Shown here: in pieces, positions 1 through 64,000 of the stretch
How the letters are laid out: each line of letters opens with the position of its first letter
Numbering within the stretch: the stretch's first letter is position 1
Source of the DNA: Carboxylicivirga sp. M1479
Lineage (GTDB): Bacteria; Bacteroidota; Bacteroidia; Bacteroidales; Marinilabiliaceae
DNA length: 64,000 nucleotides
Direction: 5' to 3'
Assembly: GCF_007097485.1 (NCBI RefSeq)
Contig: NZ_VKDE01000020.1
Coordinates: 62,001-126,000 of the forward strand
Translations under genes and position numbers: made by a program
Notes under the pieces: generated by a model
Seen by the model: only the letters and a program-made list of their open reading frames with translations
Database searches by the model: none
Told to the model about the DNA's origin: nothing

Positions 1-1197
1 TTCAGAGTTACTTTAGTACGAAGAAATGATTCGGCCATATTAAAACTGGTTGAAAGTCATCAAGATGATTCCATTGACTTGATAATTGCCGACTGGAACA
101 TACAAGGCAATAAATTCAACCATGTGGTACAGGAGCTCTATGTGAACAATACCAAGAAAATACCTATTCTGGTACTCATCAGTGCATTCGGTCAGGATCG
201 TGATCTGGAGCAATTTATAAAAAACAAAAACGTAGGCTCAATCATTAAACCTATTAACTTTTCAACCTTGCACGATGCCTGTTTGGAAGCCTTTGGTAAG
301 GAAAAAACAAAATCGGCTTGGCGCAAAAAAGAACCAGGTCTCTACTTGAATGAACTACGCAAACAACAAGATGTTAAAATACTACTGGTAGAAGATAACG
401 AAACCAACAAACAAATTGGAATAGAATTACTTGAACTGGCTGGCATTAACGTAGAGGTAGTGTCTAATGGCCAAGAGGCTATTGACATTGTACGCAATAA
501 CGGCAGCGATTATTTCGACTTGGTTTTGATGGATATACAAATGCCAGTGATGGACGGATTTGATGCAACCAAAGGAATTCTGGCAATGGAAGAACATGCT
601 GCCTTGCCAATTATTGCTATGACGGCAGATGCCATTGGAGGCATGAAGAAGAAATTTCTTAACGCAGGCATGGTGGATATGATTGCCAAGCCAATTGATC
701 CTGAGCAGGTTTTCAAGAAAATATTACGATGGATTGAAAAAAGAAGAGGTAAAAAGGGCTATAAGCGCCAACCGATAACTATTAAAGAAGAACCTATAAT
801 AGTTGAAATAAACAACACAGAAAATGATCTGCCACAAATTAAAGGCATTCATGTGCACGATGGAGTAAAACGTTTTGCCAATCGTTGGGATTTCTTCAAA
901 CGTCTGTTACAGCGTTTTTATGTCGATCACGTGAATTTCATAGACGAGTTCAACAATGTACGCGAGTCGGATCGTGAAGTTGCAGAACGGATGTTGCATT
1001 CATTCAAGGGTATTTCGGGAACCATCTCAGCACCTAAGCTCTATGAGTTAGCTATTCAATCAGAACAGTCGTTTAAAAATGAAAAACCAGAATTTAGTCA
1101 ATATTTTAAAGAATTAAATCAAGAATTAGAAACCATTTTACAGGAATTGAGTACAAATAAAGCAGTTGATGTTGAGGGGTTTGAGAAACCAAAATAA
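1..1197 (+). CDS. Hybrid sensor histidine kinase, C-terminal part: two receiver domains and HPt (5'-truncated)
   Basis: The reading frame is open from base 1, so the kinase core lies upstream of the window. Counting from the in-frame Met at base 79, a first receiver domain covers the start (IIADWN with acceptor-like D5, IIKPIN with K57). A second, well-conserved receiver spans about residues 98-218 (VEDN acid pair, LMDIQMPVMDG with acceptor D152, K204). A histidine phosphotransfer domain follows at about 255-365, with the MLHSFKG motif placing the phosphorylated His at 307. The order REC-REC-HPt is typical of multi-step phosphorelay kinases. The output regulator and the sensed signal cannot be told from here. 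It ends five bases before the next gene, so the two may be cotranscribed. Confidence 0.9.
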   Translation, partial: FRVTLVRRNDSAILKLVESHQDDSIDLIIADWNIQGNKFNHVVQELYVNNTKKIPILVLISAFGQDRDLEQFIKNKNVGSIIKPINFSTLHDACLEAFGKEKTKSAWRKKEPGLYLNELRKQQDVKILLVEDNETNKQIGIELLELAGINVEVVSNGQEAIDIVRNNGSDYFDLVLMDIQMPVMDGFDATKGILAMEEHAALPIIAMTADAIGGMKKKFLNAGMVDMIAKPIDPEQVFKKILRWIEKRRGKKGYKRQPITIKEEPIIVEINNTENDLPQIKGIHVHDGVKRFANRWDFFKRLLQRFYVDHVNFIDEFNNVRESDREVAERMLHSFKGISGTISAPKLYELAIQSEQSFKNEKPEFSQYFKELNQELETILQELSTNKAVDVEGFEKPK

Positions 1198-1202
1198 TAT
1201 CT

Positions 1203-2765
1203 ATGCAGTTAAAATTAAAACTAGTATTATCAAGCGTTTTATTACTTGTATTATTTTCTTGTGAGGAACAAGTTCCGATAGGCAAACCGCTGTTCTCATT
1301 TAATTTTAATGAAAACCTGATGAATAAGGGCATGGCTAAAACAGCCATTTACGGCCCGCAGCAGGTAAGCTATAGCGTAGAACAAGCAGACACGTGTTTA
1401 GACTTATCCCTTTCGGCTAAGAACAGACATGCGCTAACCATCAAATTAAACGACAATTTTTCTCTGAGCGACTACCCTGGTTACACGGTTGCTTTTTGGG
1501 TAAAAAAGCATCCTCAGGATACAGAGAACTATACCATACTCGACCAAACTGAAACCGTTGAAAGACAAAGTAAAGGCTGGCGCATTAATGTACAAAAAAA
1601 CGGTGCATGGGAATGGTGGTTTTCAGATGGAATACAGAATTGGCACTACCAACCAACTGCAAAGCAAAAGATAAACGATGGGCGTTGGCATCACATTGCT
1701 TACTCTTACAATGCTGATTCTAAAGAAGCACGTTTTTATTATAACGGACTGAATGTCTCCGTTTACTCCATGTCCGAAAACCAATTTGCTATAAAAGGAA
1801 ACGAACTACACATTGGCACAAGTCATCCAAACCAAGGTAACAAAGAACTGTTCAATGGAAAAATAGACCAATTATCTGTCTGGTCAAGGGTCATTAACCA
1901 GCATGAAATAAAAAAGCTTTACAAACAGAAATCGAATAAAAAAATTACCCAACAAACACTCAAGAAGTCATTTAAAGTAATGACCTGGAACTTATGGGAC
2001 GGCGGGCAACACGATGGAAAATACATTGGAATACAAAGAATTAGTGACATCATTGAAGCAGAGGATCCAGATATAATTAGTCTACAAGAGCCAGGACAAG
2101 CGGCTGTAGCAATTGCCGATGCCTTAGGTTACAACATGTATAATCGCAGTTCGAACCTTAGCGTTTTAAGTCGTTTTCCAATAACAAAATCATACAACCT
2201 ATTTTACCCCGACAAAGTTGGCTGTTTAGAATTGGAGCTTGATGATAAAAAGAAAATAATTGTTTGTCCTGTTCAATTAAGTGAAAAGCCATACTTATCA
2301 CATTATTTGCAATCAGAAATAGCTCAAGCAGACTCCGTACTATTATGGGAGCATCAGACCCGTGGTAAAGAAGCTCGTTTTATATTAAGCGAATTGAGCT
2401 CATTAATTTTCAATGCCGATAAGAAACCTGTGTTTATCAGTGGCGACTTCAATTGTGGCTCGCATCTGGACTGGACTGAAACCAATAAAATTAACAATAA
2501 TAATTTAAGCATTGCCTACCCAACAAGCACACGCTTTGCAAACAAAGGGTTTATCGATAGCTATCGTCATCTTCATCCTGACGAAACAAGCCATTTTGGC
2601 TACACGGTTTCTCCCCGTTTCGACTCCATCATGAAAAACAGAACCAGTTTTAACTATTACAAAGGCGACATGATCACACCTGTCGAAAGCTATGTAATTG
2701 ACAAACACCCCAATGGTTTCCCATCAGATCAGGCAGCACTTATTACTGTGTATGAATGGGAATAG
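1203..2765 (+). CDS. Lipoprotein with LamG-like domain and endonuclease/exonuclease/phosphatase domain lacking catalytic residues
   Basis: A signal peptide ends in the lipobox LFSC (Cys20), so this should be a lipoprotein of the cell envelope. Residues about 30-245 form a LamG/concanavalin-like jelly roll (AFWVKKHPQD, GRWHHIAYSY, NGKIDQLSVWSRV). Residues about 256-520 match the endonuclease/exonuclease/phosphatase fold: MTWNLWDGG, the metal-binding SLQE and SGDFNCG. Two later catalytic positions look replaced: the usual R-I-D-[YF]-I motif reads RTSFN, and the usual terminal SDH reads SDQ (Q510). Known enzymes of the fold need that Asp/His pair, so this copy may bind rather than cut a phosphoester. 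Fold assignment is firm; substrate unknown. Confidence 0.8.
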   Translation: MQLKLKLVLSSVLLLVLFSCEEQVPIGKPLFSFNFNENLMNKGMAKTAIYGPQQVSYSVEQADTCLDLSLSAKNRHALTIKLNDNFSLSDYPGYTVAFWVKKHPQDTENYTILDQTETVERQSKGWRINVQKNGAWEWWFSDGIQNWHYQPTAKQKINDGRWHHIAYSYNADSKEARFYYNGLNVSVYSMSENQFAIKGNELHIGTSHPNQGNKELFNGKIDQLSVWSRVINQHEIKKLYKQKSNKKITQQTLKKSFKVMTWNLWDGGQHDGKYIGIQRISDIIEAEDPDIISLQEPGQAAVAIADALGYNMYNRSSNLSVLSRFPITKSYNLFYPDKVGCLELELDDKKKIIVCPVQLSEKPYLSHYLQSEIAQADSVLLWEHQTRGKEARFILSELSSLIFNADKKPVFISGDFNCGSHLDWTETNKINNNNLSIAYPTSTRFANKGFIDSYRHLHPDETSHFGYTVSPRFDSIMKNRTSFNYYKGDMITPVESYVIDKHPNGFPSDQAALITVYEWE

Positions 2766-2861
2766 TCATTTGACAGGCATTTTGTAAAAACCACTTTAAA
2801 AAAATTGTAAATTGAATAGGGGAAAAAGAATTGTAACCTGTCCTATAATAAACAGATGTGA

Positions 2862-3446
2862 ATGGCGATAAATTCTGAGGCGATAAATAACGACGAGGTG
2901 CTTTTAAAAAACATCAAAGCTGGGGACAAAAATGCCTTTGAGTTGGTGTTCAACAACTACTATGCTCATTTGGTACTTTTGGCTCAAAAATACCTTAAAG
3001 ACAAAGATTTATCAGAAAGTATTGTTCAGAGTGTTTTTGTTAAAATGTGGGAAAACAGAAAAAAGGTAGAAATAAGATCACTTAGGGGTTTCTTGGTTGT
3101 AGCCGTTCGCAACCGTTGCACCAATGAACTAAAGCATCAACAAGTCGTACGTGAATTTGAAAAAGTACACGACGATCAAAACGAGGCTGTGTGGATGACT
3201 TTTAATGAAAACGTATACCTACAGCACATTAACAAAGTAATAGACGAATTGCCTGAGCAACGCAAAAAGATATTTAAAATGAGCCGCATGGACGGTTTAA
3301 AATATCGGGAAATAGCTGCCAAACTAAATATTTCCCCAAAAACAGTTGAGGTACAAATGGGCAAAGCACTCAAATACCTGCGAGAACAGCTACAACCATT
3401 GAAAAAACAGCTATTGGCAAGCATTGCAATTTTATTTATGCTTTAA
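2862..3446 (+). CDS. ECF-type RNA polymerase sigma-70 factor (Bacteroidota family)
   Basis: This 194-residue protein has sigma region 2 (FELVFNNYYAHLVLLA, followed by VKMWENRKKV) and region 4 (ELPEQRKKIFKMSRMDGLKYREIA, then an ISPKTVEVQM helix-turn-helix). It lacks region 3 and the extra domains of housekeeping sigmas, as expected of the extracytoplasmic-function group. The hydrophobic C-terminal tail (ASIAILFML) is common in the Bacteroidota subfamily. The FecR-like anti-sigma gene starts ten bases after its stop, so the two form an operon. By analogy with Fec-type systems, the sigma would be released when the outer-membrane STN protein downstream signals through FecR. Its target promoters are not known from the window. 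Confidence 0.93.
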   Translation: MAINSEAINNDEVLLKNIKAGDKNAFELVFNNYYAHLVLLAQKYLKDKDLSESIVQSVFVKMWENRKKVEIRSLRGFLVVAVRNRCTNELKHQQVVREFEKVHDDQNEAVWMTFNENVYLQHINKVIDELPEQRKKIFKMSRMDGLKYREIAAKLNISPKTVEVQMGKALKYLREQLQPLKKQLLASIAILFML

Positions 3447-3456
3447 ATGTTACAGA

Positions 3457-4422
3457 ATGAGAGAGGAAGATAAAAATATAAGTTGGAGCCTTTTGGCAAA
3501 AGATCTATCGGGCGAATTGAGCGAGGAGGAACATATGAAGCTGCAGGAAGAATTAACTGAAAACCCAGATATTGAAAAGCAGGTTAAAAAGCTATGGGGC
3601 GATGTGCATTATGCACAAACATTAAAAAGCATTGACACTAGCAAAGCATGGAAAACAGTTGATAACCAAATTACGACCAAAAATAACAAATTTAAACTGC
3701 GACTTTACACCAGTGTTGCCGCAAGCATAATTGTTATAGTTGCCTCTTACCTATTCTTAAATATTGTATCAGAATACAAACAAACAACCATTACCACATC
3801 CCAAGCAATTGAACAAATTACTTTACCCGATGGCACAAGTGTTGATTTAAATTTTGGCAGTTCCATTACTTACCCTAAAAACTTTTCGAAAGAGAAACGC
3901 CTAGTAAAACTAAGTGGAGAAGCGTTTTTTGATGTCAAAAGAGATGAATCAAAACCTTTTGTTATTGAAACCGAAGACTTGAATATACAAGTACTTGGTA
4001 CCTCATTTAATGTTAAAGCGTATAGCGGTTCCACCAAGTCAGAAGTGGTTGTTGCAAGTGGTAAAGTTAGAGTTGATGCAAAAAACAATACTGAGAATTA
4101 CGTTCTTGAAGCTGGCGATGCAGCATCGTATTCCTCCTCATCCAATACTTTAGCCGTGCACAAAGTATCATCGCTCAATTATAAAGCTTGGAAAACTAAA
4201 GAAATTGAGTTTAACAATACACATCTCAATGAAGTAATAAAAACCATTGAACAGACCTATCACATAACAATTGTTTTGGATAAAGAAGTATTAACGAAAG
4301 AGAAACAGTTAAATGCCACTTTCAGTCAGCATTCACTAGACCATGTTCTGGAATCTGTTTGCCAAACATTTAATTTTAGTTACTCGAAAGACAAGGGCAC
4401 CTATTACATTAGTAACAAGTAA
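3457..4422 (+). CDS. FecR-like transmembrane anti-sigma factor
   Basis: The frame is open from 3424, but the start at 3457 (MREEDKNISWSLL) is preferred: it follows the sigma stop by ten bases and gives the usual FecR N-terminus. The cytosolic part contains SGELSEEEHMKLQEEL. One membrane helix follows (SVAASIIVIVASYLFLNIV), then the periplasmic FecR domain (ITLPDGTSVDLNFGSSITYP, LSGEAFFDVKRDESKPFVIE, LGTSFNVKAYSG). A C-terminal DUF4974-type region (FNNTHLNEVIKTIEQTYHI) contacts the STN domain of the outer-membrane partner in known systems. It should hold the upstream ECF sigma at the inner membrane until signalled. Confidence 0.92.
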   Translation: MREEDKNISWSLLAKDLSGELSEEEHMKLQEELTENPDIEKQVKKLWGDVHYAQTLKSIDTSKAWKTVDNQITTKNNKFKLRLYTSVAASIIVIVASYLFLNIVSEYKQTTITTSQAIEQITLPDGTSVDLNFGSSITYPKNFSKEKRLVKLSGEAFFDVKRDESKPFVIETEDLNIQVLGTSFNVKAYSGSTKSEVVVASGKVRVDAKNNTENYVLEAGDAASYSSSSNTLAVHKVSSLNYKAWKTKEIEFNNTHLNEVIKTIEQTYHITIVLDKEVLTKEKQLNATFSQHSLDHVLESVCQTFNFSYSKDKGTYYISNK

Positions 4423-4534
4423 ACTAACTGTTTATTTTCGCCTATGTTAAACTAGTTACGATTATATTAAAAGAAATTGATACATTGTAATTAGTTTTAA
4501 ATGCATATGATCCATACCTAAATCTAAGCTATTA

Positions 4535-6013
4535 ATGAATAAGTGTATAATTAGTAAATACTGCTTTATATTTTACTTATTGTGCTTTACTCCTATTATT
4601 CAAGGACAAATAACTTCCATACATCAACAAAATATTTCCCTGGAGGCTCTTTTTGATACTCTTACAAACAAAACTGATATTGATATTGCTTATGATGTTA
4701 GTGCTATTCCACAAGATAGCATCATCAGCGTATCAGCAGATAACCAACATGCTTTGCAAATAGTACAAAATGTGCTAAGCAAAGTAGCTGTTGACATAAC
4801 GTACACAAATGGGCAAATTATCATTAGCCGATACATTGTTCAAAAAAAGGAAGCATCCAAAACACTCCTGATTAAAGGGCGCGTATGTGACGCCGAAGGT
4901 GGCTCTCCATTACCCTTGGTTAATGTTGCATTCATCAACAAACCAATGGGTTCAATTACCAATTCCGAAGGTCAGTTTGAACTAAAAGTACCCAACAATT
5001 ACATTGGAGAAAAAATAGGTTTTTCATTCTTAGGATACCACAGCACACAAATAACAATTGCCGATGCAGATACTTTATTGGAAATAGATCTGAAGCCGAC
5101 CACAATCAAACTTAACGAAGTAGAAATAAGCTACAAAAAACCCGATGACATTATTCAGCAACTTCGCTACCACCATCATCAAAACTACTTTAACCAGCAA
5201 AACATACTGGAGAGTTTCTTTCGCGAATCCATCAAGCAAGATGACCAGTATGTTCAAGTTTCAGAAGCAATTATTGAAATAGTTAAACCCAGTTACATCA
5301 CTCCATCCAACTTAGAGCGCGTCAGATTCATTAAAGGCCGTAAGAAAAACGACTTACAGTCTATGGATTTTGTGGATTTTAAATTAGAGGGAGGTCCATT
5401 TCAATTCTCAAGGGTTGATATTGCCCGATATCAGGATTTTTACAAAGAAAATAATAGCACTTACAAATACCAATACGATGGTATAGATGTATTAAATGAT
5501 GAAATCGTTTATAAGGTCCGTTTTCGCCCAATTAACGATGATGGAAACCTTGTGTATCAAGGCATTCTCTACGTGCACTCCGAAAGCTTTGCCTTGGTTA
5601 GAGCTGAATTTCAATTGACAAAAAAAGCGCTACGTATCAGTGGGCGGGCTTTAATCAGAAAGGCTTCACGAAAAATAAAAGCCAAACCGATAAAGGCATC
5701 CTATTTCATTGATTATCGTCAATATGAAGATAAGTGGTTATTAAATCGAATACATGGACACATTGTTATTCACATCAATGATAAGCGCCATAAAATTGAT
5801 TCTGAATTCTCAGCTGTAACAGAGTTATTAGTTAGCAGCTTTGAGCTTAACAGTAAATATAAGCTTAAACCATCGGAACTCTACAAATCCAAGTATGTAT
5901 TAGCCGATGAAATTAAAGTAACTGATGAGGAATTTTGGAAAGACTATAACATTATTAGGCCAGATGAAGCTCTGGAAAATGTTTTTAAACAAAGTAAGGT
6001 TGTTTCCAAATAA
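4535..6013 (+). CDS. STN domain plus carboxypeptidase-regulatory-like domain protein, without TonB barrel
   Basis: A signal peptide (cleavage near IIQGQ) is followed by a secretin/TonB short N-terminal (STN) domain at about 30-100 and a carboxypeptidase-regulatory-like beta sandwich at about 112-190 (IKGRVCDAEGGSPLPLVNV). Residues 200-492 are beta-rich and begin with a motif seen in many Bacteroidota CarboxypepD-reg proteins (FFRESIKQDDQYVQVSEAI). No TonB plug or 22-strand barrel follows; SusC-type receptors exceed 900 residues. The gene lies 112 bases after fecR, the usual site of the signal-transducing receptor. It probably acts as a periplasmic or outer-membrane signal input to FecR. The ligand is unknown. 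Confidence 0.82.
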   Translation: MNKCIISKYCFIFYLLCFTPIIQGQITSIHQQNISLEALFDTLTNKTDIDIAYDVSAIPQDSIISVSADNQHALQIVQNVLSKVAVDITYTNGQIIISRYIVQKKEASKTLLIKGRVCDAEGGSPLPLVNVAFINKPMGSITNSEGQFELKVPNNYIGEKIGFSFLGYHSTQITIADADTLLEIDLKPTTIKLNEVEISYKKPDDIIQQLRYHHHQNYFNQQNILESFFRESIKQDDQYVQVSEAIIEIVKPSYITPSNLERVRFIKGRKKNDLQSMDFVDFKLEGGPFQFSRVDIARYQDFYKENNSTYKYQYDGIDVLNDEIVYKVRFRPINDDGNLVYQGILYVHSESFALVRAEFQLTKKALRISGRALIRKASRKIKAKPIKASYFIDYRQYEDKWLLNRIHGHIVIHINDKRHKIDSEFSAVTELLVSSFELNSKYKLKPSELYKSKYVLADEIKVTDEEFWKDYNIIRPDEALENVFKQSKVVSK

Positions 6014-6090
6014 GTTGATGGGACGATAAAATGAGTGGTTTTACAGTCTAGCTTGGAAACAACCTTATGGGATTGGTCATTGAAAAATTC

Positions 6091-6330
6091 TTATGCGCAA
6101 TGCTTCTGCAAGTAATCAATTGTTGATTTTACAGAAGTCAGTTGAGGTATCTCTTCATTTTGAATCGCTACATCAAAACGTGTTTCTAAATAAAACAGAA
6201 AGCAATTCATGTCTAATTCATCAACAAAAAGTTCATCACGTAGCGACGCTTCTTCATTAATTCGGTTCTTTGGTACACCTGTTTTTCTTAAAACCTTGTA
6301 CAAATTTCGCCTTATCGATTTAGCATTCAT
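6091..6330 (-). CDS. Acyl-carrier-like small protein lacking the phosphopantetheine serine
   Basis: The 79-residue protein has the length and four-helix pattern of an acyl carrier protein. Where carriers have the D-S-L motif carrying 4'-phosphopantetheine, this one reads VDELDMNCFLFYLE, with Glu38 in place of Ser. The flanking pattern remains carrier-like: an acidic helix II, then RFDVAI, then a TSVKSTIDYLQKH terminal helix. It therefore cannot be loaded in the normal way and may be a structural or regulatory relative. It stands alone, converging with the STN gene and divergent from the barrel gene. An overlapping plus-strand frame at 6209-6391 was judged a shadow. Fold confidence is moderate. 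Confidence 0.72.
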   Translation of the reverse strand: MNAKSIRRNLYKVLRKTGVPKNRINEEASLRDELFVDELDMNCFLFYLETRFDVAIQNEEIPQLTSVKSTIDYLQKHCA

Positions 6331-6494
6331 ATCTCGATTCTTTTTTGTTACAGTTATAAGACAATTAAAAAGTGCAGTGGACGTACACTAAAATTGAATA
6401 TTTGTAAAAAAAATTCAATTTTCTTTACACAAACATCTCAATACACTGTAATTGTGCTAATTACAAACTCAGTTGAAATTGTATTTTTTCTGTT

Positions 6495-6502
6495 TATCTT
6501 TG
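6495..6502 (+). promoter_or_regulatory. -7 promoter box TATCTTTG
   Basis: Matches the Bacteroidota TAnnTTTG -7 consensus and ends 16 bases before the ATG of the outer-membrane barrel gene. No convincing -33 box was assigned. Confidence 0.55.
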
Positions 6503-6518
6503 ATAAATACTAATATCA

Positions 6519-7706
6519 ATGAACCTCAACATGGTGAGAACTCTCTTTTTGTGTTTTTTATTACTTGGCAGTTTTGCATTTAAAAGCATTGCTCAGACGG
6601 ATTCTATTGATCACAAAAAACTTTTACACAACATTGATTCCTTACGTTTTGCGAAAATAGAAAAACGTACATTTAAATTAATGCCATACATAGCACCTTC
6701 CTACTCTCCAGAAACTGAGTGGATGCTAGCAGGAGGAGGACTTATTACTTTTAAAACACAAAAGGATCGTCTGTTGAATTTATCATCCATTCCTTTTTCA
6801 GTTGGCTATAGTTCCAATGGATCTTTTTCGGTTCGTGCACTCAATGTCATCTATTGGAAAGGTGATAAAATGAGGTCTATTGGCGAATTTCAATTTAGAG
6901 ATATGCCAGATAATTATTGGGGTGTAGGGTTTCATAACGGTGATACTGTACCACAGTCTAGCGCAACTACTGCTTACACTCGAAATTATTGGCGATTTTT
7001 CCAACGTCTCATGTTTCGTACCAAAGGCAAGCTGTTTGTAGGCCTTGTAATAGATCTCAATCAAACACGTGCGAAAAACTTGAATGAACGCATGCTACAA
7101 GATCCAGATGTCATCTTAAGTGGAACTGATATTTTCAATACTGGTGTAGGCCTTGAAGTTAACTACGATACGCGAGACTTTGTTCAAAATGCTTATGAGG
7201 GAGTATATATCAGCGGCACATTTACAGCCTATAGTAAGTTTTGGGGAGGTAATACACAATACAATATCTTTGATTTTGATTATCGGCAATACTTGAAAAT
7301 TAAACGGGAACGACGCACATTGGCCTGGCAGGTAAAAAGTCGTTTTACATTTAGTGGAGAGACACCGTGGACCGACAAATCAATGCTGGGTGGCCTAGAT
7401 AATATGAGAGGTTATACCATGGGGCGTTTTAGAGATGACTACATGCTTTTTGCAACTGTAGAATACAGGCATATGTTCCAGCGAAAAAAGTTAAATAAAA
7501 AAGGCAATTATAATAGTCGTTTTGGCTATGTAGCTTGGTTAGGAGGGGGCTCTGTGGCTCCTACTTACAATAAAATGACAAATTGGCTACCTAATGCGGG
7601 ACTTGGCTTACGGGCAGAGCTACAACCACGCATGAATATTCGAATAGATTATGGTATTGCCCGAGGCGAAAAAGGCATATACATTACTTTCTCAGAAGTT
7701 TTTTAG
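6519..7706 (+). CDS. Omp85/BamA-TamA-like outer-membrane beta-barrel protein without POTRA domains
   Basis: A signal peptide (SFAFKSIAQ) precedes about 370 residues of alternating aromatic beta strands. The diagnostic loop GGLDNMRGYTMGRFRD matches the [VL]RGF/RGY element of the Omp85 bacterial surface antigen barrel. The final strand IYITFSEVF ends in Phe, as in Omp85 barrels. At 395 residues there is no room for POTRA repeats, so it is a barrel-only member rather than the essential BamA. Such proteins in Bacteroidota are of unknown role. The gene is monocistronic, with its own promoter box and DUF4494 downstream. Confidence 0.85.
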   Translation: MNLNMVRTLFLCFLLLGSFAFKSIAQTDSIDHKKLLHNIDSLRFAKIEKRTFKLMPYIAPSYSPETEWMLAGGGLITFKTQKDRLLNLSSIPFSVGYSSNGSFSVRALNVIYWKGDKMRSIGEFQFRDMPDNYWGVGFHNGDTVPQSSATTAYTRNYWRFFQRLMFRTKGKLFVGLVIDLNQTRAKNLNERMLQDPDVILSGTDIFNTGVGLEVNYDTRDFVQNAYEGVYISGTFTAYSKFWGGNTQYNIFDFDYRQYLKIKRERRTLAWQVKSRFTFSGETPWTDKSMLGGLDNMRGYTMGRFRDDYMLFATVEYRHMFQRKKLNKKGNYNSRFGYVAWLGGGSVAPTYNKMTNWLPNAGLGLRAELQPRMNIRIDYGIARGEKGIYITFSEVF

Positions 7707-7801
7707 AGAATAACAGACTCTATCACAACTATTTTAGACCAATTTAAAATTGCACGTTTGGCATTTTTTAATTTCTCGCTCTCCACAAGTATCAATCTTT
7801 T

Positions 7802-7809
7802 TATCTTTG
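7802..7809 (+). promoter_or_regulatory. -7 promoter box TATCTTTG
   Basis: TAnnTTTG match 20 bases before the DUF4494 start codon, which supports that start. Confidence 0.55.
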
Positions 7810-7829
7810 CCTCCTAAATATATAGTGAT

Positions 7830-8348
7830 ATGCAGAATTTATTCGAGTGTAAAGTCAAATACGAAAAGATTGATGAACAATCTGGAGGACAAAAAAAAGT
7901 TAGCGAAACATACCTAATAGATGCTGTTTCTTTTACTGAGGCAGAATCAAGAATCCATAAAGAAATGGAATCAATGATTCGTGGAGAATTTATGGTAACC
8001 AATATCCGCAAAGCAAATTATACCGAGATATTTGAAAACGAAGATGGTGACATGTGGTATAAAAGTAAAATATCATTTGCTTCTATTGATGAGAAATCGG
8101 GGAAAGAAAAAAAAGTAAGTAACCAAATATTGGTATTGGCAAGCGATGTTAAAGATGCCTTTGATAAAATACATCAAGGAATGGGTGGTTTAACTGTTGA
8201 TTTTGATATTAATGCCATTTCTGAAAGTCCAATCCTGGATTTTTTCCCTTACTTTAAGGGTGATGAGGTAAACGATGAAATACCATCTAATCTAAAGCCT
8301 CTTAATACAACAAACACAGATAGTAACTCAGATAATTTTGAGATATAA
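7830..8348 (+). CDS. DUF4494 domain protein
   Basis: This 172-residue cytosolic protein belongs to the Bacteroidota-restricted DUF4494 family, recognised from LFECKVKYEKIDEQSGGQKK, YLIDAVSFTEAESRI and MVTNIRKANYTEIFE. The same pattern recurs in its second half (KSKISFASIDEKSGKEKKVS, ILVLASDVKDAFDKIHQGM), which suggests two related halves. No enzymatic motif is visible. The C-terminus is acidic and low in complexity. In other Bacteroidota these genes are conserved but uncharacterised, so I assign no function. It ends just before a hairpin terminator shared with the convergent transaldolase-like gene. Confidence 0.88.
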   Translation: MQNLFECKVKYEKIDEQSGGQKKVSETYLIDAVSFTEAESRIHKEMESMIRGEFMVTNIRKANYTEIFENEDGDMWYKSKISFASIDEKSGKEKKVSNQILVLASDVKDAFDKIHQGMGGLTVDFDINAISESPILDFFPYFKGDEVNDEIPSNLKPLNTTNTDSNSDNFEI

Positions 8349-8357
8349 AAAATACCT

Positions 8358-8391
8358 AAGGCCTTAAGCACAAAACTTAAGGCCTTTTTTT
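8358..8391. terminator. Bidirectional intrinsic terminator
   Basis: An 11-base perfect inverted repeat (arms 8358-8368 and 8376-8386, 7-base loop) is followed by seven T and preceded by an A-rich run. It lies between convergent genes and overlaps the stop codon of the minus-strand gene. Confidence 0.85.
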
Positions 8392-9598
8392 AAATCATAT
8401 CAGCTATCCGTTGATCCAACTCGACTTGATCTTTTTCAAAGGCTTTTAAACCTGCAGCACTCAACAAGGCATCAATTCCAACAGTGTAATTCTCAATTCG
8501 GCTGTTCCAATAATCATGCTTAGGTATTTTACCATCACTCGCCAATAATTCATTTTCCTCATCGGTAAATTCGGGAAACAAATTATGACAACCTAAATCA
8601 TTAAGTAATTCCAATACCTGACTCTGATTATCTGGTAGCTTATTCGACATTTTGATGGCTGCATTTTTCTCCTGATCGCTAACTTGCCACAAATGCTTTA
8701 AGTTATATTTCACAATTAGCGCTTCGTCACAAGCAAATTCTTGCTCAGTAGTTGCTGTCATTAACTCATTTGATTGTGCTTCAGCAACCACTTTCCAGGG
8801 AATTGTTAGTACATCAGCTCCCATTAAAGAGTTTAACTGCTCTGCATTTCGGATACTTGCTACAATCAACTGACATGATGAATAGCCTTGCTCACTAACT
8901 TTTCTCATACAATGCAGAGTGGAGTCAACCACTTTTTTACCCACTCCATGAATATCGGCTAACTCAGGATGAGTAAAATAAGCATCAAGCCTACTCAAGA
9001 AAACATTTGAGTATGATGGTTTGGCCACCATCGAAGCTATTACATTTTGACGCGTACTAAACCCAAGCGTTAAATTAACAGGCACACCCTCATCGTGCAG
9101 TCGCTTTGCACTTATTAATCCCGATGCCGTTAAAGGCACTTTTATGATAAAATGATTTCCTCCAATCGTAAAAAGCCGTTTAGCTGTTTGAATCGTTCCC
9201 TCAATGTCATTCGCCAGTTGAGTATGAAGCTCAACACTAACCTTACAGTTAAACACTTTAGCCAAACACAATCCATGTATCGCATTAATACATAAGGATA
9301 TCTCTCTCACTTTCTCATCTATTGGCAAACTGGATAGCTGCTTCGATAGATCATTAATGACTTTATCATACTTTCCTTTCTGCACCTCAATATTAATCAA
9401 GGTATTATTGGTAGTTAATGCAGTAAACTCTTCTGTCCATAAGGTCTTTGCTTTTTCCAAATCCCCAGTATCCATCCACAAATGGCTTCCATGCAATAGA
9501 AAATTAGACCAAAAACTAGATTTGGAATAGTTTTGTGCTTTTAAATTGTATCCTTCTACAATGTTGTAGAGAACTGTATTAGATATTGGATATTTCAT
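8390..9598 (-). CDS. Transaldolase-family protein
   Basis: The C-terminal two thirds match the transaldolase/fructose-6-phosphate aldolase barrel: TTNNTLINIEV in place of the classic TTNPS loop, the Schiff-base lysine in FIIKVPLTASGL, NLTLGFSTRQ, and a YSNVFLSRLDAYF segment like the phosphate-binding SPFVGR-D region. At about 400 residues it is longer than FSA (220) or TalB (315), with extensions at both ends, so the substrate is uncertain. An in-frame ATG at 9619 would add seven residues (MKANYNN), but those codons belong to a repeat that also precedes two unrelated genes. I therefore prefer the ATG at 9598. The gene is monocistronic. Confidence 0.78.
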   Translation of the reverse strand: MKYPISNTVLYNIVEGYNLKAQNYSKSSFWSNFLLHGSHLWMDTGDLEKAKTLWTEEFTALTTNNTLINIEVQKGKYDKVINDLSKQLSSLPIDEKVREISLCINAIHGLCLAKVFNCKVSVELHTQLANDIEGTIQTAKRLFTIGGNHFIIKVPLTASGLISAKRLHDEGVPVNLTLGFSTRQNVIASMVAKPSYSNVFLSRLDAYFTHPELADIHGVGKKVVDSTLHCMRKVSEQGYSSCQLIVASIRNAEQLNSLMGADVLTIPWKVVAEAQSNELMTATTEQEFACDEALIVKYNLKHLWQVSDQEKNAAIKMSNKLPDNQSQVLELLNDLGCHNLFPEFTDEENELLASDGKIPKHDYWNSRIENYTVGIDALLSAAGLKAFEKDQVELDQRIADMI

Positions 9599-9703
9599 AT
9601 TATTATAGTTTGCTTTCATTTGTCAGATGAAACTCTCAAGTAAGTTTTATCATCCCCATGAAAGCCAATTTGGATAATGAAATTTACATACTTGTTTCAT
9701 AGA
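9594..9703 (-). repeat. Hairpin-leader repeat, copy A
   Basis: Imperfect 32-base inverted repeat (arms 9624-9655 and 9672-9703) around a 16-base loop. Towards the gene follows a tail that on the minus strand reads CAAATGAAAGCAAACTATAA and runs into the ATG at 9598. Homologous to copies at 20314-20420 and 47399-47506. Confidence 0.85.
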
Positions 9704-9843
9704 ACACTTGTTGAGTTGCTTCCTATAAATTTAAGGCATAGTTAAGTGCAATTCAAGCCTCCAATTATTATAAATTGATAAAAGTCACATTTATAATTAG
9801 TTTTTATCAAGTGCCTTACACGTTTTTGTATTGATAGCTTAAG

Positions 9844-9851
9844 TACCTTTG
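9844..9851 (+). promoter_or_regulatory. -7 promoter box TACCTTTG
   Basis: TAnnTTTG match 19 bases before the L-serine dehydratase ATG. Confidence 0.55.
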
Positions 9852-9870
9852 TCGGCAAATAGCAAGAACC

Positions 9871-11091
9871 ATGGAGTCAATCAAAGAAATATATAAAATG
9901 GGCAGTGGCCCCTCGAGTAGTCACACAATGGGACCAAAAAAAGCTGCTGAATCATTTATTAAGCGACAGCCTGATGCAGCAAGTTACAAGGTAACACTGT
10001 TTGGCAGTCTGGCAGCTACTGGCAAAGGTCACTTAACCGACTATGCCATAGAGCAAGTATTTAAGAAAAAAGGGCTGACTTTATCGGTTGAATGGAAACC
10101 TGAAGAATTTCTTCCACGTCATTCAAATGCATTAACATTTTATGCCTTGGATGCAGACCATAAAGAAATTGATCGTTGGACAGCCTATAGTGTTGGAGGC
10201 GGCACTGTGATTGATGATTTCACACAGGAAGAAACCTCTTCTATTTACGAATTAACCAAGTTAGATGATATCCTTAATTGGTGCGAAACTAACGGTAAAA
10301 CATTGTGGGAATATGTTGAAGAAGTGGAAGGTCCTGAAATTTGGGACTATTTAGCCAAGGTGTGGAAGACCATGAAAAATGCCATTAAAAAAGGACTTGA
10401 TGAAGAAGGAGTTCTACCAGGGGCATTAAAACTTCCACGCAAAGCTTCATCGTATTACACTAAGGCAAAAAACTTTAGTGGTCGCATGGAAAGGCGATCT
10501 ATGATTTATGCTTATGCTTTAGCTGTATCTGAACAAAATGCCGCAGGCGGAACCATTGTAACAGCACCCACATGTGGAGCTAGCGGGGTGCTACCTGCCG
10601 TTCTCAAGTTTATCGAAAGCTATTACGAAACCAGCGATAAGAAAATTTTAAGAGGCCTTGCAACGGCAGGATTAATCGGTAATCTGGTTAAGTACAACGC
10701 ATCCATATCTGGTGCTGAAGTTGGTTGTCAGGGTGAAGTTGGTACTGCTTGCGCCATGGCTTCTGCTGCTGCCACTCAATTGTTTGGCGGCACCATTTAT
10801 CAAATTGAATACTCTGCTGAAATGGGTATGGAACACCATCTTGGCTTAACATGCGATCCGATAGCTGGATTAGTTCAAATACCATGTATCGAGCGCAATG
10901 CTTTTGCCGCTGCACGTGCCTTAAACCACAATACTTATGTTTTGCTTTCAGATGGCAGACATCGCATAACTTTTGATGAAGTTGTAAAAGCGATGAAACA
11001 AACAGGCCATGACTTACCAAACATCTACAAAGAAACATCAACAGGTGGATTAGCGGTATTTCATCAAGCAAAAGGAATGATGAAAGACTAA
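9871..11091 (+). CDS. sdaA: L-serine ammonia-lyase (iron-sulfur L-serine dehydratase), single chain
   Basis: Converts L-serine to pyruvate and ammonia with an oxygen-sensitive 4Fe-4S cluster. The beta domain is at the N-terminus (MGSGPSSSHTMGP). The alpha domain follows with SGRMERRSMIYAYALAVSEQ and the cluster-ligand cysteines in TAPTCGASGVLPAVL, VGCQGEVGTACAMA and LTCDPIAGLVQIPCIERNAF. The 406-residue fused architecture is typical of Bacteroidota and somewhat shorter than the E. coli enzymes (about 455). It has its own promoter box and a downstream hairpin terminator, so it is likely monocistronic. Confidence 0.95.
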   Translation: MESIKEIYKMGSGPSSSHTMGPKKAAESFIKRQPDAASYKVTLFGSLAATGKGHLTDYAIEQVFKKKGLTLSVEWKPEEFLPRHSNALTFYALDADHKEIDRWTAYSVGGGTVIDDFTQEETSSIYELTKLDDILNWCETNGKTLWEYVEEVEGPEIWDYLAKVWKTMKNAIKKGLDEEGVLPGALKLPRKASSYYTKAKNFSGRMERRSMIYAYALAVSEQNAAGGTIVTAPTCGASGVLPAVLKFIESYYETSDKKILRGLATAGLIGNLVKYNASISGAEVGCQGEVGTACAMASAAATQLFGGTIYQIEYSAEMGMEHHLGLTCDPIAGLVQIPCIERNAFAAARALNHNTYVLLSDGRHRITFDEVVKAMKQTGHDLPNIYKETSTGGLAVFHQAKGMMKD

Positions 11092-11119
11092 TTACACCAG
11101 TATAAATATGAAAAAGAAG

Positions 11120-11145
11120 AGCCATGTTAATTGGCTTTTTTTTTC
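11120..11145 (+). terminator. Intrinsic terminator after sdaA
   Basis: Short stem (agcca/tggct, 11120-11124 and 11132-11136), extended by A/T pairing and followed by a run of T. Confidence 0.7.
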
Positions 11146-11221
11146 TTCAATTCCACAGCTAGACCTTGGTTGAAACATTATAATGCTTATATTTATGTTA
11201 TCAAACCAATAATTATAAGCT

Positions 11222-11668
11222 ATGGAAATTTTGTCAAATGTTGCAGTCATCTGGTTTCTTGCTGGAGCTGTATTATTACTGCTTGAGCTTCTAATACCAG
11301 GCGTATTTCTTTTATTCTTTGGTGTAGGGGCTTGGATTACTTCCCTAGCTGTTTACCTTTTCGAACCTTCGCTTGGTATTCAATTCATAATATTCAGTAT
11401 CACTTCGGTTATATCACTTCTATTCTTAAGAAATTATCTACTCAAAAGGTTATACAATATGCCCGATCCAGTGGATGACCCTGATGACGAGTTTGCCGGC
11501 TGTATTGGGGAATGCATATTGCCTATTAAGCCAGACGAAGATGGCAGAATAGAATTTAAAGGCACCACATGGAACGCTTCCTCAGAAACCGAAATAGAAG
11601 TCGGATCAAAGGTCAAAATTATTCGTAAACTAGGGCTTATCTTATTTGTTGAGCCTTTAAATAATTAA
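11222..11668 (+). CDS. NfeD-family membrane protein (short form)
   Basis: This 148-residue protein has hydrophobic helices over its first 75 residues (VIWFLAGAVLLLLELLIPGVF, then two more), a signature of the NfeD family. A soluble C-terminal OB-fold region follows (GCIGECILPIKPDEDGRIEF, GSKVKIIRKLGLILFVEPL). It is the short NfeD1b-like type with no N-terminal ClpP-like protease. The SPFH/stomatin gene begins 24 bases later. NfeD and SPFH proteins are a conserved gene pair that forms membrane microdomain complexes, so the two are likely to act together in membrane organisation or quality control. Confidence 0.9.
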   Translation: MEILSNVAVIWFLAGAVLLLLELLIPGVFLLFFGVGAWITSLAVYLFEPSLGIQFIIFSITSVISLLFLRNYLLKRLYNMPDPVDDPDDEFAGCIGECILPIKPDEDGRIEFKGTTWNASSETEIEVGSKVKIIRKLGLILFVEPLNN

Positions 11669-11692
11669 TCATAACCTAATAAAATATTACTT

Positions 11693-12613
11693 ATGGACGC
11701 ACAAAGCATTGTTTTTATCGTCATTGGCTTTATCGTATTTATCATTCTTGTTTCTTGTATTAAAATCGTACCTCAACGTTCAGCCTATATCATCGAACGA
11801 TTGGGAAAATTCAATGGCACACTTACGGCTGGATTTCACTTTTTAATGCCAATCGTTGATAAGGTTTCCTACAAGCATACCTTAAAGGAGTCTGCCATTG
11901 ATGTAGCTTCTCAGTCATGTATAACAAAAGATAACATTGCAGTTGAAGTAGACGGTGTTCTATACCTACAAGTCATCGATCCTAAAAAAGCCTCATATGG
12001 CATTGATAATTACGGATTTGCCGCCATACAGATAGCACAAACAACTATGCGTAGTGTTATTGGTCGCTTAGATTTGGATAAAACATTTGAAGAACGCGAA
12101 ACCATCAACACCAGCATTGTTGAAGCTGTAGATAAAGCCAGTGATCCTTGGGGAGTTAAAATTACCCGCTACGAGGTAAAAAACATCACTCCTCCACAGA
12201 GTATTAAAGATGCTATGGAGAAGCAAATGCGCGCTGAACGTGAAAAACGTGCTATGATTGCCGAATCAGAAGGTCAGAAACAAGCTAAAATAAATGTTGC
12301 TGAAGGCGAAAAGCAAGAGCTAATAGCACGTTCTGAAGGTGAAAAACAAAAACGCATAAATGAAGCTGAAGGTAAAGCTGCAGAGATTGAATCAATTGCA
12401 GGAGCAACTGCAAAAGGGATACGTGAAATTGCTTTATCAATTAATGAAAAAGGTGGTATTGATGCCGTAAACCTACGGGTTGCTGAGCAGTATCTGGGTG
12501 AATTTGGCAAGCTAGCGCAAACCAACAACACGATGATCATACCATCGAACATGTCGGATGTTTCGAGCATAATTGCAACAGCAACTTCGGTACTAGAGCA
12601 AGTAAAAAAATAG
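11693..12613 (+). CDS. SPFH/Band 7 protein (stomatin/paraslipin, QmcA-like)
   Basis: One N-terminal membrane helix (IVFIVIGFIVFIILVSCI) is followed by the Band 7 domain at about 23-180 (IVPQRSAYIIERLGKFNGTL, GVLYLQVIDPKKASYGIDNY, TMRSVIGRLDLDKTFEERE). A charged coiled coil follows at about 180-250, with the repeated AE-G-K/Q-K pattern of paraslipins. The C-terminus ends in a conserved region (IIPSNMSDVSSIIATA). At 306 residues it matches the family. It probably forms oligomeric cages in the inner membrane with the NfeD protein encoded just upstream. A strong terminator follows. Confidence 0.92.
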   Translation: MDAQSIVFIVIGFIVFIILVSCIKIVPQRSAYIIERLGKFNGTLTAGFHFLMPIVDKVSYKHTLKESAIDVASQSCITKDNIAVEVDGVLYLQVIDPKKASYGIDNYGFAAIQIAQTTMRSVIGRLDLDKTFEERETINTSIVEAVDKASDPWGVKITRYEVKNITPPQSIKDAMEKQMRAEREKRAMIAESEGQKQAKINVAEGEKQELIARSEGEKQKRINEAEGKAAEIESIAGATAKGIREIALSINEKGGIDAVNLRVAEQYLGEFGKLAQTNNTMIIPSNMSDVSSIIATATSVLEQVKK

Positions 12614-12633
12614 CATCTACTTAATCGATTTAT

Positions 12634-12660
12634 AAAGCGAGCCAATAGCTCGCTTTTTTT
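12634..12660 (+). terminator. Intrinsic terminator after nfeD/SPFH pair
   Basis: A 9-base stem (12634-12642 with 12648-12656) runs into seven T. Closes the two-gene operon. Confidence 0.85.
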
Positions 12661-12783
12661 GTTTCAAAAATTTATAAGAAAGGATTTGTAAGCTTAGGTC
12701 TTTAACATGAAACTACTTTTAACTACTTTTGAACGCTTACGAAAATAACTATGGGTAAAACATTAAATCGATAAATTGCATCC

Positions 12784-14064
12784 ATGATTAAAAGGCTTAC
12801 ACAATTAACGCTTTTACTCGGCAGCTGTATTTTAATCGCTTTCCTTTTTAAAACTGGTGATGCTTATACTTCAAGCAACGATTATTGCAATAGCTGCCAC
12901 GTGCATGACCATGCGCTTTACTCATGGCATCAATCGATCCATAGTAAGCCGAATAACAACAAACTAGTCACTTGTATAGAGTGCCATTTACCTCCCAAAG
13001 GACATGGCTTTTATCAAGCCAAAATAAAAGCTGGGTGGCGCGATTTATATGCCTACTATTTAAAAGACTCAAGTACTTATAACTGGCAACAAAAATCGCA
13101 AATTGAACATGCTAAAATCCATACTTTTAAGGCATCCTGCACAAATTGCCACACAAAACTTTTTCCCGACTCTTTATCATCCAATGGAGAATTAGCGCAT
13201 TGGCATTACGTGCGAAACAAAGATGAAATGCATTGCATTCAATGCCACTTAAACGTTGGCCATGGAAACTATTCAAAAACGACTCATAATCTCTCTATTT
13301 TAAACAAGAAAGCACCAAAGGATACCATTTATATAAAAGCAGCAAGCATACAATCTTTTGATAATTTCACTGAAACGATTCCTGAAAGTGATGTCTCGTT
13401 TAAAATGATAGCAGTCAAAAACGATAAGCTCCATAATAACAAGTCCTCACAAGCTTTTTTTATAGGTCAAATCGAAGTTAGTTGGGATGAGTATTTATTG
13501 TTTTTATCTGAAACAGAATCAGAAGGCAGAGGAGAGAACACTCAAGTCGATGGTATTTCAGGTGCTACACCTCCTTGGGGCAATCCTGATCAAGGTTGGG
13601 GCTTAGGCAAACGCCCCGCGATAACAATGACCCACCATGCAGCAACAACCTACTGTCAGTGGTTATCGAAAAAAACAGGCAAAAACTATCGCTTACCAAC
13701 TGCAGAAGAATGGGAGTTCGCAGCCAAGTTGGCCTATCCTAATAGTAAACTATCAGAAGAACAAATTAACACCAATAAAACACAAACACTCGAACCTGAC
13801 GACATAAAGCCTGATATCTTGGGAACTCTTCATTTATTTGGGAATGTTAACGAATTTTGTGCTGATGTGCTGGAAAATGGAGAATACATCATTAAAGGCG
13901 GATCTTTTCGTAACTTTAAGGAAGAATTATCGCCCCAATGGAAGGCAGTAACGCAAACTGAACAGTGGTTAAAGACTGACCCACAAATACCCAAAAGCAT
14001 TTGGTGGTATTCCGATTGCAACGAAGTGGGATTTAGAGTAGTTTTAAGTTTTCATGCAGAGTAA
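12784..14064 (+). CDS. Tetraheme NapC/NrfH-like cytochrome fused to a sulfatase-modifying-factor (FGE)-like domain
   Basis: An N-terminal membrane anchor (about 6-23) leads into four CxxCH heme sites at residues 35-39, 64-68, 119-123 and 151-155, the count and layout of NapC/NirT/NrfH quinol-oxidising cytochromes. From about residue 200 to the end lies a SUMF1/FGE fold: RPAITMTHHAATTYCQWLSK, YRLPTAEEWEFAA, LFGNVNEFC, IIKGGSF and VGFRVV. The active-site cysteines of true formylglycine-generating enzymes, which sit just after the GGS motif, are absent (GGSFRNFKEEL). Classical FGE activity is therefore unlikely. The Gfo/Idh/MocA gene follows after nine bases, indicating an operon. Electron partner and substrate are unknown. 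Confidence 0.87.
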   Translation: MIKRLTQLTLLLGSCILIAFLFKTGDAYTSSNDYCNSCHVHDHALYSWHQSIHSKPNNNKLVTCIECHLPPKGHGFYQAKIKAGWRDLYAYYLKDSSTYNWQQKSQIEHAKIHTFKASCTNCHTKLFPDSLSSNGELAHWHYVRNKDEMHCIQCHLNVGHGNYSKTTHNLSILNKKAPKDTIYIKAASIQSFDNFTETIPESDVSFKMIAVKNDKLHNNKSSQAFFIGQIEVSWDEYLLFLSETESEGRGENTQVDGISGATPPWGNPDQGWGLGKRPAITMTHHAATTYCQWLSKKTGKNYRLPTAEEWEFAAKLAYPNSKLSEEQINTNKTQTLEPDDIKPDILGTLHLFGNVNEFCADVLENGEYIIKGGSFRNFKEELSPQWKAVTQTEQWLKTDPQIPKSIWWYSDCNEVGFRVVLSFHAE

Positions 14065-14073
14065 GAAATTATT

Positions 14074-15375
14074 ATGAGCAAAGTAACTCGACGCGATTTT
14101 ATTGGAAAAAGCATTCGTGCCAGTAGCTTAACTTTAGCTGCAGGAGCATTCGCATGTCAACACTCAGAAAAATTTTTTACGCTACCCACCAGTGCGCCCG
14201 ATGGCCCTACCCTAAAAGCTGGACTTATTGGTTGTGGTTCACGCGGATCAGGAGCTGCCATTAATTTTCTAGAGGCGGGTCCATCCCTTGAAATAATTGC
14301 TTTGGGTGACATCTTTGAAGATAAACTCAATAAATGCCGATTGAACTTAAAAAATGAAAAAGGCATTGAGATAGATTCTGAAAAGTGCTTTGTTGGCATT
14401 GATGCTTTTGAAAAAGTAATTGACACAGGTGTTGATATCGTTCTTCTGGCCACTCCTCCCTATTTTAGGCCACAACATTTCGAAGCAGCCATTAAGGCAG
14501 GGAAGCATGTATTTATGGAAAAGCCAATTGCTGTAGATCCCGTTGGCGTTCGCTCAATAATGATTAATGGTTTAAGAGCGCAAGAAAAAGGGTTATCGGT
14601 TGTAACAGGTACCATCAAGCGGCATCAGGTTGATTATTTGGCCACCCATGAAAAAATTAAACAAGGTGCTATTGGTGAAATTACATCTGGTAATTGTTAC
14701 TATAACCAGGGCAAACTGTGGCATGTTAACCCGCAGTCGCAATGGAGCGAACTTGAAGCAATGATACGTAATTGGGTTAATTGGACATGGTTATCGGGAG
14801 ATCACATTGTTGAACAGCACATCCACAACCTCGACCTAATGAATTGGCACATCAACAGCCATCCCATTAAAGCTACAGGCTTTGGTAGCAGACAAAGACG
14901 AACAACAGGAGACCAGTATGACAACTTTAGTGTTGACTATGTGTACCCGAACCAAGTACATGTTCATAGCATGTGCCGTCAAATAAATGGATGCTCTACC
15001 AATGTAAGCGATCAATTAAGAGGTACGCATGGCTATACTAACTGCGAAAACACCATTTACAATCCACAAGGGCAGGTACGCTGGAAATACCCACTAAATG
15101 AAGAGCAAAAAAACGACCGTTGGCACTTTTTCTGGCGGGCTTTTATTCAGGAGCACGTCGATTTTGTAACAGCCATTCGCACTCAACAACACATTAACGA
15201 AACACAACACATTGCCGAATCAACCTTAACAGCCATCATGGGACGAATGTCGGCATACACAGGCAAAGAGGTTACTTGGGATGAAATGCTGAATAGTGAA
15301 TTAAAACTTGGCCCCAAACACTTTGTAATGGGTAATGTGAATATTGATAAATCAATTCCCAAACCAGGCATGTAA
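14074..15375 (+). CDS. Gfo/Idh/MocA-family oxidoreductase with twin-arginine signal
   Basis: A twin-arginine export signal (TRRDFIGKS, then a hydrophobic stretch ending AFACQ) implies folding with its cofactor in the cytosol and work in the periplasm; the Cys may be lipidated. The Rossmann motif AGLIGCGSRGSGAA, the catalytic-lysine motif HVFMEKPIAVDP and the C-terminal oxidoreductase domain (HIVEQHIHNLDLMNWHINSH) identify the family. Exported members in Bacteroidota are often linked to sugar or cyclitol breakdown. The gene is tightly linked to the cytochrome/FGE-like fusion upstream, which suggests a shared periplasmic redox pathway. The substrate cannot be read from the sequence. Confidence 0.93.
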   Translation: MSKVTRRDFIGKSIRASSLTLAAGAFACQHSEKFFTLPTSAPDGPTLKAGLIGCGSRGSGAAINFLEAGPSLEIIALGDIFEDKLNKCRLNLKNEKGIEIDSEKCFVGIDAFEKVIDTGVDIVLLATPPYFRPQHFEAAIKAGKHVFMEKPIAVDPVGVRSIMINGLRAQEKGLSVVTGTIKRHQVDYLATHEKIKQGAIGEITSGNCYYNQGKLWHVNPQSQWSELEAMIRNWVNWTWLSGDHIVEQHIHNLDLMNWHINSHPIKATGFGSRQRRTTGDQYDNFSVDYVYPNQVHVHSMCRQINGCSTNVSDQLRGTHGYTNCENTIYNPQGQVRWKYPLNEEQKNDRWHFFWRAFIQEHVDFVTAIRTQQHINETQHIAESTLTAIMGRMSAYTGKEVTWDEMLNSELKLGPKHFVMGNVNIDKSIPKPGM

Positions 15376-15377
15376 AA

Positions 15378-15572
15378 ATGAATCCATCTAATCACATCAA
15401 ATGCCCACATTGCTCTGGCTCTTTCAACAAAGACGAGTTAATTAAAAGCTGTTGTAATTGTTTTTGCTGCACAGGATGTGAGATTTATATTTGTGCCAAA
15501 TGCCAACAAGAAATCATCATTCAGCCAATTGGCAACCCACCTCAGTGTCAATACAATAAAATTATAAGGTAA
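15378..15572 (+). CDS. Small cysteine-rich (zinc-ribbon-like) protein
   Basis: Begins two bases after the oxidoreductase stop, so it is translationally coupled and likely real. The 64 residues contain 11 Cys: a CPHC knuckle at 9-12, a dense cluster at 25-34 (CCNCFCCTGC) and a CAKC knuckle at 39-42. This suggests binding of one or two Zn ions or an Fe-S cluster. There is no signal peptide. I do not recognise a characterised family. It could be a metallochaperone or assembly factor for its operon partners, but that is inference from context. Confidence 0.7.
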   Translation: MNPSNHIKCPHCSGSFNKDELIKSCCNCFCCTGCEIYICAKCQQEIIIQPIGNPPQCQYNKIIR

Positions 15573-15661
15573 CAGAACACCCAAATTATTTCATCTCTTT
15601 TGGTAGGGTAAAGAATAAGTCCTGCGGTATATGAGTAAGTGTTCAACTAAAACTCACTACC

Positions 15662-15931
15662 ATGATTAAAAGATCTTTATCAATAATCGCTTTCACTCTT
15701 ATTTGCTTAAGCTTAGCAGTGGCTCACAATCCCTCCAAACGATATCGACACATAACGAAAGTTCGTGTGGTTAAAAAGTGTAATCTAAACAAAGCGGTAC
15801 GTCTTAATGCTAGCGTCCAATACAAACAGCTGAAAAAAGCAAAGCAACTTGCATTGGCTGATGGCATAGTTACTCCTCAGGAAAGGCTATTGATAAATCG
15901 AAAACGACACATCACGAAAGCCTGTTTATAA
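15662..15931 (+). CDS. Small secreted basic protein
   Basis: This 89-residue protein has a clear signal peptide (SLSIIAFTLICLSLAVAHN) and a strongly basic mature part. The mature part contains two RH-IT-K motifs (YRHITKVRVV, KRHITKACL) and ALADGIVTPQERLLI, which recalls the A-DG-x-T-x-x-E pattern of TerB-like or EF-hand-like helices. Two Cys remain in the mature chain. No recognised family. A short ORF encoding a membrane peptide with a similar DGIV-x-x-E motif follows after 30 bases, which suggests a small two-gene unit. Confidence 0.6.
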   Translation: MIKRSLSIIAFTLICLSLAVAHNPSKRYRHITKVRVVKKCNLNKAVRLNASVQYKQLKKAKQLALADGIVTPQERLLINRKRHITKACL

Positions 15932-15961
15932 TCTGTCCAAGTACAATTAAAATTTACCTTT

Positions 15962-16123
15962 ATGTTACAATTAGCCATCTTATCAATTACCATCAGTGCG
16001 TTTATACTTATTCATATTTCAGGCTGGGGATATAAATCGAGTAGCAGAAAACACAAAAAACCATGCAAAACAGTATTTATTTATAAAGATGGCATAGTAA
16101 GCTGCGAAGAACGAGAATTATAG
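15962..16123 (+). CDS. Small single-pass membrane protein, 53 residues
   Basis: A short frame 30 bases downstream of the secreted basic protein. It encodes one hydrophobic helix (LAILSITISAFILIHI), then a basic segment with K/R/H-rich residues (SSSRKHKKPCK), and ends IYKDGIVSCEEREL. The DGIV-x-x-E tail echoes ADGIVTPQE in the upstream gene. It is closed by a strong terminator 33 bases later, which supports expression. Function unknown; reality of the gene is moderately supported. Confidence 0.5.
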   Translation: MLQLAILSITISAFILIHISGWGYKSSSRKHKKPCKTVFIYKDGIVSCEEREL

Positions 16124-16155
16124 TTTTTCATATACGTAGGATTAATAATTAAATG

Positions 16156-16196
16156 AAGGTAGTTCTGTACTAACGAGTATGGAACTACCTTTCTTT
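16156..16196 (+). terminator. Intrinsic terminator
   Basis: Ten-base perfect arms (16156-16165 and 16182-16191) with a 16-base loop and a T-rich tail. Ends the small-protein unit. Confidence 0.75.
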
Positions 16197-16429
16197 ATTG
16201 GCCCAACAGACTCCCTTTTATTACGCATTATACTCAGCTACCATCCGCTATAACATAGTTTTTTCACATTTGCATCCTATCGGTTTTTAAACCTAAGTAT
16301 TTATTACAGTTTTTTAACGTTTATAGCGATTCCAGCAATAAACTATCTTCCCCATTGCTTGTTTACTTTCAGATAGATAAACAATGCCAGGCGAATAAAC
16401 AGAACCTTTTATTTTCCTTTTAATTTGTC

Positions 16430-16437
16430 TATTTTTG
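16430..16437 (+). promoter_or_regulatory. -7 promoter box TATTTTTG for gpmI
   Basis: TAnnTTTG match. A transcript starting a few bases later would exclude the upstream in-frame ATG at 16425, which supports the gpmI start at 16494. Confidence 0.55.
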
Positions 16438-16493
16438 CGCCGCTTTATCGAATGATTGTAAAGAAAAACAGAAAAAGAATTAAATATTATCAC

Positions 16494-18023
16494 ATGAGCA
16501 AGAAAACGATTTTGATAATCCTTGATGGATGGGGATACGGAGATCACTCGAAATCAGATGGCATCTTCACTGGTGAAACACCTTATTTCGATAGTTTAGT
16601 TAAGAATTATCCAAACTCAAAACTACAGGCCTCAGGCGAAAATGTAGGTTTACCCGACGGACAAATGGGTAATAGCGAAGTAGGCCACCTAAACATTGGC
16701 GCTGGTCGTGTTGTATACCAAGATTTAGTGAAGATAAACCGTGCTTGTACCGATGGTAGCATTGCTCAAAACGAAGAAATTGTAAAGGCATATAACTATG
16801 CTAAAGATAATAATAAGCAAATTCACTTTTTAGGATTACTATCTAAAGGTGGAGTTCATTCAAGTCAGGAGCATTTGTACAAATTGCTTGATATTGCTAA
16901 GGAATATGGCATTGAAGAGCGTGCTTTCGTACATGCCTTTATGGATGGACGCGACACAGACCCTAAAAGTGGTAAAGGTTTTATGGCTGAATTGCTTCAG
17001 CACATGGAAAAGTCAGGTGGCCAGGTGGCCTCAATGATTGGTCGTTACTACGCAATGGATCGCGATAAGCGTTGGGAGCGTGTTAAAGAAGCTTATGACC
17101 TAATGGTAAACGGTACAGGTACAGCTACTACCGACATTCTTGCTTCAATTGATACCTCGTATGCCGATGGTGTTACTGACGAATTCATTAAAGCAGTAAG
17201 TAATGTTGATGCCAATGGCGAGCAAGTGGGTAAGATTAAAGAAGGCGATGTTGTGTTATTCTTTAACTACCGTAACGATCGTGCACGCGAATTAACCCAG
17301 GTATTGACTCAAGAAGATATGCCTGCCGAGGGAATGAAAACTATTCCTTTGCACTATTGCACCATGACACCTTATGATGCCAACTTCAAAGGCATGCACA
17401 TTTTATTTGATAAGGATAATGTTAAAAATACCATTGGTGAAGTAGTTGCAAACAATGGCTTAAAGCAATTACGCATTGCTGAGACGGAGAAATATGCACA
17501 CGTAACATTCTTCTTCTCAGGAGGTCGCGAAGCTGTTTACGATGGTGAAGAACGGATTTTGGTAAACTCACCTAAGGTAGCTACTTATGATCTTCAGCCT
17601 GAAATGAGTGCCAACGAGGTTAATGACAAAATTGTAGCAGAGCTAAATCAGCAGAAATACGATTTTATTGCTCTTAACTATGCCAATGGTGATATGGTTG
17701 GACATACAGGCGATTACGATGCCATTATGAAAGCTGTAAAAGCAGTTGATGACAACTTAAAATCAACCGTTGAAGCAGCTAAAGCAAATGGTTACGAAGC
17801 CATTATTATTGCTGACCACGGAAATGCAGATAATGCCATTAATGCCGATGGCTCTCCAAACACTGCTCACTCACTAAACCCTGTTCCATTCATCTGGGTA
17901 ACAGAGCGAAAAGGAGAAGTGAAAGATGGCATTTTGGCCGATGTGGCCCCATCCATCCTTAGCTTAATGAACGTTGAGCAACCAGAAGATATGACGGGAA
18001 AAGTTTTGATTGATTTGAAATAG
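16494..18023 (+). CDS. gpmI: 2,3-bisphosphoglycerate-independent phosphoglycerate mutase
   Basis: Interconverts 3- and 2-phosphoglycerate in glycolysis and gluconeogenesis using two Mn ions and a phosphoserine intermediate. The start at 16494 gives the family N-terminus [16 protein letters not shown]; an upstream in-frame Met would add 23 unconserved residues. The nucleophile is Ser61 in [17 protein letters not shown]. Other conserved elements are [43 protein letters not shown] and [10 protein letters not shown]. At 509 residues the length is standard. It stands alone, with a promoter box and a terminator. Confidence 0.97.
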
Positions 18024-18045
18024 TCTCAAAATAAGCATAAAAAAT

Positions 18046-18078
18046 AAAGGCAACTCACACGATGGGTTGCCTTTGTTA
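18046..18078 (+). terminator. Intrinsic terminator after gpmI
   Basis: Nine-base arms aaaggcaac/gttgccttt at 18046-18054 and 18066-18074, followed by a T-rich stretch. Confidence 0.75.
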
Positions 18079-18142
18079 TTTTTACCACTCCGCGCACAAA
18101 ACATTATAATGGCAATAATGTTACATTCAAAACAGCATTACG

Positions 18143-18805
18143 ATGACGCATAAACGCAAGCAGCTCTACCCCACCAAAGTAGTTGACAACGTATTAATTG
18201 CTAATGATGTGCACTACATATCATTAGAGAAATCATTTGACTTTTACCCTGGGCAAGTGATAGCACTAGCCTTAAATAAAGATGACGAACCTCGCTTGTA
18301 CTCCATTGCATCTGGAAATAACGAAGCTCACTTAAGCATATTGTTTGATATTAAACCCGATGGTGAATTAACACCTCCTTTAGCAAGGGCTAAAAAGGGT
18401 GATGAAGTATATATTTCGCAGGCATTTGGCAAATTCTTGTGCCAACACACCCCAGCTTATTGGATAGCGACGGGAACAGGTATTGCCCCTTTCCTATCTA
18501 TTCTTGAATCAAAAGACACAAAAAACATCAAACTCCTGCACGGCGCTCGCACCCTGGATAAATTCTTTTTTCAGAATACTTTTGAAGAAAAATTAGGAGC
18601 TAACTATCTACGTTTTTGCACAACAGAAACAAATGATAAAGTTATAGCTGGCCGCCTAACCAACTATTTGCAAGAAACCGAAGCACTGCCTACCGATTAT
18701 AAATACTATCTTTGCGGCAGTTCGCAAATGGTAATTGACGTGCGAGAAATACTGATTAACAAAGGCATACCATTCGATAATATCATCGCTGAAATATATT
18801 TTTAA
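18143..18805 (+). CDS. Ferredoxin-NADP reductase-type flavoprotein
   Basis: A 220-residue FAD/NAD(P)H oxidoreductase. The FAD-binding barrel has PGQVIALAL and RLYSIAS (the RxYS motif). The nucleotide-binding domain has GTGIAPF, LLHGAR and YLCGSS. The C-terminal aromatic IAEIYF is as in plant-type ferredoxin-NADP reductases. There is no fused 2Fe-2S domain, so a separate ferredoxin or flavodoxin is the expected partner. The rlmN gene begins one base after its stop. A link may exist, because the radical SAM enzyme RlmN needs low-potential electrons that such a reductase can supply. Confidence 0.9.
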   Translation: MTHKRKQLYPTKVVDNVLIANDVHYISLEKSFDFYPGQVIALALNKDDEPRLYSIASGNNEAHLSILFDIKPDGELTPPLARAKKGDEVYISQAFGKFLCQHTPAYWIATGTGIAPFLSILESKDTKNIKLLHGARTLDKFFFQNTFEEKLGANYLRFCTTETNDKVIAGRLTNYLQETEALPTDYKYYLCGSSQMVIDVREILINKGIPFDNIIAEIYF

Positions 18806-18806
18806 A

Positions 18807-19850
18807 ATGAGCAAAGAGGCATTATACGGCAAAACATTAAGTGAGTTAAAGGCATGTGTGAAAGAGATTGGACTACCCGCATTTACTTCCAAGCAAATTG
18901 CCGATTGGTTATATAAAAAGCATGTCACAAGCATCGACGACATGACCAACTTATCTAAGAAAGCCCGTACTGAATTGAATGCGCGTTTTGAAGTTGGACT
19001 AACACCTCCGCAATCCTTTCAGGAATCAGTTGATGGAACAAAAAAATACTTGTTTGAAACAAGCAATAAGCAATTTATTGAAGCTGCTTACCTACCCGAA
19101 GAAACACGTAATACCTTATGCATATCATCGCAAGTAGGATGTAAAATGGGTTGTTTGTTTTGCATGACAGCTCGCCAAGGATTTCAGAAGAACTTAAGCT
19201 GCAATGAAATATTGAACCAAATTGCCAGCTTACCCGAGCGCGAAACATTAAGCAATGTAGTCTACATGGGTATGGGAGAGCCTATGGACAATATAGATGA
19301 AGTCCTTAAGAGCCTTGAGATTATCACTTCTGACTGGGGTTATGCCTGGAGTCCTCGACGCATTAATGTATCAACAATTGGCGTTGTTCCTGCCATGCGC
19401 CGATTTATTGAAGAGTCGGAAGCACATTTGGCAATCAGCCTGCACTCCCCCTTTAATGAAGAACGTAAGCAGCTGATGCCAATTGAAAATGTGTACACTG
19501 CCGAAAAAGTGATAGAAGCTGTTAAAGATTATGAATTTGGTCGTCAACGAAGAGTATCATTTGAATACATCATGTTCAAAGGCGTTAACGATACACCTCA
19601 GCATGTAAAAGGTCTGCTACAACTATTGAATGGAGTTAAGTGTCGCATCAACCTTATTCACTTCCATCCAATTCCTAATTCTCCTTTGGTGGGAAGCGAT
19701 TTTAAAACCATGGAAATGTTTCGTGACAAACTAGCTGACAAAGGTATTATTACCACAATCAGAAGATCAAGAGGCGAAGACATTTATGCGGCCTGTGGTC
19801 TTTTATCAACCAAACAACTTATAAAAGACGATACCGAAAAAGATTACTAA
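18807..19850 (+). CDS. rlmN: 23S rRNA adenine(2503)-C2 / tRNA adenine(37)-C2 methyltransferase
   Basis: A radical SAM enzyme that methylates A2503 of 23S rRNA and A37 of some tRNAs. The 4Fe-4S motif C-x3-C-x2-C is at Cys112, 116 and 119 (GCKMGCLFCMTARQGF). NVVYMGMGEPMDN, INVSTIGVVPAM, LAISLHSPFNEER and INLIHFHPIPNS are strongly conserved. The second catalytic Cys, which forms the methyl-linked intermediate, lies near the C-terminus in YAACGLL. At 347 residues it is full length. It is transcribed with the upstream ferredoxin-NADP reductase-like gene. Confidence 0.96.
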   Translation: MSKEALYGKTLSELKACVKEIGLPAFTSKQIADWLYKKHVTSIDDMTNLSKKARTELNARFEVGLTPPQSFQESVDGTKKYLFETSNKQFIEAAYLPEETRNTLCISSQVGCKMGCLFCMTARQGFQKNLSCNEILNQIASLPERETLSNVVYMGMGEPMDNIDEVLKSLEIITSDWGYAWSPRRINVSTIGVVPAMRRFIEESEAHLAISLHSPFNEERKQLMPIENVYTAEKVIEAVKDYEFGRQRRVSFEYIMFKGVNDTPQHVKGLLQLLNGVKCRINLIHFHPIPNSPLVGSDFKTMEMFRDKLADKGIITTIRRSRGEDIYAACGLLSTKQLIKDDTEKDY

Positions 19851-19950
19851 AAATAATTTTCCGTTAATCGTAATTGCCTGTTGACATTCAAATTTTAGCT
19901 TCTTAGTTTTAACTAATAATTCATATTATTAACAACTAATTCCCTACAGA

Positions 19951-20271
19951 ATGTTAAAACTTATTTTGAATGGAACTCTTGGCAAAGATGCCGAGATTAG
20001 AGATGTTGGAAATCGCAAAGCAATCAATTTTGATGTGGCGGTATCCATGGATTACAAAAATGCCAATGGCGAAAAAGTAGAGCGAACAGAATGGATCAGA
20101 TCTGTTCTTTGGCGCAGCGATAAGCAAAGCACTAAAATTGCTGAATTCTTAAAAAAAGGGCAAAAAATTCTACTTGAAGGCACCCCAAGTAGCGAGGGAT
20201 ACCAAAGTAAAGACGGCACAATTAAATCTGTCATCCATGTTAACGTAAAAGAATTAGAGCTTATTAAATAA
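19951..20271 (+). CDS. ssb: Single-stranded DNA-binding protein, short form without acidic tip
   Basis: An OB-fold protein of 106 residues with the SSB pattern: LILNGTLGKDAEIRDVGN, INFDVAVSMDY, RTEWIRSVLWRSD and LKKGQKILLEGTPSSEGY. It ends at VNVKELELIK straight after the OB fold. The linker and the acidic DDDIPF-type tip that recruits repair and replication proteins are missing. Housekeeping SSBs are usually 130-180 residues long with that tip, so a second, full-length copy elsewhere in the genome is likely. A terminator follows at once. Confidence 0.88.
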   Translation: MLKLILNGTLGKDAEIRDVGNRKAINFDVAVSMDYKNANGEKVERTEWIRSVLWRSDKQSTKIAEFLKKGQKILLEGTPSSEGYQSKDGTIKSVIHVNVKELELIK

Positions 20272-20277
20272 TTAATT

Positions 20278-20313
20278 ACGGCTGCTTAAACTTTATTAGG
20301 CAGCCGTTTTTTT
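20278..20313 (+). terminator. Intrinsic terminator after ssb
   Basis: Eight-base arms acggctgc/gcagccgt (20278-20285 and 20300-20307) followed by T. It abuts repeat copy B. Confidence 0.82.
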
Positions 20314-20420
20314 ATATGATTATAATTTGCGTTCAATTGCAATAAGGAACTCTCAAGTAAATTCTATCATCCTACTATGTGAATATTTGGATAATCAAAT
20401 TTACATGCTCGTTTCATGCT
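20314..20420 (-). repeat. Hairpin-leader repeat, copy B
   Basis: Same architecture as copies A and C: arms 20341-20372 and 20389-20420 around a 16-base loop, with the conserved tail at 20314-20340. Unlike the other copies its tail faces the 3' end of ssb, so it heads no gene. This is the copy that most suggests mobility. Confidence 0.85.
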
Positions 20421-20460
20421 ACTTTTCAAAGCTTCTTGTCTGCTCTTCAATTATTCTTAC

Positions 20461-20468
20461 TATTTTTG
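20461..20468 (+). promoter_or_regulatory. -7 promoter box TATTTTTG
   Basis: TAnnTTTG match 19 bases before the lipoprotein ATG at 20488. Confidence 0.5.
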
Positions 20469-20487
20469 AATAACAAAATTATTTAGC

Positions 20488-21294
20488 ATGAAAAATTTAG
20501 GAATTACATTAGTCCTGTCAACACTTATTCTTATAGCCTGTGGTCCTAACCATGAAGAATTAGCTAAGAATAAATTTAACAAAGCAGAACAATTATTCTC
20601 ACAAAAGAAATTTAATGATGCTAAACTAGAAATAGATTCAATCGAATATTTATATCCCAATCAAATCGAGTACATTACTAGGGGCAACGACTTACTTCGG
20701 AAAATTAGCATTGAAGAACAAAATCAGAATTTAGTTTTTCTGGATAGTATGTTGCAGGTAAAAGAAATGGAATTAGTGCCGCTAATGAAAAATTTTACCG
20801 AATCATCTGATTACGGAACTAAAAAAATATTAATTCACAAACGACAGAAACCTGAAAATTCATATGGTAGAATATACCTAAGGGCACATTTAAACCTTGA
20901 AGGCGATTTCTATATCTCCAGCAGGTACACAGGTACTGAAAGAATACATCACGATCAAATAAAGGTATACTTCAATAAAAATAGCGTATTAAGCGAAGAA
21001 GTACCCGAAGATGGCGTCAACAACCGCCACCTTGAAGATGGGGAAAATCATTGGGAAGTTATATCCTATAAAAATGGCAAAGACAATGGAGTTATTGACT
21101 TTATTGCTAACAATGCCAATCAGTCTTTAAAAGTACAGTTTAGAGGCAAAAAATACTATTATATCGTCATGGAGAAGTTTGATAAGGAAGCCATTCGCGA
21201 TGGGTATGAAATATCGTTTGTTCTAAAAGAAATCAAACACATAAAAGAAGAAATAAAAACCGTTAAAGCAGAACTCAAACGATTAAATGCTTAA
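20488..21294 (+). CDS. Predicted lipoprotein with TPR-like N-terminus
   Basis: A 268-residue protein with a lipoprotein signal (lipobox LIAC). A tetratricopeptide-like helical pair follows (KFNKAEQLFSQKKFNDAKLE, IDSIEYLYPNQIEY). A beta-rich middle region comes next (YGRIYLRAHLNLEGDFYISS, YKNGKDNGVIDFIANN), then a charged coiled coil at the end (KEIKHIKEEIKTVKAELKRL). I do not recognise a named family; similar lipoproteins are scattered in Bacteroidota. It probably sits in the periplasm or outer membrane. It is not obviously cotranscribed with the adhesin gene 221 bases downstream. Confidence 0.75.
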   Translation: MKNLGITLVLSTLILIACGPNHEELAKNKFNKAEQLFSQKKFNDAKLEIDSIEYLYPNQIEYITRGNDLLRKISIEEQNQNLVFLDSMLQVKEMELVPLMKNFTESSDYGTKKILIHKRQKPENSYGRIYLRAHLNLEGDFYISSRYTGTERIHHDQIKVYFNKNSVLSEEVPEDGVNNRHLEDGENHWEVISYKNGKDNGVIDFIANNANQSLKVQFRGKKYYYIVMEKFDKEAIRDGYEISFVLKEIKHIKEEIKTVKAELKRLNA

Positions 21295-21515
21295 CTAATT
21301 TAGTTTCTAAACCATTCCTAGCAAACCCATTGAATTACAATTTCGGTACACCAAAATTGCTCCTATACTCTAATCCCAAAGAGTTATATAAGAGGCCAAA
21401 GTATTTTGTTACAACATTCGTAATCAAATTTAGTCCATTCATCAAAAAAGTGAAGCACATGCCATAAACCTTAATAACTTTAGGTCTTTAGTTTTCTTTT
21501 CAAAACTATATTGAT

Positions 21516-24500
21516 ATGCAGACCACCACCCCAATTAACAAGTTATTAAGAACAGCTTGCCTGACTTTATTCGCGATAACATTGCCTAGTTTTTTGTTAG
21601 GACAATCGTTGATTATTACCCATAGTTTACCCACTTCTATTAACGAAGGAGATTCAGGAAACAGCTTTTCTGTTGCATTGTCAGATGCTCCGACAAATAA
21701 TGTGGAAGTTGCGATCAATTCAGACAATTCAGACTTAAGTTTTAGTTCCACATCACTCACGTTTGATAACACCAACTACTCCACAGCTCAAACGATTACA
21801 TTCACTGCCAATGAAGACGCTGATCTAGTTTATGAAAATGACCCTATCACTATATCAGTAGTTGATGCCAATAGTGATGCAGCATACCATGGTAAAGCAC
21901 AAAGTATAGCACTTACAATTAATGACAACGATATTGCGGGATTAATTATTACAGGCGGACCTTTTGATATCGACGAAAACACGACAGGACACTCCTTTAC
22001 TGTTGCATTAAATGCTCAACCACAAACAGACGTACAAATAGCTATCTCATCTTTAAATGCGGATATCATCTTTTCGCCTGCCACACTAACTTTTACAAAT
22101 AGCGATTGGGCGGCCAAAACAGTAACTTTCGATGCTCCAGAAGATGATGACCTCATTAGTGAAAATGAACCAATCAGCATAGCAGTTTATAATGACAATA
22201 GTGATGATGATTTTGATAACTTATCACAAAACATTAATCTTACAATTACAGACAACGATATTGCGGGATTGGTTATTACTGGAGGCCCCTTTACTATCGA
22301 CGAAAACACGACAGGACACTCCTTTACTGTTGCATTAAATGCTCAACCACAAACAGACGTACAAGTAGCTATCTCATCTTTAAATGCGGATATCATCTTT
22401 TCGCCTGCCACACTAACTTTTACAAATAGTGATTGGGCGGCCCAAACAGTAACTTTTGATGCTCCTGAAGATGATGACCTCATTAATGAAAATGACCCAA
22501 TCAGCATAGCAGTTAATAACCCGAATAGTGATGATGATTTTGATAACTTATCACAAAACATTAATCTTACAATTACAGACAACGATGTTGCTGGATTAGT
22601 TATTACTGGAGGACCCTTTTCTATCGACGAAAACACGACAGGACACTCCTTTACTGTTGCATTAAATGCTCAACCGCAAACAGACGTACAAGTAGATATC
22701 TCATCTTTAAATACGGATATAATCTTTTCACAAGCCACACTAACTTTTACAAATAGCGATTGGGCGGCCAAAACAGTAACATTCCCTGCACCTGAAGATG
22801 ATGACCTCATTAGTGAAAATGATCCAATCAGCATAGCAGTTAATAACCCGAATAGTGATGATGATTTTGATAACTTGTCACAAAACATTAATCTTACAAT
22901 TACAGACAACGATGTTGCTGGATTAGTTATTACTGGAGGACCCTTTTCTATCGACGAAAACACGACAGGACACTCCTTTACTGTTGCATTAAATGCTCAA
23001 CCGCAAACAGACGTACAAGTAGATATCTCATCTTTAAATACGGATATAATCTTTTCACAAGCCACACTAACTTTTACAAATAGCGATTGGGCGGCCAAAA
23101 CAGTAACATTCCCTGCACCTGAAGATGATGACCTCATTAGTGAAAATGACCCAATCAGCATAGCAGTTAATAACCCGAATAGTGATGATGATTTTGATAA
23201 CTTATCACAGAACATTAATCTTACAATTACAGACAACGATGTTGCTGGATTAGTTATTACTGGAGGACCCTTTTCTATCGACGAAAACACGACAGGACAC
23301 TCCTTTACTGTTGCATTAAATGCTCAACCGCAAACTGACGTACAAGTAGATATCTCATCTTTAAATACGGATATCATCTTTTCGCCTGCCACACTAACTT
23401 TTACAAATAGCGATTGGGCAGCCAAAACAGTTAGTTTTGATGCTCCCGAAGATAATGACCTCATTAGTGAAAATGAACCAATCAACATAGCAGTTAATAA
23501 TCCGAATAGTGATGATGATTTCGATAATTTATCGGAAAGTATTACTCTTACAATTACAGACAACGATGGTGAATTAACAATCTCACAATCAACGGATGGC
23601 ACAGAAGGTGGAGCCAATGGGTCGTTCAGAATTAGTACTTCAAGACAATTTCCAAGCCCAACCAATATTACTGTTACTACATCTTCTAATTCAGCTACCA
23701 TTGGTGATGATTTTACCATTGCAGCAATTCAATTAGCGGCCAATTCAGATTACATTGATGTACCAATTACTATAATTGATGATGTCCTAGTTGAGTCGGA
23801 TGAAACAGTGACAATAACACTTGACACAGAAGACAGCGACTATGCAATAATTGGAGCGCTCAATAGTACAACTCTTACCATTGCAGACAACGACATAGCA
23901 GGGTTAACAATAACAGGAGGACCATTTACAATTAACGAGGGTACAACTAACAATAGCTTCTCGGTTGCATTATCAGCACAACCTTTAACATTTGTGGAGG
24001 TTGACATGAGCTGTGTTAACCCCGACATAGTCTTTTCTCCAGTCTCATTAACCTTTACTAATGCTGATTGGTCTGCTAAAACAGTCAATTTTTCTGCAGC
24101 GGAAGATAGTGATCTTTTAAGCGAGTCGGATCCAATCAACATAACTGTAGATAACAACAATAGCGATGATGCATTTGATAACTTGACCGAAACGATTAAT
24201 CTTACTGTTAGTGATAATGATGCTGCAGGAATAGTTATTACTGGGGGACCGTTTGATATTAACGAGGGGGTAACTAATCAGATTTTTAATGTTGCTTTAG
24301 CAGCACAACCTGCCAATAATGTTGTTATTGACATCTCATCAAACAATACAGACATAGCTTTTACACCTAACTCATTAACGTTCACTAACGCCGATTGGAG
24401 TAATCAAGAAGTATCATTCGTAGTTAATGAAGATGCTGACCTTATTGATGAAGCTGATCCTATTGTATTAACTGTTAATAATGGAAGTAGTGACAATGCA

Positions 24501-27500
24501 TTCCATGACCAATCATCAATTGTTAACCTAACGGTAAGAGATAATGACCTTGCCACTTTGAGCATTGCTCCAACGACCCACGCAGCTGAAGATGCAACAT
24601 CTGGCTTATTCACAATCAATGCTTCACAGGAAGTTTTAGGCAATGCAGACATCACCTTACTCATCACAGGTTCGGCCAGCATGGGTATCGATTATGAGAC
24701 CATAAGTAGTCCAATTACCATGTTGGATGGCTCCAGCTCTGTTTCTATTCCTATCAATGTAATTTCCGATAACTTACTTGAAGGTACCGAATCAATTACA
24801 ATAGAATTAAGTTCGGTAAACAATGCCAAAGCCGGCATTAGTACAGGAGCTGATAACACCGCCACAATCAACCTAAATGATAATGAAACGGCAGGTATAG
24901 TCATATCACAGTCCGCATTTCAAATAAATGAAGGTAGTAGCAATCACACATTTAACGTTACGCTGCTCTCACAGCCCCAAAGTGATGTTATTGTAGATCT
25001 ATCGAGCGACAATACAGACATCACTTTTTCACCAGCTTCATTAACATTCACGAATGGCAACTACGGCGATCAAACCATAACATTTAGTTGTATTGAAGAT
25101 GATGACCTAATTGGCGAATCTGCTATAATTACAGCAATGGTCAACAACCAGAGCAGCAATAATCTTTTTCACGATCTAAGCTCTGCTGTCAACATCAGTA
25201 TTGATGACAATGATACTGCACCAGTTTTTGAATCATCACCTCAAACAACAACAAACGAGGATGCTGTTTATACTTACAATATTAACATATCCGATATTGA
25301 TGGAGATATTCCCGTAATTTCCTTAGTGACACCACCGGACCCAAGCAGCACGTGGCTAACATTAACTGACAACACAGATGGTACAGCGCTACTAACCGGA
25401 ACACCACTTCAGGCAGATGTAACTCCTTCTGGCACTCCATTGGCAGTAACCATCCGAGCACAAGATGATTTAACTTTCACTGAGCAATCGTTCAACATTA
25501 CCGTTAACAATGTCAACGATTCGCCACAAATTAGTAATAGTTCATTCTCAACACCTGAAAATCAAGCTTTGACAATTAGTCTATCTAGCTTTGCCAGTGA
25601 TGAAGATGGAAATCTTGATGCATCAACACTAATTGTTACCTCAGGTCCTGATAATGGAACTGTTGACATTGATCCATCATCGGGTGAAATTACCTATACT
25701 CCCAATAGTACATTCTCTGGAGACGATAGTTTTAATGTTCAAATTCAGGATGAAAATAATGCTTATAGTAACGTAGGAACAATTACCATAACGGTATCCA
25801 ACGAAGCACCTACGGCTAATGATGATAGCTACAACATCAACGAGGATGAAGCTCAAATATTTAATGTTTTAGACAATGACGTTGATCCTCAGAATAATTT
25901 AACATTTTCTTCTCTGGTGATTGTCGACAGCCCAGCCAAAGGAACAGCTGTGGTCAATACCAACGATGGAACCATCACATACACTCCTAATACCAACGAA
26001 AATGGTGATGACAGTTTCACCTATCGCATTTGCGATGCTGGCAACTATTGCGATCAAGCTGAAGTAACAATATCAATTGCATCAATTAATGATGCTCCAA
26101 CGGTTAATGACGACAGCTACACGCTTAATGAAGACAATACACTTGAACTTGAAATCCTTGAAAATGACAATGATATAGATGGACAACTCGATGAAAGTTC
26201 GTTAAGCATCGAAACGCAAGTACAGTATGGAACTTTAACTGTCAATACCAATACAATAAGCTATACTCCAAATCAGGATTATAATGGTTCGGATAGCTTT
26301 ACCTACTCTGTTACCGATAACGAAGGACTAACAGAAACAGCAATTGTTCAATTAACCATAAATCCGGTGAATGACGCACCGATAGCTGTGGATGATGAAG
26401 GAGTAACATCTGATAATTCATCTATTGAAACCAATGTACTTGACAACGATGTTGATGTCGACAACAACATTGATTTATCAACTCTAACTATTATCACTCA
26501 GCCAATCCATGGAGAAGTAAGCATCAATAACAACACCGGTACAATAACCTATGAACCAGATCTTAATTATTACGGCTCTGATTCGTATCAGTATCAGATT
26601 TGCGACACTGATGGGGAATGTTCCACTGCCACTGTTCATTTAACCGTAACTACTGGCAATGCTAAACCCATCACCAACCCAGATTGGGTATCAGTTGATG
26701 AGGATATGGAAATAACTATTTCTCCATTGGCCAATGATTCAGATCCTAATGGGAATCTGAATTTTAATAGCCTGAGTATTATTCGTGAACCAGAGCACGG
26801 CAGCCACACTCTACAAACTCAAAACCAAACCATTAAATACGTACCAAACAGCGATTACTACGGAAATGATACCATTGTTTATTCAATTTGTGACCTAGAA
26901 CAACTTTGCGAACAAGACACCATATTCATTGGGGTACTTCCGGTTAATGACGCTCCTATTGCAGTTAATTATCAATTAAATGTAACAGAAGGAACGCCAG
27001 AACAAATAAACTTAGCAGCACTGGGTACCGACATTGAAATGGATGTTTTAAGCATCAGCATTTCTGATGATTCACCAACTGTAGCAGGTGTGATTGAAAT
27101 CATTGACAATACAACACTCCAATTCACGGCAAACATTGGATCCTTATGTACTAGTTTTGATATTTTTTACTTATTAACCGATGCCAAAGGTGCTTCTACT
27201 AAAGCGACAGTTACAGTAAACGTCAGTCCATTAGATTCAGATAACGACAACATACCTGATGCCACAGAAAATAGTGGTGACAACGAGCTAGACACAGATA
27301 TGGATGGTTCGCCTGATTATTTAGATGAGGATTCTGATAACGATGGTATTTCCGACTTAATTGAAGGTGGGATTCAAGATTTATGTAACGATCAAGCACA
27401 TGATACCGATAACGATGGAACTCCCGATTACTTAGATGCTGACTCTGACAATGATTTGGTATCTGATAAAGAAGAAGGAGCCGAAGACTGTGACAACGAT

Positions 27501-27830
27501 GGCATCCCAAATTACATCGATAACTTTGATGATTGCGCTTCCAGGGCAGAAATAGATATCCCCGAAACTTTTACTCCTAATGGAGACAACGTAAACGATT
27601 ACTTTGTTATAAAAGGTGCAACATCTGATGAACTTAAAAACAACGAATTATTCGTTTACAACAGATGGGGCGGACTAGTATATAACATGGTTAATTACGA
27701 CAATACATGGGATGGCTCATCCAACTCCGGAAGCATGGGAAGTGAAGTTCTGAGTGAGGGTACTTACTTTTATGTTTTCAAAGCTCAATCGGGCATTACA
27801 ATTAAAGGAACGGTATACATTAAGCGATAA
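21516..27830 (+). CDS. Giant repeat adhesin with type B T9SS sorting domain
   Basis: A 2104-residue secreted surface protein. After the signal peptide ([10 protein letters not shown]) come about ten Calx-beta-like units. Five are tandem 109-residue copies at 21936-23570, of which the third and fourth are identical in protein. Cadherin/Ig-like tandem domains follow from about residue 1240 (typically [35 protein letters not shown]). Next are thrombospondin type 3 calcium-binding repeats ([26 protein letters not shown]). The C-terminus is a gliding-motility-type sorting domain ([14 protein letters not shown] to GTVYIKR). Its stop overlaps the start of the PorP/SprF gene, which is the usual partner of type B cargo. 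The Asp-rich repeats suggest calcium-stabilised rods. Confidence 0.92.
21936..23570 (+). repeat. Five tandem 327-bp coding repeats
   Basis: Period of exactly 327 bp (109 codons). The copies starting near 22590 and 22917 differ at only three bases by eye, all synonymous. Outer copies are more diverged. Confidence 0.9.
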
Positions 27831-28819
27831 TGGACTCAAAAATGACTAAAAGAAAAAATAAGTTGATACCATTGGGTAAACGAGATTACCGTCAATACAC
27901 TATCTATTGCCTATTGTTTCTCGCGTGCATATTACCGAAAAAAATAAATGCACAGCAAACCCCAATGCATACGCAATATATGTTTAATACTTTATCGTAT
28001 AACCCGGCTTACGCAGGAACAAGAGAAGTTTTAAGCATTATGGCCTCATCGCGCCATCAATGGGTCGGTTTTGAAGGAGCTCCATCGACTCAAACCATAA
28101 CCGCACATTCGGCCGTTGGAGACAAGGTTGGCGTTGGCTTTTCATTAATGCACGATGTATTAGATCCAACCAAACAAACAGGCTTATATTTTGATTATGC
28201 TTACCGATTGAAAATATCGGAAAGTGGCCAACTATCTTTTGGTCTAAAAGGTGGCTTAAATTTTTACCAGAATAATGTAAGTAGTTTAAACACCGGTAGC
28301 GTAACCAACGACCCAGCCCTCAGTGGATCGGACTATAGTAAGGTACTTCCTAATTTCGGATTTGGCCTTTATTATTACTCAAGTAAGTTTTACCTTGGAG
28401 CTTCAATACCACGTCTACTTGAAAACAAGCTTGATAATGGTGACATTGAGGTACTCGGGGAAAGTGGTAAACAAAACAGACATTATTTCATTACGTCAGG
28501 CTATGTTTTTGACATGAATGAAAATATTAAATTTAAGCCAAGTATTTTAGCACAATTTACTCAGGCTGCCCCTATGTCAATGGACATCAACCTTAACTTC
28601 TTATTAAAAGAAAAGTTATGGATTGGAGGTTTCTACCGGATTCAGGATGCATTTGGAGGAATTCTGCAGTACCAGTTCAATCAGCAATTTCGCATTGGCT
28701 ATGCGTACGAAATGATCACGAATGAATTAAGCAATTACACCAGCGGAACTCACGAAATAATGTTACGTTATGAATTTAATTTCACAAAAGAAAAAGTTCA
28801 GCACCCAAGGCATTTTTAA
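27830..28819 (+). CDS. PorP/SprF-family outer-membrane protein
   Basis: A 329-residue barrel of the T9SS-associated PorP/SprF family. It has the N-terminal signature HTQYMFNTLSYNPAYAGTRE, SRHQWVGFEGAPSTQTITAH, and the closing pattern FRIGYAYEMITNELSNYTSG, THEIMLRYEF. The signal peptide follows a basic segment; a second Met five codons in is an alternative start. The ATG overlaps the stop of the adhesin gene (TAATG), so translation is coupled. As for SprB/SprF, it probably helps secrete or anchor the adhesin on the cell surface. Confidence 0.94.
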   Translation: MDSKMTKRKNKLIPLGKRDYRQYTIYCLLFLACILPKKINAQQTPMHTQYMFNTLSYNPAYAGTREVLSIMASSRHQWVGFEGAPSTQTITAHSAVGDKVGVGFSLMHDVLDPTKQTGLYFDYAYRLKISESGQLSFGLKGGLNFYQNNVSSLNTGSVTNDPALSGSDYSKVLPNFGFGLYYYSSKFYLGASIPRLLENKLDNGDIEVLGESGKQNRHYFITSGYVFDMNENIKFKPSILAQFTQAAPMSMDINLNFLLKEKLWIGGFYRIQDAFGGILQYQFNQQFRIGYAYEMITNELSNYTSGTHEIMLRYEFNFTKEKVQHPRHF

Positions 28820-28820
28820 C

Positions 28821-30326
28821 ATGAAGATATTCCTAATTATAATATTTATTGGTTTCAGCCTTTTTGCAGGTGCTCAATCAAAGGAGCTTCAGAAAGCAGA
28901 TGACTTATTTAATAAATTCAATTACTCTAAAGCCATTTCATCTTATCAAAAGATTTTGAATAAGGGTAAACACACCTACTATTGCAGTACCAAAATTGCC
29001 GAATGCTATACTAAACAAAACAACAGTGAGGAAGCAATATTATGGTACAAAAAGTGTATTGAACACCCAGAATTTGACTCGAAACTATACCTTAGTTTAG
29101 CTCAGGAATTACTTAAGGAAGGCAAGCAACAAGAGGCCTCTGTCTTCTTTCACAAATATTACCAACACAACCAATCCCCCCATCAGCTTCTAACCCTATC
29201 TTATATTGAATATTACAACGAATTATACAGAGATTCGAATAGATACAAAGCTATTCCCTTAACTATTAACACGCAGTACGATGAATTTGGTCCGGCCCTT
29301 TACCAAAACGAAATGGTATTTACATCTAATCGACCACTAAAAAGTATTTCAAAACGGAATGATGTGCAAACGGGTCAAGCCTTTTTTAATTTATTTACGG
29401 TTGACAAAACCAGTTCTGAAGCCAAATTATTTAGCAAAGATTTGCAAACAAAGTACAACGATGGACCAGTTAGCTTTTCAACCGATCTTAAAACCATTTA
29501 CATTACCCGCAACACTAATTTTGAGACAAAAGGAATTAACACCCTGGATGTTTTTGTAACAAAAGCCAGTGGTGAAGGTTGGTCTAAAGATATTAAGCGC
29601 TTGCCTATTCGAAAAGGCAATTATACGGTAGCGCACGCCACCATCTCAAACAATGGACAATATTTATTCTTCTCATCAGATATGCCTGGTGGATATGGAG
29701 GAATGGACCTATACGCTTGTGAAATAAAAAATGGTTTTATCGGACAGGCAACTAATCTTGGAAAACATGTTAATACGGCTGGTAACGAAATCTTTCCATT
29801 TGTTGATAGTAAAGATGTCTTGTATTTTTCTTCCAACATGCATCCTGGGATAGGTGGATACGACCTTTTCTTTTCAAAGAAAATAAATGGCCAATATTCA
29901 ATCCCGTTCAACATGGGCTATCCGGCCAATAGTAAAGCCGATGACTTTAGCCTTGTACTAGATACCAATAGCAAATTTGGTTTCTTCGCATCTAATAGAG
30001 GTGGCGGTCAAGGAGGAGACGATCTTTACGCCCTACAGATAATTCAAGCAGTTGATTATTGCATGGTAGAAGCAACTGTGTATAGCCACGCTGATTCAAC
30101 TTTACTAGCCAACGCCTTTGTTAATATAATTAATGTTGAAACAGGTATATCAACAAGCACAAAAACGAATAGTTCGGGTAAATTTATATGCCATTTGAAA
30201 AAAGATAAAAAATATACTTTTGAAGTCAGACGCAAGTTATACACTGACTTTAAAGGAGTTCTAACACCTGAAGAATTGCAGAAATTTGATGTATTAAAAT
30301 TAAACATCGGACTTCAAGAAAAGTAA
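28821..30326 (+). CDS. PorE-like TPR/PD40/carboxypeptidase-regulatory protein lacking OmpA domain
   Basis: The start at 28821, one base after the PorP stop, gives a clean signal peptide (IIIFIGFSLFAGAQ); an ORF from 28770 would only add overlap. Tetratricopeptide helices occupy about 20-125 (ADDLFNKFNYSKAISSYQKI). PD40/WD40-like propeller blades follow (YLFFSSDMPGGYGGMDLYAC, YFSSNMHPGIGGYDLFFSK, GFFASNRGGGQGGDDLYALQ). A carboxypeptidase-regulatory-like domain closes the protein (AFVNIINVETGISTSTKTNS). The T9SS subunit PorE carries these plus a peptidoglycan-binding OmpA domain, which is absent here. It is cotranscribed with the adhesin and PorP genes. Confidence 0.88.
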   Translation: MKIFLIIIFIGFSLFAGAQSKELQKADDLFNKFNYSKAISSYQKILNKGKHTYYCSTKIAECYTKQNNSEEAILWYKKCIEHPEFDSKLYLSLAQELLKEGKQQEASVFFHKYYQHNQSPHQLLTLSYIEYYNELYRDSNRYKAIPLTINTQYDEFGPALYQNEMVFTSNRPLKSISKRNDVQTGQAFFNLFTVDKTSSEAKLFSKDLQTKYNDGPVSFSTDLKTIYITRNTNFETKGINTLDVFVTKASGEGWSKDIKRLPIRKGNYTVAHATISNNGQYLFFSSDMPGGYGGMDLYACEIKNGFIGQATNLGKHVNTAGNEIFPFVDSKDVLYFSSNMHPGIGGYDLFFSKKINGQYSIPFNMGYPANSKADDFSLVLDTNSKFGFFASNRGGGQGGDDLYALQIIQAVDYCMVEATVYSHADSTLLANAFVNIINVETGISTSTKTNSSGKFICHLKKDKKYTFEVRRKLYTDFKGVLTPEELQKFDVLKLNIGLQEK

Positions 30327-30348
30327 TGTTTTATCACCTTTGATTTAT

Positions 30349-30356
30349 TACTTTTG
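30349..30356 (+). promoter_or_regulatory. -7 promoter box TACTTTTG, almost touching the start codon
   Basis: TAnnTTTG match ending only five bases before the ATG at 30362, which implies a leaderless or near-leaderless mRNA if used. Confidence 0.45.
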
Positions 30357-30361
30357 CGGCG

Positions 30362-31255
30362 ATGAATGAGTCTTTTTTAGTGTATCACGAGCCTGTATTT
30401 CGCCCTCCCTCAGAGGCGAATTCTATTATACTTCAAGTAACACATGGTTGCGAATGGAATAGGTGTACATTTTGCGAAATGTACAGCAGTAAACGATTTT
30501 CGATTAAACCATGGAGTACCATACAAAAGGAAATAAATTTACTTTCGGGCCTACACCCATCGGCCAATCGTTTATTTATTGGCGATGGAGATATATTTGC
30601 TGTTGACTTTGAAACGATTCTTCAAACAATTTTACTACTAAAAAAAAGCTTTACTAAACTTAGGCGAATTTCTAGTTACGCCTCTTCACGAACTCTCAAT
30701 AGTTTTAGCCTTGAACAATTAAAAGAACTTAAGAGTGCAGGACTTGATTTATTATACATTGGATTAGAATCTGGCGACGATCAAGTGCTCTCCATAATGA
30801 ATAAAGGCACAACTTTTCAAGAGCAAGAAAAGGCTGCTTTAAAAGCTAAAGCTGCAGGCTTTAAGCTATCTGTAATGATATTAAACGGACTTGGAGGTAC
30901 AGAATATTCACAAAACCACGCCATTAATTCAGCTAAACTTTTAAATCGAATACAACCTGATTTATTGGCGCTTTTGGTTATCTCTTTCCCGCTTGGATAT
31001 GACCATTTTAAGAATAGGTTAAAACATCCTTTTGAAGCCCTTTCACAATTAGAAATATTAAAGGAGATGCGCCTACTATTAAGTCACCTTGAATTGAAAA
31101 GTACCGTTTTCAGAAGCGACCATGCGTCTAACTATCTGGTATTTAAAGGAGGCCTTAATCGCGACAAGGACAAGTTTATCAACCAACTCGATCATATTAT
31201 CGAACATACCATCCAAGTTAAAAAACCACACATTAACGAAAGTAGGTTCTTGTAA
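30362..31255 (+). CDS. Radical SAM protein
   Basis: A 297-residue protein with the cluster-binding segment VTHGCEWNRCTFCEMY. The spacing is C-x4-C-x2-C rather than the commonest C-x3-C-x2-C. LFIGDGDIFAV, RRISSYASSRTLNSF, LLYIGLESGDDQVLSIMNKG and LSVMILNGLGGTE are typical of the Elp3/MiaB-like radical SAM barrel. No B12-binding or TRAM domain is attached. The reaction is not predictable from sequence. Upstream is the T9SS module and downstream a convergent MFS gene, so context adds little. Confidence 0.88.
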   Translation: MNESFLVYHEPVFRPPSEANSIILQVTHGCEWNRCTFCEMYSSKRFSIKPWSTIQKEINLLSGLHPSANRLFIGDGDIFAVDFETILQTILLLKKSFTKLRRISSYASSRTLNSFSLEQLKELKSAGLDLLYIGLESGDDQVLSIMNKGTTFQEQEKAALKAKAAGFKLSVMILNGLGGTEYSQNHAINSAKLLNRIQPDLLALLVISFPLGYDHFKNRLKHPFEALSQLEILKEMRLLLSHLELKSTVFRSDHASNYLVFKGGLNRDKDKFINQLDHIIEHTIQVKKPHINESRFL

Positions 31256-31282
31256 GCTGAAGATAATTTGAGCTGAAACAGC

Positions 31283-32434
31283 TTATTTTTTGGACATACG
31301 AAGTACAACGGGCACAGATAAAAAGGCGAAAGCTCCTACAACAATATAAGTTGTTTCTAAAGTGAGATAATCACCCATTAAACCTACGACCATTACCATA
31401 ATTGCACCAATTAAAAAGGTGGTAGTCATAAATACGGCATTAACAAAACTACTATGCTTTGTTTTGTACTCGTTTACGATTGCCAAAAAAACTGGTCCTG
31501 TGGCAAACAGGAATAATCCTGATGCAATTAAAGCAAGTATTTGCAGCCAGCCTGTTGTATATAAAAAAGCAAAAAATAAAGTAGGTGCACCAATACTAGC
31601 AATTAGCAAGGTGCTACGTCGCCCTATCTTATCAGAAATAGTCCCCGCAAAAAAGGTTCCTAATACACCCGCTCCTTGTAAAATTGATAAAGCAATACCA
31701 GCGTACCAAAGAGACTCACCCCTGCTTTTTAAAAATATAGGCAGATAAAATGTTAAAGCCGACTTCATGGCAGCCCTAAAAAATAAAATAAGCGCAATAC
31801 TCGAAATAAGCGGAAAAAACGATTTAAACGTTTTAAGATAATCTAAACGATGACTACTACTAACATCTTCTGCAATAGAAATATTACGCAGTCTAAAATA
31901 CAATAATAAAGAAGCCAATATGCCAGTTGGGATAAAGTAAGTTACACCATTTAAGCCCCACAACTCTACAGCACCAAGTGCGGCTACAGGACCAGCCGAG
32001 CGGGCCAATTCACCACCAACCATATAAAAACTCATTCCCATACCCACTCTATTGCCAGACACTTTTCGCATCATAACAGGCGATGGCACATGAAAGAATG
32101 AACTACTGATACCACTGATTAAAACCAAGAGAATAAGAGTGAGCTTATTGGGCGCCACAGTTATTAAACTCATAGCCACAGCCGTAACTGCAGGCGTAAA
32201 AATCACAAAATACCTGGCTTTGGTACGCTCAGCAAGCATTCCCACAAAAGGATTAAGTAAAGTTGGAAGCCTTTGCACCACGGACAGAAAACCTGCAAAG
32301 GTTAAGCTAAAACCCATTGTATCGCGCAATAAAGGGAGTAAAGGAGCTAAAAAAGCGGTATAAATATCATGAAAAAAATGAGCCACGGTAATTAAACTTA
32401 CCTTCGACCATTCAAATTTCGTACTCTCCTTCAT
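31283..32434 (-). CDS. Major facilitator superfamily transporter (fosmidomycin-resistance-like)
   Basis: A 383-residue inner-membrane protein with about 12 hydrophobic helices. The N-terminal HFFHDIYTAFLAPLLPLLRD and the loop SSFFHVPSPVMMRKVSGNRV resemble the Fsr fosmidomycin-resistance family. The second-half DKIGRRSTLL is the MFS loop 8-9 motif. MAERTK-like spacing between helices 2 and 3 (GMLAERTKARY) is also present. It is probably a proton-driven efflux pump; the substrate is not known. It lies in a minus-strand run behind the cyclophilin and DUF3127 genes but is separated from them by a terminator. Confidence 0.9.
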   Translation of the reverse strand: MKESTKFEWSKVSLITVAHFFHDIYTAFLAPLLPLLRDTMGFSLTFAGFLSVVQRLPTLLNPFVGMLAERTKARYFVIFTPAVTAVAMSLITVAPNKLTLILLVLISGISSSFFHVPSPVMMRKVSGNRVGMGMSFYMVGGELARSAGPVAALGAVELWGLNGVTYFIPTGILASLLLYFRLRNISIAEDVSSSHRLDYLKTFKSFFPLISSIALILFFRAAMKSALTFYLPIFLKSRGESLWYAGIALSILQGAGVLGTFFAGTISDKIGRRSTLLIASIGAPTLFFAFLYTTGWLQILALIASGLFLFATGPVFLAIVNEYKTKHSSFVNAVFMTTTFLIGAIMVMVVGLMGDYLTLETTYIVVGAFAFLSVPVVLRMSKK

Positions 32435-32461
32435 TCTAAGCTCTACTTAATAAATAACTGA

Positions 32462-32493
32462 TAAAAAAAATCCTGAACACAAGGTTCAGGATT
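32462..32493 (-). terminator. Intrinsic terminator after the DUF3127 gene
   Basis: Perfect 10-base arms (32469-32478 and 32484-32493). On the minus strand they are followed by eight T. Separates DUF3127 from the MFS gene. Confidence 0.82.
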
Positions 32494-32500
32494 TGAAATA

Positions 32501-32875
32501 TTAAAATGGTAAGTCTTCTTCTGGACTGGCAGGTGGTATATCTGCTTCGTTGAATGAAGGTGCAGGTGCTCCTGGTGGAACAGCAGCTTCTTCTTTCTCA
32601 ATTCTCCAAGCCTCAAGGTTAGAGAAGTAGTTAACACGACCATCTTTCTCCCACTTACGGCCACGAATATTAAAGCTTACTTTAATTTGCTCTCCTACTT
32701 GTATAGGATCAAGTAAATTACAACGATCCTGAGTTAATTGAAACTTAACAAAGTCATTCCAATCTGAGTTACGCTCATTAACTACTTCTATTACAAACTC
32801 ACGCTTTTTAAAGCTGGCACTTATGTCTTGTGTATCGTCCTTTACAATTACACTACCTGAAATCTCAAAGTTCAT
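32501..32875 (-). CDS. DUF3127 OB-fold-like protein with SSB-type acidic tip
   Basis: This 124-residue protein matches DUF3127: FEISGSVIVKDDTQDISASF, KKREFVIEVV, WNDFVKFQLTQDRCNLLD and VSFNIRGRKWEKDGRVNYF, a predicted OB fold. After a Pro/Ala-rich linker it ends PPASPEEDLPF. That ending closely resembles the DDDIPF tip by which SSB proteins dock DNA repair and replication enzymes. The family is often seen in phages and Bacteroidota. I infer single-stranded DNA binding; no assay is known to me. It is 16 bases from the cyclophilin gene and probably cotranscribed with it. Confidence 0.88.
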   Translation of the reverse strand: MNFEISGSVIVKDDTQDISASFKKREFVIEVVNERNSDWNDFVKFQLTQDRCNLLDPIQVGEQIKVSFNIRGRKWEKDGRVNYFSNLEAWRIEKEEAAVPPGAPAPSFNEADIPPASPEEDLPF

Positions 32876-32891
32876 ACTTAGTCAGTTCTAT

Positions 32892-33347
32892 TTAGTTTAC
32901 TACAATTTTAACAATTTCATCTCCTTGGCGGATATCATCAATCACATCAAGTCCTTCAACTACTTTACCAAAGCAAGTATGCTGACGATCGAGGTGCTGT
33001 GTATTTTCACGTCCATGACATATAAAAAATTGAGATCCACCAGTATTACGACCAGCGTGAGCCATTGACAACACACCTTTATCATGGTACTGATTATCTC
33101 CATCCAACTCACAATCTATACTGTAGCCAGGGCCACCAGTACCAGCTCTTGGACTGCTTTTATCTCTTGAGTGAGGGCAACCTCCTTGAATAACGAAGTC
33201 AGGAATTACACGGTGAAATGATAATCCATCATAAAAACCTTCTTTTGCAAGTTTTATAAAGTTATCGACCGTTTTTGGAGCATCAGTCTCATAAAACTCA
33301 ACCTTCATGATGCCTTTTTCTGTATGAATCTCTGCTGTTTTCATCAA
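32892..33347 (-). CDS. Cyclophilin-type peptidyl-prolyl cis-trans isomerase
   Basis: A 151-residue cytosolic cyclophilin with no signal peptide. It has the catalytic Arg in [14 protein letters not shown], the binding-pocket run [15 protein letters not shown], and [18 protein letters not shown]. The position of the cyclosporin-contact Trp holds His, as in most bacterial forms. The short Cys-containing insert [20 protein letters not shown] is typical of the bacterial single-domain type. It assists folding at X-Pro bonds. First gene of a probable operon with DUF3127. Confidence 0.95.
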
Positions 33348-33808
33348 TCTAATTTATTTAATTCTCTATATAAATTTCAATAAGTATCTCACCATCACGT
33401 TCAGTTACCTAGCACCAACTAAATACATTCCTCAAGCAACTTATTTTCAAGCCCTAACCAACCAACTACATTCAATTAAAATCACTTCAACCTGCAGCCT
33501 GTTTAGCCATACAAAAATACGATAAATAGTTGAAGCATCACAACCTGTTTGACTCATTAAAAAAACATGTAGGCAATTATACATTAAATAACTAAAACAA
33601 GACACTCATATAAGGCCCTAAAAAGACTTTATTCGCTTCCAAAATCAATTTGTTCGCTTTCGAACACCCAGTTGTTTCAGTATCGTTCAAAAATAAAAGA
33701 TGTCAATATCCTTATTTCTCCTTAAAGACCTCTATTGTAGTTGCTTATATTTATTGGCACAACGATTGATATATCACTAGCGTTGTTAAATACTAAAAAA
33801 TAATTGTC
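33348..33808. other. Divergent intergenic region between cyclophilin and WMTDL-repeat genes
   Basis: AT-rich, 461 bases. A short palindrome gttcg-cttt-cgaac is near 33650. I see no tRNA, no small gene with coding character and no clear TAnnTTTG box. Confidence 0.5.
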
Positions 33809-34315
33809 ATGAAAAATTTAAATAATCTAAACGCAAAATCTATTTTAAGTGCATTGTTCCTTTCATTAATTATCTCAATTAGTTTGGTTGCTCAACCAAG
33901 TGAATATATCGCCGACGAAAGTGAAATGGATTTAACTGTTGAAACATGGATGACTGATCTTAATTCATTTGACAATGATGAATCCGAAATGGTAATTGAA
34001 GACTGGATGACTGATTTAAATAGCTTTTACTATGAAGAAGCCGAATTATTAGTTGTTGAAGACTGGATGACCGATTTGGAATCATTTAATATAGGTGAAG
34101 ACTACTCAATGGAAGTAGAACTTTGGATGACTAGCTTGGATGAATTCTATTGCATTGAATCATTTCTATTGGCCGATGCCGATGAGGCTGTATTAGAAAT
34201 TGAAGAATGGATGACTGATCTTACAGCATATGGGAAAGTAAGTGCTTCAGAAATAGAAGGAATTAAGGATATAGATTTTAGTTCAGATGAAGTAATACTT
34301 GTTGCGCTTAAGTAA
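33809..34315 (+). CDS. Small secreted acidic protein with WMTDL repeats
   Basis: A 168-residue protein with a signal peptide (FLSLIISISLVAQ). The mature part is very acidic and is built from five imperfect units of about 20-25 residues centred on E-x-WMTDL-x-SF (ETWMTDLNSF, EDWMTDLNSF, EDWMTDLESF, ELWMTSLDEF, EEWMTDLTAY). No catalytic motif, sorting domain or lipobox is present. The regular Trp and acidic spacing suggests a repeat solenoid or amphipathic helices that bind cations or a membrane. Family and role are unknown. Long upstream region and its own terminator: monocistronic. Confidence 0.8.
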   Translation: MKNLNNLNAKSILSALFLSLIISISLVAQPSEYIADESEMDLTVETWMTDLNSFDNDESEMVIEDWMTDLNSFYYEEAELLVVEDWMTDLESFNIGEDYSMEVELWMTSLDEFYCIESFLLADADEAVLEIEEWMTDLTAYGKVSASEIEGIKDIDFSSDEVILVALK

Positions 34316-34342
34316 GCAATTATTCATGACAACAATATATAG

Positions 34343-34369
34343 AATGCCAGCAGATGCTGGCATTTTTTT
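34343..34369 (+). terminator. Intrinsic terminator
   Basis: Nine-base arms aatgccagc/gctggcatt (34343-34351 and 34356-34364) followed by seven T. Confidence 0.87.
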
Positions 34370-34373
34370 GTAC

Positions 34374-35390
34374 CTAGAAATACCTTATGGACTGCACTCC
34401 TTTTTCCTCATCTGATTTTGTTACTTTCTTACGATTAAAACGCCTGTCGCGATTACGTTTTATAAAACTATTGCTATCAATCATTAATGATACTTCATGA
34501 CTTCCACCTCCGAACCTCAACTCTTTAGCAATTGAAAAATCATACGAGTAACAAATAGCCATTGTTTTAGACACTTGCACATTAAGCAAACTTGCAAATG
34601 TTTGATTAAAACGATAAGAAGCACCAACCCAAAACATGTTTTTATACATCAATTGTAGATTCACATCAATAGCATTAGATGTATTTTGCCTTAATCGTGC
34701 TAAAAAGGATGGCTTTAATGACACGTTTTTACCCAAATCAAAGGCATAACCAAAAGTAAAGTAGGCACTCCTAAATTGCTCTAGAACCACACTACCTGTC
34801 TCTTCGATAGACAATTTGTTAGATAAAATCTGAGGCATTGAAAACCCAACAAAAAATCGAGGAGAAAACAAGAATACACCTGCACCAAAATTGGGTTTAA
34901 AACCGTTTTCGAAATCTTGACTAAAACTTGGATCATTGTCTTCAATTACCTCCAGTGCATTTAAACCAACATTGTAATGATTGATTTGTGCACTTACACC
35001 CATTGACACAAATAAGTGATGATTAAGCCGGAGTAAGTAGCTATACATAGCAGTAAATTCATTTTGCTGAATTGGCCCGTTTTGATAACTTAAAACACTG
35101 GCACCCAATGATGCCATTCGTTTATTGAGTGGAGAATGAACATTTACAGCATAAGTCGTTGGGGCATCTTTAAGTCCCATCCATTGCTGACGCGACAATG
35201 CCTGAACGCTAAACGCATTTCTTACACCTGCATAGGCCGGATTAATTGTAAGCTGGCTATTCATATACTGAGACGATATAAAATCGCTCTGAGCAAATAC
35301 ATTATCGAGCGCAACTCCATGACACAGCAAAAGAACAATGCTGAGCATTCGCAGAAACGATATGCTGTTATTACTTAGCAACATATACAA
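34374..35390 (-). CDS. PorP/SprF-family outer-membrane protein
   Basis: A 338-residue PorP/SprF paralogue: SQYMNSQLTINPAYAGVRNA, SRQQWMGLKDAPTTYAVNVH, the beta-barrel body, and a C-terminal strand series (MAICYSYDFSIAKELRFGGG). A basic tail follows (RNRDRRFNRKKVTKSDEEKG), which is unusual because barrels normally end at the last strand. Its start overlaps the end of the upstream type B cargo gene by 20 bases, so the two are translationally coupled. Probable role: export or anchoring of that protein. Confidence 0.92.
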   Translation of the reverse strand: MYMLLSNNSISFLRMLSIVLLLCHGVALDNVFAQSDFISSQYMNSQLTINPAYAGVRNAFSVQALSRQQWMGLKDAPTTYAVNVHSPLNKRMASLGASVLSYQNGPIQQNEFTAMYSYLLRLNHHLFVSMGVSAQINHYNVGLNALEVIEDNDPSFSQDFENGFKPNFGAGVFLFSPRFFVGFSMPQILSNKLSIEETGSVVLEQFRSAYFTFGYAFDLGKNVSLKPSFLARLRQNTSNAIDVNLQLMYKNMFWVGASYRFNQTFASLLNVQVSKTMAICYSYDFSIAKELRFGGGSHEVSLMIDSNSFIKRNRDRRFNRKKVTKSDEEKGVQSIRYF

Positions 35391-36276
35391 AACCAGTTAA
35401 TTGCTCACCAAAACCTTGTATATTAAAAACATAGTAATAAGTACCTGCTAAAACTAATTTTCCTTTTGAACTACCTTTGTTAGCAATGCCATCCCAATCG
35501 TTTTGATATTGTTCATTTTGATAGACAATATTCCCCCACGAATCGGCTACTGTTATAGAAATAGCTTGATAATTAGAAAAATCGGGCACATAAAAGGTAT
35601 CATTAATCCCATCACCATTGGGAGAAAAGCCTTGTGGAATGTAGAATTCAATGTCCCCTCCATGCTTAACATGAAAATAGATACGAGCAGTGCTACAATC
35701 ATTATCGGTATCACAAACCATATAATCCAAGGAATCAACTCCGATAAAACGACGTTCAAACTCAACCTCTAAGTTATTAGCTGTATTTAAGAGATACTCG
35801 CCCTGTTTCAAATCCCCAAAAATTGTTATGCTGAGTGGTTCATCTCCTTTTATTGTATCATTCCCAAGAAAGTCAACTTCAACAGGTGCTCCATGCAAAT
35901 AAACGACCGTATCATTTACAGCAATAGGTTTAAAATCAACATTTTCAATATCTACAAAAACACTGGCTTGATCACAACTACCATCGGTATTACATACTTT
36001 ATACATAAACTCATCCTTTCCAACAAACGAATAATCAGGAATAAATGTAATAGTATTATCAGCTTCAACTATAGCCTGACCATTAGATGGTTCCTCAACT
36101 ATAACCAAAGAGCTTACCCCATTCTGTAGACCAAAATCATTATTAAGAACAGGAATGTTAACGCTATTATTTTCAAAGCCACTTATTTTATCATCATAAG
36201 CATATACAGCCTCTTGCCCTTTACTACTAAAGACAATAATGGAAATGATAAAATATGTGAGAATACCAATGCGCAT
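35371..36276 (-). CDS. Secreted cadherin-like protein with type B T9SS sorting domain
   Basis: A 301-residue protein. After a signal peptide (IIVFSSKGQ) come two Ig/cadherin-like tandem domains (IPVLNNDFGLQNGVSSLVIV, FIPDYSFVGKDEFMYKVCNT; then VDFLGNDTIKGDEPLSI, FIGVDSLDYMVCDTDNDCST). The C-terminal type B sorting domain is FSPNGDGINDTFYVPDF to LTGFVYVAK. The tandem domains resemble those in the 2104-residue adhesin, so this is a miniature version of it. Its PorP partner overlaps its 3' end. Confidence 0.9.
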   Translation of the reverse strand: MRIGILTYFIISIIVFSSKGQEAVYAYDDKISGFENNSVNIPVLNNDFGLQNGVSSLVIVEEPSNGQAIVEADNTITFIPDYSFVGKDEFMYKVCNTDGSCDQASVFVDIENVDFKPIAVNDTVVYLHGAPVEVDFLGNDTIKGDEPLSITIFGDLKQGEYLLNTANNLEVEFERRFIGVDSLDYMVCDTDNDCSTARIYFHVKHGGDIEFYIPQGFSPNGDGINDTFYVPDFSNYQAISITVADSWGNIVYQNEQYQNDWDGIANKGSSKGKLVLAGTYYYVFNIQGFGEQLTGFVYVAK

Positions 36277-36354
36277 GCAAGCTTGATTTTAAAAGTCTGC
36301 CAGGCACCAAAATTAGCATTATTACAACTCTAAACAACACCAATCAAGAGAGGA

Positions 36355-37443
36355 CTATAATTTAAGACGTTTGATGGCTTTGTTTTTCTTATTCCGATTT
36401 CGTTCGGAACAAGGAATAGAACCTTTGGACCTATCTTTACAAATTCGATATTTTAGAATCAATTGGTAAGAACTTCCATAATCTACCTGAGCACTGGTTA
36501 ATCCAAGTTGATACTCCAATCCTACCATAAAATTATTAATTTGAACGCCGCCTGTTGTTCCCAGACCTAGACTTTTACCAAAGTTATGATCCATTGTACG
36601 TCGATAGCTTAAGACACCCCAAAATGAGAGATTTGGATCGGGTGTTGGAAAAAATAATTTTGTACTCAAATCCAACTTACTATCTACTAGCATATTTCTT
36701 CGATACATAATAAAAGGCTCAATGTATATATCCCGATCAGAAATTTTATACGATGTTCCTCCATGAATATGAATATCAGATGTTAATGCAGGTTCTTCGT
36801 CATGGGTGTACATGGGATTATTCTGCGGCAATAAATTGGTAACCGAAAATCCCAGGTAATAATCGTTGTACTTAAATAAAATACCTGCATTGGAATTAAA
36901 ACCCCAGCCACTTTCTTTCGCCCCTGAAAAAACAGGATCGAGAATTGCCCCGTCTGTCAATTGGGTTTGATCAATAGAACTTTGCTCAGCGTTAATTGAC
37001 ATACCAAAAGTCATGGAAGCTGTACGCTTTCTCTTACGTGAAAACATCACTTCATAGGACAAGGATGTTTGAAAGCCCATCTCTGAATAATAACCATTCC
37101 GATCATTGTAAAAGTAAGTTCCCAAACCTAAACCCTTAGTCAGTGGCCCCTGATAACTTAATACCTGAGTTGTGGGCGATTCATCAACCCCAAACCATTG
37201 CTTTTGATAATAGGCACTAAACTCATAACAGCCTTTATAAAAGCCCGCACCAGCAGGGTTCATCAAATACATATCATAAAGATACTGGTTGGTTATATAA
37301 TACTTTTGAGCCATTGTCAATGAAGACAAGCTCACGAAAAACAACACCATCAACATTCTACAAAAGTGCATATTGTGAGGTTTATCACTCTGTGCCTTCT
37401 GACCAACTCCAAGCATCTGATATTTTGCTATTTCCTGTACCAT
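36355..37443 (-). CDS. PorP/SprF-family outer-membrane protein
   Basis: A PorP/SprF paralogue (YLYDMYLMNPAGAGFYKGCY, QKQWFGVDESPTTQVLSYQG, GLGLGTYFYNDRNGYYSEMG). The frame begins at 37443, but the signal peptide (MLMVLFFVSLSSLTMAQ) starts around residues 25-30. The true start may be the ATG at 37371 or 37356. The C-terminus carries a basic stretch (RNRNKKNKAIKRLKL) after the last strand, as in the sister gene downstream. It follows the 1507-residue cargo gene by seven bases. Likely secretion or anchoring partner of that cargo. Confidence 0.9.
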   Translation of the reverse strand: MVQEIAKYQMLGVGQKAQSDKPHNMHFCRMLMVLFFVSLSSLTMAQKYYITNQYLYDMYLMNPAGAGFYKGCYEFSAYYQKQWFGVDESPTTQVLSYQGPLTKGLGLGTYFYNDRNGYYSEMGFQTSLSYEVMFSRKRKRTASMTFGMSINAEQSSIDQTQLTDGAILDPVFSGAKESGWGFNSNAGILFKYNDYYLGFSVTNLLPQNNPMYTHDEEPALTSDIHIHGGTSYKISDRDIYIEPFIMYRRNMLVDSKLDLSTKLFFPTPDPNLSFWGVLSYRRTMDHNFGKSLGLGTTGGVQINNFMVGLEYQLGLTSAQVDYGSSYQLILKYRICKDRSKGSIPCSERNRNKKNKAIKRLKL

Positions 37444-37450
37444 TTGCCTT

Positions 37451-40400
37451 CTATCTCTTAAGAGTTATATGCCCCTTTAGTATCTTCTCCAAAGGAATAA
37501 CCTCAACTATAAACCAGTAGGCATCTGAGGGAACTGGCCTACCCAAATATTCTCCATTCCATCCGGGCTCAGAAGCCTTGTATTCAATAATAAGCTTACC
37601 AAAACGATCATAAATCTTTATAATTGAGTCAGGAAATTTATCCAATCCATCAATTTCCCACCTATCATTAAATCCATCATTATTTGGTGTAACGAAATTG
37701 GGGATATCAATATCAACTATTGAATTTAAGAAAACGGTATCGGTTGCCATGCAGTAATTGGCATCTTGAACCTGCAGAATATATGTTCCATTCTCGAGCT
37801 GCTTAAACACATTCTCCTCTTGCCACTCATCATTAAGCGCATATTCGTAGGGCTCAGTTCCGCCTTCGGCCAAAATACCTATCTGCCCATAAATAAGGGT
37901 ATCTAATTGGGCAATTACAGGTGTCTCATTAAAAACGACTGTTGTCGTATCACTTAACCAGAAACATCCATCGAGTACACTAACCGAGTATATACCAGGC
38001 TGACGCACAGTAAACGTAGGCATTCTACTTCCATCAAACCATCTATAATCGAAGTAATCATAACCTGCCTCAAGCAACAAAGAATCATTTGAACAAACAG
38101 AAGTGTCGGGACATAATTCATAGTCAGGAGCAGGTAAAGCATGCACCATTTTGGTATCAAAACCCATACAGCCATGTTCATCAACCACTGTAACAACATT
38201 TACAGTATCTGAAAAACTAGCATGAGTACTCTGTCCAATTTCATTGTTATGCCATTTATAAGAGGCAAAGCCAGGCGTAGCAACAAGTTCAATCATATCC
38301 ACTGGACAGATTGCAGTATCGGCTCCAATACTTACTTCAGGTACCGGGTGCCAATTCACATGAGCAGTAGCGGTACCAACACAACCTTTATCTGTTTCGG
38401 CAAGTAATTGATAAGTTCCTTTCTTGACAGAAATCATTGGTGTTACTGCACCATTTGACCAACGATAATTACTTAAGCCAGCAGGAGCAACTAAAGTACC
38501 CAGATCTCCTGAACACTCCGATACATCAGCTACTGTAAAATGAGGAATTGGATTAACATCAATTTGAACGATATCTTCTGCAGTACAACCGTCATTGTTA
38601 GTTACTTCCACCCGATAGGCATTATCGGCAGTTACAACAATTGAGGTTCCATTAAGGCTATTATCCCCATTCCATTTATAAGAGGCATAGCTAGGGTCGG
38701 TTTTCAAAACGATTGAATCTCCTTCGCACATCTCTCTATCGGGACCTAGATCTACTGTTGGTATCGGTAAATTCTTAAGCACTAAAGTATCTTCACTATT
38801 ACATCCGTTAACATCTGTAAGCACCAATCGATAAGAACCCGCAGCACTTGTGGAGTAGTCAGCATTCGCTAACAAATGTACATCTCCCATGGCATTAATC
38901 TGATACCAATCATACGATTGAGCATCTACAATTGGATTACTTAATACGAGCTCAACATTTTCACAAGTTTCAACTGGTCCAGGGAGAGCAATATCCGTTT
39001 TAGCAAAAGCACCTACAGTTGCTTCGTCAGTGGCCTTACATCCATATTCATCATAGGCAGTTACATTAAACAAGCCAGCTCCTTGTATTTCCAATTGAGC
39101 AGTATTCCAATCATTAAAACGACGTTGACCATCGTTCCATACTAGATATTCAAAATCTCCATCAGCTGCTGTAAAGTTATTCACTGAAATAACTCCTGTT
39201 TGTTCCGGACAAATATTGGCTGGAGCAGATAGCTCAATTGAGGGATTAGCATGTTCTGTTACGGTAATCTCATTGGCCTTTGTACAACCACCAATACTGG
39301 CTTCTACACGATAAAGACCAGACTTACTAACCTCAATTTCTGCGCCTATCAAACTTGCATCTTCAACACCATCAACGGTCCATGTATAACTGGTATATCC
39401 GCTTGTAACAGACAAAGTAACTTCTTCATTGGCACATAAGTTCTCACTCAGCCCTAGTTGTGGATCAGGCGCATCGACAAAATTCACTTCTACATCGTCA
39501 GCTACTGCACAGCCCTCAACATCAATTGCAGACACATAATAACGCCCATTATCGTTGGCGGAAGCTGGATTTATCTCGTAAGCATGCTCGGGCGTAGGAG
39601 TAGGTAAGGTAATGATTGCTCCTACACCATCTTTTTGAAATCGCCACTCATAATTAGAGTAATTAGCTCCCTGATCAATTGTTAAGGTTATACCTGCGCA
39701 TTCCTCTCTATCTGGCCCTAAATCAAAAGGAGCTGGTGGCAAAAAGTCAAAATTAAAATCATCTCGCGCCATGCAACCATATTGATTGCTTATTTCGAGC
39801 CAATAATCACCGGCCAAATTAATATCGATACTTTCACTCGTTGAATTATTTGACCATAGGTAAGTATGTCCATTACCAACCAACGGTGCCGAAACATTAG
39901 TTAATGCTGCAACACAGCCCAGTTGATCTGCGATATCAAAGCTTGGGATTTCATTAACTGTTACATTGAAATCCTGACTCACTGGACAACCCTGAGCTCC
40001 CCAAACAGTTAAAGAATAAAGACCAGAACCACTTGGTGTTATAAAGTTTTGCATTGGATCTGTATTTAAAACGAGACCATTAAAGGACCATTCAAATCTT
40101 TCAATACCGTTTTGATCAGCAATTATTTTCTCTCCAAAACAAAGTTCTGTTTTATCGAGTACAATAATTGGTAAGGGATGAGTCGATATCTGCTTCCTAT
40201 CGGTATTAGAACAATTAAGTTCATCAGTTATTGTCAACCAAACATCTTTAACTTCTCCTTCATTCAGCATCACTGATGTTGCGTTCGTATTTGTTCCATC
40301 AGACCACTCGTAGGCACCAAGGTCGTGTGCCACTTCCAGGTCAACACTCTCATTGGGACAAACAACTGTATCAGGCCCCAAATCAAATTCTGGCAATAGA

Positions 40401-41974
40401 AATTCTACATAGAGACTATCTGTTTGAATACAACCGCCGAAATTAACCTCGGCACTAACCCAGTAATTTCCAGTTTCCGACACTGCAAATGTTGCATCCG
40501 TAGACTGAACAACATCGCCAGTATGCTCAGAAAACCAATTGTAGGATTTCATGGGCTTGGCAGTTCGTAATATTATCTGATTACCCTGACATTCCTGCGA
40601 TGGTCCTTCAAGGCGCAGCTGACCGTATGACGAAAAATAACCATAACTCGTACTACCCTGATTTTCGTCTAAAATACTCATATGAAAAAGACCACTTGTA
40701 TTTTCGATCGTATGAGGTGAACCTGTGGTAATATCTAACTGAATAACGCCACTATACCATATCTCATCAGGATCACCTGTATCGGTCCCTTCAACTTTTT
40801 CCCAAGTTACGCCATCTAAATCATTTCTAATATTCCCATTCTGATCCCGAAATACAAACGAGTTTAGGTTTTTACCTTGAGCCAATAATTGAATCCAGAA
40901 CTCTAAAGTAAATGTTCGCACAAAGCTCACCGTGTTAGATCCAGTACAACTCACACTTGGCAATAATGCACTTCCCATTTCATTACCACTCCGATTCCAT
41001 AAACTGGCCAATTGATAAGCATAAATTGGTTTGTCAGCTTCAATATACAAAGCGTTTCCTTCGATATCTAAATCTAGCTGTTCTCCTCTATCTATTGTTT
41101 TGGTAACCTTACGCGAATTGTAAATTACTGTTATGTATGTATCATCTTGTGTAGCTAACACATATACTTTATTAACGGTACGGTTATCGGGACTTGTCTT
41201 TACAGCAATGTATTCAGTTCCAATAACTGATGTTGGTATGAGCTGATCTCCAATTAAGTCATAAGGACCATATCCAGGCCCTTGCCAAATACTATCGTCA
41301 CTAATTGTTATTGCGATGTCTTTATCGGAAGAAATATATGTACCAGCCAACGAAGAACCTGGTGACGAATCATTTGGGTTTTCTACACAAAAACTCTGCC
41401 CTCGGTTGAGTGTTATCGTAAATGGAACATTTGCTTCATGCCCAACAATAGGGGCAGTAGGAGTAATTACAATGATTGTATTATCCTCCGTAGCTACAAT
41501 GTCAACTTTCTCATCTGCAATAACACCATGTGGTCTATTTTGAAAGGTATTTTGAGAAGGCACAAAAAACTCTTTCCCAAGCCCATTAGCACCTTTCAGT
41601 GTAAATTTGTCGGGGTTAACACCGTTTGCTACTTCGTAATAAACGCTTACATCAGCATCTGAAGTAATTAAAATTCCTTTATTATTGATGCTATTTGAAG
41701 GGTGGTTTTCAACCACATTTTTATCAAGGTCTATTCTTTCTTGAGTATTGGCGGATACATTAAGGGCTTTTATCACTCGTCCGCCATCAGCAGGCATGCT
41801 AATCACAACATTAGCATCGGTAGCTAACGCAGTTACTCTAAAAACAATTGGATCATCTCCATGGTCAACAGTCACATCTGGAGCTACAAACCAAAACTCC
41901 CTATCAACCTGAGCAAGAACACTAGTACTAAAGACATATAAAAAAATACAGAAAACAAATAAGCACTTCCGCAT
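37451..41974 (-). CDS. Giant secreted protein: IgGFc-binding-like N-terminus, Ig-like repeats, type B T9SS sorting domain
   Basis: A 1507-residue surface protein. The signal peptide ends SVLAQ. Residues about 22-440 resemble the IgGFc-binding N-terminal domain of bacterial and metazoan mucin-like proteins (REFWFVAPDVTVDHGDDPIV, TYISSDKDIAITISDDSIW). About ten Ig/PKD-like units follow, marked by LGPD-x-x-C starts and Y-x-W cores (FDLGPDTVVCPNESVDLEVA, YEWSDGT). The sorting domain is FVTPNNDGFNDRWEIDG to GHITLKR. First gene of a four-gene minus-strand run with two cargo/PorP pairs. The paired Cys per unit suggest disulfide-stabilised folds. Confidence 0.9.
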   Translation of the reverse strand: MRKCLFVFCIFLYVFSTSVLAQVDREFWFVAPDVTVDHGDDPIVFRVTALATDANVVISMPADGGRVIKALNVSANTQERIDLDKNVVENHPSNSINNKGILITSDADVSVYYEVANGVNPDKFTLKGANGLGKEFFVPSQNTFQNRPHGVIADEKVDIVATEDNTIIVITPTAPIVGHEANVPFTITLNRGQSFCVENPNDSSPGSSLAGTYISSDKDIAITISDDSIWQGPGYGPYDLIGDQLIPTSVIGTEYIAVKTSPDNRTVNKVYVLATQDDTYITVIYNSRKVTKTIDRGEQLDLDIEGNALYIEADKPIYAYQLASLWNRSGNEMGSALLPSVSCTGSNTVSFVRTFTLEFWIQLLAQGKNLNSFVFRDQNGNIRNDLDGVTWEKVEGTDTGDPDEIWYSGVIQLDITTGSPHTIENTSGLFHMSILDENQGSTSYGYFSSYGQLRLEGPSQECQGNQIILRTAKPMKSYNWFSEHTGDVVQSTDATFAVSETGNYWVSAEVNFGGCIQTDSLYVEFLLPEFDLGPDTVVCPNESVDLEVAHDLGAYEWSDGTNTNATSVMLNEGEVKDVWLTITDELNCSNTDRKQISTHPLPIIVLDKTELCFGEKIIADQNGIERFEWSFNGLVLNTDPMQNFITPSGSGLYSLTVWGAQGCPVSQDFNVTVNEIPSFDIADQLGCVAALTNVSAPLVGNGHTYLWSNNSTSESIDINLAGDYWLEISNQYGCMARDDFNFDFLPPAPFDLGPDREECAGITLTIDQGANYSNYEWRFQKDGVGAIITLPTPTPEHAYEINPASANDNGRYYVSAIDVEGCAVADDVEVNFVDAPDPQLGLSENLCANEEVTLSVTSGYTSYTWTVDGVEDASLIGAEIEVSKSGLYRVEASIGGCTKANEITVTEHANPSIELSAPANICPEQTGVISVNNFTAADGDFEYLVWNDGQRRFNDWNTAQLEIQGAGLFNVTAYDEYGCKATDEATVGAFAKTDIALPGPVETCENVELVLSNPIVDAQSYDWYQINAMGDVHLLANADYSTSAAGSYRLVLTDVNGCNSEDTLVLKNLPIPTVDLGPDREMCEGDSIVLKTDPSYASYKWNGDNSLNGTSIVVTADNAYRVEVTNNDGCTAEDIVQIDVNPIPHFTVADVSECSGDLGTLVAPAGLSNYRWSNGAVTPMISVKKGTYQLLAETDKGCVGTATAHVNWHPVPEVSIGADTAICPVDMIELVATPGFASYKWHNNEIGQSTHASFSDTVNVVTVVDEHGCMGFDTKMVHALPAPDYELCPDTSVCSNDSLLLEAGYDYFDYRWFDGSRMPTFTVRQPGIYSVSVLDGCFWLSDTTTVVFNETPVIAQLDTLIYGQIGILAEGGTEPYEYALNDEWQEENVFKQLENGTYILQVQDANYCMATDTVFLNSIVDIDIPNFVTPNNDGFNDRWEIDGLDKFPDSIIKIYDRFGKLIIEYKASEPGWNGEYLGRPVPSDAYWFIVEVIPLEKILKGHITLKR

Positions 41975-42790
41975 AGTATCAATATTAGATAATACATAAT
42001 GAAAGCGTGTAGCTAAACTATTACACGCATAACAAAACTAAAAGCAATAAACATTACCTTAACACCACCCCAATATCATCCTTGCTTATTTTGTAATAAA
42101 TAGTTTCGAGCGAAACCAAAGATTTTTTACCGTCCAATCCCTTACATTAAGCTTATAGATTATTACTGCCAAAACTACAATAAGGTTTCGAAATTATAGC
42201 ATTATTTAACTAAATTATTATTTAAAAACTGCTCACAACTAACTATCACCCACTTATGAAGATTAAGAAATCAATTTATTTATAACTATTAAAAATTAGC
42301 ATCCTCATTTTAAATAGTTGCAAAATTGACTATGTTTGCTCGTGTGATAATAACAATGAACTATACCATTATACATTACAACACACTCAACAAGTCTGGC
42401 AAAGGGCTTTACGAGTGCTGGATCAATTGATTCAACCTCCCAATCAATACTATCTCATCTGATTGGACACTATTCCTAATTGTAGCTTTCAGCTACAATC
42501 ACAATTTAATTTCATAGATAATTGAATTACGGCAAAAACATAGGCTCGAATCATGCTTGCCTAAGTTGGCGAACAACTTAACAATACGAAGTGCTTGTAT
42601 TAATTGTCTATTAAGCTCATAATAGAATAAAGCTAAACCAGTTAAGCAACAAAACTTTACACGCTCATTATATGAATTATGATATTGCAATCTACAAAAG
42701 CAAACCGCAGCTGTTAGCTTTATAGTATATCATACTCAATAAATAGCTTTCCAAAAAAGTTAGTAATGAGTATTATAAAAAAGAAAAAAA
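41975..42790. other. Long AT-rich intergenic region
   Basis: 816 bases between divergent genes. It holds a perfect 9-base inverted repeat with a 3-base loop (42479-42499) and a gtttcgagcgaaac palindrome near 42101. A 63-codon minus-strand frame at 42499-42690 has no signature and looks spurious. No RNA gene recognised. Confidence 0.5.
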
Positions 42791-44080
42791 ATGAACAATA
42801 TACTATTTAATATGAGACACTTGTTACATTTCATCGGGTGCCTTTTAACGCTTCAAGCGTGCACAAAAACGATCAATACTCCAGAACAACTATTTGCCAC
42901 TATAGAAAATATGGAAATAGAGGAAATCCAAGCAGACTCAGCCCTTTTCAACAAAGCGTGGCTAATAAGGTTTGAGCAACCACTTGACCATAACAATCCA
43001 AACAAAGGTAGTTTTAAACAACGAATATGGGTTTCTCACAAGAACATAAATGCTCCCATGGTTATGGTGACCGAAGGCTATTCAGCCAACAGAAATTACA
43101 CCAGTGAATTGGCCAAGTTAGTTGAGTCAAATCAAATTATTGTGGAGCACCGATATTTTTCAGACTCACAACCCGACACATTAGACTGGACTTATTTAAC
43201 GGTGGAACAGGCTGCGAATGACCATCACCGAATTATACAATTCTTTAAGCAGCTATATACTTCTAAGTGGGCAACAACAGGCGTTAGCAAAGGAGGACAG
43301 ACGGCAATTTTCCACCGAGCTTTATTCCCAAATGATGTTGATTTGAGTGTACCATACGTAGCACCTGTTAACTTAGCAAGAGAAGACCAACGGATTTTCG
43401 ATTTTTTTAATTCGGTAGGTACATCTGAAGAAAGGCAAGTAATCACTAATTTCCAAAAGGTCATCCTGGAGAAGCGTGATGAAATTATGCCATTATTCAT
43501 CGATTATGCTGAGCGCAAGAACTTAACATTTAGAATGGGTTATGAAAAAGCGTTTGAATTGGTTGTACTAGAATACCCATTCTCATTCTGGCAATGGGGA
43601 AGTAAGATGGAGAGCATTCCATCACTTGATGCTCCTTTAGAAGTATTATTTGATCACCTTAGTAAAGGAAGCGACATCGCTTATGTATCTGATCAAAGTT
43701 GGGAAGATATTAAACCTTTTTTCTATCAAGCCTACAAGGAACTTGGTTATTATGCTTATGTACCAGGAGCACTGAAACCACTTTTAAAAGGCTTTTCGCA
43801 AGACACCATTAGCAGTAGCATGTTTGCACCCGGAGGTGATACGCTTAAATTTATTCCAACTATGCATACACTCATGACTAAACTTCAACTTCACGATCCG
43901 CAAATTATAGCAATTATTGGTGAGAATGATCCGTGGGGAGCTACCTCAATTAATGACAAAGGATTGGAAAATACTTTAAGAGCCGTTGCGCCAGGCAGCT
44001 CCCATCTAACAAGAATAAACAACTTGCCTGATCCTCTTAAAAACGAAGTTATCCTGAAACTCAAAGAAACATTAAACTAA
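42791..44080 (+). CDS. S37/PS-10-type serine aminopeptidase lipoprotein
   Basis: A lipoprotein signal with Cys24 (CLLTLQAC); Met8 is an alternative start. The alpha/beta-hydrolase core has VEHRYFSDS, the nucleophile elbow TTGVSKGGQTA (Ser166), an acid in IIGENDPWGAT and the His in SSHLTRI. This is the layout of peptidase family S37 (Streptomyces PS-10 prolyl tripeptidyl aminopeptidase) and related S28 enzymes. It should release short Pro-containing peptides at the cell envelope for nutrition. Monocistronic, with a strong terminator. The later M49 dipeptidyl peptidase lipoprotein in the window may act in the same peptide-use process. Confidence 0.86.
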   Translation: MNNILFNMRHLLHFIGCLLTLQACTKTINTPEQLFATIENMEIEEIQADSALFNKAWLIRFEQPLDHNNPNKGSFKQRIWVSHKNINAPMVMVTEGYSANRNYTSELAKLVESNQIIVEHRYFSDSQPDTLDWTYLTVEQAANDHHRIIQFFKQLYTSKWATTGVSKGGQTAIFHRALFPNDVDLSVPYVAPVNLAREDQRIFDFFNSVGTSEERQVITNFQKVILEKRDEIMPLFIDYAERKNLTFRMGYEKAFELVVLEYPFSFWQWGSKMESIPSLDAPLEVLFDHLSKGSDIAYVSDQSWEDIKPFFYQAYKELGYYAYVPGALKPLLKGFSQDTISSSMFAPGGDTLKFIPTMHTLMTKLQLHDPQIIAIIGENDPWGATSINDKGLENTLRAVAPGSSHLTRINNLPDPLKNEVILKLKETLN

Positions 44081-44086
44081 AAAATA

Positions 44087-44113
44087 AAAGGCTTCCAGAA
44101 CGGAAGCCTTTTT
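44087..44113 (+). terminator. Intrinsic terminator
   Basis: Ten-base arms aaaggcttcc/ggaagccttt around agaac (44087-44111), T-rich 3' side. Lies between convergent genes and is A-rich upstream, so it may serve both. Confidence 0.82.
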
Positions 44114-44162
44114 ATTACTACGTGGTTTCTAAAATTGGGTTAGGTAGTAATGGATATCTTAA

Positions 44163-44528
44163 TTATTTCTTTGTTGACATTAAATATTTTGTTAACAAAT
44201 CAACTGTTGCTTTGCCATTGCCAATAAACATTTTATCGTCAATTAAAAATACTGGCCTTTTCAAAAAAGTATATTCTTCAAGTAGTAGCTTTCGATAATC
44301 AAGTTCCGACAACGATTTCTCTTTCAAACCCTGTAGTCGATACTTCTGAGATTGCTTGTTGAAAATTAATTCGTAACCACCAGCTTTCTTTGCTAATTCA
44401 TCAATTTCAGCTTCACTAGGAGCATTAACTTTTATATCAATAATCTCAAACTCTCCGAACTCCTTAACCTGTTTCATAATTCGCTTGCACGTACTACAGG
44501 TCTTCAACAGATACACTTTTCCTCTCAA
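44163..44528 (-). CDS. ArsC/Spx-family thioredoxin-fold protein
   Basis: A 121-residue thioredoxin-fold protein with a CSTC pair at Cys11 and Cys14 followed by Lys-Arg, a region FEIIDIKVNAPSEAEIDELA, and the late motif FLKRPVFLIDDKMFIGNG. This is the arsenate reductase/Spx superfamily. True glutaredoxin-coupled ArsC has a lone Cys, while Spx and YffB-like proteins have CxxC or related variants. The redox-sensing or reductase role is therefore undecided. No ars genes are nearby. A TATCTTTG box on the minus strand (44558-44565) sits 29 bases upstream of the start. Confidence 0.85.
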   Translation of the reverse strand: MRGKVYLLKTCSTCKRIMKQVKEFGEFEIIDIKVNAPSEAEIDELAKKAGGYELIFNKQSQKYRLQGLKEKSLSELDYRKLLLEEYTFLKRPVFLIDDKMFIGNGKATVDLLTKYLMSTKK

Positions 44529-44557
44529 TACACTAGGGTTTAGCAGTTTTGCAGTAT

Positions 44558-44565
44558 CAAAGATA
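44558..44565 (-). promoter_or_regulatory. -7 promoter box TATCTTTG
   Basis: TAnnTTTG match on the minus strand upstream of the ArsC/Spx-like gene. Confidence 0.5.
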
Positions 44566-44667
44566 ACAAAGGCTTATAAAACAGCTATGTAAATACTCGT
44601 CAAACAAGATGTTTTTTGGTAAACATCATTCTTTTGTAGATGAACAACCACTTTTTATTGATGGCAC

Positions 44668-44701
44668 AAAAAAAAGTTCATTGGCTACACCAATGAACTT
44701 T
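44668..44701 (-). terminator. Intrinsic terminator of small barrel gene
   Basis: Twelve-base perfect arms (44673-44684 and 44690-44701) with a T run on the minus strand. Confidence 0.85.
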
Positions 44702-44725
44702 CAAATAATATTTTTATAAAATATA

Positions 44726-45184
44726 CTATTTACTAGCTGATCCAAATACCCAACGCACGTTCAGACCAAAAGAATCTGCACCAAACCTTGTGTCATCAAT
44801 AATCCAAAACGTCGGACGCCAATCGGCACCTAAAGCAATTGGCACGCCAGCAAATCGGTATTCAATTCCTAATTCTCCTGAAACACCTAACCAAAAGTTA
44901 TCTCCAATAGTCATTGATGGTCCAACACCCGCATACCAGTGGAAGGTCGATTTTTCAACCTGTAATGGGCGGTATAGAAAATCCCAAAGTGCATCAATAC
45001 CTACTGCACTATCAAAGAAACCAACATCGGCATGAACACGACTAAACTGCCCCAATGAAAAGATACCATCAATAGCGGCACCACCACCACCATTAACACC
45101 ACCAAATCGAATACCTACTTCTTGTGCATTTGAACTCAATGCCACACCTGCAACTAATGCAAGAGTAAAAAACAACTTTCTCAT
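44726..45184 (-). CDS. Small outer-membrane beta-barrel protein
   Basis: A 152-residue protein with a signal peptide (LALVAGVALSSNAQ) and eight likely beta strands of alternating aromatic and Gly residues (GVGPSMTIGDNFWLGVSGEL, GIEYRFAGVPIALGADWRPT, FGLNVRWVFG). This is the size of an OmpX/OmpW-type 8-strand barrel. A glycine cluster (GGVNGGGGAA) sits in the first loop. The final residues after the last strand (GSASK) are short. Function unknown. Monocistronic with a clear terminator. Confidence 0.82.
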   Translation of the reverse strand: MRKLFFTLALVAGVALSSNAQEVGIRFGGVNGGGGAAIDGIFSLGQFSRVHADVGFFDSAVGIDALWDFLYRPLQVEKSTFHWYAGVGPSMTIGDNFWLGVSGELGIEYRFAGVPIALGADWRPTFWIIDDTRFGADSFGLNVRWVFGSASK

Positions 45185-45608
45185 AATTTAGTTTTTAAGT
45201 TATAAATTCTATTATTCAATTAAAATTATTACAGATCAAATGGTCAATAATGATCTGACTTAAATAATAACCAACAAAGATATTTATTGTTTAACTATTG
45301 TTGCAAATTATTCTCCAAACCAATTTACAATCTAATAACTACAAACTCAACAATAAATAATACAAACCATTATACATACGTTCTTAACACCATAGTAAAC
45401 TGCCGTTTATTGCTTATAAAACGATTCACATGCTCAAATTATATATTTCATTTGTGTATAATTTACCTTTATTTATAAGATGAAACTCGCCAAAACCATT
45501 CATGCTTCTATGTGGACATGTAGGCGAAGCAATTACCATGGCTCGTTTCGTATTAAGCAATAAATACTTACATTTGCAGAGCATTTTAATACATTAAATC
45601 ATAAGTAT
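45185..45608. other. AT-rich divergent intergenic region
   Basis: Contains a -7 box for the downstream gene (45569-45576). A 63-codon plus-strand frame at 45287-45478 is Asn/Tyr-rich with no signature and is judged non-coding. Confidence 0.5.
45569..45576 (+). promoter_or_regulatory. -7 promoter box TACATTTG
   Basis: TAnnTTTG match 32 bases before the ATG at 45609. Confidence 0.5.
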
Positions 45609-45887
45609 ATGGCAAGTGTAAGAGAATTAAAAAAAGACATCAACTTTTTAGCATCGGAGCTAATTACAGAGGCATACGTGAAACAACTGATAAAAGATGA
45701 TGTTAATAATGATAAGGTTGCAGAGGTAATGGTTAAAGCTATTGGTTTTAGAAATGACTTAGTAGCAAAAGCTAATCATCCTGATGGAAAAGACAACCCT
45801 AAAATGGTTAAAGCATTTTACAAAGGTTTAAGAAAAGACATGATGGAACAATTCCTAAACATTTCTAAAGAAACAAATGAGCTTTAA
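45609..45887 (+). CDS. Conserved small helical protein of unknown function
   Basis: A 92-residue, all-helical, lysine- and acid-rich cytosolic protein. The opening MASVRELKKDINFLASELI is, as I recall, widely conserved in Bacteroidota proteins of similar size. There is no signal peptide, membrane helix or Cys. No catalytic motif is visible. It has its own promoter box and terminator, so it is an independently expressed gene. I assign no function. Confidence 0.8.
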   Translation: MASVRELKKDINFLASELITEAYVKQLIKDDVNNDKVAEVMVKAIGFRNDLVAKANHPDGKDNPKMVKAFYKGLRKDMMEQFLNISKETNEL

Positions 45888-46189
45888 GCTTATTACCAAC
45901 AATACAGAAAGCTTCCTTTAAATCATAAAGGGAGCTTTTTTTATCCCTAATTGTAGGGATAGAAGAATCAACAGCGAAGTACAAACACCACCACCACCCA
46001 CACTAAACACCTAACAACAAGACTCTTTCAACACCATCACCCTCAAAAGCACGGACCTCTTTAAACTTCATTTTACCCATTATTAGGGATTACACACCTC
46101 TGTTTTTTTAAGCAATTTTGCATCGTAATTAATTGCAACACTCACAATCACTTTTGATGTTAAATAAAAACGGGAAAACAGATTATAAA
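45888..46189. other. Intergenic region upstream of porin
   Basis: Holds a terminator (45908-45942) and, directly after it, a perfect 8-base inverted repeat tatcccta/tagggata (45942-45961). The rest is low in complexity (CACCACCACC-rich near 45990). No further gene seen. Confidence 0.5.
45908..45942 (+). terminator. Intrinsic terminator
   Basis: Imperfect stem (aaagcttcctt with aagggagcttt) followed by seven T. Confidence 0.75.
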
Positions 46190-47377
46190 ATGAAAAGAAT
46201 TTTACTTCTAACAGCTTTCGTAGCTGCTTGTACACTTGGATTTGCTCAAAATGACCTAGCCAACCAACAACAACAAAATACAGCACAACGACTTTTAAAC
46301 TCAAATCAAGGTCTTACGATTGGAGGATATGGTGAAGTACATTATAACCAGCCACTCAATTCAGACACATATAATAATGGTCAGTTAGATGTTCACCGAG
46401 TAGTTATGCTATTTGGTTATAACTTTAATGAGAAGACTCAATTTGTAACAGAGCTTGAATTTGAACATGTAAAAGAAGTTTATGTAGAACAAGCCTTTAT
46501 TCAGCACAAAATTAATAATGCCTTTCAGTTTAGAGGTGGTTTGATGCTAATACCAATGGGTATTGTAAATGAGTACCATGAGCCGAATACTTTTAACGGA
46601 GTTGAACGTCCTTTAGTTGATAAATATATTGCTCCAACAACATGGAGAGAAATTGGAGCCGGTTTCACTGGTAACATTTTACCAGCCTCTATTCGCTATC
46701 AAGCATATGTTGTAGGTGGTTTTAATGGTTACGATGGATCTGGAAAGTTCAGTGGTAAAAATGGATTGCGTAAAGGACGTCAGAAAGGTGCAGAGGCTTA
46801 TGTTAGTTCACCAAACTTCACAGGTAAAGTAGAGTACTTTGGCATTAGAGGTCTGAATGTGGGCTTGTCAGGTTACTTTGGCGACTCGCAAAGCACCTTA
46901 TATGATGGAATAGATAAAAGTGACAAAGAAGCTGTTGCAGCTGCAGACTCATCAACTATTGGCATGTCCATGATTGGATTAGATGCCCGTTATACTTATG
47001 GCGGTCTTCAGTTGAGAGGGCAGTACTACTACACCTCACTTTCAAACACTGAGCAGTACAACGAATTTACAAGTAGCGACTTGGGAAGCTCTTTAAATGG
47101 TCTTTATATTGAAGCAGGTTATAATGTATTCAAACACCTTGACAAGGTTACAACTGATTTGATACCGTTTATTCGTTACGAACAATTTGACACGCATAAC
47201 AAAGTAGCTGGTAACCTTGCTAAAAACGATGCGTACGATAAGAGTGCCATTACCACAGGTTTAACCTGGAAAATGACACAGAATGCTGTATTGAAAGCCG
47301 ATGTGCAGTTTGTTAAGTCAGCTGCCGATGATGAGTTTTCAAGAACGTTCAACGCTGGATTTGGTATCATGTTTTAA
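46190..47377 (+). CDS. Porin (OprO/OprP-like outer-membrane channel)
   Basis: The start at 46190 gives a standard signal peptide (MKRILLLTAFVAACTLGFAQ). The frame extends to 46133, but those codons are not signal-like. The 395-residue barrel has IGGYGEVHYNQPL at the first strand, VHRVVMLFGYNFNEKTQFVT, GGLMLIPMGIVNEYHEPNTF, and ends with DEFSRTFNAGFGIMF, a C-terminal Phe. This matches the phosphate-selective porin O/P family of Bacteroidota, although the substrate cannot be inferred. The FMN-binding protein gene follows with repeat copy C in between. Confidence 0.88.
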   Translation: MKRILLLTAFVAACTLGFAQNDLANQQQQNTAQRLLNSNQGLTIGGYGEVHYNQPLNSDTYNNGQLDVHRVVMLFGYNFNEKTQFVTELEFEHVKEVYVEQAFIQHKINNAFQFRGGLMLIPMGIVNEYHEPNTFNGVERPLVDKYIAPTTWREIGAGFTGNILPASIRYQAYVVGGFNGYDGSGKFSGKNGLRKGRQKGAEAYVSSPNFTGKVEYFGIRGLNVGLSGYFGDSQSTLYDGIDKSDKEAVAAADSSTIGMSMIGLDARYTYGGLQLRGQYYYTSLSNTEQYNEFTSSDLGSSLNGLYIEAGYNVFKHLDKVTTDLIPFIRYEQFDTHNKVAGNLAKNDAYDKSAITTGLTWKMTQNAVLKADVQFVKSAADDEFSRTFNAGFGIMF

Positions 47378-47378
47378 G

Positions 47379-47506
47379 AAATGAAAGCAAATTAACAACA
47401 TATGAAACGACCATGTAAATTTGATTATCCAAATTTTCACACAGAAGGATGATAAAATATACTTGAGAGTTCCATATGGCAAATGAAAGCAAATTATAAT
47501 CATATG
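47379..47506 (+). repeat. Hairpin-leader repeat, copy C, with duplicated flank
   Basis: Arms 47399-47430 and 47447-47478 (both ending CATATG at the outer edge) around a 16-base loop, then a tail running into the ATG at 47504. The 16-base string AAATGAAAGCAAATTA occurs on both sides (47379-47394 and 47481-47496), 102 bases apart. Confidence 0.88.
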
Positions 47507-48073
47507 AAAAAGTTAGTATTTATAACACTCTTATTTGCCTCAAGCGCTATGGCCATTGGTGGTAGTTCAGTGAATTACGAACACAAAGCCATTCACAAAA
47601 CGCTTATTAAAACCTGCAAGCTCATCAACCCAGAACTGTTGGAAATGAACATACCAACCGAGGTATCGAGTAAGATGGAAGGTAAGTTTTTTAATATACA
47701 GAGTGATAATACTAATTCAGAAATAACACATTGCTACATTGGACGTGTGAACAGTTGCCGAGCCGGCGGCTGTTCTGCGCCAAGTGCAAATCCAATTGGA
47801 GGAGATTCAGAATACTTCGATTACATGGTTTTCTACAACCATAAACACGAGGTGGTACTGGTTAAGGTTTTTAATTATCAGGCCAGCCATGGACATGAAG
47901 TAACGGCCAAAGGGTGGCTTAAGCAATTTATAGGCTATGATGGTAAAGATGAAAAATTAGAAGTCGGCCGAAACATTGATTCCATTTCAGGAGCTACCAT
48001 TTCTGTTAATGGTATTACCTCAGATATTGAGAACAAAACAAAAATCTTAGAAAGTCTGGCTCAAAAAAGCTAG
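47504..48073 (+). CDS. Secreted FMN-binding-domain protein (covalent flavinylation motif)
   Basis: The start at 47504 places Met directly before the signal peptide KKLVFITLLFASSAMAIGG; an in-frame ATG at 47483 belongs to repeat copy C. The mature 170 residues end with the FMN_bind motif DSISGATIS, which fits the D-x-x-[ST]-G-A-T site where ApbE links FMN to a Thr. NSCRAGGCSAPSANPIGGDS carries two Cys. The gene lies directly after a porin, with no ApbE or membrane redox partner in the window. Likely a periplasmic flavin electron carrier. Its stop overlaps the stop of the convergent dinB gene. Confidence 0.87.
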   Translation: MKKLVFITLLFASSAMAIGGSSVNYEHKAIHKTLIKTCKLINPELLEMNIPTEVSSKMEGKFFNIQSDNTNSEITHCYIGRVNSCRAGGCSAPSANPIGGDSEYFDYMVFYNHKHEVVLVKVFNYQASHGHEVTAKGWLKQFIGYDGKDEKLEVGRNIDSISGATISVNGITSDIENKTKILESLAQKS

Positions 48074-49137
48074 TCTGAAAAATTAATTTTTAATTGTAAG
48101 GCATCAGTTGTAGCATCCTCCTGAAAGTTAGATACCGTTAGGCCCAACAAGCGGATGGGACGATTAATCGGCGCTTCGTTCAACAAGTCATCTGCTAGCC
48201 TGGCTAATTGATTACTTGCTATTTCCTGCTCAATGGTTTTAGAGCGAGTTATCTGTTCAAAATTATCAAATTTCACTTTCAGCGTTAAAGTCTTACCCCC
48301 TTTCCCACTCTTTGAAAGGCGCTTCAACAAACCCTGCTTCAAAGTCTCTACCTCATGCTTAATTTGCTGTTCATCCTTTAAATCTCGACTAAAGGTATTT
48401 TCAATGCCCACCGATTTACGCTCACGATTAGGGCGCACAGGTCGCTCATCAACACCACGCGCAACATCGTAAAAATAATGACCGGCCTTGCCAAAGTAAT
48501 GAAGCATTCTCGGCAAATCAAACCTCAATAAATCTTTGCCCTTATGAATATCTAGCTGGTGCATTTTTTCAGCCGTTTTTTTGCCAACACCAAAAAACTT
48601 TTCGATTGGCAACTGCTCAATAAAAGCTTGCACTCCCGACGGCTTAATAATAAAAATACCATTGGGCTTGCGCTGATCACTGGCCACCTTGGCTAAAAAC
48701 TTATTGACGCTTACGCCTGCTGAAGCCGTTAATTGTGTTTGATCAAATATCTTTTGCTTTATTTCGCGAGCTACCTCGGTTGCCGACTCAATACCTTTTT
48801 TATTATCTGTCACATCTAAAAAGGCTTCATCCAAAGAAAGGGGCTCAACCAAATGGGTATATTCATAAAAGATTTCACGTATTTGTTGCGATACTTCCTT
48901 ATACACTTCGAAACGGTGCTTTTGAAAAATAAGTTGCGGACAACGACGAACCGCTATCTTTGAAGCCATGGCCGACCGAATACCATATTTGCGAGCCTCA
49001 TAACTAGCCGCTGCAATAACGCCACGTTCACTACTTCCTCCCACAGCCACAGGTTTACCACGCAACTCTGGAAAATCGCGCTGCTCAACAGATGCAAAAA
49101 AAGCATCCATATCGATATGGATAATTTTACGTGACAT
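48070..49137 (-). CDS. dinB: DNA polymerase IV (Y-family translesion polymerase)
   Basis: A 355-residue Y-family polymerase. It has the catalytic acids in HIDMDAFFASVEQRD and SLDEAFLDVTDN, the steric-gate region AFFASVE, RGKPVAVGG, and the helix-hairpin-helix LPIEKFFGVGKKTAEKMH. The little-finger domain follows to the end. It lacks an obvious C-terminal clamp-binding QLxLF box, although DALQLKINF at the end may serve as one. It carries out error-prone bypass of DNA lesions. Convergent with the FMN-binding gene, overlapping it by four bases. No LexA site was identified. Confidence 0.96.
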   Translation of the reverse strand: MSRKIIHIDMDAFFASVEQRDFPELRGKPVAVGGSSERGVIAAASYEARKYGIRSAMASKIAVRRCPQLIFQKHRFEVYKEVSQQIREIFYEYTHLVEPLSLDEAFLDVTDNKKGIESATEVAREIKQKIFDQTQLTASAGVSVNKFLAKVASDQRKPNGIFIIKPSGVQAFIEQLPIEKFFGVGKKTAEKMHQLDIHKGKDLLRFDLPRMLHYFGKAGHYFYDVARGVDERPVRPNRERKSVGIENTFSRDLKDEQQIKHEVETLKQGLLKRLSKSGKGGKTLTLKVKFDNFEQITRSKTIEQEIASNQLARLADDLLNEAPINRPIRLLGLTVSNFQEDATTDALQLKINFSD

Positions 49138-49282
49138 GTGATTTATTTGGCCAGCAAGTTACTTATTTATCTCTTCCTAAAAATACCATGTGCCTTCAGG
49201 GCAATTCACATTTAAAAATCTTTTACGTGAAACTCATCTCTTTAAGAGAAAAGAACTTGATTTTACTCTAGCCGCAAGGGCT

Positions 49283-49430
49283 TATACTTTCTTCCTTCTG
49301 CCGAAGAAAGTATACAAAGAAGCCCGCCGACTGCATCACTCACTTACCCACTAATTTCTTTGTTTTGAGACAGAAAGAACTCCCTACGGTCATACAACTT
49401 TCTGTCCATTCAAAATCAAAGAAAAGTGGG
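49283..49430. repeat. REP-like pair of intergenic palindromes
   Basis: First hairpin: perfect 12-base arms tatactttcttc/gaagaaagtata (49283-49294 and 49303-49314). Second: imperfect arms of about 31-33 bases (49347-49377 and 49398-49430), beginning cccact and ending gtggg. The composition is more GC-rich than its surroundings. Confidence 0.7.
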
Positions 49431-49589
49431 TCCCAAGCTACGTTGCTGATGTCGGATGAGTAACATGGAACGTTGTAAGGTTAAATGGGATTGCCGTGCA
49501 TGCGCCTTGGTTTATACGTGAAACTAGGCAACAAACAACTGTTCTAATTGGAAAGTATATAATATCATTTCGCATCCGTCAATTAGAAT

Positions 49590-49597
49590 TATCTTTG
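49590..49597 (+). promoter_or_regulatory. -7 promoter box TATCTTTG close to start codon
   Basis: TAnnTTTG match ending eight bases before the MATE gene ATG, implying a very short leader. Confidence 0.5.
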
Positions 49598-49605
49598 CAC
49601 CCGAT

Positions 49606-51033
49606 ATGAACAAAAGCGTAGACTTAACAAAAGGACCTATTTTTAAGCAATTGGTAAAATTAGCTTTACCAATCATTGGCACCTCACTGATGCAAATGGC
49701 CTATAACCTTACCGACATGATTTGGTTGGGACATTTAGGTAGTAATGCGGTGGCCTCGGTAGGAGGAGCTGGTTTCTTCATATGGCTTGGCATGTCGCTT
49801 TTGTTAGTTACACGTGTAGGTGCTGAGGTGGGTGTATCACAAGCTTTAGGCCGCAAAGAGCAAGAGATGGCAGCACGTTTTGCTCGTCACTCCTTGTTTT
49901 GGGCACTGGTTTTATCAATCATCATAGCCGCCATTGCATTAATATTTACACCAGAACTGATCGGCGTTTTTCGCTTGTCAAAAGGCGTGGTTGAAGATGG
50001 TGCCATCAGTTATTTACGCATTGTTTCTTTGGGTTTTGTGTTCACTTTTGTCAACCCCACTTTTCAGGGTATATACAATGGTGTTGGCAACAGCCGTTTA
50101 CCATTTTACTATTTGTTAGTTGGCCTTGGGCTAAACATGCTGCTAGATCCTTTATTAATCTTTGGTTTTGGTTTTATTCCAGCCTTTGGCATTCAAGGAG
50201 CTGCGTGGGCCACTGTTATTGCTCAAGTAGTTGTTTTCGGGATTTTCTACATCCGTTTCGTGGTAAAGAAAGAAGTTATCGATCCGGATTTTAAGCGCTT
50301 TAAACTAACCAAAGAGATATCGCTCAAAATATTCAAACTCGGAATGCCTGTTGCTGCCGAGAGTTCATTATTCGCCTGCTTCGCTCTTATATTAGCACGC
50401 ATGATAACCAAATGGGGCGATATTCCCATAGCAGTACAAAGTGTAGGAGCACAAATAGAAGCCATTTCATGGATGACCTCATCGGGCTTTGCCACCGCTT
50501 TGGGCAGTTTTACGGGTCAAAATTATGGTGCTAGCAACTGGAGCCGTATTAAAAAAGGCTATTACACCACCTTGGGTATTGGCGTGTTCCTTGGCACCAT
50601 TGTTACCATATCGTTTATCGTATTTGGCCAACAAATATTCTCTTTATTCCTACGTGAGCCAGAGCCCTTACAAATGGGCATAGTTTACCTGAAAATACTG
50701 GCCGTTTCGCAAGTGTTTATGATTATCGAAATTATTACCCGAGGCGCTTTTAATGGCATTGGACAAACAGTGCCTCCATCTATTATTGGCATTGTTTTTA
50801 CAGGATCGCGGGTGCCGGCAGCTCTAATTCTTTCGGCCGAAAAATACCTGGGCATGCTAGGTATATGGTGGGCCATCAGCTTATCCAGTGTTGTAAAGGG
50901 ACTTACTTTGGTAGCTTGGTACATCAGTGTATTACACCGATCGGGCGGTACAAAAAAGAAAACAAATAAAAAATGTTTATCATTCCTCCCCACCCGCCAA
51001 CGGCAACAAATTAAAATAGAAGAACTCGATTAA
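49606..51033 (+). CDS. MATE-family efflux transporter
   Basis: A 475-residue inner-membrane protein with 12 predicted helices in two related halves (GPIFKQLVKLALPIIGTSLM opens the first, ISLKIFKLGMPVAAESSLF the second). AYNLTDMIWLGHLG and GVSQALGRKEQEMAARF are MATE signatures. It exports drugs or metabolites by Na+ or H+ antiport. The C-terminal tail is basic (GGTKKKTNKK, TRQRQQ). The mnmD gene starts 11 bases after its stop, so they are likely cotranscribed, although no functional link is evident. Confidence 0.93.
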   Translation: MNKSVDLTKGPIFKQLVKLALPIIGTSLMQMAYNLTDMIWLGHLGSNAVASVGGAGFFIWLGMSLLLVTRVGAEVGVSQALGRKEQEMAARFARHSLFWALVLSIIIAAIALIFTPELIGVFRLSKGVVEDGAISYLRIVSLGFVFTFVNPTFQGIYNGVGNSRLPFYYLLVGLGLNMLLDPLLIFGFGFIPAFGIQGAAWATVIAQVVVFGIFYIRFVVKKEVIDPDFKRFKLTKEISLKIFKLGMPVAAESSLFACFALILARMITKWGDIPIAVQSVGAQIEAISWMTSSGFATALGSFTGQNYGASNWSRIKKGYYTTLGIGVFLGTIVTISFIVFGQQIFSLFLREPEPLQMGIVYLKILAVSQVFMIIEIITRGAFNGIGQTVPPSIIGIVFTGSRVPAALILSAEKYLGMLGIWWAISLSSVVKGLTLVAWYISVLHRSGGTKKKTNKKCLSFLPTRQRQQIKIEELD

Positions 51034-51044
51034 GCAGCTATACA

Positions 51045-51710
51045 ATGTTAAAAGATAAATCGCGTAAAGTAGAGTTAAAAATATCGGCCGATGGTTCGCA
51101 CACCTTGTTTGTACCCGAATTGGATGAGCACTACCATTCGGTAAACGGAGCACGCAACGAATCGATGCATGTGTTTATTGAGCCGGCATTAGAATACCAC
51201 ACACAAAAAAACCTGAGCATTCTGGAAATCGGATTAGGAACGGGACTTAATGCTTTTTTATCAGCACTTCATCAGGCAGGTAAAACTATTTTTTACCATG
51301 CACTAGAGAAATACCCTCTTACACAGGAGGCTGCATTGGAACTGAATTTTGCCGAGGATAAAAAGAACAAAGAACTATTTAATCAGCTTCATCAGTTAAG
51401 TTGGAATACGCCAGAAACACTAAAGTCCAATTTTACACTACTCAAGGAAGAAAGCGATTTAACCACCATCACCTTTGACAGAACTTACGATTTGGTGTAT
51501 TTCGATGCTTTTGCTCCCGAGGTACAGCCCGAAATGTGGAGCGAAGCCATCTTTAAGAAAATATACGATGCCATGAATAAAAATGGCATACTAACCACCT
51601 ATTGTGCCAAGGGTGTTGTCAGAAGAACAATGCAAGCTATTGGATTCACAGTTGAAAGACTGCCCGGACCAAAGGGGAAACGTGAGATGTTGCGCGCCAC
51701 TAAAGCGTAA
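51045..51710 (+). CDS. mnmD: tRNA 5-(aminomethyl)-2-thiouridine(34) methyltransferase MnmD
   Basis: A 221-residue SAM-dependent methyltransferase equal to the MnmD half of bifunctional MnmC. SAM-binding motif I is LEIGLGTGLNAFL. An acidic residue after motif II is in YHALEKYPL. The catalytic pattern is YDLVYFDAFAPEVQPEMW, and the C-terminus is LTTYCAKGVVRR with LPGPKGKREMLRA. It performs the last methylation of the wobble uridine modification in tRNAs. The FAD-dependent MnmC1 domain is absent, as usual in Bacteroidota. Downstream of MATE in an apparent operon. Confidence 0.93.
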   Translation: MLKDKSRKVELKISADGSHTLFVPELDEHYHSVNGARNESMHVFIEPALEYHTQKNLSILEIGLGTGLNAFLSALHQAGKTIFYHALEKYPLTQEAALELNFAEDKKNKELFNQLHQLSWNTPETLKSNFTLLKEESDLTTITFDRTYDLVYFDAFAPEVQPEMWSEAIFKKIYDAMNKNGILTTYCAKGVVRRTMQAIGFTVERLPGPKGKREMLRATKA

Positions 51711-52082
51711 ACCTGAAAAGAACATTGTTGGACTCCAAACATCTTTGCTTAATAGAAGTAGAGATAGCATGAACATGACGCTTCAATAGTATGTTCATCA
51801 CTAATCTCAAGCATAAATATATAATTAAGCCTATGCTTAAAGTTATTTAAGTATAGGCTTAAGTACTCGTTAAGCATAGGGTAAAAAACAAAAACAACAG
51901 GTAGAAACCTCATAAACATACCTTTGATAAAGGAAAAACATCATGATGTATGGGCAAATAACTACTTTGCTATTGAAGTATCATAATTGATTAAGCCATT
52001 CAATCCTGACAATCATCCTTGTTCAGATAATACTATATTAGTATTTTGTGCATCTAAACAATCACATTCAATTCATCTATTT
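51711..52082. other. Intergenic region with alternative hairpins
   Basis: Three related segments (51826-51840, 51847-51861 and about 51870-51881) can form mutually exclusive stems. A Met upstream of the peptidase start at 52083 lies within this region but gives a non-signal extension. Nothing else recognised. Confidence 0.5.
51826..51881 (+). repeat. Inverted-repeat cluster with competing stems
   Basis: Segment 51826-51840 pairs with 51847-51861 (14 of 15 positions) or, through 11 bases, with ttaagcatagg downstream near 51870. Confidence 0.6.
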
Positions 52083-53717
52083 ATGACTAAATTACTGATG
52101 CCACTAATGGCAATCTTATTAATTACAGGCTGCCAACCCAAGCCTATCTACACCAGTTCTGTTGAAAACATACAGGAAAAGGTGGAAGAATTTATACCCG
52201 TTACCCTAAGCACCGACTTAAGCGTATTAAGCGAAAAAGAAAAGCAAATGCTACCAATATTATTTGAAACAGCTCAAATAATGGAAGATTTGTATTGGCA
52301 ACAAACTTGGGGCGACAGAGCTGCCATCCTAAACAATATTGACAACGAATACCTAAAGAAATTTGTACAGATCAACTATGGTCCTTGGGAACGTTTAAAT
52401 AACAACCAATCGTTTATTGAGGGTATTGACAAAAAACCTGCAGGTGCTCAATTCTATCCAGCGGATATGACCAAGGAAGAATTTGCAGCTTTTGACAGCG
52501 ACATCAAGTCGGGCTTGTACACCGTTGTTCAGCGTAAGGAAGGCAATTCTTTAGAAGCGATTCCATACAGCGAAAAGTATAAAACAGAGCTAAGCAGAGC
52601 TGCTGAATTATTAAACCAAGCTGCTGCATTGGCCGAAGATGAGGGCTTGAGAAACTACCTGACATTACGTGCCGAAGCCTTATTATCAAACGACTATTTG
52701 GCAAGTGACATGGCCTGGATGGACATGAAAACCAATACCATTGATTTTGTAGTCGGTCCTATTGAAACCTATGAAGATGCACTATACGGAAGCAAAGCCG
52801 CTTTTGAATCATTCATCTTAATTAAAGACAAAGAATGGTCGGGTAAACTAACACGTTTTGCATCCTTATTACCTCAACTTCAGGAATCGTTACCTGTACC
52901 TGCTGAATACAAAGCAGAAGTGCCAGGAACGGATAGTGACCTGGGAGCCTACGATGCTTTATACTATGCCGGCGACTGTAACGCAGGAAGTAAAACCATT
53001 GCAATTAACCTACCAAATGATCCGCAAGTACACATTGAAAAAGGAAGTCGTAAGCTACAGTTGAAAAACTCGATGCGTGCTAAATTCGACAACATCCTAA
53101 TTCCTATCAGTCAGGTTGTAATTGCTCCAGAGCAACAAAAACATGTGAAGTTTGATGCTTTCTTTGAAAACACCATGTTTCATGAGGTGGCACATGGCTT
53201 AGGTATCAAAATGACCTTAGACGGTAACCAGAGTGTGCGCGAAGCGATGCAGGAAACTGCTTCATCGGTAGAAGAAGCTAAAGCCGACATACTGGGCTTA
53301 TACATGGTAAGTAAACTTGCTGAAATGGGCGAGCTAACAAACAAAGACTTAATGGACAATTACGTGACTTTTATGGCAGGTATTTTCCGTTCGGTACGCT
53401 TTGGTGCTGCCAGTGCACATGGTAAAGCCAACATGATGCGCTTCAACTATTTCCAGGAAAAAGGTGCTTTTAGTTACGACCAAGCCTCAGGGTACTACAC
53501 GGTTGACTTTGATAAAATGACTGAAGCCATGAACAGTCTTTCGGCTGAATTATTGATTATGCAAGGTAATGGCGATTACAACAAGGCTAAAAATATGTTG
53601 GCCGAAATGGGCAATATTCGTCCTGCCTTACAAGCTGACCTGGATAGAATTGCCAAAGCTGGCATTCCTCGCGATATCGTTTTTAATCAAGGCATTGATG
53701 TTTGCGGATTAAACTAA
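52083..53717 (+). CDS. Dipeptidyl peptidase III-like metallopeptidase (family M49), lipoprotein
   Basis: The start at 52083 gives a lipoprotein signal (MTKLLMPLMAILLITGC); upstream in-frame codons to 51987 lack signal features. The zinc site is HEVAH in TMFHEVAHGLGIKMTLDG, with the third ligand in EEAKADILGLYMV, the M49 layout. Classical DPP III has HELLGH with one extra residue; here the site is HExxH, as in some bacterial M49 relatives. At 544 residues it is somewhat shorter than human DPP III. It probably cleaves dipeptides from oligopeptides in the periplasm. Monocistronic. Confidence 0.9.
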   Translation: MTKLLMPLMAILLITGCQPKPIYTSSVENIQEKVEEFIPVTLSTDLSVLSEKEKQMLPILFETAQIMEDLYWQQTWGDRAAILNNIDNEYLKKFVQINYGPWERLNNNQSFIEGIDKKPAGAQFYPADMTKEEFAAFDSDIKSGLYTVVQRKEGNSLEAIPYSEKYKTELSRAAELLNQAAALAEDEGLRNYLTLRAEALLSNDYLASDMAWMDMKTNTIDFVVGPIETYEDALYGSKAAFESFILIKDKEWSGKLTRFASLLPQLQESLPVPAEYKAEVPGTDSDLGAYDALYYAGDCNAGSKTIAINLPNDPQVHIEKGSRKLQLKNSMRAKFDNILIPISQVVIAPEQQKHVKFDAFFENTMFHEVAHGLGIKMTLDGNQSVREAMQETASSVEEAKADILGLYMVSKLAEMGELTNKDLMDNYVTFMAGIFRSVRFGAASAHGKANMMRFNYFQEKGAFSYDQASGYYTVDFDKMTEAMNSLSAELLIMQGNGDYNKAKNMLAEMGNIRPALQADLDRIAKAGIPRDIVFNQGIDVCGLN

Positions 53718-53740
53718 AAATCCGATCTCAATAAAATACA

Positions 53741-53775
53741 AAAGGCGATTGCTTCAACAAGCAATCGCCTTTTTA
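53741..53775. terminator. Strong bidirectional intrinsic terminator
   Basis: Perfect 14-base arms (53741-53754 and 53759-53772), with T downstream and A upstream, between convergent genes. Confidence 0.9.
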
Positions 53776-53820
53776 TTCACCTCAACACTATCTCCTGTAC
53801 CCCAGTTTAGATCGAAGTGA

Positions 53821-55470
53821 TTAGTTCATGTAATTCCAAATGGTGTATCCACCTGATAGGTTATGAAGCTTTTCAAAACCATTTTGCTGGAGAATCAAAA
53901 ACGATAAATACCCCCTTAAGCCTTTGGCACAATACACATAGGTGGTTTTGTTTTTGTCCAGTTTATCCAAATTATTTCGTAAAGCATCAACAGGCACCTC
54001 AATGGCATCTTCAATCTTTCCTAGCTTCGCAATTTCCCCTTGCGTTCTTACATCTACTATCTGATAACTTCCCTTATCTTCCTTAGCAATAATCTCTTTC
54101 AATTCGTCCACACTTACCTCGCTGTAGTTAGCATTGAGTGCGTTAGACGATACATACCCCGATACAACAACCGGATCTTTAGCCGGCGAAAACGGTGGTG
54201 CATAGGCCAAGTCTAATTTTGGTAAATCAGATATCTTTAGCTTGGCATAGATGGCTGTACTCATCACATCGATACGCTTATCAACACCATGCTCTCCAAA
54301 TATTTCGCAACCTAAAATTGTTCCGTCTTCAGGTGCATAATAAGTTTCGATAATCATCTCCTTTTGATCGGGATAATAACCTGGTGTAGCGCCTGCCAAA
54401 ATTAAATTGGTTTTAAACTCAATTCCTTTTTGGTTCATAAAGGCAGGGTTCATACCTGTACGTGCCAATGTTTTTTCAAACACCTTAATGATGGCTGTTT
54501 TATAACCTCCCTCAAAAGTATCAGAACCACCAGCTGCATTTTGTCCTGCCGTACGACCGCCTTTATTGGAATGTGTACCCAATGGCAAATAGTCGTGTTC
54601 TCCTGTTTGAATATTTTTGATACTCGCACAATCGCCTGCTGCATATACATCGGGCAATGTTGTTTCCATGCGCTCATTCACCTTAAGTGCTCCATTACCA
54701 ATTGCCTCAGCACCTTTAGCTGTTAGCATTTCTGTATTAGGACGAATACCCACACTCATCAGCACATAATCAGTTTTTACTGATTTAGTATCCGATACTT
54801 TCACTTCTGTAATGGTACCTCCATCAACTTTAAACTCCTTAACAAAGGTATCAGTGATTACCTCAATACCATGCTCCTGCATCGTTTTGCGGGCAAAATG
54901 ACTAAATTTCTTCTCCCACATTGGCAGTACCTGCGAACCACCCTCAATCAGAGTCACTTCTTTACCCAGTTCGCGAAGATTTTCAACCACCTCAACACCA
55001 ATCAAACCTGCACCCATCACCGTAATGTGCTTGGCCGATTCAGGAATAGCTTCTTTCATCACTTTGTCGTAATCTTCCAAACTACGGCATGGTGACCAGT
55101 TATTAGCTATTTGTATATTTTTAACCGGAGGAATAAAGGTATGTGCACCAGCAGCATATACCAGCTTATCATATTCATATTCTCCTTTTGATGTTACAAT
55201 CTTATGAGCATCTGGAAGTATCTCCAATACCTCTTCCTCAAGATGCATATCCACATTAAAGCGATTTTTTAGCAACTCGGCCTCAACCACAATTAGCTTT
55301 TTACGACTGTTAATAACGCCCGATAAAGCATAAGGAATACCACATGTGGCATAACTGATATTACTCGATTTCTCAAATAACAAGATCTCAGCATCCTCAT
55401 TTTCACGTCGTGCTTTGGCCGCAGCCGATGGTCCGGCAGATAATCCGCCGATTATAATAATTCGTTTCAT
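53821..55470 (-). CDS. CoA-disulfide reductase-like flavoprotein with C-terminal rhodanese (CoADR-Rhd)
   Basis: A 549-residue pyridine-nucleotide disulfide oxidoreductase. FAD motif IIIGGLSAGPSAAAKARR; redox Cys43 in SYATCGIPYAL, the single-Cys site of CoA-disulfide and persulfide reductases; NAD(P)H motif VMGAGLIGVEVVENL; DVYAAGDCA. The dimerisation domain follows, then a rhodanese domain (about 455-549) with Cys514 in YVYCAKGLRGYL. Related enzymes reduce CoA-persulfide or polysulfide. Last gene of the minus-strand run with two more rhodaneses and a Crp/Fnr regulator, pointing to sulfane-sulfur handling. Confidence 0.92.
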   Translation of the reverse strand: MKRIIIIGGLSAGPSAAAKARRENEDAEILLFEKSSNISYATCGIPYALSGVINSRKKLIVVEAELLKNRFNVDMHLEEEVLEILPDAHKIVTSKGEYEYDKLVYAAGAHTFIPPVKNIQIANNWSPCRSLEDYDKVMKEAIPESAKHITVMGAGLIGVEVVENLRELGKEVTLIEGGSQVLPMWEKKFSHFARKTMQEHGIEVITDTFVKEFKVDGGTITEVKVSDTKSVKTDYVLMSVGIRPNTEMLTAKGAEAIGNGALKVNERMETTLPDVYAAGDCASIKNIQTGEHDYLPLGTHSNKGGRTAGQNAAGGSDTFEGGYKTAIIKVFEKTLARTGMNPAFMNQKGIEFKTNLILAGATPGYYPDQKEMIIETYYAPEDGTILGCEIFGEHGVDKRIDVMSTAIYAKLKISDLPKLDLAYAPPFSPAKDPVVVSGYVSSNALNANYSEVSVDELKEIIAKEDKGSYQIVDVRTQGEIAKLGKIEDAIEVPVDALRNNLDKLDKNKTTYVYCAKGLRGYLSFLILQQNGFEKLHNLSGGYTIWNYMN

Positions 55471-55546
55471 TTCTTTAATAGTTTGTTAGTTGATAGTAGG
55501 CTTGTGATGATTCAATTGGACGATTGTCCTTTTGTTGTAGAAATTA

Positions 55547-55861
55547 TTAATTGAGCCACCCATTAAGTTTATGCCATGCCCCTGCATTATAAACTTCCTC
55601 AACGCCATTTTGCAGTAAAATACCTTTTGCTGATGCACTGCGCATACCCGATGCACAACAAACCACGATAGGTGCGTTAAGTTTTTTTAATTTCTTGATA
55701 TTGCTAGCATTTAAGCGGTCAACCGGAAAATTCAACGAACCGTCTACCTTGCCATATTTGAATTCTTCAGGAGAACGAACGTCAACAATTTTAGCGCCTC
55801 GCTCCATTGCTTCCAGCACTTCTTTTTTTCTCTTGCCAAATAATAAATCAAATAATCCCAT
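55547..55861 (-). CDS. Rhodanese-like sulfurtransferase
   Basis: A 104-residue single-domain rhodanese. IVDVRSPEEFKYGKVDGSLN is the CH2-A motif and VVCCASGMRSASA the active-site loop (Cys69, C-x-x-G-x-R). An N-terminal amphipathic extension (MGLFDLLFGKRKKEVLEAME) may contact the membrane. It carries persulfide sulfur between partners, here most likely the other rhodanese and the CoADR-Rhd. It lies 36 bases after the upstream rhodanese gene and 76 bases before the reductase gene. Confidence 0.92.
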   Translation of the reverse strand: MGLFDLLFGKRKKEVLEAMERGAKIVDVRSPEEFKYGKVDGSLNFPVDRLNASNIKKLKKLNAPIVVCCASGMRSASAKGILLQNGVEEVYNAGAWHKLNGWLN

Positions 55862-55897
55862 AATCTTGTGTTGTGTTTGCTTGATGAACGATACTTA

Positions 55898-56161
55898 TTA
55901 ATTATTCAATTGAGAATTAACAGCCGTCCACGGTCCGCCATCGTACAACTCGGTTACACCATTCTGATACAAATAGCCACAAGCAGAATTACTACGAGCA
56001 CCTGATGCACAACAAACAATTAGTGGCTTACCAATTTCTTTGATTTCGGCCAAACGATTTGGAATAGTATCCAGTGGAATATTAATTGACCCAGGAACAT
56101 TACCCATTTGAAATTCCTCGATTGTTCTTACGTCAATGACAACAGCATCTTTTAAATCCAT
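55898..56161 (-). CDS. Rhodanese-like sulfurtransferase, minimal
   Basis: An 87-residue single-domain rhodanese with VVIDVRTIEEFQMGNVPGSI and active-site loop IVCCASGARSNSA (Cys51). It ends in LYDGGPWTAVNSQLNN, the W-containing tail of this group. Close relative of the downstream rhodanese, probably by tandem duplication. First gene of the operon. It is preceded by a TAGTTTTG -7 box (56202-56209) and a TGTG-N8-CACA palindrome (56231-56246), so control by the adjacent Crp/Fnr regulator is likely. Confidence 0.92.
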   Translation of the reverse strand: MDLKDAVVIDVRTIEEFQMGNVPGSINIPLDTIPNRLAEIKEIGKPLIVCCASGARSNSACGYLYQNGVTELYDGGPWTAVNSQLNN

Positions 56162-56201
56162 GATATATTTTTTATTGTTTTTATTTCGTTGATTACGGTG
56201 G

Positions 56202-56209
56202 CAAAACTA
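56202..56209 (-). promoter_or_regulatory. -7 promoter box TAGTTTTG of the rhodanese operon
   Basis: TAnnTTTG match on the minus strand, 40 bases upstream of the first rhodanese ATG. Confidence 0.55.
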
Positions 56210-56230
56210 ATGCCACAAAAAATGCTGTTT

Positions 56231-56246
56231 TGTGCCTATTGTCACA
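56231..56246 (-). promoter_or_regulatory. Candidate Crp/Fnr operator TGTG-N8-CACA
   Basis: On the minus strand TGTGACAATAGGCACA. Its centre is 37 bases upstream of the 3' end of the -7 box, i.e. close to -41.5 for a start about five bases further on, the class II activator position. Confidence 0.6.
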
Positions 56247-56324
56247 TAAAGGGGATTTTTATTATTTTTTATTGGGTTTGACTTTAATAAGGGGTACTAA
56301 AACTTCAAACACTAAACTCTTCAA

Positions 56325-56963
56325 TCACAAATCAAGCATTTCAATTTTATTCCTTGACAGTTGAATCTTACCAAGTTTCTCAAGTTGCTTCAGTAAGCGC
56401 GAAACTACTTCACGCGAAGTGTGTAAATCATCCGCTATTTCCTGATGGGTTCCTAACAGCACCTTTGTATTTCTCTCTTCCGACAATTGAATAAGGTATT
56501 CGACCAGTCTCTCATCCATCTTTTTAAACGCAATACTATCGATGGTGTGTAAAAGTTCTTCGAAACGCAAACGATACGATTGCATGATAAAACTACGCCA
56601 ACCACTGTATTTCTTCATCCAGTCTTCCATACAACGGATGGGCACCATAATAGCTGTAACCGTTTCAATTACACTGGCCCGCACTTCGCTACTAGCCCGT
56701 TCCATACAGCAGGATAAGGTTGATGCACAGGTATCTCCACCATTTAAATAATACAGCAATATTTCGTTGCCAGCCGTATCTTCTCGCACCACTTTTATAA
56801 CACCGTCGAGCAACAAAGGCATGGCCACTACTTCATCCCCTATTTCTATAAAATTATTACCCGCCTTAAGAGTTTTGGTGGTGCAATAACGTTCCATTTC
56901 CACCAATAACGATGGCTCTATAAGTATTGGGAATTTTTGTTGAATTGTTTTTTTAATATCCAT
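56325..56963 (-). CDS. Crp/Fnr-family transcriptional regulator
   Basis: The start at 56963 (MDIKKTIQQKFP) is preferred over the frame start at 57020, whose extra 19 residues are not conserved-looking. The N-terminal cyclic-nucleotide-binding-like beta roll includes FIEIGDEVVAMPLLLDGVIK and a Cys-rich segment GGDTCASTLSCCMERAS common in Bacteroidota members; those Cys could sense redox or bind a cluster. The C-terminal winged helix has IADDLHTSREVVSRLLKQLE. It lies 163 bases upstream of the rhodanese operon on the same strand and is the likely regulator of it. Confidence 0.92.
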   Translation of the reverse strand: MDIKKTIQQKFPILIEPSLLVEMERYCTTKTLKAGNNFIEIGDEVVAMPLLLDGVIKVVREDTAGNEILLYYLNGGDTCASTLSCCMERASSEVRASVIETVTAIMVPIRCMEDWMKKYSGWRSFIMQSYRLRFEELLHTIDSIAFKKMDERLVEYLIQLSEERNTKVLLGTHQEIADDLHTSREVVSRLLKQLEKLGKIQLSRNKIEMLDL

Positions 56964-57054
56964 GATCAAGGCTGAATTTACATACGAAAGTATGATATAA
57001 TCAAAGCCTTTCCAATTCAAATTAAAAATTATGCGATCAACCGCTTGTCAGAGA

Positions 57055-57735
57055 TTAAAAGTATCCAAAAAGGAAAATACCAATGCTTATAAAAAACGAT
57101 AATAGGAATAAATTATACGACCATTGCAATAATTGATATTTACATATGGCATAATGGTTAAGCATAAAGCTGGCTCGCACCTGGTTCCCAATTTGCAAAT
57201 CCTGATTTCGCACCACAGCGTCCATCGACTTTTCATATTCATCCAAACCAACGCGCTTCATCATCATAAAACTGTTGTGCTTAAAGTCAGGGTATTTCTC
57301 TTTCATCTCACGATGATACTTAAACAAACGGTGAATGTAGGCTCCAATAGGGCTAGCCGTTAATAAAGCCAAAACTAAAGAAACTCCTCCTCCTACTAAT
57401 AGCACAATACTTATAACATTAGCGTTATCAACGTAAGCATCTATTTTATGATTAAAAACAATGAGCAAAGATATAATGGCAGTATTGATCCTTACCATTA
57501 TCATGGCTTTTCTATCAGCCATGTTCATTCGGTTTATCAGCATTTTAAAATGATTCCGAAAGAAAGTACCCAATGCCTTTCTTGGCTCCTGCTTGGTGTC
57601 GTATATTTTTTTCTTTTTCTTCTTTTTTACAGGCTCTTCCTCTTTTATTTCATCAACAATCTCAGGTATTACAAGCTCCTGCTCTATTATAACTTTGTCC
57701 GAATCAATCGGATCTTGTATCACATTTAAACTCAT
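57055..57735 (-). CDS. PycTM-like (Pycsar effector family) membrane protein
   Basis: A 226-residue protein. An acidic then Lys-rich N-terminus (EEEPVKKKKKKKIYD) leads to ADRKAMIMVRINTAIISLLI, which resembles the core of the DUF5706/PycTM membrane effector family (typically ADNKANIMISINALIIS). Two helices follow (about 87-125), then a cytosolic helical part (HNSFMMMKRVGLDEYEKSMD) and a last helix at 205-226. PycTM proteins oligomerise in the inner membrane when a cyclic pyrimidine is made on phage infection. No nucleotide cyclase or nucleotide-binding domain is next to it, so a defence role is unproven. Confidence 0.65.
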   Translation of the reverse strand: MSLNVIQDPIDSDKVIIEQELVIPEIVDEIKEEEPVKKKKKKKIYDTKQEPRKALGTFFRNHFKMLINRMNMADRKAMIMVRINTAIISLLIVFNHKIDAYVDNANVISIVLLVGGGVSLVLALLTASPIGAYIHRLFKYHREMKEKYPDFKHNSFMMMKRVGLDEYEKSMDAVVRNQDLQIGNQVRASFMLNHYAICKYQLLQWSYNLFLLSFFISIGIFLFGYF

Positions 57736-57852
57736 CTTACTCTTATATTTTATATATTAACATATCTATTTATCTAGATGCAAATATATAAATTAATTTT
57801 AAAAGCCAACAAATATCAGTTTTTGAGCAAGTAGCTTTAATTAAAACTTATC

Positions 57853-57860
57853 TAACTTTG
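57853..57860 (+). promoter_or_regulatory. -7 promoter box TAACTTTG
   Basis: TAnnTTTG match 33 bases before the ThrE-like gene. Confidence 0.5.
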
Positions 57861-57893
57861 CGGCTCAAAAATATCAGATAAGATTTTCTTTCA

Positions 57894-59132
57894 ATGCAGA
57901 TTCCTCATCAGTATAAATTTATAGTACAGCTTGGTAAAGCATTACATACCTATGGCGTACCATCCTACAAATCGCAAGATTACCTAAGCGAAATCGCTAA
58001 AAAAAAGGGTGTCAAGGGAAGCTTTATGGATACACCAACATGGATTAACTATGTTTTTTACGAAGAGGATGAGCATACCTACAACCATGTAGAATGCGTT
58101 CCTCCTGGTGAACTTAATTTGGGTGCACTTTCCAGAGTCGTAGAAATCACGGATAATGTTATTTCCAACGACTTATCATTTGAAAATGCACAGGGAGAAA
58201 TCAAAAAACTCAATAATGTCAAGATTGGTTACAGCAAAATCGTGGAATTATTTTCATTCATGATTTCGGCTGGTTCGTTTTGCGTGGTACTAAATACCAA
58301 TTGGATATCCGTTATTGTAGCAACACTAATTGGCGCACTTATATATGGCATAACTTTACTTGCCAAAAGATCAAGCTACATCAGGAGTACTTTAGAATCT
58401 TTAGTGGCATTTATGGCAACCATTGTTATTGGCTTAATATCAACCGTATATCCCGATATCAATATTTCAATGACCATACTGGCGTCCATTATCATTTTCG
58501 TGCCTGGTTTATCCATCACAACAGCGCTCGAAGAGATCACATCACGTAACCTGGTTTCGGGCACAGCCAAACTGTTTGATGCACTGGTCTCCTTATTCAA
58601 ACAGTTTTTTGGAGTTTTATTAGGCGTAACATTATTGCCATTATTCATTGAGCTCAAACCGCACGAAATTACAAACGACATTCCAACCTGGGTTAATTTC
58701 GTGGCCATACCACTCCTTTCGTTAAGCTTAATGCCCGTATTTAAAGTACGGTTAAAGGACATTCCGCTTGGCGTGGCCACTGGCTTCATCTGTTTTTACA
58801 CAACTACGCTTTTAGACTTTACAGGCATATTGGTAAGTATTTTTATAGGAACCATAGTAGCCGTAGCCATTAGTAAACTATTTGCCCACCTAACCAAGGC
58901 GCCTCGTTTAGTTTACTTAATACCTGGCATAATCATGCTGGTTCCAGGAAGCAAGGCTTTTATTGGATTAAGCACCTTGTTTTTAGGCACTCAGGTTAGT
59001 AATAGCCACATGGGCGAACAAGTGATATACATATTTATGGGTATTATTGGAGGGCTTATTTTCTCAGGCTCTTTTATGGATATGAAATTGGAACAAAACG
59101 TAGAGAAGCAAAACACAGTATTCAAACGTTAA
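57894..59132 (+). CDS. ThrE-family threonine/serine exporter
   Basis: A 412-residue protein combining both ThrE units. The N-terminal cytosolic part (HTYGVPSYKSQDYLSEIAKK, FMDTPTWINYVF) corresponds to the ThrE amphipathic domain. Ten or so membrane helices follow, with the conserved FVPGLSITTALEEITSRNLV and the second half LIPGIIMLVPGSKAFIG. In Corynebacterium ThrE exports L-threonine and L-serine by proton motive force. The presence of sdaA elsewhere in the window fits active serine metabolism, but the two are far apart. Monocistronic. Confidence 0.9.
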   Translation: MQIPHQYKFIVQLGKALHTYGVPSYKSQDYLSEIAKKKGVKGSFMDTPTWINYVFYEEDEHTYNHVECVPPGELNLGALSRVVEITDNVISNDLSFENAQGEIKKLNNVKIGYSKIVELFSFMISAGSFCVVLNTNWISVIVATLIGALIYGITLLAKRSSYIRSTLESLVAFMATIVIGLISTVYPDINISMTILASIIIFVPGLSITTALEEITSRNLVSGTAKLFDALVSLFKQFFGVLLGVTLLPLFIELKPHEITNDIPTWVNFVAIPLLSLSLMPVFKVRLKDIPLGVATGFICFYTTTLLDFTGILVSIFIGTIVAVAISKLFAHLTKAPRLVYLIPGIIMLVPGSKAFIGLSTLFLGTQVSNSHMGEQVIYIFMGIIGGLIFSGSFMDMKLEQNVEKQNTVFKR

Positions 59133-59210
59133 TAAGACTACAGTAGTTAAGAATTGTAAAAAGAGCACTCGAATAGATAGCACAAAATAGATTCTTAACC
59201 ATTAGTTTCG

Positions 59211-59218
59211 TACATTTG
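59211..59218 (+). promoter_or_regulatory. -7 promoter box TACATTTG
   Basis: TAnnTTTG match 103 bases before the THUMP methyltransferase start, leaving a leader of about 100 bases. Confidence 0.45.
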
Positions 59219-59321
59219 CGGCCTGTTTTGTTTGGTATTACTACAAACACAAGCACATAATTATAACAGACTGTTATTAAATGGATAACGGTTTTTAAGA
59301 TTTATTGAAAAAAGCGTTCGC

Positions 59322-60497
59322 ATGAAGTTATTAATTAAAACCTTTCATGGTTTAGAAGAAGTATTGGCTGAGGAATTGAGGGAAATTGGAGCCAAAGATG
59401 TAACACCTATTAAAAGAGCTGTCACTTGCTCTGGCGATAAGGAACTAATGTACAAAGCCAACTTACACCTGCGAACAGCTCTTCGAGTTTTAGTGCCAAT
59501 ATTTACATTTAAGGCCGAAAACGAAGATGAGCTTTACAAAAACATTTACGACTACGACTGGTCGGCATACATCAATGAAGATAGCACTTTTGCCATTGAT
59601 GCAGTTGCTTTTTCAGATTTCTTCAAACACTCTAAATTTCTGGCTTTAAAATCAAAAGATGCCATTGTTGATCAGTTTAGAGAAAAAAGTGGCAAACGCC
59701 CATCTATCAACATAGAGAAGCCTGATTTACAAATCAATATTCACGTATCACACGACCAATTTACTGTGTCATTAGATAGCTCTGTTGAATCGTTACACCG
59801 TAGAGGTTATCGCGATCCAAATCACAAAGCTCCATTGAATGAAGCATTGGCAGCTGGTATGCTTAAAATTGCCAAATGGCACAAAGACATTCCATTGCTT
59901 GACCCCATGTGTGGAACTGGTACCATTTTAATGGAAGCAGCTATGATGGCCTGCGATATGCCAGCCAACTACAAGCGTAAGCACTTTGGCTTTATGTCGT
60001 GGGGAGATTTTGATAAAGCTCTTTGGGAAAAAGTATACAGCGAAGCCGAAAGCAAAATTCGTTATCCAAAAGTGAACATTGTTGGTGGCGATAATAATGC
60101 GCAGGCTGTAGACATGGCCAAAACAGCGTCATTGGATTTCCGTTTGAATCGTCAAATAAGAATTGTGCGCTCCAATATGGAAGACCATATGCCTACAGCT
60201 CCTCGTGGTATGATGATTACCAATCCTCCGTATGGCGAACGCTTAACCAAGGATAACATTGATGAGTTCTACAAAAAAATCGGCACTCATCTGAAGAGAA
60301 ACTATACCGATTGGCAAGCATGGATTATTACATCAAACTTTGATGCTTTAAAACAAGTTGGTTTACGTCCTGACTCAAAGTATACTCTTTACAACGGGCC
60401 ATTGGAGTGCAAATATGTTGCTTACGACATGTTTGAAGGAGAAATGAAAGCCTTTAAAAAGAAAATCAATCGAACTAAAAAAAGACTTGATAGTTAA
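59322..60497 (+). CDS. THUMP-domain RNA methyltransferase (RlmL/RlmK N-terminal-half-like)
   Basis: A 391-residue protein. The N-terminal ferredoxin-like and THUMP region (MKLLIKTFHGLEEVLAEEL, about 1-155) is followed by the SAM-dependent UPF0020 domain: RGYRDPNHKAPLNEALAAGM, LLDPMCGTGTILMEAAMMA, and the catalytic MITNPPYGERL (NPPY). It matches the RlmL part of E. coli RlmKL, which makes m2G2445 in 23S rRNA; the RlmK half is absent, as is usual in Bacteroidota. The C-terminus is basic (KKKINRTKKRLDS), fitting RNA binding. Monocistronic. Confidence 0.92.
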   Translation: MKLLIKTFHGLEEVLAEELREIGAKDVTPIKRAVTCSGDKELMYKANLHLRTALRVLVPIFTFKAENEDELYKNIYDYDWSAYINEDSTFAIDAVAFSDFFKHSKFLALKSKDAIVDQFREKSGKRPSINIEKPDLQINIHVSHDQFTVSLDSSVESLHRRGYRDPNHKAPLNEALAAGMLKIAKWHKDIPLLDPMCGTGTILMEAAMMACDMPANYKRKHFGFMSWGDFDKALWEKVYSEAESKIRYPKVNIVGGDNNAQAVDMAKTASLDFRLNRQIRIVRSNMEDHMPTAPRGMMITNPPYGERLTKDNIDEFYKKIGTHLKRNYTDWQAWIITSNFDALKQVGLRPDSKYTLYNGPLECKYVAYDMFEGEMKAFKKKINRTKKRLDS

Positions 60498-60529
60498 ACT
60501 GTAATCTAGTTATTGACTCAAAAGAGGCA

Positions 60530-60624
60530 ATAAAACGAGCCACGACAATATCACAAAAGTGATTTTGATTGACTTTGGCGAGTTTTATATGGCAAATGAA
60601 TACAAATTATATTCATATGAAAAA
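60530..60624 (+). repeat. Diverged hairpin-leader repeat, copy D
   Basis: The 38-base tail at 60587-60624 matches 47474-47511 of copy C at 35 of 38 positions and ends on the ATG at 60617. The preceding inverted repeat (60530-60542 with 60576-60588, 11 of 13) has a different sequence from copies A-C. Confidence 0.65.
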
Positions 60625-61573
60625 CAGAATTACAGAACTATTCAATATTCAATACCCCATTATTCAAGGTGGAATGGTATGGTGCAGTGGCTGGCGCTTG
60701 GCGTCAGCTGTTAGTAACAATGGCGGCTTGGGTCTTTTGGGCGCAGGCTCTATGTACCCTGATGTACTAAGAGAGCACATTCAAAAGATGAAACAGGCCA
60801 CTGACAAACCTTGGGGGGTCAACGTGCCATTACTTTATCCAAGTATTGATGAATTGATGCAAATTATTGTTGATGAAGACGTAAAAATCGTATTCACATC
60901 AGCAGGCAACCCAGCTAAATGGACTGGATTCCTAAAAGATAAAGGCATCACTGTTGTTCATGTAATTGCCAATGGCCGATTCGCTAAAAAATGTGAGGAA
61001 GCAGGCGTAGACGCCATTGTTGCCGAAGGTTTTGAAGCAGGTGGACACAATGGACGAGAAGAAACAACAACACTAACACTTATCCCAACCATTCGTAAGC
61101 AAACATCATTGCCATTGATTGCAGCTGGCGGAATTGGAACAGGTAAAGGCATGTTTGCTGCTTTAGCATTAGGTGCCGATGGAATTCAAATAGGCTCGCG
61201 CTTTGCTGTCACTGAAGAATCATCAGCTCACAGCGCTTTTAAGCAATTAGTCGTTGACACCAATGAGGGAGGCACGCTTCTATCGTTAAAAAAGCTTGCA
61301 CCAGTACGCTTGATTAAAAATGCCTTTTTTGAGCAAGTTCACGAAGCCGAAAAAGAAGGTGCCTCAACACTTGACCTACAAAAGTTATTGGGTAAGGGGC
61401 GTGCTAAAAAAGGCATGTTCGAAGGCGACTTGGTAGAAGGCGAATTAGAAATTGGTCAGGTAGCATCCCTTATTAATGAAGTAAAAACCGTCAATCAGGT
61501 ATTTACCGAGTTACTGGCAGAATACCAACAAACAAAAGAAGACATTACTTCTCACCAACGTTTTAATTTCTAA
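60617..61573 (+). CDS. Nitronate monooxygenase (2-nitropropane dioxygenase family)
   Basis: The start at 60617 (MKNRITELFNIQYPIIQGGM) matches the family N-terminus. The frame runs further up through the repeat tail (MNTNYIH), which is not conserved. The FMN-dependent TIM barrel has YPIIQGGMVWCSG, EGFEAGGHNGREE with the catalytic His, PLIAAGGIGTGKGMFAALAL and GADGIQIGSRFAVTEES. It oxidises alkyl nitronates such as propionate-3-nitronate. The stop overlaps the start of the M16 gene (TAATG), so they are cotranscribed. Confidence 0.93.
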   Translation: MKNRITELFNIQYPIIQGGMVWCSGWRLASAVSNNGGLGLLGAGSMYPDVLREHIQKMKQATDKPWGVNVPLLYPSIDELMQIIVDEDVKIVFTSAGNPAKWTGFLKDKGITVVHVIANGRFAKKCEEAGVDAIVAEGFEAGGHNGREETTTLTLIPTIRKQTSLPLIAAGGIGTGKGMFAALALGADGIQIGSRFAVTEESSAHSAFKQLVVDTNEGGTLLSLKKLAPVRLIKNAFFEQVHEAEKEGASTLDLQKLLGKGRAKKGMFEGDLVEGELEIGQVASLINEVKTVNQVFTELLAEYQQTKEDITSHQRFNF

Positions 61574-62811
61574 TGATAAACATAGAAAAAAGAACGCTAT
61601 CCAACGGATTGCGCGTAGTCTGTCATGTTGATAAAACAACTCCATTGGCTGCTATCAACATATTGTATAATGTTGGCTCTAAAAACGAAACGCCTGACAA
61701 AACAGGCTTTGCGCACCTTTTTGAGCATTTAATGTTTGGTGGTAGTAAAAACATTCCATCATACGATGCCCCATTACAAATGGTGGGTGGCGATAATAAT
61801 GCATGGACTAGTTGCGACATTACCAACTACTATTTAACCCTGCCCGCTGACAATATTGAAACTGGTTTTTGGCTTGAGTCTGATCGTTTATTGGAGCTTG
61901 ACTTCTCGGAGAAGAGTTTGGAAGTACAGCGCAAAGTGGTGGTTGAAGAATTTAAACAACGCTACCTCAACCAGCCGTATGGCGATATTCCATTACTGAT
62001 AAGTCCATTAGCATATAAAGTACACCCTTACCAATGGCCAACTATTGGTAAAGAACTTTCGCACATCGAAAATGCCACATTAGACGATGTTAAATCGTTT
62101 TTTTACAGCCACTATGCACCCAACAATGCTGTATTGTGCGTAGCTGGTAATGTCGATCCTGATAAAGTTTTTCGCTTGGCCGAAAAATGGTTTGGCCCTA
62201 TTCCATTCCGTTCTTTAAGTCAGGATAACATACCTGTTGAACCAAAACAAATAGAAGAACGAAAGCTGGATGTTGAGCGTAAGGTTCCAGCAGATATGAT
62301 CCATAAGGTATTTCATATTGGCGGTCGCATGGATGACGACTTTTACACCACTGATTTACTGTCAGACGTATTATCAAATGGTCCATCTGCACGACTCAAC
62401 CAATCGTTAGTGAAAGAGCAACAGCTTTTCAGCGAGGTCAACGCCTATATCACTGGCGATCATCATCCTGGATTATTTACCGTTACAGGTCGCTTATTAC
62501 CAGGCACCAGCATAGAAGAAGCTGAATTGTCAATTCTTAATGAATTGGATAAAATTAGCTCTGAAAGCATTGGAGATTACGAGTTACAAAAAGTGAAGAA
62601 TAAAATCGAATCAACACTCGTGTTTTCCGAAATAAGCTTTCTCAATAAAGCCATGAACCTCGCCTCATTTGAATTGCTTGGCAAAGCCGAAGACATCAAT
62701 AATGAGGTAGAAAAGTATCAAGCCGTTACATCGCAAGGTATTTTGGATTGTGCTCAAAAAACATTTACATCAAGCAACAGCTCCACATTATATTATCGTT
62801 CTAGCCAATAA
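61573..62811 (+). CDS. M16-family zinc peptidase, catalytic subunit
   Basis: A 412-residue insulinase-like peptidase. The inverted zinc motif HLFEH (His48, Glu51, His52) in GFAHLFEHLMFGGSKNIPS and downstream Glu (VVEEFKQRYLNQPYGD) form the metal site. There is no signal peptide. The conserved Arg/Tyr substrate loop of the C-terminal half is not intact (SARLNQSLVKEQQLFSEV, no Tyr), which is expected if the partner encoded next supplies it. The pair resembles heterodimeric bacterial M16B proteases. It starts on the stop codon of the nitronate monooxygenase gene. Confidence 0.94.
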   Translation: MINIEKRTLSNGLRVVCHVDKTTPLAAINILYNVGSKNETPDKTGFAHLFEHLMFGGSKNIPSYDAPLQMVGGDNNAWTSCDITNYYLTLPADNIETGFWLESDRLLELDFSEKSLEVQRKVVVEEFKQRYLNQPYGDIPLLISPLAYKVHPYQWPTIGKELSHIENATLDDVKSFFYSHYAPNNAVLCVAGNVDPDKVFRLAEKWFGPIPFRSLSQDNIPVEPKQIEERKLDVERKVPADMIHKVFHIGGRMDDDFYTTDLLSDVLSNGPSARLNQSLVKEQQLFSEVNAYITGDHHPGLFTVTGRLLPGTSIEEAELSILNELDKISSESIGDYELQKVKNKIESTLVFSEISFLNKAMNLASFELLGKAEDINNEVEKYQAVTSQGILDCAQKTFTSSNSSTLYYRSSQ

Positions 62812-62814
62812 AGT

Positions 62815-64000
62815 ATGAGTATCAATCGCAATACAGCTCCCGAATTTAAAAACATCACCTCGTTTGATCTCTTACCCATCGAGACATTTGAGCTTAACAA
62901 TGGCATTAAGGTACATTTAATGCAAGCTGGCTCTCAAGAGGTTGCTAAACTTGATTTTCTTTTTCCTGCAGGCTCTGTTCATGCATCTAAACCTTTGCTG
63001 GCATCCATTACCAACAAAGCTCTTACCGAGGGAACGAAAAACATGCCTGGAGCTGAGGTATCAGAGAAGATCGATTTTTTTGGAGCATTCATAGGTCAAC
63101 AAGCGTCTTTTCACCATGCAGTGGTTACTTTAGTTAGCTTGAGCCACTTTCTGCCACAAACACTTGAAATACTGGAAGATGTTATTAAAAACCCTGTATT
63201 TGATCAGAAAGAGATTGATACATTAATAAGCAATCGAAAACAAGAATATCTTATTGAAAGTGATAAAGTTAAAACCATAGCCACGCGCGCTTTCACACAA
63301 AATCTTTATGGCAAAAATCACCCTTATGGTAATTTTGTTACACTAAATGATTTTGAAAACATTACTCAAGATGATGTGATTGACTTTCATCAAAATGGGT
63401 ACATTCCTCAGGGGACGCACATCATAATTTCGGGTCAGCCAGGCCGTAACATCAAAGAGCTACTGAATAAACATTTTGGACAACAATGGTCTGATAAAGC
63501 ACCACTGAGTAATCCTGGGCCAGATAATAAAGAAGAAATAAAACATCAAATATTTATCGAAAAAGCAGATGCTGTTCAATCGGCCATTAAAATTGGAATA
63601 CCCTTGTTTGACAAGCAACATCCCGATTTTCATGGCATGCAGATTCTAAACACCATTTTAGGTGGCTTTTTTGGATCACGATTAATGACCAATATTCGCG
63701 AAGAAAAAGGCTTAACCTACAGCATTTCTTCTTTTATAATGACTTATAAGCACGCTGGTTTTTTAGTGATTGGTTCAGATGTAAAAGCGGAAAACAGAGA
63801 CATTGCTGTTAATGAAATATTCAACGAATTACGTTTACTCAGAGACGAGAAAATACCGGAACAAGAACTTGAAATGGTGCGCAACTTCCTATTGGGAGAC
63901 ATGGTCCGAAATTTTGATGGTCCGTTTGCCACCTCCGATAACTATCGTGGATTGATTGACCTAGATATTACGCCCGATTATTTCCATGAGTTTTTTCAGG
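62815..64000 (+). CDS. M16-family peptidase-like subunit, non-catalytic (3'-truncated by window)
   Basis: Begins three bases after the catalytic subunit (MSINRNTAPEFKNITSFD) and remains open to the window end (395 codons seen). The fold matches M16 (FELNNGIKVHLMQAG, FLFPAGSVHASKPLLASITN), but where HxxEH should be it reads NKALTEGTKNMPG, so no zinc site. It retains the substrate-binding Arg/Tyr motif in FFGSRLMTNIREEKGLTYSI. Complementary loss in the two subunits shows they work as a heterodimer, with this one binding substrate ends. Confidence 0.93.
   Translation, partial: MSINRNTAPEFKNITSFDLLPIETFELNNGIKVHLMQAGSQEVAKLDFLFPAGSVHASKPLLASITNKALTEGTKNMPGAEVSEKIDFFGAFIGQQASFHHAVVTLVSLSHFLPQTLEILEDVIKNPVFDQKEIDTLISNRKQEYLIESDKVKTIATRAFTQNLYGKNHPYGNFVTLNDFENITQDDVIDFHQNGYIPQGTHIIISGQPGRNIKELLNKHFGQQWSDKAPLSNPGPDNKEEIKHQIFIEKADAVQSAIKIGIPLFDKQHPDFHGMQILNTILGGFFGSRLMTNIREEKGLTYSISSFIMTYKHAGFLVIGSDVKAENRDIAVNEIFNELRLLRDEKIPEQELEMVRNFLLGDMVRNFDGPFATSDNYRGLIDLDITPDYFHEFFQ

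What the first reader, a model, noticed from the sequence alone, without database searches (positions are those of the whole stretch)
47379..47511. Hairpin-leader element of fixed 32-16-32 design, repeated across the window and running into start codons
Seen directly: three copies (arms 9624-9655/9672-9703, 20341-20372/20389-20420, 47399-47430/47447-47478), each with 32-base imperfect inverted arms and exactly 16 loop bases, followed by a shared tail containing ATGAAAGCAAA. The arms share ggataat-aaatttac and its complement. At A and C, and at the diverged site D (60530-60624), the tail ends precisely at the ATG of unrelated genes: transaldolase-like, FMN-binding protein, nitronate monooxygenase. 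In each case an extra in-frame ATG lies exactly seven codons upstream. Copy B sits behind ssb facing no gene. Inference: either a MITE-like element that supplies expression signals on insertion, or a structured leader forming a regulon. I know no named family that fits.
Basis: partly seen in the sequence, partly recalled or inferred. Interest (0 to 1): 0.8.

Follow-up and report, generated by a model that had tools for sequence, protein, structure and literature searches.

The report
Miniature IS110-derived repeats at start codons
The repeated hairpin is a tiny mobile DNA element, about 90 to 105 letters long, that looks like a stripped-down copy of an RNA-guided jumping gene of the IS110 family, carries a short segment complementary to its own junction, and has spread through a marine bacterium by landing at ATGAA sites, very often the start codons of genes.

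Summary
The repeat is real. The window holds five copies (A to D plus a diverged E at 45452-45551); a covariance model finds 147 matches in this Marinilabiliaceae genome (150 candidates scored, so a floor). It is a mobile element, mostly about 102 or 90 bp, often in tandem, that begins ATGAAAC and lies flush against a host ATGAA. Of 109 units read, 63 abut an ORF's start codon, 20 another unit, 15 an IS110-type IS. Orthologous loci in congeners are mostly empty.

Its first ~50 bp, and more weakly its tail, resemble the ends of an IS110/IS1111-family IS (IS-A). In a second genus IS ends and units have changed together. So it is most likely a transposase-less IS110 derivative moved in trans.

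An internal GTTCCAT plus three bases covaries with the unit's own last three bases, whether a gene or another unit follows: a self-addressed guide or a structural pairing, not settled. The leader/regulon reading is weakened, not excluded.

Against: 19 of 34 unit-bearing genomes show no IS110 gene; similarity to the IS-A non-coding RNA is not significant; no transcript or movement was seen. A new variant of a known kind.

The parts
9599..9700 (-). Unit A (long subfamily), abutting the ATG at 9598-9596 of the transaldolase-like gene 8390-9598
   Evidence: CM R1 97.8 bits; sequence; Pfam TAL_FSA
20316..20417 (-). Unit B (long subfamily), boundary ATATAAAAAAA, no start codon
   Evidence: CM R1 106.5 bits; sequence
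45452..45551 (-). Unit E, diverged, boundary ATGAAATATATAA, no long ORF; not in the finding
   Evidence: the repeat finder D5/I3; CM R1 44.4 bits; sequence
47379..47401 (+). Remnant tail of a further unit directly before unit C (AAATGAAAGCAAATTAACAACAT|ATGAAAC)
   Evidence: the repeat finder D6/D8; BLAST match to the tail
47402..47503 (+). Unit C (long subfamily), abutting the ATG at 47504 of the FMN-binding-domain gene 47504-48073
   Evidence: CM R1 124.4 bits; sequence; Pfam FMN_bind, weak
60530..60616 (+). Unit D, diverged and assigned by eye to the short subfamily, abutting the ATG at 60617 of the nitronate monooxygenase gene; no unit in the 220 bp before the orthologous gene in 13 of 13 congeners
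   Evidence: sequence; tail matched by nhmmer; orthologues read by eye; Pfam NMO

Best explanation
The repeat is a non-autonomous mobile element derived from an IS110/IS1111-family insertion sequence (called IS-A here). It keeps about the first 50 bp of the IS left end and a short right end and has no recombinase gene. It integrates by directional recombination at a short core, ATGAA. It therefore ends flush against start codons that read ATGAAA, against other units (tandem arrays) or against IS copies. The recombinase is supplied in trans by IS-A or a relative. Inside each unit lies GTTCCAT-N1N2N3, complementary, with one conserved C-A mismatch, to the unit's own right-end/left-end junction (N3'N2'N1'-ATGAAAC). 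I infer that it acts as a guide or structural pairing in excision and insertion. Shown here: sequence, copies, arrays, target, end similarity to IS-A in two genera, covariation, polymorphic sites. Inferred: movement in trans, a circular intermediate, and the role of the internal segment.
For: Copy number: 147 R1 matches at E<=1 in this genome, 150 of 5121 candidates scored. Of 109 with flanks on hand, 63 abut an ORF of 60 aa or more, 20 another unit, 9 the IS-A left end, 6 the IS-B left end, 11 other. Units 96-98% identical to C lie at other loci; three loci of G013 hold identical units and three of G034 units 96-98% identical. Parent: the IS-A left ends of G000, G059 and G051 match both unit consensuses of this genome better than 1000 of 1000 dinucleotide shuffles. 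The left end of G030 (another genus) matches G030's own units (0 of 1000 shuffles reach it, z 7.1) but not this genome's (105 and 214 of 1000; 329 and 507 with a longer stretch). Right ends: G030 IS-A against G030 unit 3 of 1000, against this genome's units 153 and 986; this genome's IS-A (C40 copy) against its own units 10 and 0, C65 copy 118 and 6. R2 finds the left end of G051, a genome with no unit match, at 26.9 bits, E=0.0019. Polymorphism: NMO locus without a unit in 13 of 13 congeners; 6PGDH locus in 11 of 12, with an independent unit of the other subfamily in G012. Covariation: 26 of 26 paired at the variable position, AU12 GC8 CG4 GU1 UG1; in G030 40 of 45 triplets fully complementary, 18.2 expected if independent; kept when another unit or IS-A follows, 39 of 42 Watson-Crick (19.0 expected), as when a gene follows, 74 of 80 (28.7 expected).
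Against: PF01548 is found in only 15 of 34 unit-bearing genomes and in 19 of 66 others; it is missing from the single-contig G002 and from G034 and G013, which hold near-identical units at several loci (for G034 and G013). Draft assemblies may lack multicopy IS; G002's few units may be old. The IS-A non-coding RNA is not significantly similar to the unit (short subfamily 22, 38, 45 and 104 of 1000 shuffles; long 338 to 534). Right ends are only modestly similar (3 to 118 of 1000 in G000, G059, G051). With R2 other IS-A left ends are weak: G000 17.9 bits, E=0.16; G059 14.4 bits, E=0.96; G030 not listed. IS-A has the IS1111 layout, but the order of the two junction-matching segments in the unit is the one reported for IS110-type seekRNAs, so the two do not fit each other simply. 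RNAalifold on A2 predicts only the tail stem, not the main hairpin. In A3 a slid control (+2) has a higher covariation score than the structure, 0.147 against 0.114. RNA folds of four units have z -0.81, -1.82, -1.88 and -2.11. Copies are related, so covariation counts are not independent events. No transcript, circle or movement was observed.
Confidence: 0.72

Rival explanations
1. A structured RNA leader (translational switch) that forms a regulon: the internal GUUCCAUNUG pairs either with the 5' AUGAAAC or with the gene's CANAUGAAA, hiding the start codon.
For: 63 of 74 units that are not followed by a unit or IS abut a start codon in this genome, against 19 of 43 non-coding ATGAA[AGT] sites in the window outside units. 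The alternative stem that hides the AUG is conserved with compensatory changes, and it is the only stem RNAalifold predicts on A2.
Against: Same covariation when a unit or IS-A follows instead of a gene. Orthologous loci mostly empty. In G030 only 9 of 21 units not followed by a unit abut an ORF of 60 aa or more. No Rfam match for the unit.
Confidence: 0.1
2. The units are an independent repeat (REP-like) that IS110-type elements merely use as landing sites, as ISPa11 and Coxiella IS1111 use REP-like repeats.
For: Two different IS110-type elements (IS-A and IS-B) sit at unit boundaries: 9 and 6 cases in this genome. 19 of 34 unit-bearing genomes have no PF01548 match. QMITE2 precedent: 20 of 21 annotated IS1111 copies lie at QMITE2 (passages of PMC5896051).
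Against: IS-A ends resemble units and change with them between genera. IS-A carries this left end in G051, which has no unit match. IS-B sits at ATATGAAA of an ORF in 9 of 9 copies read, with a unit before it in only 3 by a simple motif test.
Confidence: 0.12
3. A REP/RAYT or IS200/IS605-type (Y1 HUH) element; the internal segment would be the guide of the cleavage site read on the bottom strand.
For: Bottom-strand logic fits (native TTTCAT at the left, GTTTCAT at the right end, internal complementary segment; by eye). Y1_Tnp genes occur in 50 of 60 relatives.
Against: Of 50 loci round Y1 genes (30 brought, 20) one held units by nhmmer, and there they interrupt RAYT-like genes. Y1 is missing from the unit-bearing G013, G024, G027 and G028 and present in 19 of 24 genomes outside the family.
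Confidence: 0.03
4. attC-like sites of an integron-type cassette array.
For: Imperfect hairpin with symmetrical outer boxes ATGAAAC/GTTCCAT, tandem arrangement.
Against: The outer box does not fit the integron core GTTRRRY (recalled consensus); the unit boundary lies at ATGAA, not at GTT; units are scattered over the genome. An integrase was not searched for.
Confidence: 0.02

Closest known systems
IS1111/IS110 insertion sequences with seekRNA / bridge RNA (PMC11187229, PMC11208160; passages read)
   Same: Left-end and right-end similarity to an IS of this family; same ATGAA target; directional insertion; short segments matching both strands of the junction. The seekRNA paper moved mini-IS with LE 50/RE 46 bp or LE 29/RE 16 bp when transposase and seekRNA were encoded outside the mini-IS, so a unit of this size is a plausible substrate.
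   Different: No recombinase gene; the whole element is about 90 to 105 bp; over 100 copies, tandem and dispersed; the internal segment matches the element's own junction. The passages I saw mention no natural non-autonomous derivative ('non-autonomous' and 'MITE' have no occurrence in PMC11208160; 'nonautonomous' and 'MITE' none in PMC11187229).
Bacterial MITEs (for example MITECca01 in Cardinium, PMC9769881; passages read)
   Same: Short, transposase-less, high copy, derived from a resident IS.
   Different: MITECca01 derives from an IS982-family IS with terminal inverted repeats; here the likely parent is IS110-type and the inverted segment is internal.
QMITE2 of Coxiella as IS1111 target (PMC5896051; passages read)
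   Same: Small structured repeat that IS1111-type IS enter at one fixed place.
   Different: In the passages seen QMITE2's origin is called indeterminate and it lies mainly in 3' untranslated and intergenic regions; the units resemble IS-A ends and often sit at 5' ends.
TIGR arrays (PMC12045711; passages read)
   Same: Tandem guide-like units in a family related to IS110 RNAs; UG...CCA boxes recur in the arms (by eye, lead only).
   Different: TIGR guides are 36 nt with variable spacers next to a Tas gene; units are near-identical, dispersed and mobile. No Tas gene was sought.

Membership tests
Non-autonomous derivative of an IS110/IS1111-type IS | Left end shared with an autonomous IS | tested here: met
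   0 of 1000 shuffles for G000, G059, G051 ends against this genome's units and for the G030 end against G030 units; by R2 only G051 is below E 0.01
Non-autonomous derivative of an IS110/IS1111-type IS | Right end shared with the same IS | tested here: inconclusive
   G030 3 of 1000; G000 C40 copy 0 and 10, C65 copy 6 and 118; G059 3 and 9; G051 25-30 and 94-286: consistent but modest
Non-autonomous derivative of an IS110/IS1111-type IS | Same target as the IS | tested here: met
   IS-A copies end at ATGAAA in G000, G059, G039, G051 and G030, read by eye
Non-autonomous derivative of an IS110/IS1111-type IS | Autonomous partner in the same genome | tested here: inconclusive
   PF01548 in 15 of 34 unit-bearing genomes; IS-A itself in G000, G059, G039 and a relative in G030
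Non-autonomous derivative of an IS110/IS1111-type IS | Movement in trans by the recombinase | not testable with these tools
   needs an assay
Classical MITE | Terminal inverted repeats with target-site duplication | tested here: not met
   ATGAAAC/GTTCCAT is inverted but the 3' copy lies about 27 nt from the end; only the ATGAA core is shared
seekRNA / bridge RNA gene | Two segments matching the two strands of target or junction | tested here: inconclusive
   5' AUGAAAC and 3' GUUCCAUNNN match the junction with one mismatch and covary; left native flanks of 77 first units show only a mild preference
seekRNA / bridge RNA gene | RNA bound by the transposase | not testable with these tools
   no RNA data
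REP/RAYT element | RAYT (Y1) gene flanked by the repeats | tested here: not met
   1 of 50 Y1 loci holds units, as interruptions
Known structured RNA (Rfam 15) | Match to a curated family | tested here: not met
   window and ten loci at gathering score, four loci at E<=1: no match on a unit
Integron attC site | Core GTTRRRY with cassette boundary there | tested here: not met
   GTTCCAT does not fit (consensus recalled); boundary at ATGAA

The most novel reading that the evidence does not exclude
The units are self-addressed guide-RNA parasites: a mobile element that is nothing but a small IS110-type guide RNA and its own ends. The transcribed unit would recruit a resident recombinase and, through GUUCCAU-N1N2N3, recognise its own circular junction and ATGAA targets, so that each subfamily carries its own address and evolves it (N1-N3 covary with the end). 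Start codons reading ATGAAA become a genome-wide set of landing pads shared by three elements (units, IS-A, IS-B).
Probability: 0.3. Interest if true: 0.88.

Novelty: new variant of a known kind. Interest (0 to 1): 0.7.

Why it matters
If right, RNA-guided IS110 recombination has natural non-autonomous passengers that reach more than 100 copies from elements of about 100 bp, and it rewrites 5' leaders across a genome by using the start codon itself as target. Nature would have run many target choices and guide/end co-changes, which makes rules of donor and target recognition readable from sequence. It would also explain a class of assembly breaks and unexplained hairpin leaders in these bacteria. 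In six searches of the held library (listings, with passages of five papers) I saw no report of a natural miniature IS110 derivative; subscription papers, preprints and ISfinder were not searched.

Tried and rejected
RAYT/IS200 hypothesis: PF01797 over 60 relatives and 50 loci; rejected. Rfam: no match on a unit. Integron attC: rejected on boundary and core, without an integrase search. Plasmids (BLAST) and viral contigs (one pattern): no match; phages were not searched. Homology of the unit to the IS-A downstream non-coding RNA: looked convincing by eye, not significant by shuffles, so not claimed. IS110 presence as a predictor of units: weak, 15 of 34 against 19 of 66. The in-frame upstream ATG: not conserved. 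That start codons are always preferred: holds in G000 (63 of 74) and G043 (15 of 19 after leaving out 8 unit-followed and 6 TIR-MITE cases of 33), not in G030 (9 of 21 after leaving out 24 unit-followed of 45). PMC11208158: a term search found nothing.

Rows dropped: 126 of the 147 R1 matches were carried into and 17 of these had no sequence on hand, leaving 109. In one search overlapping regex hits are counted twice, so no count is taken from it. BLAST counts per genome are lower bounds (8 candidates scored each); R1 and R2 genome searches score 150. One search saw the loci held before G030's were fetched; the G030 count comes from 30 loci of 117 matches.

Full report
What was checked. The repeat finder and a covariance model add a fifth copy, E, at 45452-45551. 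Pairing in a single copy is not exceptional: 21 to 24 Watson-Crick pairs of 32, against maxima of 19 to 21 in three shuffles. The repetition is exceptional.

The unit. BLAST of copy C against the window's own genome (G000, 5.44 Mb, 130 contigs) listed 52 matches, 41 of them (C included) over nearly full length (40 of 111 candidates scored). Reading the loci showed a unit of nearly fixed size, about 102 bp, and a sister subfamily of about 90 bp, often in tandem, typically running from ATGAAAC to the base before the next ATGAA. A covariance model of 26 units of the longer subfamily (A2, R1) gave 147 matches at E<=1 in G000, with 150 of 5121 candidates scored. Members of the shorter subfamily are among them with lower scores.

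Where it sits. Of the 147 matches, 126 were taken further and 109 had flanking sequence. 63 abut the ATG of an ORF of at least 60 aa, 20 another unit, 9 the left end of IS-A, 6 the left end of IS-B, 11 other. The host bases at the 63 starts are ATGAAA 50, ATGAAT 7, ATGAAG 5 and ATGAGA 1. In the window, outside units, ATGAA[AGT] occurs at 19 possible starts, 24 other intergenic places and 159 places inside genes. So 63 of 74 (units not followed by a unit or IS) is more than the 44% that removal of gene-breaking insertions alone would give, in this genome. In G043, 15 of 19 such units abut an ORF; in G030 only 9 of 21 do. The start-codon habit is thus mainly a consequence of the ATGAA target, perhaps strengthened by selection or a longer target.

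It moves. At the NMO locus (unit D) 13 of 13 congeners have no unit in the 220 bp read. At the 6PGDH locus 11 of 12 have none, and G012 carries a different unit, of the longer subfamily, at the same start codon. A glycosyltransferase gene 96% identical between G000 and G006 has the right part of IS-A plus a unit before it in G000 and neither in G006. Of the 24 empty starts at the NMO and 6PGDH loci only 10 read ATGAA (12 ATGCA, 2 ATGGA, by eye), while the occupied ones read ATGAA. So part of the ATGAA may come with the element; this is unresolved. Three loci of G013 carry identical units and three loci of G034 units 96 to 98% identical. In G014 two RAYT-like genes are each interrupted by a unit (by eye).

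The parent. IS-A (PF01548 and PF02371 in the G059 copy; PF01548 in G000) sits in the arrays of G000 between units. It has a short left end of about 84 bp and a downstream non-coding region of about 190 bp, the layout that the bridge-RNA and seekRNA papers give for the IS1111 group (passages). Its left end begins ATGAAAC..CCATG..ACACAGGnGnATGATTATT, like the unit. Against shuffles the left end is more similar to units than 1000 of 1000 for G000, G059 and G051 copies. R2 finds the G051 left end at E=0.0019, though G051 has no unit match; with the same model the left ends of G000 (E=0.16) and G059 (E=0.96) are weak and that of G030 is not listed.

The strongest test was not planned. G030, a different genus of the same family with an IS-A relative (55% aa identity), has 117 matches to R2, although the BLAST search had shown none there. 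Its units carry CACAAAAGAACATGTATAAATTT where those of G000 carry CACACAGGAGGATGATTAAA, and tails ending GAGTTAAATAAATTATATACGA. Its IS-A has ACAAAAGAACATGTAATTT and GAGTTAACTAAAATAATTACGA at the same places. G030 IS-A against G030 units: left end z 7.1, 0 of 1000; right end z 3.6, 3 of 1000. Against G000 units: left z 0.8 to 1.5, right -1.7 to 1.2. The G000 and G051 left ends match G030 units less well than G000 units (z 3.0 and 3.9 against 5.0 to 11.8). IS ends and units have changed together in two genera. Consensuses were put together by eye, and for G000 the C40 right end was used; the C65 right end gives 118 and 6 of 1000.

The internal segment. In A2 the base after GTTCCAT pairs with the last base of the unit in 26 of 26 rows, as AU 12, GC 8, CG 4, GU 1 and UG 1; no shuffle of 500 reached the covariation score. 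In A3 (14 rows, short subfamily) it is AU 7, GC 5, other 2; 3 of 500 shuffles reached the score, and a +2 slide scored higher (0.147 against 0.114), so A3 alone proves little. In G030 the triplets vary together: TCG/CGA 26, CAG/CTG 8, CCG/CGG 5, TAG/CTA 1, in all 40 of 45 fully complementary against 18.2 expected if independent. The pairing holds when another unit or IS-A follows (39 of 42; 19.0 expected) as well as when a gene follows (74 of 80; 28.7 expected) and in 13 of 15 other cases. So it belongs to the unit, not to the regulation of a gene. In the main hairpin four pairs have changes on both sides, which 43 of 500 shuffles also reached, while none reached the covariation score. RNAalifold predicts only the tail stem on A2, and both on A3. 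The order, bottom-strand match at the 5' end and top-strand match 3' of it, is the order the seekRNA paper gives for IS110-type seekRNAs (passages), whereas IS-A has the IS1111 layout. I take this as a lead: left native flanks show only a mild preference, and one mismatch is fixed.

A second IS. IS-B (1.37 kb, MFMQVYGIDLSMEKFDV..) occurs in G043, G005, G015 and G066, and its right end stands before units in G000 (by eye). All 9 copies read abut ATATGAAA at the start of an ORF. In its upstream non-coding region the stretch before TTTCATATTAAG resembles the left flank of the copy, including where the flank differs (AATGAGAT in G015, TTGTTGTTAT in G066) (matched by eye). This looks like a natural bridge RNA addressed to start codons, and like natural re-addressing. 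It shows that ATGAA start codons are IS110 targets independently of units.

What speaks against the reading. PF01548 is found in 15 of 34 genomes with a BLAST unit match and in 19 of 66 without; it is missing from the single-contig G002 and from G034 and G013 with near-identical units. The similarity of units to the IS-A non-coding RNA is not significant. No expression or movement data exist. Another recombinase could be the mover in those genomes; Y1 was tested and rejected, IS91-type and integrases were not tested.

Which organism. A pattern scan of named genomes hit Labilibacter marinus Y11, L. sediminis CG51, a Carboxylicivirga MAG and a Bacteroidales MAG. Three contig lengths equal those of G034:C1, G004:C37 and G013:C386; G004 and G013 are of the window's genus. 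So the window genome probably belongs to or near Carboxylicivirga, family Marinilabiliaceae; its own record may have been left out of that scan.

Verdict. A real, mobile, transposase-less IS110-family derivative with an internal segment complementary to its own junction. Membership in 'non-autonomous IS110/IS1111-type element' rests on the shared left end and target (met), a right end that fits modestly, and lacks proof of trans movement (not testable). It is not a classical MITE by structure. A regulatory leader role may exist in places but is not what made the family.

Noticed in passing
G043 C3, L058-L063 and L078-L089: Twelve matches of 97% or more, six of them read, belong to a roughly 320-bp element with terminal inverted repeats (AGTGGCTGCAAGAAAACGACTG.. 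/ ..TTTTCTTGCAAAGACTA) that contains one or two hairpin units plus a short ORF ATGAAAGCTTCAAAG: a unit captured by, and spread with, another miniature element.
   Followed up: partly
G014 L185:2443-2547 and 5156-5258: Two RAYT-like (Y1) genes in one locus are each interrupted by a hairpin unit near the 5' end; the inferred empty site is TTGAAAAG.
   Followed up: partly
IS-B copies L111, L112, L115, L117, L119-L122, L144: An IS110-type IS whose upstream non-coding stretch resembles the left flank of each insertion and holds the complement of ATATGAAA; two copies show changed flank and changed guide together.
   Followed up: partly
L009, L028, L031, L032, L070 (90-bp units): Some units carry an extra palindromic insert CCCGATAAATCGGGACAAGTAGTGG (or close to it) in the tail.
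   Followed up: no
G000 contigs C39, C41, C45, C50-C53, C57-C60, C62-C64, C67, C68, C72, C74, C81, C87, C88, C98: These contigs begin or end within about 270 bp of a unit; where read, IS-A or IS-B sequence lies next to it, which probably broke the assembly.
   Followed up: no
window 21516-27830: ORF of 2104 aa with tandem repeats of 327 bp (seven to eight copies, 61 to 91% identical to the reference copy).
   Followed up: no
window 33939-34219: Short tandem coding repeats (57 to 60 bp, ..DWMTD..) in the ORF 33809-34315.
   Followed up: no
L062:2381-2537 (G043): Group II intron D1-D4 (RF02001) about 0.9 kb downstream of a unit pair.
   Followed up: no
L125 (G030): The IS-A relative abuts the ATGAAA start of an ORF whose first residues look, from memory, like an Erm-type rRNA methyltransferase; not tested.
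   Followed up: no
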